64,000 nt of DNA, from NCBI GenBank assembly GCA_015059335.1, contig SVAP01000001.1:442413-506412 (forward strand). Reading direction: 5' to 3'. The notes beneath the pieces were generated by a model. It worked only from the letters and a program-made list of their open reading frames with translations, was not told the DNA's origin and did not search any database. The stretch comes from Bacillota bacterium. Its GTDB lineage: Bacteria; Bacillota_I; Bacilli_A; RF39; UBA660. A program made the translations under genes and the position numbers. Below, piece by piece: positions 1-64,000 of this stretch (position 1 is its first letter; the number at the start of each line of letters is the position of its first letter).

Positions 1-273
1 ATGAGTAAAGGGTTAGATGATATTAATTTTAAGTGGGCATTATATAGTGATGGTACTAAAATTACAGAAGATAGTTTTTATAATGCTACAAATAAAGTTA
101 TCAAGGACGATATTGTTACTATTGATAATATTGTTTTAACAAATAATGTAGAAATAGATACTACAAAAGATTATAAATTATATATATGGATAGAAGATAA
201 TGATGAGCCTCAAAATACTTTACAAGGAAGTAATTTTGAAGGTAAGATAACTGTTAACGCTATTCAAAAATAA
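1..273 (+). CDS. C-terminal part of a TasA/camelysin-like secreted protein (cut by window edge)
   Basis: This is the 90-residue end of a gene that begins before the window; the ATG at position 1 is probably an internal Met. The segment FKWALYSDG and the later YKLYIWIEDND, followed by a short beta-rich end, match the C-terminal part of the SipW-dependent proteins at 22061 and 23465, which have FRWGLYN/LRVWIHDD and LRLWIDES at the same points. Such proteins (TasA and camelysin families) are exported and form or decorate extracellular fibres. The signal peptide is not in view. The GH31 gene starts 32 bases downstream. The family call is good; the exact role is unknown. Confidence 0.6.
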   Translation: MSKGLDDINFKWALYSDGTKITEDSFYNATNKVIKDDIVTIDNIVLTNNVEIDTTKDYKLYIWIEDNDEPQNTLQGSNFEGKITVNAIQK

Positions 274-304
274 ATAAGAATTAAAAGGTTTGGGAGGTGA
301 TGCT

Positions 305-2725
305 ATGTACGAATTAGGAAAACAGTTTTGTTTTGATATGACACATGGTAAAGCTAACGAAGAAAATGTTATTAAGGGTAATAAATATAGATTTACTGTT
401 CTTACAGAAAGATTGATTAGATTTGAATATAGTGAAACTGGTGAATTTGTAGATAGTTTAACTTCTTTTGCTTGGAATAGGGATTTTCCTAAATGTGAAT
501 TTACTGTTAAACAAGATGATAAATATTTAGAAATAACTACTAAATATTTTAAAGTTGAGTATCAAAAAGAAAGAGAATTTATTGGGCCTAAAACATTTCC
601 TGGTGCTTATTTAAGAGTGACTTTAGAAAATGCTGATAGAGTATGGTATTATGGTCATCCTGAAGTAAGAAATTATGGTGGGAGTAATGTATCATTAGAT
701 AACTTTGAAGGTGAATTCAAATTAGAAAATGGTTTATATTCTGCTGATGGATTTGCAACTATTGATGATTCAAATAGTATGATTTTTGAAGAAACTGGTA
801 ATTTAGTACCTAAGTCTAATAAATCAACTGACATATATTTATTCGCATATCGTAAGGACTTTGGATTATGTTTAAAAGATTATTATACACTTACTTCATA
901 TCCTAATATGATACCAAGATATGCACTTGGTAATTGGTGGAGTAAAAATGAAAGATATAATAATAATGATGTTATATCAGTTATTGAAAGATTTAAAAAA
1001 GAAGAAATACCTATATCTATTTTCTTATTTGATAGACCTTGGCATTTTGAAAGAGAATACAATAACAATAAATTAAAAAGTGGTTTTACTTTTAATAATG
1101 AGATATTGAAAAATCCTAAAGATTTAATTAAATATATTCATTCTAATAATATAGTAGTTGGCGTTAATATTGACCCTAGTGATGGAATTCATAGGGATGA
1201 ATTTAATTTTGAAAAAGCTAAAGGGTATTTAGGTATTACTGAAGATATAATTAAATTTAATCCAAGTAGTGCAAGATGGGTTGATGTATATTTAAAACTG
1301 TTTGTTCATATAGTTGAGAATTATGGTGTTGATTTCTTTTGGATTGATTATAAACCAAATAGAAAAGAATTAAATAATTTGTTTTTGCTTAACCACTATC
1401 ATACAATGGATGTAGAAAGAGTAAAACATAAAAGACCTATGATTTTATCTAGAAATTCTAAAGTAGCGTCTCATAGATATCCTATATGTTATTCTGGTAG
1501 AACAATAACTAGTTGGAATACTCTAAAAAATTTACCATTCTATAATTCTTCAGCAACTAATTCTGGTATTGCATGGTGGAGTCATGATATAGGTGGATTC
1601 CATAACGGAATTGAAGATAGTGAATTATACATAAGATATATTCAATTTGGAGTATTTTCTCCAATACTTAGATTTTCATCAGAAACTGGTAAATACTATA
1701 AAAAAGAACCTTGGAAACAAGATTATAAAACTTTAGAAATTGCAAGAGATTATTTACAACTAAGACATAGATTAATACCATATATATATTCAGAAGGATA
1801 TAAATATCATAAAACTGGAACACCATTAATAAAACCTCTTTATTATGATATTCCAGAAATGTATGATGACTCTAAAGTTCGTAATCAATACTATTTTGGT
1901 AAAGAATTATTAATTGCGCCAATAATAGAAAAAAAAGAAAGTGTTATGAATAGGGTAATACAAAGATTTTATTTACCAAAGGGAATATGGTATGACTTTA
2001 AAACTGGTAAAAAATTTCCTGGTGGTAGAGATTATGTTTCATTTTATAAAGATGAAGATTATCCAGTTTTTGCAAGTGAAGGATCAATTATTCCAATGGT
2101 TTGGGGTAATAATATTAATAGTACTAAAGTACCAGAAAATTTAGAAATACAAATTTTCCCTGGTAAAAGCAATACATATTATTTATATGAAGATGATGGT
2201 ATTACAACATTATATAAAGATGGGTACTATCTAGTAACATCTATTGACTATAATTACAGAGAAAGTAATTATACTGTAATTATTAGACCATTAGAAGGTA
2301 AAACAGGAATAATACCAGAAAAGAGAAATTATAAAGTAAGATTTAGAAATGTTAAACAAGCTAATGATGTTATTGTTTATGTTAACGATAAAGAAGTTAT
2401 TCCTAAAAGTTATGTAGAAGATACGGATTTTATAGTTGAGGTTAAAGATGTACCTACAATTGGGCAATTAACTATTAATTGTAAAGGTAAAGATATAGAA
2501 ATTGATGCAGTTAGATTAATAAATGAAGATATTGACTCAATTATTTCTGATATACCAATTGAAACTACTATAAAAGAACAAATTAATGCGATTATGTTTG
2601 GTATTTTGCCAATAAAGAAAAAACGTATTGAAATTAGAAAATTAAAAAAACAAAAAGTTGATGACTTATTTATAAGATTATTTTTAAAATTATTAGAATA
2701 TGTTGAAACAAATATAAAAAAATAG
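305..2725 (+). CDS. Glycoside hydrolase family 31 (alpha-glucosidase/alpha-xylosidase type)
   Basis: An 806-residue protein starting at the ATG at 305, which follows a strong GGGAGGTGA; an in-frame TTG at 290 lies upstream of that site and is unlikely. The N-terminal beta domain carries WYYGHPEVRNYGG. The catalytic barrel has the family 31 nucleophile motif FFWIDY (Asp348) and the acid/base motif WWSHDIGGF (Asp428). C-terminal beta domains follow, including YYLYEDDG, and end in a Lys-rich tail. GH31 enzymes remove terminal alpha-linked glucose or xylose with retention of configuration. There is no signal peptide, so it is probably cytoplasmic and acts on imported oligosaccharides. The substrate cannot be read from the sequence. 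Confidence 0.9.
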   Translation: MYELGKQFCFDMTHGKANEENVIKGNKYRFTVLTERLIRFEYSETGEFVDSLTSFAWNRDFPKCEFTVKQDDKYLEITTKYFKVEYQKEREFIGPKTFPGAYLRVTLENADRVWYYGHPEVRNYGGSNVSLDNFEGEFKLENGLYSADGFATIDDSNSMIFEETGNLVPKSNKSTDIYLFAYRKDFGLCLKDYYTLTSYPNMIPRYALGNWWSKNERYNNNDVISVIERFKKEEIPISIFLFDRPWHFEREYNNNKLKSGFTFNNEILKNPKDLIKYIHSNNIVVGVNIDPSDGIHRDEFNFEKAKGYLGITEDIIKFNPSSARWVDVYLKLFVHIVENYGVDFFWIDYKPNRKELNNLFLLNHYHTMDVERVKHKRPMILSRNSKVASHRYPICYSGRTITSWNTLKNLPFYNSSATNSGIAWWSHDIGGFHNGIEDSELYIRYIQFGVFSPILRFSSETGKYYKKEPWKQDYKTLEIARDYLQLRHRLIPYIYSEGYKYHKTGTPLIKPLYYDIPEMYDDSKVRNQYYFGKELLIAPIIEKKESVMNRVIQRFYLPKGIWYDFKTGKKFPGGRDYVSFYKDEDYPVFASEGSIIPMVWGNNINSTKVPENLEIQIFPGKSNTYYLYEDDGITTLYKDGYYLVTSIDYNYRESNYTVIIRPLEGKTGIIPEKRNYKVRFRNVKQANDVIVYVNDKEVIPKSYVEDTDFIVEVKDVPTIGQLTINCKGKDIEIDAVRLINEDIDSIISDIPIETTIKEQINAIMFGILPIKKKRIEIRKLKKQKVDDLFIRLFLKLLEYVETNIKK

Positions 2726-2734
2726 TATAAAAGT

Positions 2735-2763
2735 TAGACAAAATAGATAATATTTTATATAAT
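2735..2763 (+). promoter_or_regulatory. Promoter for yebC
   Basis: TAGACA, 17-base spacer, TATAAT (2758-2763), just upstream of the yebC ribosome-binding site. Confidence 0.5.
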
Positions 2764-2781
2764 AATGTGCGAGGTGAAATT

Positions 2782-3498
2782 ATGTCAGGACATAGTAAAT
2801 GGGCAACAATAAAAAGAAAAAAGGGAGAAAATGATGCAGCACGTGGTAAAGTTTTTCAAAGATTAGCAAAAGAAATCTATGTAGCTGCTAGTAATGGTGA
2901 TCCAGATCCAGTTAATAATGCAACGCTTAGAATGGTTATAGAAAAAGCAAGAAGTCAAAACATGCCTAAAGATAATATTCAAAAAGCAATTGATAAAGCT
3001 AAAGGTGCTGGTAACGGGGAAAACTATGAAGCAATTCGTTATGAAGGTTATGGACCAGGTGGAATTGCATTTATGGTTGATTGTTTAACTGATAATAGAA
3101 ATAGAACAGCTTCTTTTGTTCGTGCAGCATTCACTAAACGTGGTGGAAATCTAGGAACAGATGGTAGTGTTTCATACATGTTTAAAAGAAAAGGTATTAT
3201 TGTTATACCTAATACTTATGATGAAGATGAAATGATGATGGTGGCTTTAGATAATGGTGCATTAGATTTTAAAGTAGAAGAAGATATTTATGAAATAGAA
3301 ACTGAACCAGAAGATTTCTTAAGTGTTAAAGAAGCACTAACTAATGCTGGAGTTACTGAGTATATAACAAGTGAAGTAACTTATGTTGCAGATAATAATA
3401 TCGAAGTATCAGATGAAGTTAGAGAAAAAGTTGAAAAATTAATTGAAGCATTAGAAGACATTGATGATGTAGGAGATATATACCATAATATGGATTAA
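2782..3498 (+). CDS. yebC: YebC/PmpR family protein
   Basis: A 238-residue cytoplasmic protein that starts with the family signature GHSKWATIKRKK and carries YEGYGPGG and the Gly-rich NLGTDGSVSYMF stretch. The ATG at 2782 is chosen because GAGGTGA precedes it by five bases and the family always begins MSGHSKW. YebC-type proteins have been described as transcription regulators and, more recently, as ribosome-associated factors that help translate difficult proline stretches. Length and motifs are normal. The gene is monocistronic, with its own promoter upstream and a hairpin terminator at its stop codon. Confidence 0.95.
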   Translation: MSGHSKWATIKRKKGENDAARGKVFQRLAKEIYVAASNGDPDPVNNATLRMVIEKARSQNMPKDNIQKAIDKAKGAGNGENYEAIRYEGYGPGGIAFMVDCLTDNRNRTASFVRAAFTKRGGNLGTDGSVSYMFKRKGIIVIPNTYDEDEMMMVALDNGALDFKVEEDIYEIETEPEDFLSVKEALTNAGVTEYITSEVTYVADNNIEVSDEVREKVEKLIEALEDIDDVGDIYHNMD

Positions 3499-3524
3499 AA
3501 CGAGTTATTTAATGCTCGTTTTTT
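3497..3524 (+). terminator. Terminator after yebC
   Basis: Eight-base perfect stem AAAACGAG/CTCGTTTT with a 10-base loop, running into a T tract. It overlaps the yebC stop codon. Confidence 0.75.
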
Positions 3525-3562
3525 AGCAAATAGGGTATAATAATAGTAAGATAGGTGATTAT

Positions 3563-4705
3563 ATGTTTAGAAAAGATAATAGTAATAAATTAGATATTAA
3601 AAGTATAAATGAATCAGTAGGACTATTAAGTAAGATACTAAGAATTACATATATATTTGTAATAGTAATTGGAATATATGCAATTACTTTGATATCAAAA
3701 GAATGGGGTATATTTAAATTTTTAGGTACAATATTAAATATACTTACACCGTTTTTTATTGGTTTTGTAATAGCATGGTTATTTAATCCAATTGTAACAT
3801 GGCTAAACAAACAAAAAGTAAATAGAGTATTAGGTACTATAATTGTATATTTAGTTTTTTTAGGATTTATATATATCATGTTATCAGCAATTTTTCCACT
3901 TCTTGCTGAACAAGTAAATGATATAGTAGTTGCTTTACCTGGAGTTATAAATGGTATTAAAGATTTTATAAATGATTTCTTTAAAAATTTATCTAATCCG
4001 TCTCTTGATTTAAATAGTATAAAAATAGAATTATTGGGATATATAAGTAATTTGGGTAAAAATCTTACTAGTTCATTACCATCTAAAGTTATGGGAATTA
4101 TAACTAGTGTATTTAGTGGTCTTGGTACATTTGGTATAGGATTAATTATTGGTTTTTATATGTTATTTAATTTTGATAATGTAAGTAAAACAATGATTAG
4201 TTTCTTTCCTAAACCTATAAGAGATACTGCAAAAGATTTACTTGGTAGAATAAATGAAACATTATTTGGTTATGTTCAAGGAACACTATTTGTATCATTT
4301 GTAGTTTTTATAACTAGTTATATAGGATTTTTATTAATAGGCGTTAAAGCTCCATTATTATTTGCAACATTTTGTGGTATTACAAATATTATTCCATATG
4401 TTGGACCATTTATTGGTGGATTTCCAGTTGCGTTAGTTACTCTATCACAAAATATAGCTATGGGAGTGTTAGTTATAATATATATTGTTGGAGTACAATG
4501 GTTAGAAAGTATGATATTACAACCAATTGTTATGAGTAAAGCAATGAAACTACATCCTGTAACAATATTAATAGGATTATTAATATTTGAACATTTTTTT
4601 GGAATAGTTGGTATGATAGTTGCGACACCTATAATTGCGACAACTAAAACATTATTTCAATTTTTTGATGAAAAATATCATTTAACTAGATATGTCGAAG
4701 AATAA
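3563..4705 (+). CDS. AI-2E/PerM family membrane transporter
   Basis: A 380-residue polytopic membrane protein of the AI-2E (UPF0118, PerM) family. After a short cytoplasmic start come two N-terminal membrane segments, then an amphipathic region around residues 100-160, then several more helices. The family signature is seen in GVKAPLLFATFCGITNIIPYVGPFIGG and in the VGMIVATPI end. Members export autoinducer-2 or act as sodium/proton antiporters; the substrate here is unknown. The ATG at 3563 follows AGGTGATT. A TATAAT at 3536-3541 may be its own promoter. It is flanked by terminators on both sides, so it is probably a single-gene unit. Confidence 0.88.
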   Translation: MFRKDNSNKLDIKSINESVGLLSKILRITYIFVIVIGIYAITLISKEWGIFKFLGTILNILTPFFIGFVIAWLFNPIVTWLNKQKVNRVLGTIIVYLVFLGFIYIMLSAIFPLLAEQVNDIVVALPGVINGIKDFINDFFKNLSNPSLDLNSIKIELLGYISNLGKNLTSSLPSKVMGIITSVFSGLGTFGIGLIIGFYMLFNFDNVSKTMISFFPKPIRDTAKDLLGRINETLFGYVQGTLFVSFVVFITSYIGFLLIGVKAPLLFATFCGITNIIPYVGPFIGGFPVALVTLSQNIAMGVLVIIYIVGVQWLESMILQPIVMSKAMKLHPVTILIGLLIFEHFFGIVGMIVATPIIATTKTLFQFFDEKYHLTRYVEE

Positions 4706-4710
4706 TTTTA

Positions 4711-4740
4711 AAAAGGTATAACTTTTTATACCTTTTTTCT
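4711..4740 (+). terminator. Terminator after the AI-2E family gene
   Basis: Ten-base perfect stem AAAAGGTATA/TATACCTTTT with a six-base loop, then a T-rich run. Confidence 0.85.
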
Positions 4741-4773
4741 TTTTTATTTGTTATAATTAAAATGGTGAGTGTT

Positions 4774-5097
4774 ATGGATAAGAAAATAGATATTGATGTT
4801 ACTGAAGCTTATAAAACTTTAATGACAGATCCTTCTGCTATAAATAATATGAGCGTTGATACTCTTAGAGCAATTGCTTCTTTAATAAGAGAACAAGAAA
4901 GTTTAAATTCTAATAGTAGTAATACCAATCAAAAAGGAGTCGCATTGGGTCTTACCAATCCTTATTATAAAGGACAGGATACTAGAACAGAAAATGTTTT
5001 TAGTCAAAGAGTTGATGGGTTTGCGGGACCTATTATTTTAGCATCTATAGCACTAATTTTCGGATTAATTTTTATGTTAATAATATTTAATTTTTAA
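4774..5097 (+). CDS. Small tail-anchored membrane protein of unknown function
   Basis: A 107-residue protein with one hydrophobic helix at its very C-terminus (from GPIILASIALIFGL on) and a polar, Asn/Ser-rich N-terminal part, so it looks tail-anchored. I do not recognise the family. The ATG at 4774 is preferred over the one at 4762 because GGTGAG lies five bases upstream of it; a TATAAT at 4752-4757 sits just before. It lies directly upstream of dnaB (12-base gap) and is probably co-transcribed with dnaB-dnaI, so a link to membrane-associated replication initiation is possible, but this is inference from position only. Confidence 0.6.
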   Translation: MDKKIDIDVTEAYKTLMTDPSAINNMSVDTLRAIASLIREQESLNSNSSNTNQKGVALGLTNPYYKGQDTRTENVFSQRVDGFAGPIILASIALIFGLIFMLIIFNF

Positions 5098-5109
5098 CGG
5101 GGTGAGGTT

Positions 5110-6396
5110 ATGCAACATACTATTTTGCCAGCAGATACATATATAGTTGTTAATAAAACTATTTTATCTGATAATGATAGAAAAATACTAACGATGTTAT
5201 ATCAGCCTATTGTTGGACAATTACCAATCAGTCTATATTTTACATTATGGAGTGATTTAGATACATTAGAGTTAATGAGTGTTAGTTATACACATCATCA
5301 TTTAATGAGTACTATGAAACTAAATCTTTCTGAAATAGTTGAAGCAAGAGAAAAATTAGAAGCAGTAGGATTATTAAAAACCTATATTAAAGAGGATGAA
5401 AATATAAATAATTTTATATATGAAATGTATTCACCACTTAGCGTGGATAATTTTTTGAATCATCCAATACTTAACGTTGTATTATTTAATAATATTGGAA
5501 AAAAAGAATACGATAAACTAGTTGATTATTTTAAGATACCAACTATTAGTACAAAAGAATTTATAAATATAACGAAATCTTTTACAGAAATATTTGAATC
5601 AGTACCATATACAAAGTTTGAAACGGTAAATGAGGAAATAAAAAAGAAAAATAAGAATAAATTAATTCTAAAAAATGAGATTGATTTTTCACTATTAATA
5701 TCATCACTACCTAAAGGATTAGTAACTAATAATACATTTAATAAAGAAATTAGAGATTTAATAACTAATCTAGCTTTTGTATATAATTTAGGAATATTAG
5801 ATATAGAAAATGTTGTTAGAATATCTATTAATGAAAAAGGTGTGATTAATAAAAATTTACTAAGAAAAAATTGTAGAAACTATTATCAATTTGAAAATAA
5901 TGGTAAATTGCCAAGCTTAATATATAAAAATCAACCAGAAAATTTAAGACAAGAAATAAATGATATTTCTGATAAGTCAAAAATGATTTACATATTTGAA
6001 ACATTATCACCATATCAGTTTTTAAAAGGTAAACAAAATGGTGCGGAGCCTACATCAAGGGATTTAAAATTATTAGAAATACTAGTTACTGATTATGGAC
6101 TAAATCCAGGGGTAGTTAATGTATTAGTAGATTATGTACTAAAAATTAATAATTCTAAACTAACTAAATCATTTGTAGAAACTATTGCTGGTCAGTGGAA
6201 GAGACTTAATGTTTTAACTGTAGAAGAAGCAATAAATATTGCACAAAAAGAATATAAAAAGTATAATAAGACTAATAAAAAAGTTCAAACAAAAAATGAA
6301 GCAAATATCCCTTCCTGGTTTAACGAAAAAATTGAAAAGGATATTTCAGCAGAAGAACAAAAAGAATTAGATGAATTATTAAAAGAATTTAGGTGA
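5110..6396 (+). CDS. dnaB: DnaB-type replication initiation and membrane attachment protein
   Basis: A 428-residue homologue of Bacillus DnaB, the helicase co-loader (not the helicase itself). The N-terminal winged-helix region has the family's YQPIVG and LYFTLWSDL motifs; the C-terminal DnaB/DnaD domain includes YGLNPGVVNVLVDYVL and the WKRLNV motif. It acts with DnaD and DnaI to load the replicative helicase at oriC and at restart sites. The start ATG follows GGGGTGAGG. The stop TGA overlaps the ribosome-binding site of dnaI five bases before the dnaI start, the usual dnaB-dnaI arrangement. Confidence 0.88.
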   Translation: MQHTILPADTYIVVNKTILSDNDRKILTMLYQPIVGQLPISLYFTLWSDLDTLELMSVSYTHHHLMSTMKLNLSEIVEAREKLEAVGLLKTYIKEDENINNFIYEMYSPLSVDNFLNHPILNVVLFNNIGKKEYDKLVDYFKIPTISTKEFINITKSFTEIFESVPYTKFETVNEEIKKKNKNKLILKNEIDFSLLISSLPKGLVTNNTFNKEIRDLITNLAFVYNLGILDIENVVRISINEKGVINKNLLRKNCRNYYQFENNGKLPSLIYKNQPENLRQEINDISDKSKMIYIFETLSPYQFLKGKQNGAEPTSRDLKLLEILVTDYGLNPGVVNVLVDYVLKINNSKLTKSFVETIAGQWKRLNVLTVEEAINIAQKEYKKYNKTNKKVQTKNEANIPSWFNEKIEKDISAEEQKELDELLKEFR

Positions 6397-6401
6397 TATA
6401 T

Positions 6402-7328
6402 ATGCAGAAAGTTATGGATAAAGTATCTAAATATGTAAAAGATGATTTAGATACGAAATTGAAACAAGCTTTTATTAGAGAATTAAAAGATGAAGATTTT
6501 AAAAAACTTGTTTCCAGTTTAAATTTACCTCAAGATAAATTAATGAAATATACATCTAAATTGAGAAAAACTACTGAACAATTAAAAAAGTGTAAAAATT
6601 GTAGTGGATTAATTTCATGTGAAAATGAAATAAATGGTTTTATATATTATCCTGAAATACAAAATGGAAAATTAAATTTTTCGCATATTTCATGTAAATA
6701 TAAAAGAAAATTTATTAAAGATAATATGTATTTAGATAATATATATTCATTTGATATTCCTAAAGATATAATAAATGCTAAAATGAAAGATATTTATACT
6801 GATGATAAAAGTAGAATACCTGTTATAAAATGGATCAAAGATTTTATAAACGATTATGATGGTAATAAAAAACAAAAGGGTTTATATCTCAATGGGAATT
6901 TTGGTAGTGGTAAAACATATCTTATTTCAGCGTGTTTTAACGAACTTGCTAAAAAGGGTGTGAAAAGCGCAATAATATATTGGCCTGAATTTTTAAGAAA
7001 GTTAAAAGCTTCATTTAATAGCGATAATGATAGTTTTTCAAATCTTTTTGATAGAATTAAAACTGTGCCACTATTATTAATTGATGATATTGGTGCGGAA
7101 AATACAACACCTTGGGGAAGAGATGAAATATTGGGTCCAATACTTCAATATAGAATGCAACAAAATTTAACAACGTTCTTTACTTCTAATCTTTCATTAG
7201 ACGATTTAGAAAAACATTTTAGTGTTACAAAAGAAAGTGTTGATGTAGTAAAATCTAGAAGAATTTTAGAAAGAATTAAAGATTTAACTACTGAACTAGT
7301 GATGATAGGTGAAAATAGAAGAAAATAA
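6402..7328 (+). CDS. dnaI: Primosomal protein DnaI (helicase loader)
   Basis: A 308-residue AAA+ ATPase. The N-terminal region has a Cys/His cluster (CKNCSGLISC, then HISC) that matches the zinc-binding domain of DnaI, which binds the helicase. The C-terminal ATPase domain has Walker A GNFGSGKT at residues 165-172 and Walker B LLLIDDIGAE. It loads the replicative helicase together with DnaB and DnaD. The ATG at 6402 follows AGGTGA, the end of dnaB; an upstream in-frame GTG lies within that site. The next gene region is separated by a promoter and T-box. Confidence 0.9.
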   Translation: MQKVMDKVSKYVKDDLDTKLKQAFIRELKDEDFKKLVSSLNLPQDKLMKYTSKLRKTTEQLKKCKNCSGLISCENEINGFIYYPEIQNGKLNFSHISCKYKRKFIKDNMYLDNIYSFDIPKDIINAKMKDIYTDDKSRIPVIKWIKDFINDYDGNKKQKGLYLNGNFGSGKTYLISACFNELAKKGVKSAIIYWPEFLRKLKASFNSDNDSFSNLFDRIKTVPLLLIDDIGAENTTPWGRDEILGPILQYRMQQNLTTFFTSNLSLDDLEKHFSVTKESVDVVKSRRILERIKDLTTELVMIGENRRK

Positions 7329-7357
7329 TTGAAAAATAAAAAAATCTATGATAATAT
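7329..7357 (+). promoter_or_regulatory. Promoter of the thrS T-box operon
   Basis: TTGAAA (7329-7334), 17-base spacer, TAATAT (7352-7357), placed directly before the T-box leader. Confidence 0.5.
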
Positions 7358-7570
7358 ATATTTAGTTTTTAATAACTATGAAGAGGACACGATTATTTAA
7401 TTTGATTTTAAAGAGAGCTAAAATTTGGTGTGATTTAGCATTGATATTAAATAATTACTACCTTGGAGTTAATCTTGTAATGAGTATTCGGAATTACCCG
7501 TTATTGTAATTAAGTTATAAGGTAGGATGGTACCGCGTATAAACGCTCCTTTTGTTAGGGGTGTTTTTTT
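7358..7570 (+). promoter_or_regulatory. T-box riboswitch (threonine) with intrinsic terminator
   Basis: A T-box leader of about 210 nt. GAAGAGGAC opens stem I near 7379; AGAGAGC and TTGGTG near 7412-7430 form its distal loops; ACC at 7460-7462 lies where the specifier codon is expected and is followed by TTGGAG. The T-box proper, AGGATGGTACCGCG, is at 7524-7537. The hairpin AACGCTCCT/AGGGGTGTT plus T tract (7541-7570) is the terminator. Uncharged tRNA-Thr should stabilise the antiterminator and turn on the L29-like gene and thrS. Confidence 0.93.
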
Positions 7571-7588
7571 ATGGGAGTGAATGATAAT

Positions 7589-7801
7589 ATGGATAGATTG
7601 GAACAAATTAATGAGAAAATTAAAAATTTAAGAACCGATATGTTTAATACTAGAATGGAAGCTATGTTATCGAGTAGTGCTGAAACGAAAAGTAATAAGA
7701 TACAAGAATATGAAGAAATTAAACGTGTTATGGCAAAACTTATTGTTGAAAGAAATAAGATAAATGGAGGAGAAGAAAATGATAAATATAAAAGAAGATG
7801 A
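7589..7801 (+). CDS. Small basic protein resembling ribosomal protein L29
   Basis: A 70-residue helical protein. The segment LRTDMFNTRMEAM, a spacer, then KIQEYEEIKRVMAKLIVERNK follows the pattern of L29 (LKEELFNLRFQ, spacer, RIREVRRDIARIKTVLRER), so a paralogue or remote relative of rpmC is possible. The true rpmC normally sits in the S10-spc operon, not here. The ATG at 7589 is preferred; the one at 7571 lies at the end of the terminator. It sits between the T-box terminator and thrS, overlaps the thrS start by 23 bases, and is therefore threonine-controlled. The L29 link is by eye only. Confidence 0.6.
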   Translation: MDRLEQINEKIKNLRTDMFNTRMEAMLSSSAETKSNKIQEYEEIKRVMAKLIVERNKINGGEENDKYKRR

Positions 7802-9512
7802 AAAATTAAGTGTATTAAATCACAGTTGTGCACATATGATGGCACAAGCAATAAAAAGATTATATCCTAATGCATTATTTTGGGTAGGTCCTACAATCGA
7901 AGAAGGATTTTACTATGATATTGACTTAGGTGATAAAGTTTTATCGATGGATGATTTAGAATTAATTGAAAAAGAAATGAAAAAAATTGTTAAAGAGGAT
8001 AAATTAATTAAAAGAGAAGAATTAACTAAAGAAGAAGCTTTAGAAATGTTTAAAGAAGATCCTTATAAAATTGATTTAATTAATAATATGGATGAAGATA
8101 CATTAATTACTTGTTATAGACAAGGAGAATTTGTTGACCTATGTCGTGGTCCTCATGTTGCTAAAACTAAATTATTAAAACATTATAAATTATTGAAAGT
8201 TAGTGGAGCTTATTTTAAAGGTGATTCTAAAAATAAAATGCTTCAAAGAGTTTATGGAGTATGTTTTGAAAATGAAGAAGATTTACAAAATCATTTAAAT
8301 ATGTTAGAAGAGGCTAAAAAAAGAGATCATAAAAAATTAGGTAAAGAATTAGAACTATTTATGATGAGTGAATATGGTCCTGGTTTTCCATTCTTTTTAC
8401 CTAAAGGAATGATTTTAAGAAATGAATTAGAAAACTTTTGGTACCAAGAACATACTAAAGAAAACTATTTATTTATTAAAACCCCAATTATGTTAAGTAA
8501 AGAATTATGGGAAGTTTCAGGACACTGGTCAAATTATAGAGAAAATATGTATATTTCAAATATTGATGATAAAGAATTTGCGATTAAACCTATGAATTGT
8601 CCTGGTGGAATGCTAGTATATAAAAACGGACTTCACTCATATAAAGATTTACCATTAAGAGTTGGTGAATTAGGTCAAGTTCATAGACATGAGGCAAGTG
8701 GTGCTTTAAATGGATTATTTAGAGTTAGAACATTTACTCAAGATGATGCTCATATTTTTATGACTGAAGAACAAATAGAATCTGAAATAATATCGCTTAT
8801 TAATTTTATAGATAGAATGTATGGTATATTTGGATTAACATATGATATTGAGTTATCAACTAGACCAGAAGAAAAATATATCGGTTCTATTGAGGTTTGG
8901 GATAGAGCAGAAAAAACACTAGAAGAGGCTTGTGCTAAAGCTGGTAGAACATGTAAAATAAATCCAGGGGATGGAGCATTTTATGGTCCTAAATTAGATT
9001 TCCATATTAAAGATTCATTAGGTAGAGTATGGCAATGTGGAACAATTCAATTAGATATGAATTTACCAGAAAGATTTGATTTAACATATATAGCAAGTGA
9101 TGGTAGTAAAAAGCGTCCAATTATGCTTCATAGAGTTATATATGGTTCAATCGAAAGATTTATTGGTATCTTAATTGAGCACTATGCAGGAGCATTTCCA
9201 TTGTGGTTAAGTCCAGTTCAAGTTAATGTTATCCCGGTAAATAATGAATACCATCTAGAATACGCTAAAGAAGTGTATGAAAAATTAAAAGATTTAAATA
9301 TAAGAGTTGAATTAGATGATAGAGAAGAAAAACTTGGATATAAAATGAGAGAAAGTGTTATGAAAAAGAATCCATATGCACTTATTATTGGACAAAAAGA
9401 AGTAGATAATAAAAATATTAGTTATCGTAAACGTGGTAGTGAAGAAACTGTTACAGTATCTATTGATGAATTTATTAATATAGTAAATAGTGAAATTAAT
9501 AATAAAATTTAA
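7779..9512 (+). CDS. thrS: Threonyl-tRNA synthetase lacking the TGS domain
   Basis: A 577-residue class II synthetase that charges tRNA-Thr. It begins directly with the editing-domain motif LNHSCAHMMAQAIKRLYP, with HxxxH metal residues and the CRGPH motif, then the catalytic core (motif 2 VHRHEASGALNGLFRVR, zinc residues in IKPMNCPGG and YGPKLDFHI, motif 3 MLHRVIYGSIERFIG) and the anticodon-binding end. The roughly 60-residue N-terminal TGS domain of the usual 640-residue form is absent. The ATG at 7779 follows GGAGGAG. It is controlled by the T-box upstream and ends at a strong hairpin. Confidence 0.96.
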   Translation: MINIKEDEKLSVLNHSCAHMMAQAIKRLYPNALFWVGPTIEEGFYYDIDLGDKVLSMDDLELIEKEMKKIVKEDKLIKREELTKEEALEMFKEDPYKIDLINNMDEDTLITCYRQGEFVDLCRGPHVAKTKLLKHYKLLKVSGAYFKGDSKNKMLQRVYGVCFENEEDLQNHLNMLEEAKKRDHKKLGKELELFMMSEYGPGFPFFLPKGMILRNELENFWYQEHTKENYLFIKTPIMLSKELWEVSGHWSNYRENMYISNIDDKEFAIKPMNCPGGMLVYKNGLHSYKDLPLRVGELGQVHRHEASGALNGLFRVRTFTQDDAHIFMTEEQIESEIISLINFIDRMYGIFGLTYDIELSTRPEEKYIGSIEVWDRAEKTLEEACAKAGRTCKINPGDGAFYGPKLDFHIKDSLGRVWQCGTIQLDMNLPERFDLTYIASDGSKKRPIMLHRVIYGSIERFIGILIEHYAGAFPLWLSPVQVNVIPVNNEYHLEYAKEVYEKLKDLNIRVELDDREEKLGYKMRESVMKKNPYALIIGQKEVDNKNISYRKRGSEETVTVSIDEFINIVNSEINNKI

Positions 9513-9518
9513 ATTTAG

Positions 9519-9547
9519 AGATGAAAGTTATTAACTTTCATCTTTTT
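9519..9547 (+). terminator. Terminator after thrS
   Basis: Perfect stem AGATGAAAGT/ACTTTCATCT with a short TTA-rich loop and a T7 run. Confidence 0.9.
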
Positions 9548-9671
9548 TTACATATAAAATTTTTGATTTCTAAACTATATATTAAACAATTTTGTGATTT
9601 TGGTGTTTTGACTATTATTATAAACTGGAGTTAATATTTAAATATAGAGCTTTATTATGAAAGGAGTAAAT

Positions 9672-10562
9672 ATGAATTATTATAATGAAATTAAAAACGA
9701 ACTGATAAATAATGAGATAAATAAAAAAGTAAAAAATTATTCAATTAATAAAAGTGATTTAAATGCTTACTATAATGTTGGTAAAATGTTAAGCGAAGCA
9801 GGAAAACATTATGGTGACGGGATAATTAAGGAATATTCAGAAAAATTAAAAATAGAGTTAGGAAAAAGTTATAGCGTTAGATTATTATATAGAATGTTAA
9901 AATATTATAACTTTATTTCATCAGGAAAATTGCCGACACTGTCGGCAAAATTATCATGGAGTCATTATGACGAAATATTAAAGTTTAAAGAAATAAATAA
10001 AATTTTATATTATATCAATGTAAGTGAACAACAAAATTTATCTATTAGACAACTTAGAGAAAAAATAAAATTAAAGGAATATGAAAGATTACCAAACGAT
10101 ACAAAAAACAAAATACTTAATAAAAAAGAATCCAATATATTAGACTTTGTTAAAAATCCTATAATGATTAAAAATAGTAATAATTATAAAATTATATCTG
10201 AACAAATTTTACAAAAACTAATTCTTGAAGATATTGAGTATTTTATGAAAGAACTTGGTAATTCATTTAGTTTTATTGGAAGTGAATATAAGATTAAATT
10301 AGATAATACTTTTAATTATATTGATTTACTACTATTTAACATTGAATATAATTGTTATGTAGTAGTTGAATTAAAATTAAATGAGCTCAAAAAAGAACAC
10401 ATTGGTCAAATTCAGGTCTATATGAATTATATAGATGAAAATTTAAAGAAGATTACTCAAAATAAAACTATTGGAATAATAATTTGTAAACAGGACAATA
10501 AATATATAATAAAATATTGTTCTGATGAAAGGATAATTGCTAGAGAATATGAATTATTATAA
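9672..10562 (+). CDS. DUF1016/YhcG-type PDDEXK nuclease, tandem copy 1
   Basis: A 296-residue protein with the YhcG layout: an N-terminal DUF1016 region (YYNVGKMLSEAG, then KLSWSHYDEIL near residue 97) that is probably DNA-binding, and a C-terminal PDDEXK nuclease fold with Asp in NYIDLLL and the ExK pair in VVVELKL. The biochemical role of this family is poorly known; relatives often sit near restriction systems. The ATG at 9672 follows AAGGAGTAAAT. Its first 65 residues nearly equal copy 2. The last 14 bases overlap the start of copy 2 in another frame. An exact 19-nt palindrome lies inside the gene at 9930-9948. Confidence 0.85.
   Translation: MNYYNEIKNELINNEINKKVKNYSINKSDLNAYYNVGKMLSEAGKHYGDGIIKEYSEKLKIELGKSYSVRLLYRMLKYYNFISSGKLPTLSAKLSWSHYDEILKFKEINKILYYINVSEQQNLSIRQLREKIKLKEYERLPNDTKNKILNKKESNILDFVKNPIMIKNSNNYKIISEQILQKLILEDIEYFMKELGNSFSFIGSEYKIKLDNTFNYIDLLLFNIEYNCYVVVELKLNELKKEHIGQIQVYMNYIDENLKKITQNKTIGIIICKQDNKYIIKYCSDERIIAREYELL
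9930..9948. repeat. 19-nt perfect palindrome inside DUF1016 copy 1
   Basis: TTGCCGACA-C-TGTCGGCAA. It starts at codon position 1 and encodes L-P-T-L-S-A just before the conserved L-S-W-S-H-Y. The flanking bases break the symmetry, so it is exactly 9+1+9. Confidence 0.95.
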
Positions 10563-11433
10563 TGAAATAAAAAATGAACTGATAAATAATGAGATAAATA
10601 GAAAAGTAAAAAATTATTCAATTAATAAAAGTGATTTAAATGCTTACTATAATGTTGGTAAAATGTTAAGCGAAGCAGGAAAACATTATGGTGATAGAAT
10701 AATTAAGGAATATTCAGAAAAATTAACTTTAGAAGTTGGTAAAGGATATGGGATATCTAATTTAAAAAGAATGCGCCAATTTTATTATATGATTGAAAAA
10801 GGTGCCACACTGTGGCACCAATTATCATGGAGTCATTATAGATTGCTTATAACATTAGAGACTATCGAAGAAATTAATTATTACAGTAAGTTAGCAGTTG
10901 AGAGTTTATATTCTGTTAGACAATTAGAAAATAAGATTAAAACTAATGAATACAAAAGACTATCTGCTGAAGCCAAAGTCAAATTAATAAATAAAGATAA
11001 AATTAATATAAAAGATTTAATACCTAATCCAATAATAATCAAAAATAGTAATAATTATAAAATTATATCTGAAAAGTTATTACAAAAACTTATATTAGAA
11101 GATATACCAACTTTTCTAGAAGAATTAGGTGATGGATTTACCTTCATTAGAAATGAATATAAAATAAAAATCGGAGATTCTTACAATTATATAGATTTAC
11201 TTCTTTATAATATCGAATATAATTGTTATGTAGTAGTTGAATTAAAATTAACTGAACTCAAAAAAGAACACATTGGTCAAATTCAGGTCTATATGAATTA
11301 TATAGATGAAAATTTAAAGAAGATTACTCAAAATAAAACTATTGGAATAATAATTTGTAAACAAGACAATAAATATATAATAAAATATTGTTCTGATGAA
11401 AGGATAATTGCTAGAGAATATGAATTATTATAA
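10549..11433 (+). CDS. DUF1016/YhcG-type PDDEXK nuclease, tandem copy 2
   Basis: A 294-residue paralogue of the preceding gene. Residues 1-65 match copy 1 almost fully (N17K/R and D/R exchanges only), while the last 120 residues match copy 3 almost fully; the middle, about residues 66-140, is private and carries KGATLWHQLSWSHY. The PDDEXK residues (NYIDLLLYN, VVELKL) are intact. The start ATG at 10549 lies within the final codons of copy 1, which gives a 14-base overlap and implies translational coupling; no separate ribosome-binding site is seen. A 19-nt palindrome, with arms different from copy 1, is at 10801-10819. Confidence 0.85.
   Translation: MNYYNEIKNELINNEINRKVKNYSINKSDLNAYYNVGKMLSEAGKHYGDRIIKEYSEKLTLEVGKGYGISNLKRMRQFYYMIEKGATLWHQLSWSHYRLLITLETIEEINYYSKLAVESLYSVRQLENKIKTNEYKRLSAEAKVKLINKDKINIKDLIPNPIIIKNSNNYKIISEKLLQKLILEDIPTFLEELGDGFTFIRNEYKIKIGDSYNYIDLLLYNIEYNCYVVVELKLTELKKEHIGQIQVYMNYIDENLKKITQNKTIGIIICKQDNKYIIKYCSDERIIAREYELL
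10801..10819. repeat. 19-nt perfect palindrome inside DUF1016 copy 2
   Basis: GGTGCCACA-C-TGTGGCACC, at the same codon phase and place as in copy 1 but with different outer arms; it encodes G-A-T-L-W-H. Confidence 0.95.
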
Positions 11434-12307
11434 TGAAATAAAGAAAAAAATAATTGATGATGAAGTTTATTCAAAAATAAAGAATTATTCCAAAGAAAGA
11501 CATAGAGTGATCACTTATTTTGAAATTGGTAAACTCTTAAAAGATGCAGGTGGTAAATATGGAGATAATATAATTGATGAGTATTCTAAAAAATTAGTTG
11601 TAGAAGTAGGAAAAAAGTATAACAGAAGAACGTTATTTAGAATGAAACAGTTTTATAATGTATTTAGTAATGAAAAAGTGTCCACATTGTGGACACAATT
11701 GACATGGAGTCATATTAGATTATTATTTGGTTTAGATTATAATGCTATAAATTACTATATTCAAGTTACAATAAACAAACAAATTTCGGTTAGGAAGTTA
11801 GAAGATAAATTAAAATATAAGGAGTATGAAAGATTACCAAACGATACAAAAAATAAATTAATTAATAATAATAAATCTAGTATTGTTGATTATGTAAAAA
11901 ATCCCATAATTATTAAAAACAATCACAATTATGAAATTGTATCTGAAAAGTTATTACAAAAACTTATATTAGAAGATATACCAACTTTTCTAGAAGAATT
12001 AGGTGATGGATTTACTTTCATTAGAAATGAATATAAAATAAAAATCGGAGATTCTTACAATTATATAGATTTACTTCTTTATAATATCGAATATAATTGT
12101 TATGTAGTAGTTGAATTAAAATTAACTGAACTCAAAAAAGAACACATTGGACAAATTCAGGTCTATATGAATTATATAGATGAAAATTTAAAGAAGATTA
12201 CTCAAAATAAAACTATTGGAATAATAATTTGTAAACAGGACAATAAATATATAATAAAATATTGTTCTGAAGAAAGGATAATTGCTAGAGAATATGAATT
12301 ATTATAA
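11420..12307 (+). CDS. DUF1016/YhcG-type PDDEXK nuclease, tandem copy 3
   Basis: A 295-residue paralogue. Its N-terminal half is the most divergent of the three (KERHRVITYFEIGKLLKDAG), but its C-terminal nuclease half is nearly identical to copy 2 at both protein and DNA level, a sign of recent duplication or gene conversion. The start lies in the last codons of copy 2 (14-base overlap). The central KVSTLWTQLTWSHI carries a private 19-nt palindrome at 11678-11696. After its stop the DNA repeats the start of yet another copy, which dies after six codons. Confidence 0.85.
   Translation: MNYYNEIKKKIIDDEVYSKIKNYSKERHRVITYFEIGKLLKDAGGKYGDNIIDEYSKKLVVEVGKKYNRRTLFRMKQFYNVFSNEKVSTLWTQLTWSHIRLLFGLDYNAINYYIQVTINKQISVRKLEDKLKYKEYERLPNDTKNKLINNNKSSIVDYVKNPIIIKNNHNYEIVSEKLLQKLILEDIPTFLEELGDGFTFIRNEYKIKIGDSYNYIDLLLYNIEYNCYVVVELKLTELKKEHIGQIQVYMNYIDENLKKITQNKTIGIIICKQDNKYIIKYCSEERIIAREYELL
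11678..11696. repeat. 19-nt perfect palindrome inside DUF1016 copy 3
   Basis: GTGTCCACA-T-TGTGGACAC, at the same site and phase as in copies 1 and 2, with arms unique to this copy; it encodes V-S-T-L-W-T. Confidence 0.95.
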
Positions 12308-12314
12308 TTATTGA
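12294..12314 (+). pseudogene. Stub of a fourth tandem DUF1016 copy
   Basis: At the end of copy 3 the same overlapping start (ATG AAT TAT TAT AAT) occurs as at the two earlier junctions, but it runs into TGA after MNYYNY. Either another copy once followed or the unit boundary was copied along with the tail. Confidence 0.6.
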
Positions 12315-12379
12315 AATATTTATGTATAATAAATACTAAATAATATACAGTTATTGATTATTTGTTTAAATTTTATAGA

Positions 12380-12409
12380 TAGTTACATTTACAAATGCAG
12401 CTATTTTTT
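12380..12409 (+). terminator. Probable terminator between the DUF1016 array and hisS
   Basis: Imperfect ten-base stem TAGTTACATT/AATGCAGCTA (one mismatch, one G-U) with a short loop and T6. A TATAAT at 12412-12417 with a weak TTACAA at 12389-12394 may be the hisS promoter. Confidence 0.5.
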
Positions 12410-12437
12410 GTTATAATTTTAAACAGGAGATGATATT

Positions 12438-13763
12438 ATGATAACTAAACCTAAAGGCTGTTATGATATATATGGAGATGAAGCTAAAAAGTGGCAATAT
12501 TTAAATCAAGTTATTGATTGTATTATGGAAAAGTATAATTATGGATTTATACGTACTCCAATTTTTGAATCGACTGAATTATTCCATAGAGGTGTAGGAG
12601 AAACTACAGATATGGTTTCTAAAGAAACATATGATTTTAAAGATCGTGGAGATAGACTTATGACTTTAAGACCAGAAGGAACAGCTGGCGTAGTTAGAAG
12701 TTATATAGAAAATAAAATGTATGGAGATGTTCAACCAATAAAATTATATTATAACGGAACTATGTATAGATATGAAAGACCACAATCAGGTAGAGATAGA
12801 GAACTTACTCAATTTGGTGTGGAAGTATTAGGTAGTGATGATCCAATTACTGATGCAGAAGTAATAAGTATACCAGTTAATATATTTAAATTATTAGGGT
12901 TAAAAGAAATTAAAGTTAATATAAATTCATTAGGGGATACAGAATCAAGAAATAATTATAGAAAAGTATTGATAGATTATTTTAAACCACATATTGATGA
13001 ATTATGCGAAGATTGTAAAAATAGATTGGAAAAGAATCCACTTAGAATATTAGATTGTAAAGTTGATAAAGATTTAGATATAATGAAAAATGCACCAATT
13101 ACTCTTGACTATTTAAATGATGCAAGTAAAGAAAGATTTGAATTGGTGAAAGAATATTTAGATGCAATGGAAATTGAATATGAAGTTGTTCCTAACTTAG
13201 TTAGAGGAATAGATTATTATAATCATACAGTATTTGAAATAGAAGCAAAAGTTGAAGGATTTGGAAGCAATAATGTTTTAGCTGCTGGTGGAAGATACAA
13301 TGGATTAGTAAACTTACTAGGTGGACCAGAAACATGTGGTATAGGATTTGCGGCTGGTATTGGAAGAATTATACTAGCGCTTGATAAAGAAGGTATAGAA
13401 CTTCCTATAAACAATTCAAATGACATATTTGTAATGTATGTTAATGAAGTAGAAAAGAAAATTGCAGCTGGATTAGTACAAGAACTTAGAATGAATGGAC
13501 TATCTGTTGAAACTGAATATAATGGTAGAAGTTTAAAAAGTCAATTTAAACAAGCAGATAGATTAAATAGTAAATTATTAATTATTTTAAATAGTGAAGA
13601 ATTAGAACAAGGACAAATTAAAGTTAAAAATAATATTACAAAAGTTGAAAAATTAGTTAATGTTATGGATTTAATGGAACACATTGATTCAGAACTATCA
13701 GGTGACGATTGTTGTCATGATGAAGACTGTAATTGTCATCATGAACATGACTGTGATTGTTAG
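12438..13763 (+). CDS. hisS: Histidyl-tRNA synthetase with Cys/His-rich tail
   Basis: A 441-residue class II synthetase that charges tRNA-His. Motif 2 (RYERPQSGRDRELTQFGVEV), the His-A motif near GIDYYNHTVFE, the AAGGRYNGL loop and motif 3 (GIGFAAGIGRI) are all present, followed by the anticodon-binding domain. The last 20 or so residues form an unusual tail, with the core CCHDEDCNCHHEHDCDC, rich in Cys, His and Asp, that the usual enzyme does not have; metal binding is an inference. The ATG follows AGGAGATG. It heads a likely operon with two small genes and aspS, the usual hisS-aspS pairing. Confidence 0.95.
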   Translation: MITKPKGCYDIYGDEAKKWQYLNQVIDCIMEKYNYGFIRTPIFESTELFHRGVGETTDMVSKETYDFKDRGDRLMTLRPEGTAGVVRSYIENKMYGDVQPIKLYYNGTMYRYERPQSGRDRELTQFGVEVLGSDDPITDAEVISIPVNIFKLLGLKEIKVNINSLGDTESRNNYRKVLIDYFKPHIDELCEDCKNRLEKNPLRILDCKVDKDLDIMKNAPITLDYLNDASKERFELVKEYLDAMEIEYEVVPNLVRGIDYYNHTVFEIEAKVEGFGSNNVLAAGGRYNGLVNLLGGPETCGIGFAAGIGRIILALDKEGIELPINNSNDIFVMYVNEVEKKIAAGLVQELRMNGLSVETEYNGRSLKSQFKQADRLNSKLLIILNSEELEQGQIKVKNNITKVEKLVNVMDLMEHIDSELSGDDCCHDEDCNCHHEHDCDC

Positions 13764-13783
13764 TAAAACATAGGGGGATTTAT

Positions 13784-13948
13784 ATGAATAAACACGAGTT
13801 AAAGTTATTAGCAATAGCATTAGTGGCAATGGGAACAGTTGGTAATGATGCAACAAATAAAAATAATAACGAAAAGTATAATTGTTTAGACGAATCTAAA
13901 GAACAATATACGAAATCAAAACCAAAAGTTTATGTGAAGGGAAGATAA
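13784..13948 (+). CDS. Small hypothetical protein between hisS and aspS
   Basis: A 54-residue protein: a short basic start, a weakly hydrophobic segment (LLAIALVAMGTVG) and a polar Asn/Lys-rich remainder. It may be secreted or membrane-bound. No family is recognised. The ATG at 13784 follows AGGGGGATT. It begins 20 bases after hisS and ends three bases before the lipoprotein gene, so it is co-transcribed with both. Confidence 0.55.
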   Translation: MNKHELKLLAIALVAMGTVGNDATNKNNNEKYNCLDESKEQYTKSKPKVYVKGR

Positions 13949-13951
13949 CAG

Positions 13952-14449
13952 ATGAATGATGTTACAAAAAGATTAGCAGCACTTATTTTAGCTGGTTTTA
14001 TGACAACAGGAATAAGTGGGTGTAATTACACTGTTGATCCGATTAGTTATACACATAATACAGAAAAAGATGGGGATTTAAATGTTATATCAACACTTGA
14101 TGATTTAAAAAATTATTATGTTATAGAAGTTATTGATTTTGAAGGTGAACATAGATTTTATTTGACATATAAGATTAAATATAATCCATCAAGACAAGTA
14201 GCATATGAAGAATATAAAGTATCAGGAAGTAGTGAAATCGTAGTGGCAAAAAGATATTTAAATTCTCAAAATTATAAAGGTGAATATGGAGAAATTGTTA
14301 ATGTGGTTGAATTTATACAATATGTACAAAAATATAGTGTTTTAAAAGATAATTACAAAGTAAAAGAAATAGAAGAAATTATGAATAAAATAAACGATGA
14401 CTATCAAAAATCAAAAGATGTAAAAACAAAATCTCTTACATTAAAATAA
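13952..14449 (+). CDS. Putative lipoprotein of unknown function
   Basis: A 165-residue protein with an N-terminal signal peptide and lipobox (GFMTTGISGC, Cys24), so it is probably lipid-anchored outside the membrane. The mature part is polar, with a beta-rich middle (YVIEVIDFEGEHRFYLTYKI) and a Lys-rich helical end. I do not recognise the family. It lies between a 54-residue partner and aspS in the same direction with 18 bases to aspS; the pairing with synthetase genes may be only transcriptional. Confidence 0.7.
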   Translation: MNDVTKRLAALILAGFMTTGISGCNYTVDPISYTHNTEKDGDLNVISTLDDLKNYYVIEVIDFEGEHRFYLTYKIKYNPSRQVAYEEYKVSGSSEIVVAKRYLNSQNYKGEYGEIVNVVEFIQYVQKYSVLKDNYKVKEIEEIMNKINDDYQKSKDVKTKSLTLK

Positions 14450-14467
14450 AAATAAGAAGGTGTAAAA

Positions 14468-16201
14468 ATGAAAAAATATTACAATGGAGAATTTACAATT
14501 AAAAACTTAGGTGAAGAAGTTACTTTATATGGTTGGGTAGCAAAAAAACGTGATTTAGGTGGATTAATTTTCATTGACTTAAGAGATAGAAGTGGAATTA
14601 TTCAAGTAGTAATTGATCCTGAAAATAAAAATTATAATAAAGCAATGGAAATTAAAAATGAATATGTATTAGAAGTTACTGGTAAAATAGTAGAACGTCA
14701 AAGTAAAAATAAAGATATTCCAACTGGTGAAATAGAAGTAGAAATTAGTGAATTAAATATATTAAATACATCTGATTTACTTCCTATTGAAATTAATGGG
14801 GAAACTTTATCGTTAGAAGATACTAGATTAAAATATAGATATTTAGATCTTAGAAGACCAGAATTGAAAAAGAATTTTTTAATGAGACATAAAATTACAC
14901 AAGCAGTAAGAAATTATTTAGATGAAAATGAATTTATAGATTTAGAAACACCAATTCTTACTAAGTCAACTCCAGAAGGGGCAAGAGACTATTTAGTACC
15001 ATCTAGAATTAATAACGGTAAGTTTTATGCATTACCTCAATCTCCTCAAATATTTAAACAATTACTTATGGTAGCTGGTTTTGAAAGATACTATCAAATT
15101 GCTAAATGTTTTAGGGATGAAGATTTAAGAGCAGATAGACAACCTGAATTTACTCAAATTGATATGGAAATGAGTTTCGCAAATGAAGAAGATATTTTTA
15201 AAATTTGTGAAGGAATGTTTAAAAGAGTATTTAAAAGTGTTAAAGGTATTGATTTAGAAACACCATTTGAAAGAATTAAATATGATGATGCAATGAGTAA
15301 ATATGGTAGTGATAAACCTGATACTAGATTTGAAATGTATTTAAATAATATTACCGATATATTTAGTAATACTGAGTTTGTTTTATTTAAAAATGTTATA
15401 GATAATAATGGTGTTATTAATGCAATAGTAGTTAAAAATAATGCTGATAAATATTCTAGAAAAAATATTGATGAATTAACTGAATTCGTTAAAAAATATG
15501 GAGCTAAAGGTTTAGCTTGGATTAAATATAATGATAATGAATTATCAGGTAGCGTTGTTAAAAACTTAAGTGAAAAAGAAACAAAAAATATGATTGACAC
15601 TTTAAAATTAGAAAATAATGATTTAGTATTAATTGTTGCTGACAAGAAAAAAGTGTCACAAACATCATTAGGTGCATTAAGAAATAGATTAGCTAGGGAA
15701 TTAAATTTAATTGATGACACAAAATTTAATTTCTTATGGGTAACTGATTTCCCAATGTTTGAATATTCTGAAACAGAAAATAGATATATGTCTGCACATC
15801 ATCCATTTACAATGCCAAAAGATGTGAATACATTAAATGATCCAGAAAACTGTTATGCAAGAGCATATGATGCAGTATTAAATGGATATGAACTTGCAAG
15901 TGGTAGTGTGAGAATACATGATAGAGAGATTCAATCAAAAGTATTTGATGCTTTACAAATAAGTGAAGAAGAAGCTAAATTAAAATTTGGATTCTTACTT
16001 GAAGCATTTAAATATGGGGCACCACCACATATTGGTATAGGATTTGGGCTTGAGAGAATAGTAATGATTTTATGTGGGACAGATAACATAAGAGATGTAG
16101 TTACGTTCCCAAAAACAGCATCAGCTACTTGTCTTATGACAGAGGCTCCAAATATTGTTGATGATAAACAATTAGATGAACTTGGAATTAAAGTAAAATA
16201 A
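14468..16201 (+). CDS. aspS: Aspartyl-tRNA synthetase
   Basis: A 577-residue class IIb enzyme of the bacterial type. It has the N-terminal OB-fold anticodon domain (YGWVAKKRDLGGLIFIDLRDR), motif 2 FRDEDLRADRQPEFTQIDME, the bacterial GAD insertion domain in the middle (about residues 290-410) and motif 3 IGIGFGLERIVMIL. It charges tRNA-Asp; whether it also charges tRNA-Asn cannot be read from the sequence. The ATG follows AGAAGGTG. It is the last synthetase gene of the hisS-aspS unit and lies 20 bases before the ClpX-like gene. Confidence 0.96.
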   Translation: MKKYYNGEFTIKNLGEEVTLYGWVAKKRDLGGLIFIDLRDRSGIIQVVIDPENKNYNKAMEIKNEYVLEVTGKIVERQSKNKDIPTGEIEVEISELNILNTSDLLPIEINGETLSLEDTRLKYRYLDLRRPELKKNFLMRHKITQAVRNYLDENEFIDLETPILTKSTPEGARDYLVPSRINNGKFYALPQSPQIFKQLLMVAGFERYYQIAKCFRDEDLRADRQPEFTQIDMEMSFANEEDIFKICEGMFKRVFKSVKGIDLETPFERIKYDDAMSKYGSDKPDTRFEMYLNNITDIFSNTEFVLFKNVIDNNGVINAIVVKNNADKYSRKNIDELTEFVKKYGAKGLAWIKYNDNELSGSVVKNLSEKETKNMIDTLKLENNDLVLIVADKKKVSQTSLGALRNRLARELNLIDDTKFNFLWVTDFPMFEYSETENRYMSAHHPFTMPKDVNTLNDPENCYARAYDAVLNGYELASGSVRIHDREIQSKVFDALQISEEEAKLKFGFLLEAFKYGAPPHIGIGFGLERIVMILCGTDNIRDVVTFPKTASATCLMTEAPNIVDDKQLDELGIKVK

Positions 16202-16221
16202 CATATAGTAGGGGGATTATT

Positions 16222-17871
16222 ATGGATGAATTTGAAATACAACCGGGTTATGGTATGTTGATGAAAAAAGTAGAAGTTAATGAAACAATAAATATATTTG
16301 TGCCAGTACATTTAATTAAGGGTGACATTATTGCTGAAGATACTTTTGATGATGAAATGGGAAAAAGTTATTATGTTTTTGATCCAGAAAAGAGTGTTCA
16401 AGAGTATATATATTTAGAAGATTCATATTATATTGGTTTTACAATTCAAGAAGAAGAATTATTAAATATTTATAAAGATGAAGATTTAGAAAGTGCTAAA
16501 ACATATTATTATGACTCAATTAGAGATTATTGTATCTTTACTTTCTACAATTATGGTGTTGGTAATTATACAGTTATGTATTTAAATATTAATGCAATTA
16601 ATAGTGAATTTAAAAGAATGTTAGATGGAAATAATAATATTCAAAACAATAATAACAATAAAGATGATGAGTCTGTAGATGCTACTGAAGTGATATATAA
16701 TGATAAAAACCAAATTAAACAGGGGGACCCAGTAGCGCTTTTCACTAGAAATGATATAAATGATTTACTTAATTACACACTTGATAAAAATTATGACAAA
16801 GTAATTGATATATTAAAATACTATAAAAATGGTCTTGAACAAGAAGCAAAAAATAATGAAGAAACCCCACAATCAATACCTGAAACAAAAGATACTTCAG
16901 ATAAAAAAGATGATATAGATGTTAAAGATTTTTATGAAAAAACTAAGAAAAAGATAATAGGACAAGATGAGGCAATTAAAAATATAATTATTTCTGCTAA
17001 AATGGATCAATATGCAAAGACACCATCTGAAAAGAATAGATGTTTTATAATTGGTCCAACTGGAACAGGAAAAACTGAAATAGTAAAATGTTTAGGTGAA
17101 TATTTAAATAAACCATTTATTAAAGTAGATACTACACAGCTTACAACTCCAGGATATGTAGGTGGAACACTAGAAGAAGTACTTTCTAGATTGGTTAGTA
17201 TTGCAGGTGGAGATGTTAAAAAAGCAGAAAATGGTATAATTACATTTGATGAGATTGATAAGAAATGCGGAAACGACGATAAATTATTTGGTCAAGGATT
17301 TTTATATACATTGTTACCATTTTTAGATGGTACAGACTATACAATATCTGTTGCTGGTAGTAAAAAAATATTTAACACTTCAAATTTAACAATATTTGCA
17401 TCTGGTTCTTTTTCAGAAATAATAAAGAATACGTCTTTAGATAGAAAAACACTGGGATTTAATGCTAAACCAGTAGAAGAAGAATCACCATATTTAAATC
17501 CAGATGAAATATTTAAACGTGCTTCTATGCCAGAAGAAATAATTGGTAGATTCCCAATAGTAATACAATTAAATTCTCATACAGAAGAAAGTTTAAAAAG
17601 CATTTTAGTTAATTCTGATATTAGTCAATTATTAGCTGAAAAAAGAAAATTTGAATGTTTAGGGGTTAATTTAGAGTGGGAAGATAAATATATAGAAGCA
17701 GTTGCAAAAGAAGCTATAAAATTCAATATTGGTGCTCGCTCACTTAAGAAAATAGTAGAAAATTCAATTAAAGAACTTACTTGGGAAATATTAACTAATC
17801 CTAATAAATATAAATCTGCTACGTTATTAGAAGAGTCTGTTAATAATCCAAAAACATATAAATTAAAATAA
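16222..17871 (+). CDS. ClpX-like AAA+ ATPase with an unrecognised N-terminal domain
   Basis: A 549-residue protein. The C-terminal half is a ClpX/HslU-type AAA+ module: Walker A GPTGTGKTE at residues 278-286, ClpX-like pore region TPGYVGG, Walker B TFDEIDKK and a sensor-2 GARSLKK. The first 230 residues are not the Cys4 zinc finger of ClpX; they are an acidic, partly beta-rich domain followed by an Asn-rich linker and a Glu/Lys-rich spacer. It may unfold proteins alone or with a partner; no ClpP lies nearby and the ClpP-docking IGF loop is not evident. It follows aspS by 20 bases and ends at a hairpin shared with def. Confidence 0.75.
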   Translation: MDEFEIQPGYGMLMKKVEVNETINIFVPVHLIKGDIIAEDTFDDEMGKSYYVFDPEKSVQEYIYLEDSYYIGFTIQEEELLNIYKDEDLESAKTYYYDSIRDYCIFTFYNYGVGNYTVMYLNINAINSEFKRMLDGNNNIQNNNNNKDDESVDATEVIYNDKNQIKQGDPVALFTRNDINDLLNYTLDKNYDKVIDILKYYKNGLEQEAKNNEETPQSIPETKDTSDKKDDIDVKDFYEKTKKKIIGQDEAIKNIIISAKMDQYAKTPSEKNRCFIIGPTGTGKTEIVKCLGEYLNKPFIKVDTTQLTTPGYVGGTLEEVLSRLVSIAGGDVKKAENGIITFDEIDKKCGNDDKLFGQGFLYTLLPFLDGTDYTISVAGSKKIFNTSNLTIFASGSFSEIIKNTSLDRKTLGFNAKPVEEESPYLNPDEIFKRASMPEEIIGRFPIVIQLNSHTEESLKSILVNSDISQLLAEKRKFECLGVNLEWEDKYIEAVAKEAIKFNIGARSLKKIVENSIKELTWEILTNPNKYKSATLLEESVNNPKTYKLK

Positions 17872-17905
17872 AAAAAATGTGCTGAAATTTTCAGTACATT
17901 TTTTA
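17872..17905. terminator. Bidirectional terminator between the ClpX-like gene and def
   Basis: A-tract, stem AAATGTGCTGA/TCAGTACATTT (one G-U) with an AATTT loop, T-tract; it can serve both converging genes. Confidence 0.85.
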
Positions 17906-18451
17906 TATCATTCTCATTTTATCTTCATCTTTAAATGGATCATCTTTATCAATTCTATCATAAAATAGTATTCCATCTAAGTGGTCATATTCATGTTGGA
18001 ATGCAATTGAAAGCTCTTCTCTTGCTCTAAATCTAACTGGATTACCATGTTCATCAAAACCTTCAATAGTAATTCTAGCATATCTTGGAACAATACCTTC
18101 AACATCACGTTCCACACTTAAACATCCTTCTCCAGTTGAAGCATATATTAATTCTTCTGAATAACTAACAATTTTAGGATTAACAATTACATAGTTATTA
18201 AATTTTCCTTCTTCATATTCATGAACTACAACAAAAAATCTCTTATTAATACCAAGTTGTGGTGCAGCAAGCCCCATACCAGGTCTTAAATCATATTTTA
18301 TTGATAATTCTTCAATTTGACTATTTGTTAAATGATCAATCATTCTTTGAATTAACTTTTTATCATCTTTTGACATAGGAAAAACTACATCTTCACATTT
18401 TTCTCTAAGCACTTTTTCTTTTTCATCTAATATATCTAATTTTTTAAACAT
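17903..18451 (-). CDS. def: Peptide deformylase
   Basis: A 182-residue metalloenzyme that removes the formyl group from new proteins. All three family motifs are present: GMGLAAPQLG (motif 1), EGCLSVE (motif 2, Cys metal ligand) and QHEYDHLDG (motif 3, two His ligands and the catalytic Glu). It is of the type 2, Gram-positive kind by length. The ATG at 18451 on the minus strand follows GGTGGA; an in-frame GTG at 18463 lies within the ribosome-binding site. It is transcribed toward the ClpX-like gene. Confidence 0.96.
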   Translation of the reverse strand: MFKKLDILDEKEKVLREKCEDVVFPMSKDDKKLIQRMIDHLTNSQIEELSIKYDLRPGMGLAAPQLGINKRFFVVVHEYEEGKFNNYVIVNPKIVSYSEELIYASTGEGCLSVERDVEGIVPRYARITIEGFDEHGNPVRFRAREELSIAFQHEYDHLDGILFYDRIDKDDPFKDEDKMRMI

Positions 18452-18494
18452 ATATTCCACCACACATTCGCTAATATTTTATCATAAAATTAAC

Positions 18495-18518
18495 AAAAAG
18501 GGAAGAAGTTCCCTTTTT
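18495..18518 (-). terminator. Terminator of the YjcZ-like gene
   Basis: Perfect stem AAAAAGGGAA/TTCCCTTTTT with a GAAG loop; on the minus strand it begins at the stop codon. Confidence 0.85.
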
Positions 18519-18705
18519 ATCCTACTAATCTTGAACCGATTACTATTACTAATAAGATAAATAAAACTAATATTATAGCTGCGCCATAACCATAGCCATA
18601 TCCACCGCCATAGCCTCCGCCATAACAACATGGATTATATTGTTGTCCACAACAGTTATTATATCCGTTATATCCATATCCACCTTGGTATCCATAATAA
18701 TACAT
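18517..18705 (-). CDS. YjcZ-like Gly/Tyr-rich small membrane protein
   Basis: A 62-residue protein: a Gly/Tyr/Asn/Cys-rich N-terminal part with GYG repeats and a C-terminal hydrophobic helix ending in LFILLVIVIGSRLVG. This layout matches the YjcZ/YhdX family of tiny proteins known from spore-forming Bacillus, but no other spore genes are in this window. A very strong ribosome-binding site, AAAGGAGG, precedes the start, so it may be highly expressed. It stands alone, with its own terminator. Confidence 0.75.
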   Translation of the reverse strand: MYYYGYQGGYGYNGYNNCCGQQYNPCCYGGGYGGGYGYGYGAAIILVLFILLVIVIGSRLVG

Positions 18706-18787
18706 ATTTCAAACCTCCTTTATTTCTAATATAATTTATTACAAATGAGTAAAAAGTGTACCAACAAAAGTCTAAATTATTAAAATT

Positions 18788-18816
18788 TTGTTACAAAAGT
18801 AAAAATATATGATAAT
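18788..18816 (+). promoter_or_regulatory. Promoter for ftsW
   Basis: TTGTTA, 17-base spacer, GATAAT (18811-18816). Confidence 0.45.
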
Positions 18817-18850
18817 ATTATATATAGTAAGAAATAGGGAAGTGGTGACT

Positions 18851-19984
18851 GTGAAAAAAGTATTATCAAAGATTGATAAACCATTATTTTTTTCAATGTT
18901 AATCTTTTTTATCTTTGGACTTATTATGATATTTAGTGCCTCAACTATAGTATCAGTAATAGGATTTAACAAAGAACCATATTCATTTTTTATTAAACAG
19001 GCATTATTTTTATTTGTAGGTTTAATCGCATTTTTTATTATATTATTTATTCCTACAAAAAATTATTCTAAATTTTCAAATACGTTACTTATAACTGTAT
19101 TACTCGCATTAGCAGGTTTATTTGTGTATGGTAAAGTTACAAATAACGCTATGAGTTGGTATTACATAGGTCCTTTCTCACTACAACCGAGTGAGTTTGC
19201 TAAAACAATACTAATAATATATATGGGTACATATTATTATAAAAATAGAAAAAATTTGAATAGTCAAAATATAATACTAAAACCACTTTATGCAGCTTTA
19301 ATGATATTTGCTTTAGTTTTTCTACAACCAGATTTAGGTACAGGAATAATTATAGCTGCAATAGCGATATTAATATATTTTTCATTACCAATTAAAACAG
19401 TATACAAAAAAAATATGATAACAATATTACTGATTGTTGCAATAATGTTTATTGGTTTATATTTAGTGGCTGGTAAAAAGATTCTAACTACTACACAGTT
19501 AAATAGATTTAATTATAAAGAACCATGTAAAAGATATACTGAAAATACTGGTTATCAAGTGTGTAATGGATATATCGCAATTAATAATGGTGGATTATTT
19601 GGAGTTGGTTTAGGAAATAGTACTCAAAAATATTTATATTTACCTGAAGCTCATACTGACTTTATTTTTCCAATAGTGATTGAAGAACTTGGTGTCATTA
19701 CAGGCATTGCTGTAATATTAATGTATATATTTATAATTTATAGAATACTAAAAATATCTAGAGATAGTAATAATTTAGGTAATTCAGTAATGGCATATGG
19801 AATAGCAGCTTATATTTTTTGCCATATAGCTGTTAATTTAGTAGGTATTTTAGGGCTAGGCCCAATGACAGGTGTACCATTACCATTTTTATCATATGGT
19901 GGTAGTTTTGCTCTAAATCTTATGATTACATTTGGAATAGTACAAAGAATTGCAATTGAAAATAAAATATCAAAAAGCAAGTAA
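18851..19984 (+). CDS. ftsW: FtsW/RodA/SpoVE family peptidoglycan polymerase
   Basis: A 377-residue SEDS membrane protein with about ten membrane segments. Family motifs are SWYYIGPFSLQPSEFAK, LFGVGLGNSTQKYLYLPEAHTDFIF and the end GVPLPFLSYGGS. SEDS proteins polymerise lipid II together with a class B PBP. The TQKYLYLPEAHTDFIF stretch fits FtsW/SpoVE better than RodA. I choose the GTG at 18851, preceded by AGTGGTGA, because upstream codons read through the promoter region. It ends at a hairpin shared with the converging gene. A class B PBP is at 26708, though not in the same operon. Confidence 0.9.
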   Translation: MKKVLSKIDKPLFFSMLIFFIFGLIMIFSASTIVSVIGFNKEPYSFFIKQALFLFVGLIAFFIILFIPTKNYSKFSNTLLITVLLALAGLFVYGKVTNNAMSWYYIGPFSLQPSEFAKTILIIYMGTYYYKNRKNLNSQNIILKPLYAALMIFALVFLQPDLGTGIIIAAIAILIYFSLPIKTVYKKNMITILLIVAIMFIGLYLVAGKKILTTTQLNRFNYKEPCKRYTENTGYQVCNGYIAINNGGLFGVGLGNSTQKYLYLPEAHTDFIFPIVIEELGVITGIAVILMYIFIIYRILKISRDSNNLGNSVMAYGIAAYIFCHIAVNLVGILGLGPMTGVPLPFLSYGGSFALNLMITFGIVQRIAIENKISKSK

Positions 19985-20001
19985 AAAAATTACTTGCTTT
20001 T
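19973..20001. terminator. Bidirectional terminator after ftsW
   Basis: Twelve-base stem AAAAGCAAGTAA/TTACTTGCTTTT that includes the last codons and stop of ftsW and the end of the converging gene. Confidence 0.85.
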
Positions 20002-20701
20002 ATATATTTTTAGTTGTGTTATATGTGATTAATGGATACATAGTTAATATTGATATATCATTCATAAGCTGTCTTGAAATTTTATTTGAATTTTCTTTGT
20101 TTGTAAAAAATGTATTCATTTGATTCAAATCATTCCAATTTTCTAAAAATATCATAATCTCTTTGTTTTTATTATATTGCTGATTTAGTATAGTAGTATT
20201 TAAAAGTATAGGTGGGAAGATATAAAAATCAACATCAATATAATTTGCATTTTCAGCACTTAATAATACTCCAAGTTTATTATTTGATAATTTAGGTTTT
20301 AGATAATTTATTACTGCGTAATTAACACTAAAAACTAATATGTCTATATTGGGATATTTATTAATAATATTAGTTAAAACTGTTGTATATATATCTAAAT
20401 CTTTATAATTTAATAAAGGTGGAGTAATAACCGCATTTATTAATATTCTTTTATTATAATTTTGTAATACTTCTAAAACATCATCTAAAGGAATTATATT
20501 ACCTTCTTTGGTTTGTTCATATGTGTAATTTTCTATACCTTGTATTATATTTTGAATATTATCAAAAGATACAATTACCATTTTATTATCTTTTGTCATT
20601 ACTGTATTTAATACTATTCCATCAATATAATCTTGATTTAAAACATTATTTTTAAATTCATCTACTGTATATATTATATTTCCATAATATAATATTTTCA
20701 T
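20000..20701 (-). CDS. Degenerate GDPD-like (TIM-barrel) protein
   Basis: A 233-residue protein whose layout follows glycerophosphodiester phosphodiesterase: DGIVLNTVMTKDNKMVIVSFDN at the place of the family's DGxExDVxxTKDGxxVxxHDxx, then IIPLDDVLEVLQNYNKRILINAVI where the family has IPTLxExLxxxxxxxxxxIEIK. The catalytic His, Glu and Asp residues are mostly replaced (ExD is LNT, HD is SF, IEIK is INAV), so it is probably not an active phosphodiesterase. The ATG at 20701 follows AGGTGAT. It lies just downstream of rarA on the same strand, 33 bases apart. The fold assignment is by eye. Confidence 0.5.
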   Translation of the reverse strand: MKILYYGNIIYTVDEFKNNVLNQDYIDGIVLNTVMTKDNKMVIVSFDNIQNIIQGIENYTYEQTKEGNIIPLDDVLEVLQNYNKRILINAVITPPLLNYKDLDIYTTVLTNIINKYPNIDILVFSVNYAVINYLKPKLSNNKLGVLLSAENANYIDVDFYIFPPILLNTTILNQQYNKNKEIMIFLENWNDLNQMNTFFTNKENSNKISRQLMNDISILTMYPLITYNTTKNI

Positions 20702-20734
20702 TATTATCACCTAATTAAATGTATGAGGTGAGTA

Positions 20735-21940
20735 TTAATTTATATTCTTTAATTTATCATATATTTCTTTTAATTGTTTTTCGTATTTATTGTTTTGTGC
20801 TTTATAATATTCTTTTCCTACAAGCTTATCTGGTAAGTATTGTTGTTTTACATAATGGTTAGGATAATCATGAGGATATTTATAATCCGGTGAATTAGTT
20901 TTAATATGATTAGGAACATTAGATGTGTTTCCACTTCTTATATCATTTAACGCTTCATCTAATGCTAGATATGCTGAATTACTTTTAGGTGATAACGCCA
21001 TTTCAATTACTATAACACTTAATGGAATTCTTGCTTCTGGTAATCCTAGCCTTTCAACACTATGAATTACTGCATCAACTTTAGGACCAATTGATGGATT
21101 AGCAAGTCCTATATCTTCATATGCAATTACATTAAGTCTTCTACATAAACTATCCAAATCTTCTCCTTCAATAAGTCTTGCTAAATAGTGTAATGAAGCA
21201 TTAACATCACTTCCACGTATAGATTTTTGTAATGCACTTAACACATCATAATGACCATCATCACTTGAATCATGAAAAAAGATAGGTTTAGCATTTATTT
21301 CTTTTAAAAATGAAGTAGTTATTTTTTTATCATTTGATGCATAATATGCCATTTCAAGTAAATTATATGCATATCTTAAATCACCAGAAGCTAAATTCAT
21401 AATCGCTTCTTTTGCTTTTTTATCAATTTTTATATCAGGTAATAATCCAGATTTTGTTGCTTTATTTAAAGCATTTATTATATCTTCATCACTATGTTCT
21501 TTTAATTCAAATATCTGACATCTACTTCTAATTGCAGGATTTATTTTATGAAATGGATTAGAAGTTGTCATACCAATTAATGTTATCAAACCAGATTCTA
21601 AATGGGGCAATAAAATATCTTGCTTATCTTTATTTAATCTATGTATTTCATCAACAATTAATAAAATACCATCATATAATTTTGCTTCTTCAATTACAAC
21701 ATCAAAATCTTTTTTAGAATTTATTACTGCATTTAATAATCTATATCTAACATCTAATTCACTAGCGATCGCAAGTGCGATGCTTGTTTTACCTGTTCCA
21801 GGTTTCCCATATAATATCATGGATATTATTTTTTTATTATTAATTAAATTCGTTAAAATTTTGCCTTCACCTAAAAGATGTGTTTGTCCAATAACATCTT
21901 TTAATTTTTTTGGTCTAAGTTTAATTGCTAGATTATCCAT
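20735..21940 (-). CDS. rarA: Replication-associated recombination protein RarA (MgsA)
   Basis: A 401-residue AAA+ ATPase of the RarA/MgsA/WRNIP1 family that acts at stalled replication forks. It starts with the clamp-loader-like LAIKLRPKKLKDVIGQ, has Walker A GKPGTGKTS, Walker B LLIVDEIHRLNKDKQD, the sensor-1 region GMTTSNPFHKINPAIRSRC, and the C-terminal family domain with RGSDVNASLHYLARLIEGED and YLPDKLVGKEYY. The length is normal. It is transcribed away from the surface-protein gene at 22061, from a divergent promoter. Confidence 0.95.
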   Translation of the reverse strand: MDNLAIKLRPKKLKDVIGQTHLLGEGKILTNLINNKKIISMILYGKPGTGKTSIALAIASELDVRYRLLNAVINSKKDFDVVIEEAKLYDGILLIVDEIHRLNKDKQDILLPHLESGLITLIGMTTSNPFHKINPAIRSRCQIFELKEHSDEDIINALNKATKSGLLPDIKIDKKAKEAIMNLASGDLRYAYNLLEMAYYASNDKKITTSFLKEINAKPIFFHDSSDDGHYDVLSALQKSIRGSDVNASLHYLARLIEGEDLDSLCRRLNVIAYEDIGLANPSIGPKVDAVIHSVERLGLPEARIPLSVIVIEMALSPKSNSAYLALDEALNDIRSGNTSNVPNHIKTNSPDYKYPHDYPNHYVKQQYLPDKLVGKEYYKAQNNKYEKQLKEIYDKLKNIN

Positions 21941-21959
21941 AATATCACATCCATTTATT

Positions 21960-21988
21960 ATTTTACATAAAAAACAAAATTATGTAAA
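21960..21988 (-). promoter_or_regulatory. Promoter for rarA (minus strand)
   Basis: On the minus strand: TTTACA (21988-21983), 17-base spacer, TAAAAT (21965-21960), preceded by TATG. Confidence 0.55.
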
Positions 21989-22003
21989 CTATGTCAAAAG
22001 GGA

Positions 22004-22033
22004 TTGACTAAAAATAAAAAAGTCATGTATAAT
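22004..22033 (+). promoter_or_regulatory. Strong promoter for the TasA-LRR surface gene
   Basis: TTGACT (22004-22009), 18-base spacer, TGTATAAT (22028-22033 for the hexamer). Confidence 0.7.
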
Positions 22034-22060
22034 TTAAATATAATAGAAGGAGTGATAAAA

Positions 22061-23347
22061 ATGGAAGAAAAGAAAATAAGTAGAAATATTATATTTTCAG
22101 TAATAGCTGTATTACTATTAGTTGTAGTAGTAGTAGGTGCAACATATGCATACTTTACAGCGACAGCAAGTACAGCTAAACAAGAAGTTAAAACAGGATC
22201 ATTGGCAATGGGATTTGAAAGTGGAGAATTCTTAAGAGCAGACGCATTAATGCCAATATCAGACAGCGAAATCAAAACAAAAGCAGCAGAATTAGATTTT
22301 TCTGTAACTAACCAAGGTACAGAACATATGAATCTAACAATAAGTCTAACTGATATCGAAATATCAGATGATTTAAAAGACGTAGACTTTAGATGGGGAT
22401 TATACAACAAAGATAAAGACTTAGGTATAGCATTTGGTATATTTGAAGATATGGGAACACAAACAAGTGTAACATTATTAACAGATACAATAATAGATGC
22501 AGTGTTAGATGAAAATGAACCAGATATAACAAAAAACTATACATTAAGAGTATGGATACATGATGATGGAGCAAATCAAAACTACATGCAAGGAGAAACA
22601 TTCAGTGCGAAAGTTACTGTAGATGGTGAACCAGTTAAATATACACCAGAAGAATGTTTTGGATTTAATAATGGTACAGTTACATCATATGATTATGAGA
22701 CATGCGGTTTAGCTGGTGTTGACGTAGTAATACCTAAATCAATAGATGGTGTTGCAGTTACAACTATTGGTAGTAATTTTGTTTATTGTGATGGTGGATG
22801 TAACTGGTGGACAGATGATGATGTAACAATAAATTCTATGATTTTACCTGATACTATCACAACAATTAATAATGAAGCATTTGTGTATTCATCAGCATTA
22901 TATGATTCACCACTAACGATTCCAGATAGTGTTATAACAGTAGGTAATACTGGATTACATGGGGCAAATATTAGAAATCTTCCTGAATCAGTTACAACTG
23001 TTGGTGAAAACTCACTTGCATTTAACAGTATTGATGTAGTGCCTGGTTCTATATCGGAAGTTTCATCTAGTGCATTCTATTCTCTTGAATCAAATAATAT
23101 TGTTTTAATGGAAGGTATTACCACAATTGGAGAAAGTGCGTTTTCGGAGTTGAAGAATACATCGATTGAAATCCCATCAACTGTTACGACAATTGTAAAA
23201 GATGCATTTGGACAAAATTATAGTGAACCAAACCTAACAGAAATAGTAGTAAGAGGAAAAAGTAGTTTAGCAGATTTTACAGATGCAACAGGTTTAACAA
23301 CAGAAGGTGGATTACCAGAAGGTGTTAATGTTGTATTTAGACCATAG
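22061..23347 (+). CDS. SipW-dependent surface protein with BspA-type leucine-rich repeats
   Basis: A 428-residue exported protein. The N-terminus is a typical SipW-type signal: a basic start, a long hydrophobic run and GATYAYFTA, where cleavage is expected. Residues to about 195 form a TasA/camelysin-like beta domain (FRWGLYNKDKD, TLRVWIHDDG). From about residue 200 there is a BspA-like LRR_5 domain with the frame DVVIPKSIDGVAVTTIGS and repeats of the LPDTITTINNEAF, IPDSVITVGNT and LPESVTTVGEN kind. BspA-type repeats often mediate host or cell adhesion. The ATG at 22061 follows AGAAGGAGTGAT. No sortase motif is seen at the end. Confidence 0.85.
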   Translation: MEEKKISRNIIFSVIAVLLLVVVVVGATYAYFTATASTAKQEVKTGSLAMGFESGEFLRADALMPISDSEIKTKAAELDFSVTNQGTEHMNLTISLTDIEISDDLKDVDFRWGLYNKDKDLGIAFGIFEDMGTQTSVTLLTDTIIDAVLDENEPDITKNYTLRVWIHDDGANQNYMQGETFSAKVTVDGEPVKYTPEECFGFNNGTVTSYDYETCGLAGVDVVIPKSIDGVAVTTIGSNFVYCDGGCNWWTDDDVTINSMILPDTITTINNEAFVYSSALYDSPLTIPDSVITVGNTGLHGANIRNLPESVTTVGENSLAFNSIDVVPGSISEVSSSAFYSLESNNIVLMEGITTIGESAFSELKNTSIEIPSTVTTIVKDAFGQNYSEPNLTEIVVRGKSSLADFTDATGLTTEGGLPEGVNVVFRP

Positions 23348-23363
23348 CTAAAATAAAAATATA

Positions 23364-23396
23364 AAAAATATGTGAAGTAATTCGCATATTTTTTTA
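23364..23396 (+). terminator. Terminator after the TasA-LRR gene
   Basis: Thirteen-base stem AAAAATATGTGAA/TTCGCATATTTTT (one G-U) with a GTAA loop and T run. Confidence 0.9.
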
Positions 23397-23403
23397 TTGA
23401 TTG

Positions 23404-23432
23404 TTGAAAATAATAAAATTATAATATATAAT
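23404..23432 (+). promoter_or_regulatory. Promoter for the second TasA-like gene
   Basis: TTGAAA (23404-23409), 17-base spacer, TATAAT (23427-23432). Confidence 0.65.
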
Positions 23433-23464
23433 ATATTTATAATGAAGTATTGGAGGGAATCTTT

Positions 23465-24097
23465 ATGGCAAATAAAAAGTCTAAGAAAAATACTAAGAAT
23501 ATTAAAAATAAATCTAATATTAATATATTGAAAGAAAAAAAGACATTAATTATATTATTATTGGTTAGTATTTCAGTACTTATACTACTTATCAGCACTA
23601 GTTATTCAGCGTTTATAACTAGGGTAGGAACAGAGGAATCGCTTAATTATACAACAGGTACATTAAATGTTTCATTTGATGACTCTATGGGTAGTGTGAT
23701 TAATATAAATCCTGCTAAACCTATTAGTGATCAACATGCACAAACACTAACACCATATACTTTTACAATAACTAATACTGGTTCACTTGATTCAACTTTT
23801 AAAATATATTTAACTGATGAATCTATTTCTAATCCATATGGACTTTCTAATGAACAAGTAAAATCAAATATTAAATATCAAATAAATGATAATGAACCAG
23901 CATTATTATCAAATGCTGATGGTAATTTATTACTTGCTGGAGGTATAAATGGTGGAGAAGATACTGAAACTAAAGAATTTACACTAAGATTATGGATAGA
24001 TGAAAGTGCGACAATCGAGATGGAAAATACAACTTATACTGCAAAAATATCTATTACTGGTCAATCAGTATCAGATTATGTAGAACCTACTGAATAA
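23465..24097 (+). CDS. TasA/camelysin-like exported protein
   Basis: A 210-residue protein with a highly basic N-terminus (repeated Lys and Asn), one hydrophobic helix (TLIILLLVSISVLILLIS) followed by TSYSAF, and a beta-rich mature part with TLRLWIDESATIEMENTTY near the end, the same pattern as in the genes at 1 and 22061. It is probably a minor fibre or surface protein exported and cut by a SipW-type signal peptidase. The ATG at 23465 follows TTGGAGGGA. It has its own promoter and terminator, so it is not in an operon with its neighbour. Confidence 0.75.
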   Translation: MANKKSKKNTKNIKNKSNINILKEKKTLIILLLVSISVLILLISTSYSAFITRVGTEESLNYTTGTLNVSFDDSMGSVININPAKPISDQHAQTLTPYTFTITNTGSLDSTFKIYLTDESISNPYGLSNEQVKSNIKYQINDNEPALLSNADGNLLLAGGINGGEDTETKEFTLRLWIDESATIEMENTTYTAKISITGQSVSDYVEPTE

Positions 24098-24108
24098 ATA
24101 ATTAATGA

Positions 24109-24144
24109 ATAGAGCGCAATATTGAAATTGTTGCTCTATTTTTG
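24109..24144 (+). terminator. Terminator after the second TasA-like gene
   Basis: Stem AATAGAGCGCAAT/ATTGTTGCTCTATT with a small internal mismatch, followed by TTTTTG. Confidence 0.8.
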
Positions 24145-24214
24145 TATAATATTTTAATTGATTGACGTATTTTTAAAAATATTATGTAAATAAGTTAATT
24201 TGATTTAGAAATAA

Positions 24215-24243
24215 TTGTAATAAATTTTTCAAAAATATATAAT
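24215..24243 (+). promoter_or_regulatory. Promoter for the SDR operon
   Basis: TTGTAA, 17-base spacer, TATAAT (24238-24243). Confidence 0.55.
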
Positions 24244-24262
24244 AAATATGCGAGGTGTTTAT

Positions 24263-25003
24263 ATGAATTTAGAAAACATGAATGCACTTGTTACTGGTGC
24301 ATCAAGAGGTATTGGCGCTTCAATAGTAGAAGTTTTAGCGCGTAATAACTGTAATGTAATAATTAATTATAATAATAGTGAAAAAGAAGCATATCAATTA
24401 GGAGAATATATAAAAAACAAATATAATGTTAAAGTATTAACAATTAAAGCTGATGTATCAAATGAGAATGATGTTAAAAATATGATTGAAAAAATAATAA
24501 GTGAGTTTGGTAAATTAGATATATTAGTAAATAATGCTGGTATTGCGATTGATACATTATTTGAAGATAAGACTAAAGAAAATTTTCAAAAAATATTAGA
24601 TGTTAATTTGATTGGTACTTTTTTAGTAAGTAAATATGCAAGTAAATATATGTTAGAACAAAAACATGGTAAAATAATAAATATCTCATCAACAAATGGG
24701 ATTGATACATTTTATCCTATGAGTCTAGATTATGATGCATCTAAAGCAGGTGTTATTTCCTTAACTAAAAACTTTGCAAAAGAACTTGCGCCATACATCA
24801 ATGTTAACGCAGTCGCACCTGGTTGGGTTAATACAGATATGAATAAAGAGTTAGACGAAGAATTTATTGAAGAAGAAATAAATAAAATTTTTATGAAAAG
24901 ATTTGCTGAACCTGAAGAAATAGCGAATGTAGTACTTTTTTTGGCGAGTCCTTTATCAAGTTATATAACTGGTGAAGTAATAAGAGTAGATGGTGGTTTT
25001 TAA
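24263..25003 (+). CDS. SDR family oxidoreductase (FabG-like)
   Basis: A 246-residue classical short-chain dehydrogenase/reductase. It has the cofactor motif TGASRGIG near residue 10, NNAG near 90, the catalytic Ser in IINISS, and the Tyr157/Lys161 pair in DYDASKAG, and it ends with ITGEVIRVDGGF as FabG does. It may be 3-oxoacyl-ACP reductase, but with no other fatty-acid genes nearby the substrate is open. The ATG at 24263 follows GAGGTGTT. The stop codon is one base before the start of the PLP enzyme, so the two are translationally coupled. Confidence 0.85.
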   Translation: MNLENMNALVTGASRGIGASIVEVLARNNCNVIINYNNSEKEAYQLGEYIKNKYNVKVLTIKADVSNENDVKNMIEKIISEFGKLDILVNNAGIAIDTLFEDKTKENFQKILDVNLIGTFLVSKYASKYMLEQKHGKIINISSTNGIDTFYPMSLDYDASKAGVISLTKNFAKELAPYINVNAVAPGWVNTDMNKELDEEFIEEEINKIFMKRFAEPEEIANVVLFLASPLSSYITGEVIRVDGGF

Positions 25004-25004
25004 A

Positions 25005-26255
25005 ATGAATGAAATGTTAAATATAGATAATAATATTATTGAATTAGTAAATAATTGTGAGAAAGAAATAAGTGCTGAATTTAGTAAAATTGATGATATC
25101 GTAATGTATAACAGTACTAAAGTACTAAATGCTTTTATAAATAACAGAGTATCAACTGAACATTTTAATGGTACAACTGGTTATGGTTATGGAGATATAG
25201 GTAGAGAAGTTATTGAAAAAATATACAGTGAAGTACTAGGTGCGGAATCTTCCTTAGTAAGAAGTCAATTTATATCTGGTACTCATGCTTTAACTGTTTG
25301 TTTGTTCGCACTATTAAGACCAAATGATACATTACTTAGTATTACTGGTAAACCATATGATACATTAGATGAAGTTATTGGTATTAAGGATAATGCTAGT
25401 TCATTAAAATCATTTGGTGTAAACTATGAACAAATTGATTTGATTAATGATGACTTTGATTATGACAAAATAAAAGAAGTATTAACTAGTAAAAAGATTA
25501 AAGTAATAGAAATTCAAAGATCAAAGGGATATTCAACAAGAAAAAGTATTAGTATAGATTTAGTAGAAAAAGTAATAAAATTTATTAAAGAGATAGATAA
25601 AGATGTAATTATTATGATAGATAATTGTTATTGTGAATTTGTATCAACTAAAGAACCTACAGAAGTAGGTGCGGATGTTATAGTTGGTTCTTTAATTAAA
25701 AATTTAGGTGGAGGTATCGCACCTAATGGTGGATATATCGCAGGTAGAAGTGATTTAGTTAGTCTTGCTAGTGAAAGACTTACTGTACCTGGTGAAGGAG
25801 CTGAAGTTGGTCCTACATTAGGAATTAATAAACAATTATTACAAGGTTTATTTATGGCTCCGACTGTTGTTGGAAGTGCATTAAAAACTGCAATATTAAC
25901 AAGTAGAGTGTTAGAAAAATTAGGTTATCTAGTAGAACCTAAATATAATGAAGAACGTGTTGATATAGTACAAAACATAATATTTAATAATGAAGAGGAT
26001 TTAGTCAAATATTGTCAAGGTATTCAAGCTGCATCTCCAATTGATTCATTCGCAAAACCATATCCATGGGAAATGCCTGGTTATGGTGATAAAGTAATTA
26101 TGGCAGCTGGAACATTTACTTCTGGGTCTTCAATAGAACTTAGTTGTGATGGACCAATTAGACCACCATATATTGCTTATCAACAAGGATCATTAACTTA
26201 TGAATATGGTAAGTTAGGTGTAATGAAAGCAGTATCTAATTTAGTAAATGATTAA
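25005..26255 (+). CDS. Methionine gamma-lyase/YnbB family PLP enzyme
   Basis: A 416-residue fold type I PLP enzyme of the family once called 'aluminium resistance' or cystathionine beta-lyase-like. Signatures: FNGTTGYGYGDIGR, SQFISGTHALTVCLFALLRP, a PLP-contacting DNCYCEFV, the likely Schiff-base lysine Lys232 in VGSLIKNLGGG, and the C-terminal SSIELSCDGPIRPPY. It may cleave a sulfur amino acid, but the substrate is uncertain. The start at 25005 is preferred; an ATG at 24990 lies within the SDR gene. It is coupled to the SDR gene. Confidence 0.85.
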   Translation: MNEMLNIDNNIIELVNNCEKEISAEFSKIDDIVMYNSTKVLNAFINNRVSTEHFNGTTGYGYGDIGREVIEKIYSEVLGAESSLVRSQFISGTHALTVCLFALLRPNDTLLSITGKPYDTLDEVIGIKDNASSLKSFGVNYEQIDLINDDFDYDKIKEVLTSKKIKVIEIQRSKGYSTRKSISIDLVEKVIKFIKEIDKDVIIMIDNCYCEFVSTKEPTEVGADVIVGSLIKNLGGGIAPNGGYIAGRSDLVSLASERLTVPGEGAEVGPTLGINKQLLQGLFMAPTVVGSALKTAILTSRVLEKLGYLVEPKYNEERVDIVQNIIFNNEEDLVKYCQGIQAASPIDSFAKPYPWEMPGYGDKVIMAAGTFTSGSSIELSCDGPIRPPYIAYQQGSLTYEYGKLGVMKAVSNLVND

Positions 26256-26294
26256 TAATAATTTATGTATACAAAATAATATAGGTGTTATTAC

Positions 26295-26681
26295 ATGGAA
26301 CATATTATGAAACTTTATGAATCAAATTTTAATGAATTAAAAAATGGTAGTAAAAAAAGAGAATATAGACTTAATGATAATAAAAGAAGTAAAATTAAAA
26401 TAGGAGATACTATTAGATTTATAAAACTACCCAATTTAGATGAAGAAATAGTTGTTGAAGTTTCTAAAATCGAGGTTTTTAATAATTGGTATGACTGTTA
26501 TGCAAAATATTATGAAGAAGATTTTAAAGACAGCTATGAAAGTGTTGACGCTGTTGTACAAGATACATATGATGGTGGTTATTATACAAAAGAAGAATCG
26601 GAAAAATATGGGTGTGTAGTTTTTACAATTCAAAAACTAAAAAAACAAAAAGATAAATTAGTAATTCAAAAAATTCTATAA
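26295..26681 (+). CDS. ASCH domain protein
   Basis: A 128-residue protein that matches ASCH domains of the small stand-alone type: HIMKLYESNFNELKNGSKKREYRLND at the start, the GD strand in KIGDTIRF and a final beta strand CVVFTIQKL. ASCH domains have a PUA-like fold and are thought to bind RNA or modified nucleotides; some have ribonuclease activity. The ATG follows AGGTGTTATT. It lies 39 bases after the PLP enzyme and 26 bases before the PBP gene, in the same direction. Confidence 0.8.
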   Translation: MEHIMKLYESNFNELKNGSKKREYRLNDNKRSKIKIGDTIRFIKLPNLDEEIVVEVSKIEVFNNWYDCYAKYYEEDFKDSYESVDAVVQDTYDGGYYTKEESEKYGCVVFTIQKLKKQKDKLVIQKIL

Positions 26682-26707
26682 GTTAATATTAAGAAAGCTG
26701 GTGAAAT

Positions 26708-28789
26708 ATGAAATTTAAATTCGATAGTAGGAATCATAGATTTATTAAAGAAATTATTGAAAAAAGATTTAATATTCTTATTGGAATTATTATATTTCTA
26801 TTTTCCATAGTAGCTTTCAAATTATTTAGTGTTCAATTAATACATAATGAAAAATATCAAAATTTAGTGGTTGAAGCAGCGACTAATATTGTAGAAGGTT
26901 CATCCGCACCTAGAGGTAGAATTTATGATAGAAATGGTAACTTATTAGTTGATAATGTGCCAATTAAAACTATTTATTATAAAAAAGAAAGAGGAACAAC
27001 AGCTAAAGAAGAAGTTGAACTTGCTACTAAAATGGCTAATTTAATTGAACTTGATTATAGTAAATTAAAAATTACTAATTTAAAAGAATTTTGGTTGGTT
27101 AATAATAGTGATAAAGCTAAAGAACTCATAACTAAAGAAGAATGGACAAAATATAGTGAAAGAAAACTAACAGATGATGATATTTATAAATTAAAAATAG
27201 AGAGAATAACTGAAGAAGAATTAAATAAATATAGTGAATTAGATAAAAAGATTGCGTATATTTATTATTTAATGAATAATGGGTATTCATATGATGAAAA
27301 GGTAATTAAAAATAAGAATGTTAGTGAAAAAGAGTATGCATTAATTAGTGAAAAATCAAGTGAATTAAAGGGATTTAATACTAAACTTGATTGGGAGAGA
27401 ATTTATCCTTATGGTGATGTATTTAAAACTATTTTAGGTAAAGTATCTAGCGAAACACAAGGTATACCTTTAGAACTTAAAGATGAATATTTGGAAAAAG
27501 GTTATAGTTTAAATGATAGAGTGGGAATTAGTTATTTAGAGTATCAATATGAAGATGTATTAAAGGGTACTAAGGCTAAATATAAAATATTAGATGATAA
27601 TTCATATGAGTTGGTTAGTGAAGGACATAGAGGAAATGATATTGTTTTAACAATAGATATAAATTTACAAATGAGATTAGAAGCAATATTAGAAGATGAA
27701 GTTTTAAAAACAAAAAAAGAGCCTAATACTGATTTTTATGATAGAAGTATGGCTGTAATTCAAAATCCTCAAACAGGAGAGATTTTAGCTATGGCTGGCA
27801 AGCAAGTAGTAAACTCAAATGGTGAGTTAAAAGTTTATGATTATACACCTGGTATTACTACATCACCTGTAACAGTTGGTTCAGTTGTAAAAGGAGCTTC
27901 AATTTTAGTAGGATATAATACAGGAAAACTTCAAATTGGAGAAACAATTAAAGATGAGTGTATTAAAATTAAAGACACACCACAAAAATGTTCTTGGAGT
28001 AAAAGACTTGGAACACTTAATGATATTACTGCTATAGCGCAATCTTCAAACGTATATCAATTTCAAATTGCGATAAGAGTTGGAGAAGGAAATTATCAAT
28101 ATGATAAACCTTTAAAAATAAACAAAGATGCATTTACTACTTATAGAAATATGTATAATAGTTTTGGACTTGGTGTTAAAACTGGTATTGATTTGCCAGT
28201 AGAAAGTACTGGATATAAAGGTACAAGTACACAGTCAGGACATTTGCTTGACTTTGTTATTGGTCAATATGATACATATACACCAATTCAACTTAGTCAG
28301 TATATTTCAACTTTTTCAAATGGTGGAACTAGATTAGAACCACATTTGTTAAAAACAGTTTATAAATCAAATAAAGAAGGTACATTAGATACAGTAGTAA
28401 AAGAGGTTTCAAAAAAAGAACTAAGTAAAGTTAAAACTGAGGAACAATATTTAAAACGTGCTCAAGAAGGTTTTATAGCAGTTATGAATGGTAATGGACT
28501 TGGTGTTGGATATATGGGTATTGCTCCTAATCCTGCAGGTAAAACTGGGACTAGTGAATCATTCTTTGACAGTGATGGTGATGGAAAAATAGATAAAGAA
28601 ACTACAACTAAAACTTTTGTTGGATATGCACCAGCTGATAATCCAGTTATGAGTATTGCAGTAGTATCACCTGATATAAGTCATGATTATAATAATTCAA
28701 CTTATTCATCTAGCGTTAATAAAAGAATTACATCTAGAGCATCAACTGCGTTTTTTGAATTATATAATGCTGGTAGTATTAAAAATTAA
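26708..28789 (+). CDS. Class B penicillin-binding protein (PBP2-like transpeptidase)
   Basis: A 693-residue enzyme that cross-links peptidoglycan outside the membrane. It has an N-terminal membrane anchor (ILIGIIIFLFSIVAFKLF), the dimerisation domain with APRGRIYDRNGNLLVDN, and the transpeptidase domain with catalytic Ser392 in SVVK, SSN at 446-448 and KTG at 612-614. The Asp/Gly-rich loop DSDGDGKIDKE after KTGTSES is unusual and could bind calcium. It would be the natural partner of the SEDS protein at 18851 or of a RodA elsewhere. The ATG follows AAGCTGGTG. The next gene, rpmG, has its own promoter. Confidence 0.93.
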   Translation: MKFKFDSRNHRFIKEIIEKRFNILIGIIIFLFSIVAFKLFSVQLIHNEKYQNLVVEAATNIVEGSSAPRGRIYDRNGNLLVDNVPIKTIYYKKERGTTAKEEVELATKMANLIELDYSKLKITNLKEFWLVNNSDKAKELITKEEWTKYSERKLTDDDIYKLKIERITEEELNKYSELDKKIAYIYYLMNNGYSYDEKVIKNKNVSEKEYALISEKSSELKGFNTKLDWERIYPYGDVFKTILGKVSSETQGIPLELKDEYLEKGYSLNDRVGISYLEYQYEDVLKGTKAKYKILDDNSYELVSEGHRGNDIVLTIDINLQMRLEAILEDEVLKTKKEPNTDFYDRSMAVIQNPQTGEILAMAGKQVVNSNGELKVYDYTPGITTSPVTVGSVVKGASILVGYNTGKLQIGETIKDECIKIKDTPQKCSWSKRLGTLNDITAIAQSSNVYQFQIAIRVGEGNYQYDKPLKINKDAFTTYRNMYNSFGLGVKTGIDLPVESTGYKGTSTQSGHLLDFVIGQYDTYTPIQLSQYISTFSNGGTRLEPHLLKTVYKSNKEGTLDTVVKEVSKKELSKVKTEEQYLKRAQEGFIAVMNGNGLGVGYMGIAPNPAGKTGTSESFFDSDGDGKIDKETTTKTFVGYAPADNPVMSIAVVSPDISHDYNNSTYSSSVNKRITSRASTAFFELYNAGSIKN

Positions 28790-28800
28790 AATTTAAAATG

Positions 28801-28829
28801 TTTACAAGATAAATAATATCTGTTATAAT
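28801..28829 (+). promoter_or_regulatory. Promoter for rpmG
   Basis: TTTACA (28801-28806), 17-base spacer, TATAAT (28824-28829). Confidence 0.75.
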
Positions 28830-28858
28830 ATTGGGGTATTGAAAGAGGAGGTTATTTT

Positions 28859-29023
28859 ATGGCAAAGGTAGGAAATAGAAATTTAATTACTTTAGTATGT
28901 ACTGAATGTAATGAAGAAAATTATAGAGTTAGTAAAAATAAAAAGAATGATCCAGAACGTTTAGAAATTAATAAATATTGTTCAAGATGTCAAAAACATA
29001 CTACTCATAAAGAAAAGAAATAA
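28859..29023 (+). CDS. rpmG: Ribosomal protein L33
   Basis: A 54-residue protein of the large ribosomal subunit. It has both CxxC pairs (CTECNEENY and [12 protein letters not shown]), so this is the zinc-binding form. The start follows AGAGGAGG. The length is normal. It stands alone between a near-consensus promoter and a terminator hairpin, with efp next. Confidence 0.93.
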
Positions 29024-29042
29024 GCCATAAAGCTTATTTTTT
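29018..29042 (+). terminator. Terminator after rpmG
   Basis: Eight-base stem AAATAAGC/GCTTATTT with a six-base loop and T tract. It includes the rpmG stop codon. Confidence 0.8.
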
Positions 29043-29065
29043 AGAATTAGATAGGGAGTGAAAAC

Positions 29066-29623
29066 ATGATTGGTGTTAATGATTTTAAAACAGGTATGAC
29101 AATTCAATATGAAGGAAATATTTATACAGTAATGGATTTCCAACATGTTAAACCAGGTAAAGGTGCGGCTTTTGTTAAAGCTAAATTAAAAAATCTAAGA
29201 ACTGGTTCAATTATTGAAAATACTTTTAATTCAAGTGTTAAGGTTGAAAAAGCTCGTATTGAAAAAAGTCCAATGCAATTTTTATATGCAGATGGAGATA
29301 CATACAATTTTATGAATATGGAAACTTTTGATCAAATTGGAATTGACAAAAGTAAAATTGAAGAAGAAGTTAAATTCTTAAAGGAAAACCTAACTGTTGA
29401 TATTATGTTTTTTGAGGGTGAAATGTTAGGTGTTATTCTTCCAGAAAAAATTGATGTAGTTGTAACTAAAACAGAACCAGCGGTTAAAGGTAATACTTCA
29501 TCAAACGCACAAAAAGATGCGATTGTTGAAACTGGACTTTTAGTTAGAGTACCACTATTCATTGAACAAGGTGAAGAAATAATTATATATACTAAAGATG
29601 GAAAATACGTATCTAGAAAATAG
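29066..29623 (+). CDS. efp: Elongation factor P
   Basis: A 185-residue three-domain protein that binds ribosomes stalled at proline runs. The loop that is modified in other species is KPGKGAAF, with Lys32 at its tip. In Bacillus this lysine carries 5-aminopentanol, while in E. coli the equivalent lysine is beta-lysylated; no modifying enzyme is visible here. The C-terminal end has the usual GLLVRVPLFIEQGE and DGKYVSR. The ATG follows AGGGAGTGA. The terminator stem begins within its last codons. Confidence 0.96.
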   Translation: MIGVNDFKTGMTIQYEGNIYTVMDFQHVKPGKGAAFVKAKLKNLRTGSIIENTFNSSVKVEKARIEKSPMQFLYADGDTYNFMNMETFDQIGIDKSKIEEEVKFLKENLTVDIMFFEGEMLGVILPEKIDVVVTKTEPAVKGNTSSNAQKDAIVETGLLVRVPLFIEQGEEIIIYTKDGKYVSRK

Positions 29624-29639
29624 TACGTATTTTTTTTTT
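29602..29639 (+). terminator. Terminator overlapping the end of efp
   Basis: Ten-base perfect stem AAAATACGTA/TACGTATTTT with a 12-base loop that contains the stop codon, then a long T tract. Confidence 0.85.
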
Positions 29640-29652
29640 ATAAAAATAAAGG

Positions 29653-29690
29653 CTAATCATCAAAAAATATCAAATATATTATTGGTGATA
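29653..29690. repeat. 38-bp direct repeat, upstream copy
   Basis: One base different from 30611-30648 (A or C at the tenth position). This copy contains the TTGGTGATA ribosome-binding site of the DUF1016 gene. Confidence 0.93.
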
Positions 29691-29692
29691 AA

Positions 29693-30592
29693 ATGGATTA
29701 TTATAACAAAATCAAAAATGAATTAATAAATAACGAAGTATATAAGAAAGTAAAAGATTATAGTAAAAACAGAAATGATTTGATGACATATTATAATGTT
29801 GGTAAATTACTTATAAAAGCACAAGGTGGGGAAACTAGGGCAAAATATGGCAATAATATAATAAAGGAATATTCTAGAAAACTATCTAATGAATTGGGGA
29901 AAGGATATACATTTACCGCGCTAGTAAGAATGAGGCAATTTTATTTGCAATATAAGAATGTTGCGACAATGTCGCAACTATTAACATGGAGCCATTACAT
30001 AGAATTATTAAAATTTAATGACAATAGTAAAATTAATTATTATGTTAATATTATTGAAACACAAAATTTATCGGTGAGACAACTAAGAGAAAAAATTAAA
30101 AATAAAGAATACGAAAGATTAGATAATAAGACTAGGGAAAAGTTAATATCTAAGGTAAATATCAAAATAGAAGATTATATAAAAAATCCGATTTTAATTA
30201 AAAATATTTATAATTATTCAAAAATATCAGAAAAAATATTGAAACAATTAATTTTAGAAGATTTAGACAATTTTTTAAAAGAACTTGGGAGTGATTTTTG
30301 TTATGTTGGGAACGAATACAAAATAAAATTGGGTAATAGATATAATTATATTGATATATTACTATATAATATAAAATATAATTGTTATACAGTTATTGAA
30401 TTAAAGGTAACAGAATTAAGAAAAGAACATATAGGTCAAATAAAGATGTATATGAATTACATCGATAAAAGTTTGAAAAGTGTAAGCCAAGATAAGACTA
30501 TTGGAATAATAATATGTAGAAAAGATAATCAATTTGTAATGGAATATTGTAGTGATCAAAGAATTTTTAGAACAATATACAATTTAAATTAA
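29693..30592 (+). CDS. DUF1016/YhcG-type PDDEXK nuclease, separate copy 4
   Basis: A 299-residue paralogue of the three genes at 9672-12307. It has the same N-terminal pattern (MTYYNVGKLLIKAQ with a short insertion), the central LTWSHY motif and PDDEXK residues NYIDILLYN and VIELKV. Its sequence is clearly more divergent than the tandem three are from each other. The ATG follows TTGGTGATAA, part of a 38-bp direct repeat that recurs right after the gene. It carries its own 19-nt palindrome at 29960-29978. It sits alone between efp and ezrA, which suggests insertion or reduction of an older array. Confidence 0.85.
   Translation: MDYYNKIKNELINNEVYKKVKDYSKNRNDLMTYYNVGKLLIKAQGGETRAKYGNNIIKEYSRKLSNELGKGYTFTALVRMRQFYLQYKNVATMSQLLTWSHYIELLKFNDNSKINYYVNIIETQNLSVRQLREKIKNKEYERLDNKTREKLISKVNIKIEDYIKNPILIKNIYNYSKISEKILKQLILEDLDNFLKELGSDFCYVGNEYKIKLGNRYNYIDILLYNIKYNCYTVIELKVTELRKEHIGQIKMYMNYIDKSLKSVSQDKTIGIIICRKDNQFVMEYCSDQRIFRTIYNLN
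29960..29978. repeat. 19-nt perfect palindrome inside DUF1016 copy 4
   Basis: GTTGCGACA-A-TGTCGCAAC, at the same place and codon phase as in the other three copies with yet another pair of arms; it encodes V-A-T-M-S-Q. Confidence 0.95.
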
Positions 30593-30610
30593 ATTTACTT
30601 AATTTAAAGT

Positions 30611-30648
30611 CTAATCATCCAAAAATATCAAATATATTATTGGTGATA
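30611..30648. repeat. 38-bp direct repeat, downstream copy
   Basis: Second copy of the repeat at 29653-29690, 958 bases further on, with no gene behind it. Confidence 0.93.
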
Positions 30649-30690
30649 TTTAATTACACTCTATAATAAAATTAAAATACATTAACATTT
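30649..30690 (+). pseudogene. Possible decayed start of another DUF1016 copy
   Basis: After the downstream repeat, the bases TATAATAAAATTAAAAT follow the pattern of the copy 4 start (TATAACAAAATCAAAAAT), but no start codon or frame remains. The match is short and AT-rich, so confidence is low. Confidence 0.35.
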
Positions 30691-30795
30691 AATAATAAAA
30701 CTATGTCAATTTTTCTACTTTGTTATCAAAAAAGGTAAAAAAAAATCTAAAAATGTGGTAGAATATAAATTGACTAAACATAGAAGGTGATTTAC

Positions 30796-32514
30796 TTGGA
30801 AAATTTTGTAAATGTAACTACGTTAATTTGGTCAATAGTTGTAGTAGTACTTATATTTTTAGGTATAATTTTTATTGTGCTTAAAAATCGTCAAATATCA
30901 AAATTAAAAAAACATATAGAGGAATTGGAAGTTGAAAAAAACTTAATAGTTAATGCACCAGTATTAACTGAATTATCTAAGGTTCAAGCGCTTGTAAAAA
31001 ATGAAAGAATGACTGATAGATATAATAATTGGAATAAAGAAATTACAGAGTTAAAAGATAGAACAATTCCTAAGATTACTGATATGATAATTGAAATTGA
31101 TGCTTTAGTAGAACAAGGACAATATAAATTAGTAATTAGAAAAATGACAGATATTGAGATTGAAATATATAGATCTAAAAAGAAAGCTGATTTTCTGTTA
31201 GATGAAATGCAATTGATTACATCAAGTGAAGCTAGAAATAGAGATTATATTACAAAATTAAAGGCACAATATAGAGAAGTGTTGAGTAAATTTGAAAAAG
31301 AAAAAAAAGATTATGGTGAAATTACTGAATCAATTGAGTTACAAAGTGAAAATATAGAAAAAAGATTTAAAGTGTTTGAAAGTCTTTTAGAACAAAATGA
31401 ATATGATGAAGTAGAAAAATTAGTTGATTCATTAGATGAAATGATAAAAAACATTACTATAGTTGTAGAAGAAGTACCAACAATAGTTTTACTTGGAAGA
31501 AGTCTAATACCTGCTAAGATGGATGAAATGGCAGTTCAATATTCTAAATTACAAAAAGAAGGATATCAATTAGATTATTTAAATATTGAATATAATATTA
31601 GTGAAATTGAAAAGAAAATTAGAAATATATTTGATAGAGCAAAAATATTAAATATAGAAGATAGTATATTAGAACTTAAAACAATTATTGAATATTTTGA
31701 TTCAGTAATGAATGATTTTGAATTAGAAAAAAGAAGTAAAAAAGTATATAATGATACTTGTAAATCAGTAAAAACTAAGATAATAAAATTAGAAAAAATA
31801 ATGAATGATTTATATTTACAACTTGATGATTTAAAAATAAGTTATGATCTAACTAAAGAAGAATTAGATGTTTTACATGATATAAATCAAGATCTAGAAG
31901 TATTACATAAAGATTATGACACATTAATGGTTCATAGTAAAAATAAAACATTTGCATATTCTAAATTGAATAAAGAAGCAGAAATATTAAATGTTAAAGC
32001 ATCAAAAATTGAAGATAGATTAGATTATTGTTTAGAAACATTAGGAACAATGAAAGATGATGAGTTAAGAGCTAGAGAACAATTAAAAGAAATTAAAATA
32101 TTATTAAAACAAGCTAAATATAGAATCAGAGAATATAAATTACCAGTAGTTAATAATAATTATTTTATTGAATTACAAGAAGCTAATGAATCTATAAAAG
32201 AAATCATTATTGAATTAGACAAAAAGCCAATTAATATTAATACTCTAAATACTAGAGTAGATACTGCAAGAGATTTAGTATTAAAATTATATAATACGAC
32301 AAATGAAATGATAAAAACTGCTAAATTAGCGGAAATGGCTATTGTATATGGTAATAGATATAAAAGTTTTAATCAAGATTTAGAAAATGGTTTAAATACG
32401 GCTGAATCAATGTTTTTTAAAGGTGATTACAAACAATCATTAGAATTATCAATTAATTCGATTGAAGAAGTTGAACCTGGTATTTATGAAAGATTATTAG
32501 AAGAATGTAAATAA
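30796..32514 (+). CDS. ezrA: Septation ring formation regulator EzrA
   Basis: A 572-residue protein with one N-terminal membrane helix (about residues 8-30) and a long run of helical, spectrin-like repeats rich in Glu, Lys and Leu, with the family patterns RYNNWNKEI and GQYKLVIRKM. EzrA limits FtsZ ring assembly to midcell and links FtsZ to wall synthesis. I choose the TTG at 30796, five bases after AAGGTGA; a GTG at 30787 lies within that site. The length is normal for the family. It ends at a hairpin and is monocistronic. Confidence 0.9.
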   Translation: MENFVNVTTLIWSIVVVVLIFLGIIFIVLKNRQISKLKKHIEELEVEKNLIVNAPVLTELSKVQALVKNERMTDRYNNWNKEITELKDRTIPKITDMIIEIDALVEQGQYKLVIRKMTDIEIEIYRSKKKADFLLDEMQLITSSEARNRDYITKLKAQYREVLSKFEKEKKDYGEITESIELQSENIEKRFKVFESLLEQNEYDEVEKLVDSLDEMIKNITIVVEEVPTIVLLGRSLIPAKMDEMAVQYSKLQKEGYQLDYLNIEYNISEIEKKIRNIFDRAKILNIEDSILELKTIIEYFDSVMNDFELEKRSKKVYNDTCKSVKTKIIKLEKIMNDLYLQLDDLKISYDLTKEELDVLHDINQDLEVLHKDYDTLMVHSKNKTFAYSKLNKEAEILNVKASKIEDRLDYCLETLGTMKDDELRAREQLKEIKILLKQAKYRIREYKLPVVNNNYFIELQEANESIKEIIIELDKKPININTLNTRVDTARDLVLKLYNTTNEMIKTAKLAEMAIVYGNRYKSFNQDLENGLNTAESMFFKGDYKQSLELSINSIEEVEPGIYERLLEECK

Positions 32515-32525
32515 ATATTGAAAAG

Positions 32526-32549
32526 AGATAAAATGTTTTATCTTTTTTT
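32526..32549 (+). terminator. Terminator after ezrA
   Basis: Stem AGATAAA/TTTATCT with a tight loop and T7. Confidence 0.8.
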
Positions 32550-32593
32550 AATATTCAAAAATATGTGAAATTACTGTTTAATATTTGTTTTTA

Positions 32594-32622
32594 TTGACAC
32601 ATTTTTATGCATTGAATATAAT
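32594..32622 (+). promoter_or_regulatory. Consensus promoter of the ABC exporter operon
   Basis: TTGACA (32594-32599), 17-base spacer, TATAAT (32617-32622): both boxes match the housekeeping consensus fully. Confidence 0.85.
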
Positions 32623-32662
32623 TAAATAGACTAATAAAACAAAACTGAAGGGAGATAAATAC

Positions 32663-34390
32663 ATGTTAAAAATAATGAAATATTTAAAAAAATATTGGTG
32701 GCAAATATTACTAGTAGTAATATTTGTTGCAGTACAAACTTATGTTGATTTGACATTACCAGAATTCATGTCAAAAATAGTTGATGAAGGTATAGTTAAT
32801 TCTAATACCAATCGCATAATTCAAATTGGAATACAAATGTTAGGTTTAGCATTGATTGGTGGGATTGCAACTATAATTGTTAGTTTTTTTTCATCAAGAA
32901 TAGCAGCTGCAACATCTAGAAACATCAGAAAAGATGTTTTTGAAAAGGTAACTAACTTTTCTTCAGCAGAAACTAATAAATTTTCTAAGGCTTCATTAAT
33001 TACAAGAACTACAAATGATGTACAACATATACAAATGACTACATTTATGATACTTAGAATGATGGTTATGGCTCCAATAATGGCAATAGGTGGTATTAGT
33101 AAAGTACTTAAAAATAGTCCATCATTAACATGGATTATAGCTATTGCTGTAGTAGTATTATTTATAATAATAATTGTGTTGTTTTCTCTAGCGATGCCTA
33201 AATTTAAAATATTTCAAAAGTTAATTGATAAATTAAATTTAGTAACAAGAGAGAATTTAACTGGTCTTAAGGTTATTAGGGCATTTAATAATGAAGAACA
33301 TCAAGAAGAAAAATTTGATAAAGCTAATACTGATTTAACTAAATTAAATTTATTTGTTAATAAAGTTATGATTTTAATGCAACCACTTACAATGCTTGTA
33401 ATGAATCTAACAATGGTGGCAGTAATATGGATTGGATCCCATCAAGTTGATATTGGATCACTTCAAATTGGTGATATGATGGCATTTATTCAATATGCAA
33501 TGCAAATAATGACTTCATTTATGATGCTATCTATGTTATTTGTAATGATTCCAAGAACAAGCATTTCTGCTAATCGTATAATGGAAGTTTTAAATACAAA
33601 TCCTATTATTACAGATCCAGAATCAAGTAAAAAATCAAATAATAAATTAAAAGGTCAAGTTGAATTTAAAAACGTATCATTTACATATCCAGATGCTGAT
33701 GAAGCAGTATTATGTGATATTTCATTTATTGCAGAAAAAGGTAAAACAACAGCATTTATTGGTTCAACAGGTAGCGGTAAATCAACTCTTATTAATTTAA
33801 TTCCTAGATTTTATGATGTTACATCTGGTTCCATATTGGTTGGTGGTATTGATGTTAGAGATTATTTACAAAAAGATTTGCGTGATTTAATAGGATATGT
33901 TCCACAAAAAGGTGTGTTATTTAGTGGAACAATTAAAAGCAATTTAAAATATGGTAATGATAAACTAAGTAATGAAGAAATGAGAAAAGTATCGCAAGTG
34001 GCACAGGCTTTAGATTTTATAGAGGAAAAAGATAAAAAGTTTGATACTCATATATCTCAAGGTGGAAAAAATGTATCTGGTGGTCAAAAACAAAGATTAT
34101 CAATTGCACGGGCTTTAGCTAAAAATCCAGAAATATTTATATTTGATGATAGTTTTTCAGCATTAGATTTTAAAACTGATAAAGAGTTAAGAAAGGAACT
34201 TAAAAAATATACAAAGGACGCAACAGTTTTAATCGTAGCTCAAAGAATTAGTACAATTATGAATGCAGATAAAATTGTAGTATTAGATGAAGGTAAAATT
34301 GTAGGAATTGGTACACATAAAGAATTAGTGAAAACTTGTGACGTTTATAAAGAAATTGCGTTATCACAACTAAGAGAGGAGGAATTATAA
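32663..34390 (+). CDS. ABC exporter half-transporter A (degenerate catalytic site)
   Basis: A 575-residue half-transporter: six membrane helices in the first 320 residues, then the ATPase domain with Walker A GSTGSGKS, signature VSGGQKQRLSIARAL and Walker B IFIFDDSFSALD. Asp stands where the catalytic Glu should be, the usual sign of the inactive site in heterodimeric exporters (TM287/TM288, LmrCD, BmrCD). The signature motif is intact. The substrate is unknown; multidrug or lipid export is typical. The ATG follows GAAGGGAGAT. Its stop shares a base with the start of the partner gene (TAATG). Confidence 0.93.
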   Translation: MLKIMKYLKKYWWQILLVVIFVAVQTYVDLTLPEFMSKIVDEGIVNSNTNRIIQIGIQMLGLALIGGIATIIVSFFSSRIAAATSRNIRKDVFEKVTNFSSAETNKFSKASLITRTTNDVQHIQMTTFMILRMMVMAPIMAIGGISKVLKNSPSLTWIIAIAVVVLFIIIIVLFSLAMPKFKIFQKLIDKLNLVTRENLTGLKVIRAFNNEEHQEEKFDKANTDLTKLNLFVNKVMILMQPLTMLVMNLTMVAVIWIGSHQVDIGSLQIGDMMAFIQYAMQIMTSFMMLSMLFVMIPRTSISANRIMEVLNTNPIITDPESSKKSNNKLKGQVEFKNVSFTYPDADEAVLCDISFIAEKGKTTAFIGSTGSGKSTLINLIPRFYDVTSGSILVGGIDVRDYLQKDLRDLIGYVPQKGVLFSGTIKSNLKYGNDKLSNEEMRKVSQVAQALDFIEEKDKKFDTHISQGGKNVSGGQKQRLSIARALAKNPEIFIFDDSFSALDFKTDKELRKELKKYTKDATVLIVAQRISTIMNADKIVVLDEGKIVGIGTHKELVKTCDVYKEIALSQLREEEL

Positions 34391-36201
34391 TGCCACCAAT
34401 TCATAAAGTTAGTGAAAAACCTAAAAATGCTAAAAAAACATTTAAAATGTTATTGCATTATTTAAAACCATATTATATTCCAATTATTACTATTTTAATT
34501 TTTGCTATATTATCTACAATATTATCAATATTTGGCCCAAAAGTATTAGGTAAAGCTACCACTAAATTATTTGAAGGTGTTATGTTTAAAATCCAAAGTC
34601 CTTCTGGATATATAGATTTTAATTATATTTTTAACATACTTGCATGGTTAGTACTAATATACATTTCAAGCGCACTATTTAGATATATTCAAGAATATAT
34701 AATGAATATAATTTCAGTTAAAATATCTTATAATTTACGAAAACAGATTTCTGAAAAAATTAATAAATTACCATTAAAATACTTTGATAAAAATACATAT
34801 GGTGATGTACTAAGTAGAGTAACTAATGACGTAGATACAATCAGTAATAACTTAGAACAAACTTTGTCACATGTTGTATCATCAGTTGTAACTATAATTG
34901 GTGTTTTAATTATGATGTTATCCATTTCACCACTACTAACACTTATATCAATTCTTACATTACCTCTTGGTATGACACTGGTGGGATTAATAGTTTCAAA
35001 ATCACAAAAATATTTTAAAACGCAACAAGAAGTATTAGGAGAAATTAATGGACATATTGAAGAGTCATATTCATCACATGAAATAATAATGGCATTTAAC
35101 GCACAAGAAAAAACTATCGATAAGTTTAATAATTACAACACAAAACTATATAATTCAGCATGGAAAAGTCAGTTCTTATCTGGACTTATGATGCCTATAC
35201 TATCATTTATAGGAAATATTGGTTATGTAGGAGTTAGTGTATTAGGTGGATATCAAGTGATTAAAGGTAGAATACAAATTGGTGATATCCAAGCATTTTT
35301 GCAATACGTTAGACAGTTTAATCAGCCTGTAATGCAAGTAAGTCAAATCGCTAATGTTTTTCAATCTGTTATGGCAGCAAGTGAAAGAGTATTTGAATTT
35401 TTAGATGAAAAAGAAGAAGTTAAAGATAGTGAAAATACAATTTCAATTGAAGAACTAAAAGGTGAGGTAGAATTTAATAATGTTATGTTTGGATACGATA
35501 AAAATAAGATTATTATTAGTGATTTTAACGCAAAAATTAAACCTGGACAAAAAGTAGCAATTGTAGGACCAACAGGTGCGGGTAAAACAACACTTGTAAA
35601 TCTTCTTATGAGATTTTATGAATTAAATTCTGGTTCAATTAAAATTGATGGTGTAGATATCAAAAATATGAAAAGAAGTGAATTAAGAAACACTTTAGGA
35701 ATGGTATTACAAGATACATGGTTATTTAATGGTAGTATAAAAGATAATATTGCATTCGGAAAACTTGATGCAACCGATGAAGAAATAATTGAAGCATCAA
35801 AAAAAGCATATGTAGATCATTTTATACATACACTTCCTGAAGGTTATAATATGATAGTAAATGAAGAAGGTAATAATATATCCGGTGGACAAAAACAATT
35901 ATTAACTATAGCGAGAGCTTTCCTAGCTAATCCGGGAATATTAATCTTAGATGAAGCAACTAGTAATGTAGACACTAGAACAGAAATAATAATTCAAAAA
36001 GCAATGAATAAACTTATGAAGGGAAGAACATCGTTTATAATCGCACATAGACTTTCTACTATAAGAGATGCTGATTTAATATTAGTAATGGATAATGGTA
36101 ATATAGTTGAACAAGGTAATCATGAAGAATTATTAAATAAAAAAGGTTATTATTATAATTTATATAATAGTCAATTTGAAACAAAAACAAGTGAATCGTA
36201 A
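34390..36201 (+). CDS. ABC exporter half-transporter B (canonical site)
   Basis: A 603-residue partner of the preceding gene. The membrane domain is longer at its N-terminus and has an extra loop after the first helix (residues 50-75). The ATPase domain has Walker A GPTGAGKT, signature ISGGQKQLLTIARAF and Walker B ILILDEATSNVD, with the catalytic Glu present, so it provides the working hydrolysis site of the heterodimer. Translation is coupled by the one-base overlap. The ribosome-binding site AGAGAGGAGG is inside the end of the first gene. The terminator stem begins in its last codons. Confidence 0.93.
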   Translation: MPPIHKVSEKPKNAKKTFKMLLHYLKPYYIPIITILIFAILSTILSIFGPKVLGKATTKLFEGVMFKIQSPSGYIDFNYIFNILAWLVLIYISSALFRYIQEYIMNIISVKISYNLRKQISEKINKLPLKYFDKNTYGDVLSRVTNDVDTISNNLEQTLSHVVSSVVTIIGVLIMMLSISPLLTLISILTLPLGMTLVGLIVSKSQKYFKTQQEVLGEINGHIEESYSSHEIIMAFNAQEKTIDKFNNYNTKLYNSAWKSQFLSGLMMPILSFIGNIGYVGVSVLGGYQVIKGRIQIGDIQAFLQYVRQFNQPVMQVSQIANVFQSVMAASERVFEFLDEKEEVKDSENTISIEELKGEVEFNNVMFGYDKNKIIISDFNAKIKPGQKVAIVGPTGAGKTTLVNLLMRFYELNSGSIKIDGVDIKNMKRSELRNTLGMVLQDTWLFNGSIKDNIAFGKLDATDEEIIEASKKAYVDHFIHTLPEGYNMIVNEEGNNISGGQKQLLTIARAFLANPGILILDEATSNVDTRTEIIIQKAMNKLMKGRTSFIIAHRLSTIRDADLILVMDNGNIVEQGNHEELLNKKGYYYNLYNSQFETKTSES

Positions 36202-36221
36202 AAAAAAATCACTTGTTTTTT
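36184..36221. terminator. Bidirectional terminator after the ABC operon
   Basis: Eleven-base stem AAAACAAGTGA/TCACTTGTTTT that includes the stop codon of the exporter and the end of the converging HAD gene. Confidence 0.85.
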
Positions 36222-36910
36222 AGTTTTTTAACCAAATGTGAGACAGATGTAACAGTCCCATCACTAACCTTATATAATGATGGATGAGAAAAGAAAACAT
36301 TGTATCCGTTATAATCTCTAATCATTTCATAATCATTTTTCCAATCTCCGATAGTATAAATATTTTCCTTTAAAACATTTAAATTTTTACTAATTATTTT
36401 TATACCATCACTTTTACTATAATTTTTTCTTATATATATAGCATTATTAAATTTATTTATATGTAAATCAGGAAAATATGTTTGAATTTCTTTGATTAAT
36501 GGTTTAATATTTTTAAATAATTTAGGAACAATAACAAATTCTATAATATTTTTATTTGTAGATGTGTATCCAAATGAATTATACATTTGATAATGATATA
36601 TATATTTATTACCATTATTATCAAAATAATATGATAAATTATTTACTAAATTTTCATCCAACTTTTGTTCATAAATAACCTTACCATTACTGTCAAATCC
36701 CACACTACCATCGTTACATATTAATCCATCATATTCACAATTATAAAATGATAATGCTTTACTCAGTGATTTATAATCTCTACCACTAGCGACAACAAAT
36801 TTATTTCCATTTTCTCTAAATTTTTTAATAGCATTAAAATTAAGTTTTGTAATAAATACATTAGATGTTTTAATAGTGTCATCATAATCACTTACTAATA
36901 ACTTTTCCAT
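36209..36910 (-). CDS. HAD-IIB (Cof-like) hydrolase
   Basis: A 233-residue phosphatase-type protein. Motif I is DYDDT (nucleophile Asp8), motif II is the Ser in VASGRDY, Lys precedes the conserved GDWKNDYEM (motif IV). The small size and the cap between residues 80 and 170 fit type IIB Cof/YbiV-like sugar-phosphate or nucleotide phosphatases; the substrate is unknown. The minus-strand ATG at 36910 follows AGGGAGTGA. It stands alone, converging on the ABC operon. Confidence 0.85.
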   Translation of the reverse strand: MEKLLVSDYDDTIKTSNVFITKLNFNAIKKFRENGNKFVVASGRDYKSLSKALSFYNCEYDGLICNDGSVGFDSNGKVIYEQKLDENLVNNLSYYFDNNGNKYIYHYQMYNSFGYTSTNKNIIEFVIVPKLFKNIKPLIKEIQTYFPDLHINKFNNAIYIRKNYSKSDGIKIISKNLNVLKENIYTIGDWKNDYEMIRDYNGYNVFFSHPSLYKVSDGTVTSVSHLVKKLKNK

Positions 36911-37065
36911 AAATTCACTCCCTGTAGAGGCTATTATATATTAAATATTAAAAATATACAACATTACTAGTTAAGTGATTATGTGAATTATATATTAGTA
37001 TACAATTAAAATAATATCTTTTTTTAAAAGTTTTAATTTTTGTTTCCAATATAAGACAAATTCTA

Positions 37066-37094
37066 TTGTAAAAAAAAAGTAATGATGATAAAAT
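37066..37094 (+). promoter_or_regulatory. Promoter for the ireB operon
   Basis: TTGTAA (37066-37071), 17-base spacer, TAAAAT (37089-37094). Confidence 0.5.
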
Positions 37095-37116
37095 ATTTAT
37101 GGAAGATGGTGATTAT

Positions 37117-37365
37117 ATGAGATCTGAGACAACACATTTATTTAACGTTGAGGAGATAAATGCTGCAGTAATAGATAAAATATTAAACGAAGTATATGAT
37201 TCATTAGAAGAAAGAGGATATAACCCTATTAATCAATTAGTAGGATATCTAATGAGTGGAGATCCTGGTTATATATCTAGTCATAAAGAAGCTAGAAATA
37301 AAATAATGAAGTTAGATAGAACTGAAATAATTGAATTAATGGTTAGAAATTACATTAGTAAATAA
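37117..37365 (+). CDS. ireB: IreB family regulatory phosphoprotein (UPF0297)
   Basis: An 82-residue protein with the family features: a Thr pair near the N-terminus (SETTHLF), where IreB is phosphorylated by the IreK/PASTA kinase in Enterococcus, and the conserved [28 protein letters not shown]. It is linked to stress and cell-wall signalling. The ATG at 37117 follows GATGGTGATT. The next gene begins on the last base of its stop (TAATG). The order ireB-ruvX-DUF1292-mltG matches yrzL-yrrK-yrzB-yrrL of B. subtilis. Confidence 0.93.
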
Positions 37366-37799
37366 TGAAATGTATAGGATTAGATTTAGGTACTAAAACA
37401 TTAGGGGTATCTATTAGTGATAGTAATGGAATTATTGCGCTTCCATTAACTACTATTAGATATCAGGAAAAACACGAAGAATTAATCCCAGAGTTATCTA
37501 AAATAATCGAAGAAAACAAAATTGAAAAAATAATACTTGGTTTACCTAAAAATATGAATAACACTATCGGAGAAAGAGCACAAATTACTTTAGAATTTAA
37601 AAGTATGTTAGAAAATAAATTTGGATTAGAAGTTATAATGCAAGATGAAAGATTATCAACTGTATCAGCTGAAAGTTTCTTAATAAAAAATGATATAAGC
37701 AGAAAAAAAAGAAAACAAGTAATCGATAAAATGGCTTCACAAGTAATATTACAGTCATTTTTAGATATATACAATAGTAAAAAGGAAAGAGGAGAATAA
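37365..37799 (+). CDS. ruvX: RuvX/YqgF Holliday junction resolvase-like protein
   Basis: A 144-residue RNase H-fold nuclease. It begins with CIGLDLGTKTLGVSISD (first catalytic Asp), has IILGLPKNMN, the second acidic site in MQDERLSTVSAE and a final Asp in KMASQVILQSFLD. YqgF proteins take part in 16S rRNA end processing and, in some species, resolve Holliday junctions. The length is normal. It is coupled to ireB by a one-base overlap and is followed one base later by the DUF1292 gene. Confidence 0.94.
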   Translation: MKCIGLDLGTKTLGVSISDSNGIIALPLTTIRYQEKHEELIPELSKIIEENKIEKIILGLPKNMNNTIGERAQITLEFKSMLENKFGLEVIMQDERLSTVSAESFLIKNDISRKKRKQVIDKMASQVILQSFLDIYNSKKERGE

Positions 37800-37800
37800 T

Positions 37801-38094
37801 ATGGAAGAAAAGAAAAATAAATTTATAGTAATTAACGATGAAGGTAAAGAAATAGAATGTGAAGTGTTGTTCACATTTGAATCAGAAGAAACTAATAAAA
37901 ACTATATAGTATACACTGATAATACAATGGATGAAATAGGAAATATTAAAGTATATGCTTCAATATTTGACCCAAATAATGAAAATACAAAATTAGAACC
38001 AATTGAAACAGAAAAAGAATGGAAAATAATTGAAAATATTTTAGAAACACTACAAGAAGAAGCTAAAAAAGACGAAGGGAAAAAAAGTGAGTAG
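37801..38094 (+). CDS. DUF1292 (UPF0473, YrzB-like) protein
   Basis: A 97-residue acidic protein with the DUF1292 pattern: a start rich in Glu and Lys, IVINDEGKEIECEVLFTFESEETNKNYIVYTD, and an acidic helical end. Its function is not known, but it always follows ruvX in Bacilli, as here (one-base gap, GAGGAGAAT as ribosome-binding site). A terminator-like hairpin lies at its stop codon. Confidence 0.9.
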   Translation: MEEKKNKFIVINDEGKEIECEVLFTFESEETNKNYIVYTDNTMDEIGNIKVYASIFDPNNENTKLEPIETEKEWKIIENILETLQEEAKKDEGKKSE

Positions 38095-38109
38095 TTAATA
38101 CTCATTTTT
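38082..38109 (+). terminator. Terminator-like hairpin between the DUF1292 gene and mltG
   Basis: Stem AAAAGTGAGTA/TACTCATTTTT (one G-U) with a short GTTAA loop, on the DUF1292 stop codon and six bases before the mltG start. Confidence 0.65.
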
Positions 38110-38115
38110 GATTTA

Positions 38116-39195
38116 ATGCGTAAGTTAAGAAATATAGCATTATTATTAGTTGCATTTTTTGCAACATTAATAATATCTTTATGTTTATTATATAATTATT
38201 GTATTGGTAGTGTGGATAGTAAAAATGATAAAACAATATTAGTTGAAATAAAAGAGGGGAATACATCTAGTGATATTGCGCATATCTTAAAAGAAAAAGA
38301 ATTAATTAGAAATGAAATAGTATTTAAAATATATTTAAAAATTAATGGAATTAATGATTTAAAAGCTGGATATTTTGAACTTAATCAAAGTATGGATGTT
38401 AAGTCTATTACAGAAAAAATAAGAAAAGGTGACACGGTTAGTCCAAATGCGATTACAATTCTTTTTAAAGAAGGATTAAATATGAGAGGAATCGCTAAAA
38501 CAATTTCTGAAAATACAAATAATACTATAGATAATGTGTTTGAAGTATTAAATGATAAAGAATATATTGATTCATTAATTGAAAACTATTGGTTTTTAAC
38601 TGATGAAATTAAACATCCAAATGTGTATTATCCATTAGAAGGATATTTATTTCCTAATACATATACATTTGAGGATAAGAATGTAAGTGTTAAAGAGATA
38701 TTTAAAAAGATGTTAGATGAAATGGATATGAGATTAAGTAAATATAAAACTGATATAGATAATAGCAATTATAGTGTACATGAACTTATTACTTTAGCAT
38801 CTATAGCAGAATTAGAAGGTATTACAATTGAAGATAGAAAAGATATAATTGGTGTTTTCCTAAACAGAATTAAAAAGAGTATGAAACTTGATAGTGATGT
38901 TACAACATATTATGCATTAAAAGTAGATATGGGTGAACGCGATTTAAGTGATAAAGAATTTAATACCTATAATGCATATAATACTAGAGGACCAAATATG
39001 AATGGTAAAATACCAGTAGGGCCAGTTTCAAATCCTAGTAAGGATGCGATAGAATCAGCAATATATCCTAACTCACATAATTATGAATATTTTGTTGCAG
39101 ATAAAAATCGAAAAGTATATTTTACTAAAACTATTAATGAACATGATAAAAAAGTAAATGAACTAAAGAAGGCTGGACTATGGATAGAGTGGTAG
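38116..39195 (+). CDS. mltG: Endolytic murein transglycosylase MltG
   Basis: A 359-residue YceG-like enzyme with one N-terminal membrane helix (about residues 7-29), a LysM-like domain, and a catalytic domain with LASIAELEGITIEDR (catalytic Glu in AELE), DSDVTTYYAL and the ending NTRGPNMNGKIPVGPVSNPS. MltG cuts nascent glycan strands near the membrane. No Shine-Dalgarno is seen before the ATG; the bases upstream are the arm and T tract of a hairpin, so expression may depend on that structure. It overlaps the methyltransferase gene by 16 bases. Confidence 0.93.
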   Translation: MRKLRNIALLLVAFFATLIISLCLLYNYCIGSVDSKNDKTILVEIKEGNTSSDIAHILKEKELIRNEIVFKIYLKINGINDLKAGYFELNQSMDVKSITEKIRKGDTVSPNAITILFKEGLNMRGIAKTISENTNNTIDNVFEVLNDKEYIDSLIENYWFLTDEIKHPNVYYPLEGYLFPNTYTFEDKNVSVKEIFKKMLDEMDMRLSKYKTDIDNSNYSVHELITLASIAELEGITIEDRKDIIGVFLNRIKKSMKLDSDVTTYYALKVDMGERDLSDKEFNTYNAYNTRGPNMNGKIPVGPVSNPSKDAIESAIYPNSHNYEYFVADKNRKVYFTKTINEHDKKVNELKKAGLWIEW

Positions 39196-39767
39196 ACCAA
39201 ATTGAAAAGAAAGCAATAGAAAATAATATTCCAATTATTCAAAAAGAAGGATTGTTATTTATTACAAATTATATTAAAGAAAATAATGTTAAACATATAT
39301 TAGAAATAGGTAGTGCGGTTGGATACTCTGCTATAAAGATGGCTCTAATAGATGAAAATATTAAGATAACTACTATTGAACGTGACATAGACAGATATAA
39401 TGAAGCAGTTAATAATATCAAATTAGTGGGATTAGATAACAGAATTAGTATATATAATGAAGATGCATTAGAATATATTGATACTAACAAATATGATTTG
39501 ATATTTATAGATGCCGCTAAAGCACAATATATTAAGTTTTTTGAAAAGTATAAATCGAACTTAAATAACAATGGGGTAATTATTTCAGATAATTTAAAAT
39601 TTCATGGATTTGTAGAAAATCCAGAATTAACAAATAATAGAAATACTAAACAACTAGCTCGTAAAATTAAAAGTTATATAGATTTTTTAAAAACTAATAC
39701 TGAGTTTCAAACTACATTTTATGAATTAGGTGATGGTATAAGTATTTCAAAGAGAAAAAATCAATAG
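39180..39767 (+). CDS. O-methyltransferase (YrrM-like, SAM-dependent)
   Basis: A 195-residue class I methyltransferase of the catechol-O-methyltransferase-like group. SAM-binding motif I is ILEIGSAVGYSAIKMA, followed by the acidic ERD and the metal site region YDLIFIDAAKAQY and IISDNLKFHG. In this gene position the B. subtilis homologue is TrmR (YrrM), which methylates 5-hydroxyuridine in tRNA to 5-methoxyuridine; that role is likely here because both U32 tRNA-hydroxylation genes follow. It starts inside mltG (16-base overlap). A terminator includes its last codons. Confidence 0.9.
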   Translation: MDRVVDQIEKKAIENNIPIIQKEGLLFITNYIKENNVKHILEIGSAVGYSAIKMALIDENIKITTIERDIDRYNEAVNNIKLVGLDNRISIYNEDALEYIDTNKYDLIFIDAAKAQYIKFFEKYKSNLNNNGVIISDNLKFHGFVENPELTNNRNTKQLARKIKSYIDFLKTNTEFQTTFYELGDGISISKRKNQ

Positions 39768-39787
39768 AAAAACTATTGGTTTTTTTC
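39756..39787 (+). terminator. Terminator at the end of the methyltransferase gene
   Basis: Twelve-base stem AAAAATCAATAG/CTATTGGTTTTT (with one G-U) that includes the stop codon, then a T run. Confidence 0.85.
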
Positions 39788-39798
39788 TTTAAAAGTTA

Positions 39799-39807
39799 TG
39801 GTATAAT
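39799..39807 (+). promoter_or_regulatory. Extended -10 promoter element for the U32 pair
   Basis: TGGTATAAT, with TATAAT at 39802-39807. No good -35 is seen, because the terminator T tract lies there. Confidence 0.5.
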
Positions 39808-39834
39808 ATTGTTGCTTATTGACGAGGTGATATT

Positions 39835-40713
39835 ATGAATAAAATATGTTTAATGCCTAAAACACTTGATGAGATAAATTTAAATGTTGATGCAATAATC
39901 ATAGGATATAAAAATTATAATTCTTTAAATGTTTTAGAATTGGATATAAACGAAATCAAAAATATTAGAAAAAAATATAATAAAGAATTATATATTAGTT
40001 TTAATAAGTTAATTCATGATAATGAGATAAATTTAGTAGAAGAAATATTATGTGAATTATCAAAATTAGATTTTAATGGATTATTATTTGATGATTTAGG
40101 TGTTTTACAATTAGTAAAAGAAAAAGATATTGATATAAATTTAATATGGTCTAATACACACCAAGTTACTAACTACAGTACTATCAATAGTTATGAAAAA
40201 TATGGGATTAAAGGTGCTTTTATATCACCAGATATAACACTATCTGAGATAATTGAAATAAAAGAAAACACTAATATAAAATTATTTGTACCACTATTTG
40301 GTAAGTTTGAAATATTTTCTTCAAATAGGTTTTTATTAACAAATTATTTAAAATACATTAACGAAAATAAAACAAATAAAACATATTATATTGAAAATAA
40401 AGACACAAAGTATCCAATATATGAAGATATAAATGGCGCACATATTATTAATGGTAACATAATAAACGGTTTATCAGAATATATTGAATTACTACAAAAA
40501 GACATTGATTACATTATAATTAATTCATATGATATAAATAATATAGAATTGGTAGTGGATAGTTTTAATAAAGTGAGAGATATGTATATAAATAATATAG
40601 CTGATGATAAAGAAATAAAATTATTAGAACAACAATTAACTAAAGATATTAATAAAGGTTTCTTATATACAGAAACTATATATAAAGTAAAGAGTGATGT
40701 AAATGAAAGATAA
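39835..40713 (+). CDS. Peptidase U32 family protein, short form (YrrN/TrhP1-like)
   Basis: A 292-residue protein of the U32 superfamily, reduced and diverged: a barrel-like alternation with FNGLLFDDLGVLQLVKE, YGIKGAFISPDI and a final helical end. It stands where B. subtilis has yrrN (trhP1) and, with the next gene, probably takes part in prephenate-dependent hydroxylation of uridine 34 in tRNA. The conserved Cys residues of the larger form are not present, so it may be the structural partner. The ATG follows ACGAGGTGAT. It overlaps the next gene by 11 bases. Confidence 0.8.
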   Translation: MNKICLMPKTLDEINLNVDAIIIGYKNYNSLNVLELDINEIKNIRKKYNKELYISFNKLIHDNEINLVEEILCELSKLDFNGLLFDDLGVLQLVKEKDIDINLIWSNTHQVTNYSTINSYEKYGIKGAFISPDITLSEIIEIKENTNIKLFVPLFGKFEIFSSNRFLLTNYLKYINENKTNKTYYIENKDTKYPIYEDINGAHIINGNIINGLSEYIELLQKDIDYIIINSYDINNIELVVDSFNKVRDMYINNIADDKEIKLLEQQLTKDINKGFLYTETIYKVKSDVNER

Positions 40714-41902
40714 AATAGAATTATTAGCTCCTGCAGGAGATTTAGAACGTCTTAAGTGGGCACTTCATTATGGAGCTGATGCAGTATATATTGGTGGAAG
40801 AGATTTCAGTTTGAGAGCAAATGCAACAAATTTTAGTGTTGATGAAATAAAAGAAGCGTGTTCATACGCACACAAATTAAATAAAAAAGTATATGTAACA
40901 ATAAATATAGTTTTTCATAACAAAGATTTTAATAATCTTGAAAATTATATTAAAGATTTAGAAAAGTGCGGAGTTGACGCAGTTATTGTTTCGGATTTGG
41001 GATGTATAAATATAATTAAAAATGTATGTCCTAATATGGAAATACATATATCAACACAAGCATCAACTATGAATCATAAATCTGCAACATTCTATAAAGA
41101 ACTTGGAGCATCAAGAGTTGTTTTAGCTCGTGAATGTAATAAAAATGAAATTAAAAATATTATAGATAAAACAGGTATTGATACAGAATGCTTTATACAT
41201 GGTGCGATGTGTGTAGGGTTATCTGGTAGATGTGTATTATCAAACTATATGACTAATAGAGACTCTAACAGAGGAGGATGTAGTCAAATATGTAGATGGG
41301 ATTTTAATTTGTATGATAACAATTTAAATGAGATTAAAAACGATACTAAATTTACAATGTGTTCTAAAGATTTATCTATGATTAAGTATATTGGAGATAT
41401 GATTGATATAGGCATTAAATCATTTAAAATAGAAGGTAGAATGAGATCAATTTATTATATTGCAACAGTAGTTAATACTTATAGAAAAGCAATTGATGAA
41501 TATACAGAAAAAGGAACATATGATTTAAATAAGTATCAAAAAATATTAAATCGTGTTGCGAATAGAGATAATATAGATCAATTTTTTGACGGAAACACAG
41601 GTGTTGAAATACAATATTATCTTGGAAGACAAGAATTATCAAATCAAGACTTTTTAGGATTAGTATTAGAATATGATAAAGATACAAAACTAGCAACTAT
41701 TGAACAAAGAAATTATTTTAAGTTAGGAGATACAGTAGAAATATTTGGACCAAATACTGAAATAAAAAAAATTAAGATTGAAAAAATAATTGATGAAGAT
41801 AATAATGAAATAGATGTAGCAAGACATCCAAAGCAAATAGTTAAAATACCAATTGATTTTAATGTAAATAAAAACGATATAATAAGGGTACAATATTTAT
41901 AA
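40703..41902 (+). CDS. Peptidase U32 family protein (YrrO/TrhP2-like)
   Basis: A 399-residue U32 protein with all family marks: IELLAPAGDLERLKWALHYGADAVYIGG at the start, the U32 signature ECFIHGAMCVGLSGRCVLSNYMTNRDSNRGGC with its Cys set, and FKIEGRMRS. U32 proteins such as TrhP are needed to make 5-hydroxyuridine at tRNA position 34 and have an iron-sulfur centre; 'peptidase' is a historical name. The gene is coupled to its short partner by overlap, and with the methyltransferase upstream it completes a 5-methoxyuridine route. A terminator begins within its last codons. Confidence 0.93.
   Translation: MKDKIELLAPAGDLERLKWALHYGADAVYIGGRDFSLRANATNFSVDEIKEACSYAHKLNKKVYVTINIVFHNKDFNNLENYIKDLEKCGVDAVIVSDLGCINIIKNVCPNMEIHISTQASTMNHKSATFYKELGASRVVLARECNKNEIKNIIDKTGIDTECFIHGAMCVGLSGRCVLSNYMTNRDSNRGGCSQICRWDFNLYDNNLNEIKNDTKFTMCSKDLSMIKYIGDMIDIGIKSFKIEGRMRSIYYIATVVNTYRKAIDEYTEKGTYDLNKYQKILNRVANRDNIDQFFDGNTGVEIQYYLGRQELSNQDFLGLVLEYDKDTKLATIEQRNYFKLGDTVEIFGPNTEIKKIKIEKIIDEDNNEIDVARHPKQIVKIPIDFNVNKNDIIRVQYL
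41855..41884. repeat. 30-bp direct repeat A, first copy (end of the U32 gene)
   Basis: Found again at 43520-43549 after the pilin-like gene with two differences; the core GATTTTAATGTAAATAAAAA is identical. Confidence 0.8.
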
Positions 41903-41920
41903 AGTATTGTATTCTTTTTT
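41885..41920 (+). terminator. Terminator at the end of the U32 gene
   Basis: Stem AGGGTACAATA/TATTGTATTCT (two G-U pairs) with a loop that includes the stop codon, then T7. Confidence 0.65.
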
Positions 41921-41935
41921 TATAGTTGATATAAT
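41907..41935 (+). promoter_or_regulatory. Promoter for the pilin-like gene
   Basis: TTGTAT (41907-41912), 17-base spacer, TATAAT (41930-41935), overlapping the preceding terminator. Confidence 0.5.
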
Positions 41936-41953
41936 TAATATGATAAGATGGTG
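41928..41953. repeat. 26-bp direct repeat B, first copy (promoter and RBS of the pilin-like gene)
   Basis: Found again at 43541-43566 with two A/G differences; it covers the -10 box and the AAGATGGTG ribosome-binding site. Confidence 0.8.
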
Positions 41954-41958
41954 ATTAT

Positions 41959-43518
41959 ATGAAGAATAATAGAGGGTTTATTATATCTACAACTTTGTAT
42001 TCAGTATTTGGTATACTATTATTAACAATCTTTTATATTTTATATATACTTGCAAATAATAGAATGACTATGACAACATCAATTAATGATTTAAAGAGTG
42101 AGCTAGAGAAAGTTAGAGACAATTCACCAAACAAACCTGTATTAGCTGATGGTATGATACCAGTAGTATATAGTGATTCAAATAACACTTGGAAAGTTGC
42201 TGATAAAACATCAAATTGGTACAATTACGATGAATTAAAATGGGCAAATGCAGTAACAGTAACAAGTGGGAGTAGAAGTGAATATTTAGAAGCTACACCT
42301 GGAACAGAAATATCAATGGATGATATAACAACAATGTGGGTATGGATACCAAGATATAAATACAAAAGATCAAATCGTATAGGTCTTGATTATGAAAATG
42401 AAAATCCTTCACAAATAGATGTAATATTTGAAAATGGTACTGATACTACTGGCGAAGGTTATGAAAAGTACGCTGATATTTACGAAACTGGTCAAGATAT
42501 TGATTATTATTTCACACATCCTGCTTTTACATTCGGTGGTGAAGAACTGACCGGATTTTGGGCAAGTAAATTTGAAATTGGATATCATGAGGCAATGTTT
42601 AAAACAGGATATTATATACCTAACATTCCTTCTGAGTATTTTGATGGTGATGAATATGTAATAAAACCTGATGTTTTTTCATTGTGCTCTGTAGGAGAAG
42701 ATGAAGTTGGTATAGTATACCCAGATTATGACACTAATTACATAAAAACATTATTCAAAGCATCATTAGCTTTTGCAGGTGGAAAAATAAATGGTGATGG
42801 AAGTGTAGTGTTTGAAGGTAATGATAGATATGGATTAACGAGTAATAATGACACTCATTTAATGAAACTATATGATTGGAGTGCGGTTGCATACCTTTCA
42901 AATAGTCAATATGGTAAATCGGCTAATTCTAGTTATTCGGCCAAAAATAAAGAAATATATTTTAATAATAGTACTGCGGCAATAACTGGACGTAGTGCGG
43001 GGGCACCAGCCGGATCATTTACAGTAAATCAATCCTACTGTGAAGATGAATGTAATTCAGCTTTTGATGTCAGTTTGTGGTATGGTTACTATACATATAA
43101 TGACATTCAATACTATGATTCAAATGAATACTATAATATGGGGACCGGTGCTTCAACTACAGGAACAATATATGGTGTTTATGATATGGTAGGTGGATGT
43201 CAAGAGTTTGCAATAAATAGTAATACATTTTCTAATCTTGATCAAAAATATTATGAGAATAACATTTTAATTAAAACATTTGGTATTGCTACATCAGAAA
43301 CATCAAGTTGGTATAATGATTCATATGAAGAAGGTTTCTGTGGAGGTGGTGGGGCAAGAATGACTTATGATTCTGGTAATTCATATGATTCTAGATATGG
43401 GGTTTTTCAACCACCTTGTATTGATGGAGTAAATTATAGTTATGAATACAGTGCAGATTTCGAATGGATTTATGATGCTCCAAATAAAATAGGTGGACAC
43501 GCTGTCCTAATTCCTTAG
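41959..43518 (+). CDS. Pilin-like anchored surface protein with C-terminal lectin/FGE-like region
   Basis: A 519-residue protein. The N-terminus RGFIISTTLYSVFGILLLTIFYI resembles a type IV prepilin leader (Gly-Phe after a short basic start), but the Glu at mature position 5 is missing, so it may simply be a membrane anchor. A coiled stretch follows, then a large Tyr/Asn/Gly-rich region with WVWIPRYKYK, GFWASKFEIG and YGVYDMVGGCQEFA, the last like the GxYDMxGNVWEW motif of formylglycine-generating-enzyme (C-type-lectin-related) folds. It is probably a binding protein on the cell surface. After its stop, its promoter region is repeated. The ATG follows AAGATGGTGATT. Confidence 0.65.
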   Translation: MKNNRGFIISTTLYSVFGILLLTIFYILYILANNRMTMTTSINDLKSELEKVRDNSPNKPVLADGMIPVVYSDSNNTWKVADKTSNWYNYDELKWANAVTVTSGSRSEYLEATPGTEISMDDITTMWVWIPRYKYKRSNRIGLDYENENPSQIDVIFENGTDTTGEGYEKYADIYETGQDIDYYFTHPAFTFGGEELTGFWASKFEIGYHEAMFKTGYYIPNIPSEYFDGDEYVIKPDVFSLCSVGEDEVGIVYPDYDTNYIKTLFKASLAFAGGKINGDGSVVFEGNDRYGLTSNNDTHLMKLYDWSAVAYLSNSQYGKSANSSYSAKNKEIYFNNSTAAITGRSAGAPAGSFTVNQSYCEDECNSAFDVSLWYGYYTYNDIQYYDSNEYYNMGTGASTTGTIYGVYDMVGGCQEFAINSNTFSNLDQKYYENNILIKTFGIATSETSSWYNDSYEEGFCGGGGARMTYDSGNSYDSRYGVFQPPCIDGVNYSYEYSADFEWIYDAPNKIGGHAVLIP

Positions 43519-43705
43519 TGATTTTAATGTAAATAAAAATGATATAATTAGTATGGTAAGATGGTGGTACTCACTCAGCTTATGTAACTTTAAAAATAGC
43601 GACAACAATAAAAGTACTAACAACACATTATATGGACTCATATATAACAAAAATTGAATTTAAAATAAATGGAAATAATTGATTTTATGTCAATTATTTT
43701 ATTTT
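43519..43705. other. Intergenic region with duplicated leader sequence
   Basis: It begins with copies of repeat A (43520-43549) and repeat B (43541-43566), fused at the shared GATATAAT, so it looks like the front of a second pilin-like gene. What follows (43567-43705) has no open frame; it is probably debris from a duplication. Confidence 0.6.
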
Positions 43706-43732
43706 TTAGCACTCATATATTGACAATGCTAA
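43706..43732. promoter_or_regulatory. CIRCE operator 1 (HrcA site)
   Basis: TTAGCACTC-N9-CAATGCTAA: the left half is perfect, the right half has two changes from GAGTGCTAA. It contains the -35 box. Confidence 0.8.
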
Positions 43733-43748
43733 ATCATAGTATTATAAT
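43720..43748 (+). promoter_or_regulatory. Promoter of the hrcA-grpE-dnaK operon
   Basis: TTGACA (43720-43725), 17-base spacer, TATAAT (43743-43748): full consensus, lying between and within two CIRCE sites. Confidence 0.88.
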
Positions 43749-43752
43749 GTAC

Positions 43753-43779
43753 TTATCACTCTCTTATTAAGAGTGCTAG
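43753..43779. promoter_or_regulatory. CIRCE operator 2 (HrcA site)
   Basis: TTATCACTC-N9-GAGTGCTAG: close to the TTAGCACTC-N9-GAGTGCTAA consensus, placed over the expected transcription start, just before the hrcA ribosome-binding site. Confidence 0.92.
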
Positions 43780-43789
43780 AGGTGATCAA

Positions 43790-44779
43790 ATGTTAGGAGA
43801 AAGAGAAGAACGTGTATTAAGACTTATAGTAGAAGAATACATTAAAAACGCTAAACCTGTTGGTTCTTCATCTATATGTGAAATATTAAATTGTTCTAGT
43901 GCAACAATAAGAAATGAAATGGCTGAACTAGAAGATTTAGGTTATTTAGAAAAAACACATATTTCATCTGGTAGAATTCCTAGTGAAAAAGGATATCGAT
44001 ATTATGTAGATAATTTAATGAAACCTAAAAACATGACTGGTGAAGAAATGTTAAAACTTCAACAAGTATTTCATAATAGTTCATTGCAAATTAGTGATGC
44101 AATTAGTAAGAGTCTAGAAATAATTTCAGAGATGACTAATTATACATCTGTTATTCTAGGTAGTGCGTCAAAAGAAAACAAATTAAAACAAATAGAGATG
44201 TTACCATTAGAAAATAATAGATTAATTGCGATAGTTGTAACTGATAAAGGACATGTAGAGCATAAAGATTTAATAATTGAAGAAAGTATTTCGATTGATG
44301 AAGTCAAAAAAACTACTGAAATTATCAATAAAATATTAGTTAATACACCAATTGATGAGGTTAGTGAAAAACTTGAATTTGAAATTAAACCTGTAATTGG
44401 TAAATATGTTAAACAACATGAAGCTTTATATAATGCATTCTATAATGTATTTACAGATTTTGCTAATAGACATAATACTCAATTTGTTGGTAAAACTAAT
44501 ATTCTAAAACAACCCGAGTTTGATAATGTTGATAAAATCAAAAGATTAATCTCTAAATTAGAAGATAAATCACTAATAAACAATATCAAGGCTAATGAAG
44601 AAGGTATCAATATTTACATTGGTTCAGAAAATGAATTTGATGAAGATGTTACAATAATAAAAAGTAAATACAACATAGATGGTGAAGAAGGAACAATAGC
44701 AATTGTAGGACCTAAACGTATGGAGTATGATAAAGTAGTTAGTTTATTAGAATATATTAATTCTAATATTAATGAATAG
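43790..44779 (+). CDS. hrcA: Heat-inducible transcription repressor HrcA
   Basis: A 329-residue repressor with the N-terminal winged helix (VLRLIVEEYIKNAKPVGS, SSATIRNEMAELEDLGYL, HISSGRIPSEKGYRYYVD) and a GAF-like dimer domain. It binds CIRCE sites, two of which lie in front of this gene, so it controls its own operon; heat or unfolded protein relieves repression through GroEL. The ATG at 43790 follows AGAGGTGAT. The operon order hrcA-grpE-dnaK is the usual one in Bacillota. It ends 13 bases before grpE. Confidence 0.96.
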   Translation: MLGEREERVLRLIVEEYIKNAKPVGSSSICEILNCSSATIRNEMAELEDLGYLEKTHISSGRIPSEKGYRYYVDNLMKPKNMTGEEMLKLQQVFHNSSLQISDAISKSLEIISEMTNYTSVILGSASKENKLKQIEMLPLENNRLIAIVVTDKGHVEHKDLIIEESISIDEVKKTTEIINKILVNTPIDEVSEKLEFEIKPVIGKYVKQHEALYNAFYNVFTDFANRHNTQFVGKTNILKQPEFDNVDKIKRLISKLEDKSLINNIKANEEGINIYIGSENEFDEDVTIIKSKYNIDGEEGTIAIVGPKRMEYDKVVSLLEYINSNINE

Positions 44780-44792
44780 TATGGAGGACACA

Positions 44793-47181
<2,389 letters not shown>

Positions 47182-47189
47182 TTAAATAG

Positions 47190-47224
47190 ATAAGCAATAC
47201 CCTTTATGGGTATTGCGCTATTTA
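47190..47224 (+). terminator. Hairpin after dnaK
   Basis: Nine-base GC-rich perfect stem GCAATACCC/GGGTATTGC with a TTTAT loop. The T tract is weak (GCTATTTATAT). Confidence 0.75.
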
Positions 47225-47300
47225 TATGTAAATAACTAGTTACAAGAATTTTTTTCTAATTCAAATAAAATTAAAAATTATACTGAAAGGATTGTATAAA

Positions 47301-48153
47301 ATGAGAGATGTGATTACAACAGAAATGATTGTTAAAGAAACAAAAATTAGAGTAATGCGAGTAGGAAATATTAATTATATTTCATTGACAGATTTAGCAA
47401 AATATCAAAATTCCAGTGATCCATCTTTTACAGTTAAAAATTGGTTAAGAAGAATTACTACAATCGATTACATTGGTTTATGAGAACAAATTCATAACTC
47501 AAATTTTAATTTGGTCGAATTCGACCAAATTAAAACTAAGTATGGTAAAAATTCTTTTGCAATGTCACCAACACAATGGATTAAGAGAACTAACTCAATA
47601 GGGTTTGTTTCAAAAGGCGGTAGATATAGCATTTGAATTTGCCAGTTGGCTTTCACCCGAATTTAAACTATATTTAATAACTGAGTTTGAAAGATTAAAA
47701 ATTAACGAGTAGTATCAATATAATCTTGAGTGGAATGCCACTAGACTTTTATCAAAGGTAAATTATTTAATACACACTGATGCAATAAAAAATAATATTG
47801 TTCCAATTTTGACAGAAAAACAGAACAATTTCATATATGCTGAAGAAGCTGATGTATTAAATGTAGCATTGTTTGGAATGACAGCTAAAGAATGGAGAGA
47901 AAAAAATCCAGAATTAGCTAATTCTGGAAATATAAGAGATTATACGGATTTATTACACTTAATTATTTTAAATAATTTAGAAAATATAAATGCCCAATTG
48001 ATCAAAAGTGGTATATCTCAAAAAGAAAGATTAATTACATTAAACCAAACAGCAAAAAGTCAAATAGAATTATTAAAAGGCAATAAAAACATTAAGGAAT
48101 TAGAATATTTAGAAAAAAAGATAAATAATAATAATTTATTAGTGAATGAATAG
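47301..48153 (+). pseudogene. KilA-N domain protein (phage antirepressor-like), inactivated
   Basis: Read through its breaks, this is a full KilA-N protein: NYISLTDLAKYQNS and VKNWLRRITTIDYIGL, then EQIHNSNFNLVEFD, SFAMSPTQWIKRTNSIGFVSKGGRY, then in a new frame IAFEFASWLSPEFKLYLITEFERLK, and the conserved end AEEADVLNVALFGMTAKEWRE. It is broken by TGA at 47481-47483 (probably once Trp), by a frameshift with loss of bases near 47624-47628, and by TAG at 47710-47712. KilA-N proteins bind DNA and occur in phages and mobile elements. The ATG at 47301 follows GAAAGG. It splits dnaK from dnaJ. It carries a 32-nt perfect palindrome. Confidence 0.88.
47504..47535. repeat. 32-nt perfect palindrome inside the KilA-N pseudogene
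   Basis: Sixteen-base arms with no central gap; the core is TTGGTCGAATTCGACCAA. It lies in the segment coding for FNLVEFDQIK. Symmetry ends at 47503 and 47536. Confidence 0.95.
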
Positions 48154-48168
48154 TAATAAGGAGAAAAT

Positions 48169-49971
48169 ATGATTGTTAAGGAAAAGCTAAGAAGTGAGAT
48201 AGATAATAAATATAAATGGAATTTAAATACAATGTATAATAGCGACGAAGCATGGGAAAGTGATTATGAATATATTAAAAATAAACTTACATTAGTAGAT
48301 AATTACAAAAATAATATAACTTCATCTAGTGATACACTATTAGAATTTTTAAAATATTATTTAGATTTAGATAGAATTTATGTAAGACTATATGTTTATA
48401 CTCACTTAAGATATTATGAAGATGTTACTAATGAAAAATATAATGAAATGAAAAATAAAATTGAAATTATAACAAAAGAAATAAATACCACTTTTTCATT
48501 TGTAGATTCAGAACTATTAAAAACCGATTATTCAATTATAAAAAAATATGTAGAAGAAAAAGAAGAATTAAAAGAATATGAATTTTATTTAGAAAAAACA
48601 TATAGATATCAAGAACATACATTAAATGAAAATGAAGAAAAGATGATAGCGTATCTTAACGATTTAAATAATAGATTTAAAAGAACATATCAAGTTATGA
48701 AAAATTCTGAAATAAAATTTGGAACAATAAAAGATGAAAATGGTAAAAAAATAATATTAACTAATGGTAATGTTTCTAAATACCTTATGTCCAATGATAG
48801 AAGTGTAAGAAAAGATGCCTATACAAAACTATATAAAGGTTTTGAAAAGTTGAATGGAACTATATCTTCAAACTTTATAGGTCATTTAAATGTAGATAGT
48901 ATGATTTCTAAAGAAAAGAAATATCATACTACATTAGACAGGTATTTATTCCCAGATAAAATAAATGATACAATTTATAATAATTTAATTAGTGTAGTTA
49001 ATGATAATTTAGATTCATTAAAAAAATACTATAAATTAATTAAAAAAGTATTAGGCGTTAACACTTTACAAGCATATGATACATCTGCACCATTATCTAA
49101 AAATTATGAAAAAGAGTTTTCATATGAAACCGCAGAAAAAATAATATTAGATGGATTAAATATATTAGGTAAAGAATATAATGAAATATTACAAAAAGCA
49201 TTTCAAGAAAGATGGATAGATGTTTATTCAAATAAAGGAAAATTGGATAGTATATATTCGTGGAGCACTTATAAATGTAATCCAGTAGTTTCATTAAATT
49301 ATAAGAATAATTTTGATAGTGTATCTGCCTTAGCGCACGAATTAGGACACGCTGTTCATTCATATTTAGCAGATAGAAATAATCCTTATCATTATGCTGA
49401 CTACAAAATAATTATTGCTGAAGTAGCAAGTCTTACAAATGAAATTTTACTATCACAATATATGATTGAAAATAGTGATAGTAAAGATGAAAAGTTATCA
49501 ATCCTTAACAATTTAATAAATTTATATTCTGCGAACTTTTTTGGTAGTTTAAAAGGAGCAGAATTTGAACGTATAGTTCATGAAAAAAGTGACAACAATG
49601 AACCATTAACTAAAGATATATTAAATAATATATATAATGAATTAATGAATAAATATTCAAGTGGCATTGTTAAAGAACATAAATTACAAAAATATGGGTG
49701 GTCTAGAATTAATCATTTTTATAGTAGTTTTTATTATTACAAATATGCATTTGGTATATGCTGTGCGACATTTGTAGCAAATAAAATATTAACTGGTGAT
49801 AAAGATATTCTAGATAAATATATCAATTTTTTAAAATTAGGAGATTCAATATATCCAATTGATGCACTAAAAGTATTAGGAATTGATATGAATGATAAAA
49901 AAATATTAGAAGAGACTATTAAATTCTTTGATAGTAAAGTATTAGAATTTGAAAATATATATAACAGTTAG
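48169..49971 (+). CDS. pepF: Oligoendopeptidase F (M3 zinc peptidase)
   Basis: A 600-residue cytoplasmic metallopeptidase of family M3B, which cuts peptides of about 7 to 17 residues. It has the N-terminal helical domain (YKWNLNTMYNSDEAWESDYE) and the zinc motif HELGH (His390, Glu391, His394) in ALAHELGHAVHSYLA, with the third ligand region IIAEVASLTNE. Length and motifs are normal. The ATG follows AAGGAGAAAAT. It lies 15 bases after the KilA-N pseudogene and 13 bases before dnaJ, so it may be co-transcribed with dnaJ. Confidence 0.95.
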   Translation: MIVKEKLRSEIDNKYKWNLNTMYNSDEAWESDYEYIKNKLTLVDNYKNNITSSSDTLLEFLKYYLDLDRIYVRLYVYTHLRYYEDVTNEKYNEMKNKIEIITKEINTTFSFVDSELLKTDYSIIKKYVEEKEELKEYEFYLEKTYRYQEHTLNENEEKMIAYLNDLNNRFKRTYQVMKNSEIKFGTIKDENGKKIILTNGNVSKYLMSNDRSVRKDAYTKLYKGFEKLNGTISSNFIGHLNVDSMISKEKKYHTTLDRYLFPDKINDTIYNNLISVVNDNLDSLKKYYKLIKKVLGVNTLQAYDTSAPLSKNYEKEFSYETAEKIILDGLNILGKEYNEILQKAFQERWIDVYSNKGKLDSIYSWSTYKCNPVVSLNYKNNFDSVSALAHELGHAVHSYLADRNNPYHYADYKIIIAEVASLTNEILLSQYMIENSDSKDEKLSILNNLINLYSANFFGSLKGAEFERIVHEKSDNNEPLTKDILNNIYNELMNKYSSGIVKEHKLQKYGWSRINHFYSSFYYYKYAFGICCATFVANKILTGDKDILDKYINFLKLGDSIYPIDALKVLGIDMNDKKILEETIKFFDSKVLEFENIYNS

Positions 49972-49984
49972 GAGGTAAGTCATC

Positions 49985-51112
49985 ATGAATAAAAGAGATT
50001 ATTATGAGATTTTAGGAGTTAGTAAAACAGCTACCGACCAAGAAATAAAAAGTGCCTTTAGAAAACTTGCCAAACAATATCACCCAGATGTTTGTAAAGA
50101 AGCAAATGCTGAAGAAAAATTTAAAGAAGTACAAGAGGCATATGCAGTATTATCAGATCCAAATAAGAGAAAACAATATGACCAATTTGGACATCAAGCA
50201 TTTCAAGGTGGTGCCTCTGGTGGATTTAACGGTGCAGGTTTTGATTTTTCTGATTTTGATTTTTCAGATATATTTGGTGATATATTCGGTGGCGGATTTG
50301 GATTTAACTTTGGTGGTGGAAGAAATACTAGAAGTAGAGCCACTAAAGGTAGAGACCAAATTATGGGTATGGATCTTTCATTTGAAGAAGCAGTATTTGG
50401 TACAACAAAAACTATAAAGATTGATTTAATGGATAACTGTAACGAATGTGATGGTAAAGGTGGTAAAGGTGAAGAAACTTGTGATAGATGTAACGGTAGA
50501 GGAGTAATTGAAGAACAACAACGTACAATTCTAGGCGCATTTATTTCTAAAACAACTTGTCCAAAATGTAATGGATCAGGTAATTCATATAAAGATATTT
50601 GTAACAAATGTAGAGGAAAAGGTAAAATTAAAGTTACAAAAGAATATGATGTTAAAGTGCCAGCTGGTGTAGATACAGGTAATCAACTTAGAATGAGTGG
50701 TAAAGGTGAAACAGGTACCAACGGTGGACCTAACGGAGATTTATATATTGAATTTACTGTAGAATCACACGAGTTATATAAAAGAGATGAAGAAGACATA
50801 TATTTAGAAGTACCAATCACGATTACAGAAGCTATATTAGGTGCCAAAAAAGAAGTTCCAACACTTTATGGAAATATCAATTTAGTAATACCAGCAGGTA
50901 GTCAAAATGGTGATAAACATAGATTACGTGGTAAAGGAATTGATAGTTCAACAACTAGAAGAAAAGGAGATATGTATATTATCCTTAATGTTGTTATACC
51001 AACAAAATTAAATAAAGAACAAAAAAAATTATTAGAACAACTACAAAAAACTGAATTAGATAATAGCGATGAATTTAAAAAGTATAATAAATATTTAAAA
51101 AATAATAAATAA
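49985..51112 (+). CDS. dnaJ: Chaperone DnaJ (Hsp40)
   Basis: A 375-residue type I J-protein. The J domain has HPD at residues 33-35; a Gly/Phe-rich stretch follows (about 75-115, GGFGFNFGGG); then four zinc repeats of the CxxCxGxG kind (CNECDGKG, CDRCNGRG, CPKCNGSG, CNKCRGKG) and the substrate-binding C-terminal domains. It delivers substrates to DnaK and stimulates its ATPase. The start follows TTAGGAGGTAA. Its separation from dnaK by pepF and a pseudogene is unusual; it may be read from a different promoter. Confidence 0.96.
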   Translation: MNKRDYYEILGVSKTATDQEIKSAFRKLAKQYHPDVCKEANAEEKFKEVQEAYAVLSDPNKRKQYDQFGHQAFQGGASGGFNGAGFDFSDFDFSDIFGDIFGGGFGFNFGGGRNTRSRATKGRDQIMGMDLSFEEAVFGTTKTIKIDLMDNCNECDGKGGKGEETCDRCNGRGVIEEQQRTILGAFISKTTCPKCNGSGNSYKDICNKCRGKGKIKVTKEYDVKVPAGVDTGNQLRMSGKGETGTNGGPNGDLYIEFTVESHELYKRDEEDIYLEVPITITEAILGAKKEVPTLYGNINLVIPAGSQNGDKHRLRGKGIDSSTTRRKGDMYIILNVVIPTKLNKEQKKLLEQLQKTELDNSDEFKKYNKYLKNNK

Positions 51113-51124
51113 TAAATAAAATTT

Positions 51125-51156
51125 AAAGTAAGTACACATATGTTCTTACTTTTTTT
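51125..51156 (+). terminator. Terminator after dnaJ
   Basis: Eight-base stem AAAGTAAG/CTTACTTT with further inner pairing, then T7. An extended -10 for priA, TGTTATAAT, lies just behind (TATAAT 51161-51166). Confidence 0.75.
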
Positions 51157-51183
51157 GTGTTATAATTTATATAGGTGATACAT

Positions 51184-53379
51184 ATGGTAGCAGAAATACT
51201 TACAGAAATTGGAATAGAGGAGCTAAATAAAACATTTACATATTTAATACCTAATGAATTAAGAGAAAAAATTCAAGTTGGTATGAGAGTATTAATTCCA
51301 TTTGGTAGACAAAAACTAGAAGGTTTTGTATTAAGTATAAAAGAATATAATGAAAATAATTATGAATATAAACTCAAAAATATTATTGATGTAATTGATG
51401 AATTTCCAGTACTTAATAATGAATTATTAGAACTAGGAAAATATATTAGTGAAAAAACATTATGTACATTAATAAGTGCTTACCAAGTAATGTTACCAAC
51501 CGCATTAAAGGCAAAACAAAAAACAAAAATAAATATTAAAGAGAAAAGTTACATAATTAAAAATAAAACTGATGATGAAATTAATGAATATATTAAAAAT
51601 AATAAAAGAAGCGAAAAACAAAATATATTATTAAATGACTTAGTTAATAAAGAAAAGTTAGAAAAAACAAACTATGATAACGCTGTTGTTAAATCATTAG
51701 AAAAAAAAGAATTAATTAAAATAATAAAAGAAGAAGTTTATAGATTAGATAATAATGTTATTACCGAAAATAAAAAAGTAGTTCTAACTGATAAACAACA
51801 ACAAATAAGCAATGAAATAATTTCAAATTTAAATAGTACTTTAACATATCTATTATATGGTGTGACTGGTAGTGGTAAAACAGAAGTATATATCGAAGTA
51901 ATTAAAGAGGTATTAAAAAATAATAAACAAGCTATAATGCTAGTTCCAGAAATTAGTTTGACACCACAAATGGTAAATAGATTTACTAGTGTATTTGGAA
52001 GTAATATTGCAGTATTACATAGTGGTCTTAGTTTAGGAGAAAAATACGATGAATATAGAAAAATATTAAATGGTGATGTAAAAATTGTAATTGGCGCAAG
52101 AAGTGCCATTTTCGCACCATTTAAAAATATTGGTGTAATAATAATAGATGAGGAACACACATCAAGCTATAAGCAAGACAATCATCCTAGATATAATGCG
52201 ATAGATATCGCTAAAGAAAGAAGTAAAAGTCATAATTGTCCATTAATATTAGGAAGTGCGACACCATCGTTAGAAAGTTATGCACGTGCTAAAAAGGGAG
52301 TATACAAATTATTAGAACTTAAAACGAGAGTAGGTAAAAGTAAACTTCCTAACGTTAATATAATAGATATGAAAGAAGAAATAAAAAGGGGTAATTCAAC
52401 ATTTTCTAGAGATTTAATTAAAGGAATTAAAACAAGATTAGAAAACAATGAACAAATAATTTTACTTTTGAATAGAAGGGGATATTCAACTTTTATTACA
52501 TGTAAAGATTGTGGTTTTACTCATAAATGTCCTAACTGTGATATATCATTAACTTATCATAAAACCAATGGAATGATGAGATGTCATTATTGTGGTTATG
52601 CTGATAGAAAATTAATGGTATGTCCTGATTGTGGTAGTAATGAAATTAAAGATTTAGGTACAGGTACACAAAGAATTGAAGAAGAATTAAATAACATGTT
52701 TCCAAATGCTAGAATAGTTAGAATGGATGTAGATACTACTTCAAAAAAAGGTAGTCATGAAAGAATTATAAATGATTTTAAACAAGAAAAATATGATATA
52801 TTACTTGGTACACAAATGATCGCTAAAGGATTAGATTTTCCAAAAGTCACTCTAGTCGGAGTAATAAATGCAGATACATCATTAAATATTCCTGATTTTA
52901 GAAGTGGTGAAAGAACTTTCCAACTCTTAAGTCAAGTAGCAGGTAGAGCAGGTAGAAATGAGCTTCCAGGTCAAGTTATAATTCAAACATATAATCCTGA
53001 GCATTATAGTATTTATTTGACTAAAACTCATGATTATGAATCATTTTATTTGAAAGAAATGAATATTAGAAAGCAAATGAAGTATCCACCATACTACTTT
53101 ATTACATTAGTGAGAATTCTTTCTAAAGATTTTAAAAAAGGAATGGATGCTAGTAAAAAAATAAAAGATTATTTAACTAAATCATTAGATAAAGATAGTA
53201 TTGTATTAGGTCCAACAACGTCTATAATGTATAAGATAAATAATACATATAGATATCAGTGTATTGTTAAATATAGAAAAGATGATAATTTAAAGAAATC
53301 TCTAAAAAAAATAATTGACCATTATAAAACTGATAAAGAAATCAGCGTTGAGATTGATAATGAACCAAACAAATTATAA
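51184..53379 (+). CDS. priA: Primosomal protein N' (PriA helicase)
   Basis: A 731-residue 3'-5' superfamily 2 helicase that restarts stalled replication. It has the N-terminal DNA-binding domain (TYLIPNELREKIQVGMRVLIPFGRQ), Walker A GVTGSGKTE, the DEAH-type box DEEHTSSYK, eight zinc Cys (CKDCGFTHKCPNC, CHYCGYADRKLMVCPDC) and helicase motifs GTGTQRIEEEL and GTQMIAKGLDFP and QVAGRAGR. It acts upstream of DnaB/DnaD/DnaI, which are also in this window. The ATG at 51184 follows TAGGTGAT; the GTG at 51175 is within that site. It is a single-gene unit. Confidence 0.96.
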   Translation: MVAEILTEIGIEELNKTFTYLIPNELREKIQVGMRVLIPFGRQKLEGFVLSIKEYNENNYEYKLKNIIDVIDEFPVLNNELLELGKYISEKTLCTLISAYQVMLPTALKAKQKTKINIKEKSYIIKNKTDDEINEYIKNNKRSEKQNILLNDLVNKEKLEKTNYDNAVVKSLEKKELIKIIKEEVYRLDNNVITENKKVVLTDKQQQISNEIISNLNSTLTYLLYGVTGSGKTEVYIEVIKEVLKNNKQAIMLVPEISLTPQMVNRFTSVFGSNIAVLHSGLSLGEKYDEYRKILNGDVKIVIGARSAIFAPFKNIGVIIIDEEHTSSYKQDNHPRYNAIDIAKERSKSHNCPLILGSATPSLESYARAKKGVYKLLELKTRVGKSKLPNVNIIDMKEEIKRGNSTFSRDLIKGIKTRLENNEQIILLLNRRGYSTFITCKDCGFTHKCPNCDISLTYHKTNGMMRCHYCGYADRKLMVCPDCGSNEIKDLGTGTQRIEEELNNMFPNARIVRMDVDTTSKKGSHERIINDFKQEKYDILLGTQMIAKGLDFPKVTLVGVINADTSLNIPDFRSGERTFQLLSQVAGRAGRNELPGQVIIQTYNPEHYSIYLTKTHDYESFYLKEMNIRKQMKYPPYYFITLVRILSKDFKKGMDASKKIKDYLTKSLDKDSIVLGPTTSIMYKINNTYRYQCIVKYRKDDNLKKSLKKIIDHYKTDKEISVEIDNEPNKL

Positions 53380-53525
53380 GTAAACTTTGTGTAAAGTATC
53401 GATATATTTTTAAATGTGTTGATAAGAAATATTGATGCATTTTGAGAAATATTAAATATTATTATTAGAGTTGCGAATAATATTTTATAAAAATTATTCA
53501 CAAAAATAATAGAGGAGTGAAAAAA

Positions 53526-54218
53526 ATGGAAAATCAAAATAAGGGGTTAAAGAATTTGGTTATTGTATTATCGTTATTAGTATTAGGTCTTGGTGGTTTT
53601 ATTATTTATGATAAAGTATTAAGTAATAATGATACCAATATGGATAGTGAAAAAGTAGAAAGCAGTAGCACAAATAAACTGGAAACTCAAGGACAAAATA
53701 AAAATTTAATGGATAATGCTGCAGCACTAAATGTAGTAGAAAATGTATATAATAAAGCTATGGAATTTTATACTTTTGATGCAATAGATAGTTGTAAATG
53801 GAAAACTGATAATAATAAATGTATTATTTTAAATGATTATTGGAAAAACAATCCAAACGGTGGTTTTATAAAAATTACAAATTATCATACTGCTATGAAC
53901 GAAATATTTACAAATAATGGAATAACACAATTTGAAAAATTTATGAAGGAAGAATTATCAACAGAGCCATTTATAAAAGACGAAAAAGGAAATACCTATG
54001 TATTAGCGCCAACAAGTGGATTCTATACTGGATATTCAACAAGAAACCTACAAGTTACTAACATTACTTCTGATACAATTAAAGCAACAATTGATGTTGT
54101 AGATACAGTTGCAGAATCAGATAATAAAGCTAATGCAGTTATCACAAAAAAGATAACAATTAAAAAAGAAAATAACAAATGGTTAATGGAAGAATTTGCA
54201 ATTCCAATGCATTACTAA
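53526..54218 (+). CDS. Membrane-anchored extracellular protein of unknown function
   Basis: A 230-residue protein with one N-terminal membrane helix (about residues 10-30, LVIVLSLLVLGLGGFIIY), an Asn/Ser-rich linker, and an external domain of about 170 residues with one Cys pair (CKWKTDNNKC). The last part, TIKATIDVVDT then a long ITIKKENNKWLMEEFAIPMHY, looks like the cystatin/NTF2-type folds found in many Gram-positive surface proteins. No name can be given. The ATG at 53526 follows AGAGGAGTGA. The region before it (53380-53525) has no clear promoter. A hairpin follows it. Confidence 0.75.
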   Translation: MENQNKGLKNLVIVLSLLVLGLGGFIIYDKVLSNNDTNMDSEKVESSSTNKLETQGQNKNLMDNAAALNVVENVYNKAMEFYTFDAIDSCKWKTDNNKCIILNDYWKNNPNGGFIKITNYHTAMNEIFTNNGITQFEKFMKEELSTEPFIKDEKGNTYVLAPTSGFYTGYSTRNLQVTNITSDTIKATIDVVDTVAESDNKANAVITKKITIKKENNKWLMEEFAIPMHY

Positions 54219-54225
54219 AATAGAG

Positions 54226-54252
54226 TCAACAGGTAATACTTGTTGATTTTTT
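54226..54252 (+). terminator. Terminator after the 53526 gene
   Basis: Stem TCAACAGG/CTTGTTGA (one G-U) with a TAATA loop, then T6. Confidence 0.8.
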
Positions 54253-54272
54253 ATATTAATTTTTGCAAACCA

Positions 54273-54301
54273 TTGACACAAGTACATTTGTTCGTTATAA
54301 T
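54273..54301 (+). promoter_or_regulatory. Consensus promoter before the ORF6N fragment
   Basis: TTGACA (54273-54278), 17-base spacer, TATAAT (54296-54301): full match to both consensus boxes. Confidence 0.85.
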
Positions 54302-54332
54302 AAATATACTAGTTAGAATTAGGGGGATATTC

Positions 54333-54437
54333 ATGAATGAAGTAGTAGTCAGGGAAGAATTACATATTAAAAATATGATATATGAAATTAGAGGCAAACA
54401 AGTTATGTTTGCCTGTGAAATATCAGCAACCAAATGA
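54333..54437 (+). pseudogene. N-terminal fragment of an ORF6N-type phage protein
   Basis: A 34-codon frame after AGGGGGATATTC. The segment IKNMIYEIRGKQVMF matches the start of ORF6N domains, which usually continue with LDSDLAKLY and another 150 or more residues; here the frame changes character after Met and stops. No further ORF6N sequence is found downstream, so this is a remnant, though one that still has a perfect promoter and ribosome-binding site. A 9-5-9 inverted repeat lies exactly at the point where the homology ends. Confidence 0.65.
54392..54414. repeat. Inverted repeat (9-nt arms, 5-nt gap) in the ORF6N fragment
   Basis: AGGCAAACA-AGTTA-TGTTTGCCT, inside the fragment at the codons for G-K-Q-V-M-F-A. 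Confidence 0.92.
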
Positions 54438-54593
54438 CACGACAAAAAATATTAGACTTAATTTCTTTTGAAAGTATTAATAAAGCTAATATAAAATTAT
54501 CAATATTAAATTGATAAAAAGCGTTCTCTTATTAGAAATAATATACAATTAAAATTATTAAGTAAGTATTTAAGTTTTTTTGATTAGCAGTAT

Positions 54594-54619
54594 AGATATG
54601 TTTAACGACATATCTTTTT
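54594..54619 (+). terminator. Terminator-like hairpin
   Basis: Eight-base stem AGATATGT/ACATATCT with a TTAACG loop and TTTTT. Confidence 0.65.
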
Positions 54620-54750
54620 AAATTTATAAAACTGAAAGGGGTGATATAGAAATAATGTTAAACGAAAATTGATGAAAAGTTATAAAATTATGAATACTTG
54701 TGATATAATAAATACAGATAAAACAATAAAACCTAAGGATATCATTATAT

Positions 54751-54792
54751 AAAAATTATTTATAAAAATATATTAGTATAAATTGAGGTGAA
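54751..54792. repeat. 42-bp leader repeat, first copy
   Basis: Identical to 55645-55686 and ending in the TTGAGGTGAA ribosome-binding site; it lies in front of the ADP-ribosylglycohydrolase gene. Confidence 0.95.
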
Positions 54793-54800
54793 GTGAAAAT

Positions 54801-55625
54801 ATGTATGGAACAATTATAGGTGATATAGCAGGTTCTTATTATGAAGTTAACAATATAAAAACAAAAAAATTTAAATTTATGGAAAAAAACAAATCATCTT
54901 TTACAGATGATACGGTTATGACATTAGCCGTATGTAAGTCCTTATTAGAATATGATGGAAATTTTGAAAAATTGCGTGATATTGTTATACAAAATATGGT
55001 TACTATAGGTCGTAATCATTCACAATGTGGATTTGGTGGAGAATTTTTTAGATGGATAATCACGGATAATCATAATCCATATAATAGTTATGGTAATGGC
55101 GCAGCCATGAGAGTTGGATGTTGTGGCATAGTTGGTACAAATATAGATGAAGTAAAAAAATTATCTAAAATAGTGACAGAAGTATCACATAATCATGAGG
55201 AATCTTTAAAGGCTGCTGAATCTATTTCGCTTGCTGTATTTATGGCAAAAAATAAATGTTCAAAAGACGAAATAAAAAAGTATATAACTAACAATTATTA
55301 TAATCTAAATTTTAGTTTACAAGAAAAACGTAATTTACATGGAGCAGGCATTACTTGTCAAGATTGTGTTCCACAAGCGTTTGTATCTTTCTTTGAATCC
55401 AATAACTATGAAGATGCAATTAGAAATGCTATTTCAATAGGTGGTGATAGTGATACCGTGGCGGCAATTACTGGATGCATTGCAGGGACTTATTATGGCA
55501 TACCAAAAAAATATATAAAAAAAGCCAATTCGTTTTTTATTGAAAGATACGATTATGATTTAATAGAAATAATTAAAGCATTTGAAAAAAAATATCCAAC
55601 AAAGATTTTAGGTATATCTAGATAG
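54801..55625 (+). CDS. ADP-ribosylglycohydrolase family protein
   Basis: A 274-residue DraG/ARH-type hydrolase, which removes ADP-ribose from proteins or small molecules. The metal-binding motifs are seen: FTDDTVMTLAV (Thr-Asp-Asp), SYGNGAAMRVGCCG, SHNHEES, and IGGDSDTVAAITG (Asp-Ser-Asp-Thr) toward the end. The start GTIIGDIAGSYYE is typical. The ATG at 54801 follows TTGAGGTGAAG, part of a 42-bp repeat shared with the next gene. It heads a run of accessory genes, including a PARP-like protein, for which it could be the eraser. Confidence 0.93.
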   Translation: MYGTIIGDIAGSYYEVNNIKTKKFKFMEKNKSSFTDDTVMTLAVCKSLLEYDGNFEKLRDIVIQNMVTIGRNHSQCGFGGEFFRWIITDNHNPYNSYGNGAAMRVGCCGIVGTNIDEVKKLSKIVTEVSHNHEESLKAAESISLAVFMAKNKCSKDEIKKYITNNYYNLNFSLQEKRNLHGAGITCQDCVPQAFVSFFESNNYEDAIRNAISIGGDSDTVAAITGCIAGTYYGIPKKYIKKANSFFIERYDYDLIEIIKAFEKKYPTKILGISR

Positions 55626-55644
55626 TGATGATTAATAACTTATA

Positions 55645-55686
55645 AAAAATTATTTATAAAAATATATTAGTATAAATTGAGGTGAA
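55645..55686. repeat. 42-bp leader repeat, second copy
   Basis: Exact copy of 54751-54792, here in front of the histidine phosphatase gene. Confidence 0.95.
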
Positions 55687-55689
55687 AAT

Positions 55690-56319
55690 ATGAATAAAAT
55701 AATTTATTTAATAAGACATTCTGGACCATTTGTTAATATTAAAAATTATGAGGATTATGAAAATGTTAGTTGGGAAGAATATAATAAAAATATGATTTTA
55801 TCAGTAGAAGGAGAAAAGAAAGCTGAGAAATTATGTGAAATAGAAGAATTGAAAAATATTGATGATATATATTCAAGTAATTCGTTTAGAGCCATTGCTA
55901 CTGCAAAATATTTAGCGGAGAATAATAATACTAAAATACAATTAGATGATAGAATCAATGAAAGAAAATTTGGATGTAAATATTTGAACCAGTTACCACT
56001 TGATTTCACAAAAAAATCATTCGATAATAAAAATTACAAGTTTTTAGATGGTGAATCATTAAATGAAATGGATTCAAGACTTAATGATTTTATTAATGAG
56101 ATATTGAATCAAAAAAGAGAAAAAACAATAATTGTAATCCACGGAATTATGTTATTATCATTCCTATCAAATGTTTGTGATTATAAATTTGATGGCGAAA
56201 AGACTTTTGCTAAATATAATAATAAATTAATTATTAATGTTAAACCCAAAAATCCAGGTGTATATAAAATAACATATAGTGAAAATAATGAAATTATTGA
56301 TATTGATGTTATAAACTAA
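55690..56319 (+). CDS. Histidine phosphatase family protein
   Basis: A 209-residue member of the phosphoglycerate mutase-like superfamily. The phosphohistidine motif is LIRHSGPF (His9, with Ser in place of the usual Gly), followed by YSSNSFRAIATAKYLAE with the second Arg, the acidic ERKFGCKY and the second His in IVIHGIML. It probably removes phosphate from a small molecule or protein; the substrate is unknown. It has the same 42-bp leader as the gene before. Family members that act on nucleotide or sugar phosphates would fit the ADP-ribose theme, but that is inference. Confidence 0.88.
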   Translation: MNKIIYLIRHSGPFVNIKNYEDYENVSWEEYNKNMILSVEGEKKAEKLCEIEELKNIDDIYSSNSFRAIATAKYLAENNNTKIQLDDRINERKFGCKYLNQLPLDFTKKSFDNKNYKFLDGESLNEMDSRLNDFINEILNQKREKTIIVIHGIMLLSFLSNVCDYKFDGEKTFAKYNNKLIINVKPKNPGVYKITYSENNEIIDIDVIN

Positions 56320-56369
56320 AATCAATAAAACAAAAAAATGAAAAAAGAATTGAAAATAAAGGAGTAAGT

Positions 56370-57206
56370 ATGAATAAACAATATTTTGAGAATTATACAA
56401 CAAAACATTTTAATAATAAAAATCAACAATTAGTTTTAAAGCAAATAGACAGTTTTTATGAATGCATAAATAATTTTCAATTAAGTGAGCATAAGTACGA
56501 AATTGGTGATAACGTTTTACTAAAAAAAGGAACATTGTTACATGGTACATTTAGAAATATAGATGGACTAAAAGATATTGTTAATCAAGGATTAATAGCA
56601 AGTTGGTTCATAGATGGAAGAATTTCTAAATACCCTAGTTCTGTTGGTGTATGGAGTTTAAAGAAAGATTATATATTAAAAGATTATATTAACTTTTACT
56701 CTGGGGGTACAGTTAGATATTTTAATCAACTTGGCGATACAAAAGAAACTGAAGTAATAGAATTTAATCAAGTAAAGAATTTTATAAATAAAATAATAGA
56801 AAAGGGGTATCTGGTTTGGCAAATGGAACAAACCAAAGAAGCAAGATTTTTACCGAGTTTAGTTCAAAATCATGTTCAAATAGGTATTATATTTAACAGT
56901 AATAATGAATATGGAAGGAAACTATTAAAAGGGGATATTTTAAACTATAATAATGTTAATGATATCGATGTTCAAGAATTTGTTAATAAAGATTATTATG
57001 AAAGATTTATAATTGATAGAAAAAATAAAGATGACTTTTTCACAGATAGAGAAAGTGCAATTTTATTTGGGTTGCCCTATACTTTAATCGAAGGTGTTTT
57101 AGTGGGCAGAGACTATGAAAAAGATCAAACAAAATTAAAAGAAATCAAAAAATTATTACCAAAAGCATATATATGTAATTTGGATGGAAAAGTTATTAAA
57201 AAATAA
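56370..57206 (+). CDS. Uncharacterised protein with a PARP/ART-like HGT motif
   Basis: A 278-residue soluble protein that I cannot place with certainty. LLHGTFRNIDGLKDIVNQGL near residues 57-76 follows the pattern LxHGTxxxNxxxIxxxGL of PARP-type and DarT-like ADP-ribosyltransferases, whose His holds NAD. A Tyr-rich FYSGGTVRYF near 112 and Glu residues toward the end (RESAILFGLPYTLIEGVLVG) could supply the rest of an H-Y-E triad, but I cannot prove the fold. The ATG follows AAAGGAGTAAGT. It ends 11 bases before the large gene at 57218, so they form one unit. Confidence 0.6.
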   Translation: MNKQYFENYTTKHFNNKNQQLVLKQIDSFYECINNFQLSEHKYEIGDNVLLKKGTLLHGTFRNIDGLKDIVNQGLIASWFIDGRISKYPSSVGVWSLKKDYILKDYINFYSGGTVRYFNQLGDTKETEVIEFNQVKNFINKIIEKGYLVWQMEQTKEARFLPSLVQNHVQIGIIFNSNNEYGRKLLKGDILNYNNVNDIDVQEFVNKDYYERFIIDRKNKDDFFTDRESAILFGLPYTLIEGVLVGRDYEKDQTKLKEIKKLLPKAYICNLDGKVIKK

Positions 57207-57217
57207 GGTGATTTTAT

Positions 57218-59785
57218 ATGCAACAATTACAAAATCTTATAAATCAATTTGAATCTAGTTTTAACTTTTATATATTAAAAAACAATTACGGATTTAGTGA
57301 TTCATCAAAGGATTTTATTGATAGATATTTAGCGATTAAAAATCATATGTGGTGGAACGATGAAACTAAATATGCAAATTTAATTGAATTGTTAAAAGAA
57401 AGTATGGAAGCTACTTTAACTACTACACGTTCTATTGTAAAAATAAATAATTTATGGAAACCAGATTTTAATAGTATTAAACAGGATACTGAATATTATA
57501 AAGCAGACGTATCTTTAAGAAGTAAAACTGTTTGTGAAGCAATACAACAACTTTTTGAAAATCCAGAAATAAGAAAAAATTTATCAAATGCTGAACTTTA
57601 TAATTTATATGGAAGTTATTATCAAATTTCAAACCATATAAAAAATAAAACATTAACAGATGAAATCTTAATTGATATAGAAACAAAACTACGTCCTATA
57701 AGTGATAAAATTTGGACTTCATCTATAACTAATCCTGAAAATTTTAAATCAGGTGAACCATTTATGTTTATAGTGCATAATGTATCAAAAACAGATATGG
57801 AAACAACAGATATAAACGAACACTCTGCTAGAAGTGGAAGAATATCAGCATCATTAATTACTGATAAAGAAATGGGTGTTTACGGTTCTCATAAGTACGG
57901 ATTTATATATCCAAATGATTCAAGAATTATAACATCTGGATATAAAGATTTATATAGTTATGAAACTCAAAAAGAAGGCAATTATTATCAAAATAATAAT
58001 AATTCAATGTTGGTAACACCACAAGCGATAGAAAGTTATTCGGCTAATTTAAATGTTCAAGAAAATGGCAAAATATTAAATAATGATAATGCAAATATTT
58101 ATAATGAAGTTCTACTTGACTCAACAAACGGATTAAAACCTGTTGGAATATATTGCATAACATTTGGAGAAAAAGAATTAAGTTATGATTATATGTCTGC
58201 GAAAAAATTAGCAGAACAATCAGGATTGCCTTTAATAGATATTGATATTTCACTTTATAGAACAAAAGAAAATAAAGGAACATATTTAATAGATGAAGAA
58301 GCTTTAAGCGTTAAAGAACAAACAATATTTGCTGAAAACTTTTTAAAACAATATTATAAAAGTAAAGAACATGATTTAGCAACAACACAAGATTTTACAG
58401 AAACCGATTTAAATTTATATCAAGATATAATTATAGATATATTTTTAACACAAAAGAAAGAAAATAATGTTAGTCCAGAAAATTTGTTTAAATGTTTTGA
58501 GGAAGCAAAACTAGCAAGAAAAAATAAAGCTGAAAATTATAATACTTACATTAATGAAATGTCAGATTTAAAAGAAGCGTTAAATAATTTTAATAAAGCA
58601 TTATCTACTTGCGATAATGAAATAATTAAAAATTCTATAATAGAACAAAGTAATAAAATTATAAAAAGAATTCAAGATTTAAATAAATTAATTGAAAATA
58701 CAAATATTATTGGATTGTCAGTTGATAATTGGATTTATCAAAGTAATGTAGTATCAGAACAAATCATTGGTGATTTTACACCATTTGATACAGAAATTAT
58801 AGAATTTAATGGTGAAAAAATAACCATAATATCTGGTTATAAACCTAAACAAGAATTGGAGCAAATAAAACAAGAAATGTTAAAACAAGTAAATTTATCA
58901 CAAGACCCTATGGAAAAAAGATTAGAACATGCCAAACGAGTTATTGAAGTTAAATTTAATGCTTATGAAACAAATTCTGTGAATATAGACATTGCGACAC
59001 ATAAACAAACAAAACCAGAATTAGAGCAATTAAAAGAAACAAGTCAATCTTTTATTGATATGTCTACTATTGATAAAGACATAACTAAATATGATGAATT
59101 AGTAGCGATGCAACAACAATTGAAGTCAGAAATACAAAATATATCAGATAATAGAAAAATATATAATGGAGCTTCTAGTATAGAATGGTTAGAACAAAAA
59201 CAAAAAGAAATTGCTGATAAAATAGAAACTTATAAAGGCTCTATTTCTGCTAACGAACAAGAATTAATTTCATTACGACAACTTCAAGATGAGTTATTAA
59301 GCGAAAAAGCAGAATTAGATAAAAAAGGATTTTTTGGTAAAATGTTTTCTGATAAAAAAATTAGAGATAATACAAATAATATTGCAGATTTAAAAACAAA
59401 AATTGAAAGATTAGAACATGAAGTTAACCTAACAAAACGTAGCATACAATCTGAAGAAGAATTTATTAAACAGATTACTGATAATTTCTTATCAAGTTTT
59501 GGATTAAATGGTATGAATTTAGAAGATTATAAAAAAAGATTAGAAGCAATTGTACCAAATGCTGAAAAATTAACTGATGGATTTCTACAAAAAGAATTAG
59601 AAGATAAACTTAAACTAATAGAACAAAAATTGTCTGAAATGCAAATAGATAAACAAAAAGAACAACAAATGAGACAAGAATTGGAACAAAAGAAAATAGA
59701 AGTTGGGTTATCAACCCCACAACCAATTATTACTGAAACACAAGAAGAATTTGATGTTGATAAAAAAACAGGTATTTCTAGATAG
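57218..59785 (+). CDS. Large accessory protein with long coiled coils
   Basis: An 855-residue protein, not recognised. The first 165 residues are helical. Residues 170-400 form a mixed domain with FMFIVHNVSKTD, ARSGRISASLITDKEMGVYGSHKYGFIY, MLVTPQAIESY and YNEVLLDSTNGLKPVGIYCITF; the last resembles the EVLL strand of R-S-E ADP-ribosyltransferases, but this is only a visual likeness. From about 430 to 840 it is nearly all coiled coil, rich in Gln, Lys and Glu (EQKQKEIADKIETYKG, ELEQKKIEVGL). No signal peptide or membrane segment. The ATG follows AAGGTGATT. It could be the effector or scaffold of the module. Confidence 0.7.
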   Translation: MQQLQNLINQFESSFNFYILKNNYGFSDSSKDFIDRYLAIKNHMWWNDETKYANLIELLKESMEATLTTTRSIVKINNLWKPDFNSIKQDTEYYKADVSLRSKTVCEAIQQLFENPEIRKNLSNAELYNLYGSYYQISNHIKNKTLTDEILIDIETKLRPISDKIWTSSITNPENFKSGEPFMFIVHNVSKTDMETTDINEHSARSGRISASLITDKEMGVYGSHKYGFIYPNDSRIITSGYKDLYSYETQKEGNYYQNNNNSMLVTPQAIESYSANLNVQENGKILNNDNANIYNEVLLDSTNGLKPVGIYCITFGEKELSYDYMSAKKLAEQSGLPLIDIDISLYRTKENKGTYLIDEEALSVKEQTIFAENFLKQYYKSKEHDLATTQDFTETDLNLYQDIIIDIFLTQKKENNVSPENLFKCFEEAKLARKNKAENYNTYINEMSDLKEALNNFNKALSTCDNEIIKNSIIEQSNKIIKRIQDLNKLIENTNIIGLSVDNWIYQSNVVSEQIIGDFTPFDTEIIEFNGEKITIISGYKPKQELEQIKQEMLKQVNLSQDPMEKRLEHAKRVIEVKFNAYETNSVNIDIATHKQTKPELEQLKETSQSFIDMSTIDKDITKYDELVAMQQQLKSEIQNISDNRKIYNGASSIEWLEQKQKEIADKIETYKGSISANEQELISLRQLQDELLSEKAELDKKGFFGKMFSDKKIRDNTNNIADLKTKIERLEHEVNLTKRSIQSEEEFIKQITDNFLSSFGLNGMNLEDYKKRLEAIVPNAEKLTDGFLQKELEDKLKLIEQKLSEMQIDKQKEQQMRQELEQKKIEVGLSTPQPIITETQEEFDVDKKTGISR

Positions 59786-59903
59786 AGAAGTTTGATATGG
59801 AATTATTAAATAATATTTAAAATAATTTATAAATATTTAAAAGTTTAAAAATTATATATATGAGTATATAAGTTATAAAACGAAGAAAGAGAGTAAGGTA
59901 AAT

Positions 59904-60803
59904 ATGATAATTGATACAAACGGATATAGAAAAGAACTTATAGATATTATAGAGAAAAAATTACAAGAATTTGATGATGATACAGCAAATAATTTAAAAA
60001 AATATATACTAGAAATTATAGGGAAAATTATTAATTTGCCATATAATTGCGAAACAACAATTGCAAAAATGATAAATTATAATCCTGAAAATAATCCTGT
60101 TGAACCATTTACACAAGGAATAATATTAAATAAAGTCAATGAAATATGTGAAGAATTAAAAATTAATTTACAAGATACTTATGATAGTTTTGGAGGATTA
60201 GCCTTTCACTATACATTTATGAAAATGAAAGAAAATGAAATTTATGTAAAACCGCAAGAATCTGATGTTGTGAATATAGTAAATGTTAATGAAACTACAG
60301 ATGATAATACACCAAAAACTTATTTTTATGAATTTGTTCCATATAAACATATTGGCACAATTATGTTGAATATTGATGACGATAAAGATTATAAACAAGA
60401 GTTTGTTCCGCGTTTAGCCAATACAAGAAAAAATTTTGCAATGTGTCGTACTATATCATTAGATCATCCAGCGACTATAAAAAGAACTGGTGAACGAGAT
60501 AAAATATATATTAAATACTGTAACTATGAAATAAAGGTTACTTGTTATCTACAAAAGTTAATTGATAGTTTTAAAGTTATTTGCAATGATTTTGTTATAG
60601 ATGAATCATATTCAGGTAATGAAAAGTATTTTTTTGCGTATTCTGAAGAATTAGGTATTATTTTAACTGGAATGGAAGAAAGAAATCAATTCTTAATACA
60701 TTATTTATACTTCTGTGGTAAAGATTCATTTGTTCAAGAATTAAATACATATAAAGATTTAACTATATATAAAGAAAAAAATAACCTAGAAGAACAAAAT
60801 TAA
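59904..60803 (+). CDS. Hypothetical accessory protein
   Basis: A 299-residue soluble protein with no recognised domain. It starts with a helical region (YRKELIDIIEKKLQEFDDDTANNLKKYI), has an acidic Thr/Asp-rich stretch around 105-115, then a mostly beta region with VPYKHIGTIMLNIDDDKDY, CRTISLDHPATIKRTGERDKIYIKYCNYEIKVTCYLQ and ELGIILTGMEERNQFLIHYLYFCG. It is separated from the gene before by 118 AT-rich bases and from the HIT gene by 35. The start follows GAGAGTAAGGTAAAT, a weak site. Its place suggests it belongs to the same module. Confidence 0.65.
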   Translation: MIIDTNGYRKELIDIIEKKLQEFDDDTANNLKKYILEIIGKIINLPYNCETTIAKMINYNPENNPVEPFTQGIILNKVNEICEELKINLQDTYDSFGGLAFHYTFMKMKENEIYVKPQESDVVNIVNVNETTDDNTPKTYFYEFVPYKHIGTIMLNIDDDKDYKQEFVPRLANTRKNFAMCRTISLDHPATIKRTGERDKIYIKYCNYEIKVTCYLQKLIDSFKVICNDFVIDESYSGNEKYFFAYSEELGIILTGMEERNQFLIHYLYFCGKDSFVQELNTYKDLTIYKEKNNLEEQN

Positions 60804-60838
60804 AAATTAAAAATTATTAGTGAAAATGAGGTATAAAA

Positions 60839-61282
60839 ATGGAATTATATAAAGGAGAAAATTGGGATATTATTTTTGGATTATGGTGCCAAGATCATCC
60901 TGGATATTGTATTATAGGAAATGAAATGGAATCATTGAGTGATTTACCACTAGAGGCTTGGGTAGAACTCGGAAAACTAGAAAAAGAACTTGAAAGAGTT
61001 TGCAAAAAAGTATTTGGAGCAACAATGTTTAATTTTTGTTGTTTAATGAATAATGCTTATAGAGATAATGAAAAACCTAAAGTACATTATCATTTTGTGC
61101 CAAGATATAAAGAACCGTTAATACTATTTAATAAAAAATATATTGATAAACATTTTGGATATAATTTTTGGAAATGGGATTTAAGTAGATTTAAAGCCCA
61201 AAAAGAGATATATACCGAAGAAGAAAGAAAACAAATTTTTGAAATGATGAAACAAGAATTTAATATTAACAATGTTAAATAA
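60839..61282 (+). CDS. HIT-like nucleotide hydrolase
   Basis: A 147-residue protein with the histidine-triad-like motif VHYHFVPRY near residues 82-90 and the preceding FNFCCLMNNAYRDNEKPK, in the layout of small HIT proteins of the dinucleotide or AMP-lysine hydrolase kind. The triad is H-x-H-x-x rather than the full H-x-H-x-H-x-x, as in some HIT branches. It may hydrolyse adenylated or dinucleotide compounds. The start follows TGAGGTATAAAA. It is the last gene of the module before a long non-coding stretch. Confidence 0.75.
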   Translation: MELYKGENWDIIFGLWCQDHPGYCIIGNEMESLSDLPLEAWVELGKLEKELERVCKKVFGATMFNFCCLMNNAYRDNEKPKVHYHFVPRYKEPLILFNKKYIDKHFGYNFWKWDLSRFKAQKEIYTEEERKQIFEMMKQEFNINNVK

Positions 61283-61354
61283 AAATTATAAATCAAGAAA
61301 AATTTAAGAATAATCTAAGAAAAAAATAAGAATAAACTTCTGAATTTTTTCTGA

Positions 61355-61382
61355 TTGCAAAAAGAATGTCAAGTGATATAAT
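61355..61382 (+). promoter_or_regulatory. Promoter of a possible non-coding RNA
   Basis: TTGCAA (61355-61360), 16-base spacer, TATAAT (61377-61382), preceded by GTGA. A second TATAAT lies at 61386-61391. Confidence 0.55.
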
Positions 61383-61389
61383 AGTTATA

Positions 61390-61513
61390 ATAGCGATAGT
61401 GCTATAGAGTGATGAGAATTGATTCATTACTCAATGAGATAAAACTTCTCATCTTATAGTTTTTGATATAGGAAGAGTGATAAAATCGATATATGATTTT
61501 GTTGCTCTTTTTA
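61390..61513 (+). ncRNA. Candidate structured small RNA or leader, about 120 nt
   Basis: Between a promoter and a terminator there is no open frame but a row of hairpins: TAGC/GCTA (61391-61404), GAGTGATGA/TCATTACTC (61407-61432), ATGAGA/TCTCAT (61434-61452) and a long terminator AGAGTGATAAAATC/GATTTTGTTGCTCT (61474-61508, with G-U pairs) with T5. It could be a small RNA or an attenuator for what follows. Confidence 0.5.
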
Positions 61514-61804
61514 TATATATTTTGTGAAAGGAGGGTTAAAAATGTATTGGATTTATGGATATCATTGATGTAACAAATTATAGTTTTTGTACTCAAATGA
61601 TGTACTTCTTTTTGGCATTAAAAAAAGAAATATTGGAATATAAAGGTACATTTTAGGTATAAATTACCCTTAAAACTGTCTGACTTCTGTCTGACATTTT
61701 TTATTGTTTCCTTTATTTATGGGAGTTAAGATGTATTCCAAATGTCAGTCATTTTGAGAAATGTCTGACGTTTTAAATTTAGACAATCCCTTATTTTATG
61801 GGGC

Positions 61805-61825
61805 AAACTACCCACTGGGTAGTTT
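61805..61825. repeat. Perfect inverted repeat (9-nt arms, 3-nt loop)
   Basis: AAACTACCC-ACT-GGGTAGTTT, the most GC-rich structure in the non-coding region. It has no T tract behind it. Confidence 0.9.
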
Positions 61826-61907
61826 ATTGTCTGCCTCGCTTATCCTGCTGAAAAATTATACGTGACTTGGTACATAAAAAATTAAATTTCATATTAAATT
61901 TTTTAGA

Positions 61908-61937
61908 AATTAAGGTACATTATTGTGTACCTTAATT
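61908..61937. repeat. Perfect inverted repeat (12-nt arms, 6-nt loop)
   Basis: AATTAAGGTACA (to 61919) and TGTACCTTAATT (61926-61937). No T tract follows, so an operator or protein-binding role is as likely as termination. Confidence 0.9.
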
Positions 61938-62077
61938 GGGTAATTAATTGAATAATGAATTAGAATTATTAAAACTTGAGTTGATTTTAGTTTATGTTAA
62001 AAGTTTTTAAATAACAGAAAGGAATGAGATTAGCTATGAGGAATTATTATTAAAAATAAATTGAAAGGGGGACTATT

Positions 62078-62227
62078 ATAGATACTAAAAATTTAACACA
62101 ATTAGAAATAGATAATATTATTGATGAGTCAATTAACCTATCAATAATATCAAAATTATTAAATTTAAAATTAATAGATGAAAAACAATTTTATGTTTTA
62201 AAAGAAAAATTAAAAACTTTTTATTAA
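62078..62227 (+). CDS. Small SHOCT-like protein with a non-standard or lost start codon
   Basis: A 49-codon frame, DTKNLTQLEIDNIIDESINL then ISKLLNLKLIDEKQFYVLKEKLK, that resembles the short SHOCT-like helical proteins often found just before serine recombinases in mobile elements. A good ribosome-binding site, GAAAGGGGG, lies seven bases upstream, but the codon at the expected start is ATA (62078), with ATT before it; no ATG, GTG or TTG is in place. Either a rare start is used or the gene has lost its start. It precedes the recombinase by 85 bases. Confidence 0.5.
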   Translation: MDTKNLTQLEIDNIIDESINLSIISKLLNLKLIDEKQFYVLKEKLKTFY

Positions 62228-62312
62228 TACTACAGAATTGATGAAATATATTATATAATGTTCATAGAGAACGCAGACAAGTTCAAAAACTAATTTAAGA
62301 AAGAGAGGTAAA

Positions 62313-64000
62313 ATGGCACAAGTTGAGATTATTGCTGCTAATCTCAAACAAAATGTAATTAATTCTGTTAAAAAAACAATTAAAAGGGTTTGTGCTTATG
62401 CAAGAGTAAGTACAGACTCTGAAGAACAATTAACAAGTTATAGTTCACAAATAAAACATTATTCAGAAAAAATCAAATCTAATCCTTATTGGGAATTTGT
62501 AGGAATATATGCTGATGAGGGTTTAAGTGGTACACAAGTTAAAAATAGAACTGAATTTAAGCGTATGATAGGCGATGCTTTAAATGGTAAAATTGATATG
62601 ATTATAGCAAAGTCTATCTCACGTTTTGCTAGAAATACATTAGATACCTTAAAGTATGTAAGACTACTTAGAGAACACAATGTAGATGTATATTTTGAAA
62701 AAGAAAATATACACACCCTAGAATTAGATAGTGAGATGTTTTTAACTCTTTATAGTGCATTTGCTCAAGCAGAGAGTGAATCAACATCTATGAATGTAAA
62801 AATGGGTTTAAATGCTAAAATGAAACGAGGAGAACCTGTCGGAAATCAAAATTGTTATGGTTATATTTGGAACCAACAAACAAAAGAACTTGAAATAAAC
62901 GAAGAACAAGCAGAAGTTGTAAGATTAATATTTGATTTATATATATCAGGTTTGGGTGGTAGAACTATTGCAAGAAAACTAAATGAGAAGAATATTCCTA
63001 CTTACTTTGATAAGAAATGGAGTCAATCATCAATTAATAGAATTATTCGTAATGAAAAATATGTTGGTGATTTACTAGGACAAAAATATTATGTTGAAAG
63101 TCCAATTACTCATAAACGTAGTTTAAACTATGGAGAGAAAGAACAATACTATGTTAAAGACCATCATGTAGGTATTATTTCAAGAGAAAAATGGAATAAG
63201 GCACAAGAGATATTAAGGAAAAGAAATTCAAAACAAATTCCTGAGGGTAGAAAGCATAAAACTACTTATAGTTTAAAATATGATTTCAGTAGTAAAATTG
63301 TATGTGGACATTGTAATTCAACTTATGTAAGACGACAAGGAACTAAAAGAAAAGATGGTATAGCACCTATTTATTGGAAGTGTTATCAACAAGTAGATGA
63401 AAAAGATTTTTGTAAAGACTCAAAGTTTATACGTGAAGATGTGTTAAAGAGTATGTTTGTAGAATTATATAACCTAATTGTTAAAAATAAGCATAAGACA
63501 AAGGATAAATTACTAAATGCAATAAAAAGTACTTTAAAAGAGGAAAACTATCAAAAAGAAACAAATAAATTAAATATTGAATTAGATAAATATAATAGTA
63601 AACTATCAAAATTAGTAGATATGCAGTTAGATGGAATTATTGATAAAGATATTTATATCAAGAAAGAACAAGAAATCAAAACACAAATAACTGATATAGA
63701 AACTAAAATAGCAGAACTATTAAATCTAAAAAATACAAACAATGATATATCAAATAAAATTAAAGAGATAGAAAAGATAATGAATGAATCTACTTCAATA
63801 AAAGAATTTGATAAGGAAACTTTTGATAGTATTGTAGAAAGAATTATACTAGGCGAAATTGATGAAGATGGTAATAATAATCCTAATGTAGTAAGATTTA
63901 TTTTAAAGACAGGTACAGAATATAAGTGTGAAAATAACGGAATTGATACAAGCGTGTCATTTGGTAGCTACAAGAGATGTTGCAAAATTATATCAAACAG
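62313..64000 (+). CDS. Large serine recombinase (cut by window end)
   Basis: At least 562 residues, open to the last base. The N-terminal resolvase domain has the catalytic Ser in CAYARVSTDSEEQLTSY, then YADEGLSGTQVKNRTEFKRMIGDAL and IIAKSISRFARNTLDTLKYVR. The recombinase domain follows (GYIWNQQTKELEINEEQAEVVRLIFDLYISGLGGRTIARKLN), then a zinc-ribbon region with CGHCNSTYVRR and a later WKCYQQ, and a coiled coil. Such enzymes integrate and excise phages and integrative elements at short att sites. The ATG follows AAAGAGAGGTAAA. It marks one end of the accessory region. Only the very C-terminus seems missing. Confidence 0.93.
   Translation, partial: MAQVEIIAANLKQNVINSVKKTIKRVCAYARVSTDSEEQLTSYSSQIKHYSEKIKSNPYWEFVGIYADEGLSGTQVKNRTEFKRMIGDALNGKIDMIIAKSISRFARNTLDTLKYVRLLREHNVDVYFEKENIHTLELDSEMFLTLYSAFAQAESESTSMNVKMGLNAKMKRGEPVGNQNCYGYIWNQQTKELEINEEQAEVVRLIFDLYISGLGGRTIARKLNEKNIPTYFDKKWSQSSINRIIRNEKYVGDLLGQKYYVESPITHKRSLNYGEKEQYYVKDHHVGIISREKWNKAQEILRKRNSKQIPEGRKHKTTYSLKYDFSSKIVCGHCNSTYVRRQGTKRKDGIAPIYWKCYQQVDEKDFCKDSKFIREDVLKSMFVELYNLIVKNKHKTKDKLLNAIKSTLKEENYQKETNKLNIELDKYNSKLSKLVDMQLDGIIDKDIYIKKEQEIKTQITDIETKIAELLNLKNTNNDISNKIKEIEKIMNESTSIKEFDKETFDSIVERIILGEIDEDGNNNPNVVRFILKTGTEYKCENNGIDTSVSFGSYKRCCKIISN

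Follow-up and report, generated by a model that had tools for sequence, protein, structure and literature searches.

DUF1016 genes carry an in-frame palindrome that is probably the recognition site of the proteins they encode

Genes of the DUF1016 family hold a DNA palindrome within their own codons, and we consider it very likely that this palindrome is the recognition site of the protein which the same gene encodes; no binding was measured. Such self-recognition had been inferred in the original prediction, and it gains support, of a purely comparative kind, from covariation between site and protein and from a predicted ParB/Noc-type fold. A self-recognized site combined with the function that we infer below is probably the best explanation of the observations overall.

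The window, the whole 64,000-nucleotide stretch of DNA that was analysed, contains four DUF1016 genes, all on the + strand, as are the other features given here. Copies 1, 2 and 3 (9672..10562, 10549..11433 and 11420..12307) stand head to tail, with a 14-nt overlap between the end of copy 1 and the start of copy 2; the start of copy 3 likewise overlaps the end of copy 2. The open reading frame of copy 1 spans 9657-10562, and AAAGGAG precedes the ATG at 9672. Copy 4 (29693..30592), identified from its translation and Pfam, lies outside this array and had not been seen previously. Copy 1 comprises DUF1016_N and YhcG_C nuclease domains, with PF17761 and PF06250 scoring 85.7 and 117.6 bits (cut-offs 32.8 and 32.5), and copies 2–4 score similarly in both domains; the assignments of copies 2 and 3 rest on Pfam and sequence. 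An 18-nt direct repeat, AATATGAATTATTATAAT (repeat family D7), lies at the start of copy 1 (9669..9686) and recurs at 10546-10563, 11417-11434 and 12291-12308 (spacing of 877, 871 and 874), delimiting the three units. The genes adjoining the array read as thrS and hisS. Among 11 relatives in which thrS was found, none has a DUF1016 gene within 1.5 kb of it (0/11), and hisS is likewise absent from the 1.5 kb examined, so that no clean empty insertion site could be read.

The original claim, that an exact 9+1+9 palindrome occupies the same codons in each of the three tandem genes, holds at all three loci: TTGCCGACA-C-TGTCGGCAA at 9930..9948, which encodes the loop LPTLSA, GGTGCCACA-C-TGTGGCACC at 10801..10819, and GTGTCCACA-T-TGTGGACAC at 11678..11696. 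All three begin at codon position 1, and in each gene the W codon of the (L)(S/T)WSH motif lies 18 nt downstream of the palindrome centre. An unprompted inverted-repeat scan of the whole 64 kb window returned a fourth palindrome within copy 4, GTTGCGACA-A-TGTCGCAAC (29960..29978; GTTGCGACAATGTCGCAAC as a whole), and the remaining DUF1016 copies of the source genome carry one too. The inner ACA-N-TGT that the three tandem copies share is common in the family but not universal, since homologues also use GCC-A-TGGC, CCA-N-TGG, GCA-N-TGC, CTA-A-TAG and a QQ-type core with an unpaired centre.

The in-gene palindrome is, from sequence comparison, a property of the entire DUF1016 family and not only of this window. 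We compared 241 distinct homologues from seven bacterial phyla, which carry 85 different six-base cores, to 1000 synonymous codon redraws from each gene's own usage. At least 7 of the 9 arm bases are paired at offset -18 in 209/241 homologues, compared to a mean of 7.1 and a maximum of 17 in the shuffles. Uninterrupted arms of at least 6 occur in 144/241 (shuffle mean 1.4, maximum 6), and the mean number of pairs out of 9 is 7.53 observed against 3.91 +/- 0.06 shuffled. Most of the other homologues have a palindrome displaced by indels, and ~6% of homologues have no recognizable site. Among these homologues, E. coli yhcG is essentially alone in having more than one palindromic unit per gene. 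Thus, neither of the outcomes that would have refuted the original prediction, a general lack of symmetry at this place or shuffled controls matching the palindrome rate, was obtained, and its argument for selection on the palindrome is supported by a family-wide symmetry that synonymous shuffling destroys. It is scarcely credible that the symmetry has no function and arose either through template switching, by which imperfect inverted repeats are made perfect, or through amino-acid constraints on the loop. Quasi-palindrome correction is a known mutational process, but the shuffles retain the amino acids and yet lose the symmetry, and the effect is confined to a single position: among the first 135 genes, arms of at least 6 occur in 3% at the next best offset and in 0.06% averaged over all the remaining offsets. 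The covariation of the site with distant residues, described below, also obeys protein-DNA chemistry.

We compared the predicted structure to known folds. Residues 1-137 match the Noc-NBS (6y93, Z of 9.7), Spo0J (1vz0, 9.6) and ParB-parS (6s6h, 9.3) structures, with the ParB/Noc matches extending over about 110 residues, and hhalign aligned the N-domain to ParB with a probability of 92%. The window copies score 19.4 for Pfam HTH_ParB, where the cut-off is 22.6. Ahead of the recognition helix the model shows three helices only (3-20, 25-47 and 51-63), and hmmscan detected no ParB N-terminal domain, which holds the CTP-binding motif, in the four window proteins. Residues 169-294 of the predicted structure match EndoMS/NucS (Z of 12.3), and among full-length members the catalytic residues are nearly invariant (D216 in 204/205, E/D231 in 205/205 and K233 in 205/205). 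DUF1016 is predicted to join a ParB/Noc-type DNA-binding domain (1-137) to an EndoMS/NucS-like PD-(D/E)XK nuclease (~160-294), although no cleavage was measured. The PD-(D/E)XK nuclease in DUF1016/YhcG was predicted in 2005, in a paper that found no confident match for the N-domain and left the function unknown (PMC1189080). ParB contacts parS DNA through helices a4, a6 and a8 (PMC7383237), and the DUF1016 residues that covary with the palindrome (68/70/73/74, 98 and 123) fall in the equivalent helices.

This covariation follows a simple code, numbered here by half-site position. At position 8, G goes with K/R in 97/97 cases, C with E in 7/7 and A with Q in 3/4. C goes with R/K at position 5 (108/115) and position 4 (58/59) and with K/R at position 3 (53/55), and G goes with R at position 7 (93/112). 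The top protein column reaches a z of 7-10 at positions 3, 4, 5, 7, 8 and 9 and of 4.5 at position 6, judged against 150 control DNA columns (median 3.1, maximum 5.4). The pairings are classic protein-DNA chemistry (Lys/Arg-G, Glu-C, Gln-A), and the residues concerned are encoded outside the palindrome. Residue 73 differs in 79/81 pairs of close relatives that differ at position 8, against 24/90 pairs with the same base there. When only sequences <50% identical were used, the base at position 8 was predicted from the residue with an accuracy of 0.96 (baseline 0.37), while the prediction at position 7 was weak (0.56, baseline 0.52). In the window, the recognition-helix codons for residues 68-74 lie at 9873..9893 in copy 1 (S68 R70 Y73 R74; model helix 69-83), 10750..10770 in copy 2 (G68 S70 K73 R74) and 11621..11641 in copy 3 (N68 R70 F73 R74), as placed by covariation; alignment and covariation put the codons for the equivalent residues of copy 4 (T, T, V, R) at 29909..29929.

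Two alleles of E. coli yhcG illustrate the code within an otherwise near-identical gene, where the helix and palindrome change together as a block. The substitutions K70R and R73W, which distinguish the K-12-type (K70/R73) and E21-type (R70/W73) alleles, accompany C->G at position 7 and G->T at position 8, and the half-sites are CGCCAGACA and GTGCAGACA. If helix and palindrome were transferred as a linked unit, an association could arise from that alone. However, such transfer would produce neither the chemistry of the code nor an association with residue 98 or with residue 123, whose codon is ~100 nt from the palindrome.

The original prediction had left open whether the palindrome is a dimer-binding site or an RNA hairpin, and the evidence favours the former. 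A hairpin in the mRNA, possibly protein-bound, that controls translation or mRNA stability is very improbable. Arms of 8-9 bases could make a stem with a 3-5 base loop, and mismatches are commonest at the centre, as a hairpin would allow. Against this, A.C mismatches outnumber G.T mismatches, which could pair as G.U, by 28 to 6 at positions 3-8 of the coding strand, which disfavours an RNA stem. In addition, the covarying residues sit in helices that read DNA in ParB, and the code is the same for the two strands.

We searched for further copies of the sites, as the original prediction had suggested, and obtained no convincing second copy of any full site tested. Palindromes 1 and 2 are each the sole occurrence in the 1.3 Mb genome when up to 3 mismatches are allowed. 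A degenerate search (<=3 mismatches) returned only palindrome 3, palindrome 1 itself and one 3-mismatch match, the same number as in a backwards control search. Nor was a gene's own site enriched over the sites of other genes by the promoter or in the ~2 kb flank. Hymenobacter L151 is the single exception. In the genome searched, this leaves the gene as the one target in view. Viral sites were considered as targets and rejected. Exact matching of two common sites against viral_contigs showed no enrichment, with 1 and 3 matches, near our chance estimate, and none of them inside DUF1016 genes. A window protein had no relatives in a protein scan of the same set, and DUF1016 is scarce among phage records (13/50,697).

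Intragenic operators are known for other repressors, and it is possible, if rather doubtful, that autorepression is the whole function. The palindrome would then be an intragenic operator at which the ParB/Noc-like domain blocks its own transcription, linkage between operator and helix would keep the two matched through recombination, and the target of the nuclease would not be set by the site. The self-recognition covariation fits such an operator, as does the lack of a convincing second site in the genome or an enriched one in the flank. However, simple autorepression would hardly explain why the site diversifies rapidly, why sites are unshared within genomes, or why the reader should be a nuclease with nearly invariant catalytic residues. 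There is also no copy of the site close to the promoter.

The DNA could also act as a restraint, with the in-gene site holding the nuclease bound and inactive until loss or degradation of the gene frees it to attack DNA. The gene would then be an addiction or defence module, for example against a DNA-destroying invader, in which its own coding sequence plays the part of 'antitoxin'. We regard it as unlikely. It fits a site that is unique and inseparable from its gene, and the window proteins match the PADLOC profile PDC-S02 (E of 1e-58 to 1e-64), which the library labels only as a phage-defence candidate. The genes are also accessory and patchy; on plasmids they often neighbour type I restriction genes, and they often lie inside type I restriction operons. 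However, 1-2 sites per chromosome would need to sequester the entire protein pool, truncated or broken copies are common in E. coli with no evident cost, and the avoidance of same-site copies would be left unexplained.

This avoidance is seen in the copies that share a genome: the core is shared in 0/276 within-genome pairs, where 14.9-18.4 were expected from identity-matched between-genome pairs. The matched expectation is possibly inflated by orthologues among the between-genome pairs; the unmatched expectation is 6. Restricting the comparison to fully mapped genomes (101 genes) gave 0/205 pairs against 2.5 expected (P of 0.07). The absence of shared sites could instead reflect the loss of redundant copies. 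It fits the earlier idea of the site as an identity tag.

We propose that a protein dimer would read the palindrome inside the gene, with residues 68, 70, 73 and 74 reading half-site positions 5-9, residue 98 reading position 4 and residue 123 position 3. The site is predicted to encode a flexible loop directly after the recognition helix, which places reader and address less than 100 bp apart and would let them recombine as one cassette. The protein would act on DNA that bears its own gene: occupation of the gene-body site would hold expression low, and any extra or incoming copy that carries the same site would be cut. A genome would then tolerate many copies only when their addresses differ, and the conflict arising from this self-exclusion may drive the diversification of the sites. 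That binding lowers expression of the gene and leads to the cutting of same-site copies is a tentative inference, which we hold at somewhat less than even, without measured binding or cleavage; the role of binding, be it self-exclusion by cutting, autorepression or both, is likewise inferred. Since the gene survives despite its own site, cutting must be conditional, and nothing shows how. More tentatively still, these may be self-addressed genes, each a sequence-specific nuclease whose sole target is the palindrome in its own codons beside those of its reading helix, with same-address copies excluding each other. A resident nuclease would then cut a same-address newcomer, helix and address would be exchanged as a single cassette, and the diversification of addresses would resemble a single-gene immunity or incompatibility system.

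We found no description of the self-encoded site or its recognition code in the open-access literature, and another paper or preprint is not excluded. The loop amino acids change while the palindrome persists, so that protein sequence is here partly dictated by DNA symmetry. Because reader and address share one gene, the many sequenced members supply DNA-binding proteins together with their cognate sites. They are a ready data set for the recognition code of the ParB/Noc fold, and they could yield many orthogonal DNA-binding proteins whose 19-bp sites are known. The proposal also gives a nuclease family whose role is unknown, found in E. coli and across bacteria, its first testable function, and raises the general question of why a nuclease should recognize its own gene.

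By profile, the window genes are full members of DUF1016/YhcG (PF17761 + PF06250, COG4804; PADLOC PDC-S02), and comparison with known systems indicates what sets this family apart. A parS site lies within the B. subtilis spo0J gene. ParB/parS and Noc/NBS share with DUF1016, as predicted by structure matching and comparison, the DNA-binding fold, three DNA-contacting helices, a dimer-read palindrome and changes of specificity through few residues (PMC7383237). However, DUF1016 has no detected N-terminal (CTPase) domain and has a nuclease domain attached. ParB and Noc use several conserved sites outside their own genes, whereas almost every DUF1016 member has one site per gene, within its own coding sequence; the sites are highly diversified, and the full sites tested occur singly in the genome, barring the one 3-mismatch match to the degenerate pattern. 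Homing endonucleases likewise couple a nuclease to a site that it recognizes at its own locus, but the homing gene interrupts and destroys its site, while the DUF1016 reading frame holds an intact site in frame. Type II restriction enzymes and controller proteins share the PD-(D/E)XK fold and a palindromic site, whereas the DUF1016 site is long, nearly unique and in its own gene, and the window unit lacks a partner methylase. Repressors with intragenic operators, phage immunity and plasmid incompatibility likewise place the site in or near the regulator gene, and elements of the same specificity exclude each other. In those systems, however, the operator is not normally made of codons for the regulator's own DNA-binding region, there is no family-wide coevolution of the operator, and the regulator is not a nuclease.

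The original prediction described an exact 9+1+9 inverted repeat in each of three tandem DUF1016 genes, and we confirmed these palindromes at 9930-9948, 10801-10819 and 11678-11696 (sites 1-3). Their arms contain 5-6 G/C per 9 bases, compared with 25.7% GC for the window. An inverted-repeat scan of the whole window, blind to gene positions, listed a fourth palindrome, GTTGCGACAATGTCGCAAC (29960-29978), within the fourth DUF1016 gene. The window also holds a perfect 16+16 palindrome, TTTTAATTTGGTCGAATTCGACCAAATTAAAA, at 47504-47535, which is apparently intergenic. DUF1016_N is matched nine times in the organism's own genome (1.3 Mb, 18 contigs). Every one of these nine genes carries a site where expected, with 7 or more of 9 bases paired; the sites are mostly exact or near-exact, and no two are alike.

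Our homologue set draws on 60 related genomes, 295 genomes from the phylum, 79 GTDB loci, plasmids, phages and E. coli K-12, together with extra copies found by place; Bacilli metagenome assemblies supply most of the sequences. As anticipated for homologues aligned at the (L)(S/T)WSH motif, 209 of 241 distinct genes pair 7 or more of the 9 arm bases around a centre lying exactly 18 nt before the tryptophan (W) codon, against an average of 7.1 genes (at most 17) when each residue's codon was redrawn from the codon usage of the same gene in 1000 trials. Mean pairing was 7.53, compared with 3.91 ± 0.06 in the codon shuffles, and exchanging right arms between genes lowered pairing from 8.31 to 4.49. 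Scanning other offsets in the gene for symmetry gave nothing comparable. Another 22 genes show such symmetry at a different in-frame offset; an indel between site and motif accounts for most of these, and a few are possibly due to chance. The 241 genes contain 85 different six-base cores, and site-bearing members occur in seven phyla (Bacillota, Fusobacteriota, Pseudomonadota, Actinomycetota, Cyanobacteriota, Deinococcota and Bacteroidota) and in Wolbachia phage WO.

Some collected loci have additional features. Locus L110 has an inverted repeat with 19-nt arms (TCATTATCAGATTTTAATGTCATTAAAATCTGATAATGA) near 2288, ~40 nt downstream of the usual site of its DUF1016 gene. On a Hymenobacter plasmid (L151), the gene holds a near-duplicate of its own site (TCTCACCAGTGGTGAGC) at 1880, 180 nt downstream of the first. 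At four plasmid loci (L146, L147, L151 and L152) the DUF1016 gene sits within type I restriction operons, with an upstream hsdM-like methylase gene in three and hsdR in one, and downstream hsdS in three and an unannotated gene in the fourth.

The palindrome had been proposed to be either a dimer-binding site or an RNA hairpin. An mRNA stem would favour G.U pairs, yet coding-strand mismatches at half-site positions 3-8 comprise 28 A.C and only 6 G.T. The hairpin is thus disfavoured, and the site is better understood as acting at the DNA level. Further copies of the 19-mers were also sought in the own genome. Allowing up to 3 mismatches, sites 1 and 2 each occur once, with no second copy, while site 3 retrieved itself, site 1 and one additional 3-mismatch match. 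We found no second site copy in ~2 kb gene flanks, where the own site was not enriched over the sites of other genes, and exact scans of viral contigs with two common sites gave copies only at a chance-like level, by our own estimate of chance. The gene is therefore the sole visible target.

We looked for covariation between each half-site base and all protein columns not encoded by the palindrome, with sequence weighting (~80 effective sequences) and residues numbered as in the second tandem gene (W = 94). Clear partners were found for position 3 (residue 123), position 4 (98), position 5 (74), position 7 (70) and positions 8 and 9 (both 73), with top-column z of 7-10; at position 6 (z of 4.5) the role is split between residues 68 and 74. 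With 150 DNA columns from other parts of the gene as controls, the corresponding z had a median of 3.1 and a maximum of 5.4. In sequence comparison, the pairs follow classic contact rules. At position 8, G accompanies K/R (97/97), C accompanies E (7/7), A accompanies Q (3/4) and T is mostly found with Y/F/W. G accompanies R at position 7 (93/112), and C accompanies R/K at position 5 (108/115, G on the other strand), position 4 (58/59) and position 3 (53/55). The four window copies agree with this code by eye. The covariation and its contact chemistry strongly support the inference that each protein recognises the site in its own gene, on comparative evidence and without biochemistry.

Relatedness was controlled for in two ways. 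Among pairs of relatives more than 55% identical, the partner residue changed far more often when the site base differed than when it was the same: 79/81 versus 24/90 at position 8 (residue 73), 68/76 versus 17/90 at position 7, 57/60 versus 33/95 at position 5, 52/60 versus 36/95 at position 4 and 47/54 versus 17/89 at position 3. Predicting the base from the residue using solely sequences less than 50% identical gave 0.96 against a baseline of 0.37 at position 8, 0.91 against 0.55 at position 3, 0.84 against 0.35 at position 5 and 0.65 against 0.18 at position 4, and was weak at position 7 (0.56 against 0.52). Co-transfer of helix and site could explain some of the association, but not the observed chemistry.

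Two E. coli yhcG alleles differ in a divergent block at about nucleotides 240-420, with far less divergence elsewhere. Within it, the first allele type has the recognition helix SAKNLRQM and the site CGCCAGACA, and the second has the helix STRNLWQF (70 K to R, 73 R to W) and the site GTGCAGACA (position 7 C to G, position 8 G to T). This joint change amounts to a natural experiment, and its outcome matches what the code would predict. Most of the second-type alleles examined (EC-10, O121 RM8352, E20) retain a slightly decayed first-type site 36 nt downstream, which looks like a replacement scar; in strain E21 another unit occupies that place. Extra palindromic units lie downstream of the own site in E. 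coli yhcG (L230, L231, L272, L273, L145), some corresponding to the other allele type's site, and are missing from O157:H7 Z866 owing to a 78-nt difference. In K-12 MG1655 (L145, 5828-6955) the own site is imperfect (CACCAGACAaTGTCTGGCG) and the protein reads LPRSTY, where the other alleles examined read LPWSTY. This allele may be defective, which is relevant to anyone working on yhcG in K-12. Of 5,426 complete E. coli genomes, about 1,000 lack a yhcG match altogether; in many of the rest the gene survives as a truncated remnant, either the N-part or the C-part alone.

The window array has the same mosaic pattern as the yhcG pair: identity between its first and second genes is 92-100% in the initial 180 nt and 90-100% in the final ~240 nt, but 53-72% in the site region. 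An 18-nt repeat, AATATGAATTATTATAAT, borders every array unit in four copies (9669-12308), and successive genes overlap, the later one opening in a different frame before the earlier one has ended, a layout that is a simple route for recombination to gain or lose units.

None of 276 same-genome copy pairs shares a core, compared with 2.2% of pairs between genomes and an expectation, matched for protein identity, of 14.9-18.4 shared pairs. Same-site duplicates concealed by filtering were ruled out as the cause. Under a stricter criterion, limited to 101 genes whose contig position placed them, 0 of 205 pairs share a core (2.5 expected, P 0.07). Because orthologues inflate the matched expectation, we regard core avoidance within genomes as good but not final evidence. 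We infer, without biochemistry, that self-exclusion by a nuclease recognising its own gene, probably combined with autorepression, best joins these facts; pure autorepression is the main rival. In the open-access literature searched, the 2005 prediction of a PD-(D/E)XK nuclease (PMC1189080) was the only functional work that turned up for DUF1016, YhcG or COG4804.

An AlphaFold model built with 84 sequences had a mean pLDDT of 87. Its residues 169-294 match EndoMS/NucS (Z of 12.3 and 12.2), a nuclease that cuts double-stranded DNA, and the catalytic residues are kept in full-length members (D 204/205, E/D 205/205, K 205/205). In the N-terminal part, helix 69-83 bears residues 70, 73 and 74, with residue 68 at its start, helix 94-100 bears residue 98 and helix 123-131 begins at residue 123; the palindrome codons fall within the loop joining the first two of these helices. 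For residues 1-137 the matches are the DNA-binding domains of site-bound Noc (6y93, Z of 9.7, 113 residues), Spo0J (1vz0, Z of 9.6) and parS-bound ParB (6s6h, Z of 9.3). For helical bundles, the search tool cautions, Z below ~13 may lack specificity; this is offset by the match spanning nearly the entire Noc domain, by ParB/Noc entries heading the list for this part of the model and by agreeing sequence profiles (Spo0J, E = 0.015; Pfam HTH_ParB, E = 0.0012 but with a score short of the cut-off; hhalign against ParB, probability 92%, E = 6e-7). In the ParB-parS crystal, DNA is contacted by the recognition helix a4 and by helices a6 and a8 (PMC7383237). Subject to the alignment on which the residue equivalences depend, the covarying residues of DUF1016 occupy the helices equivalent to a4, a6 and a8 of ParB.
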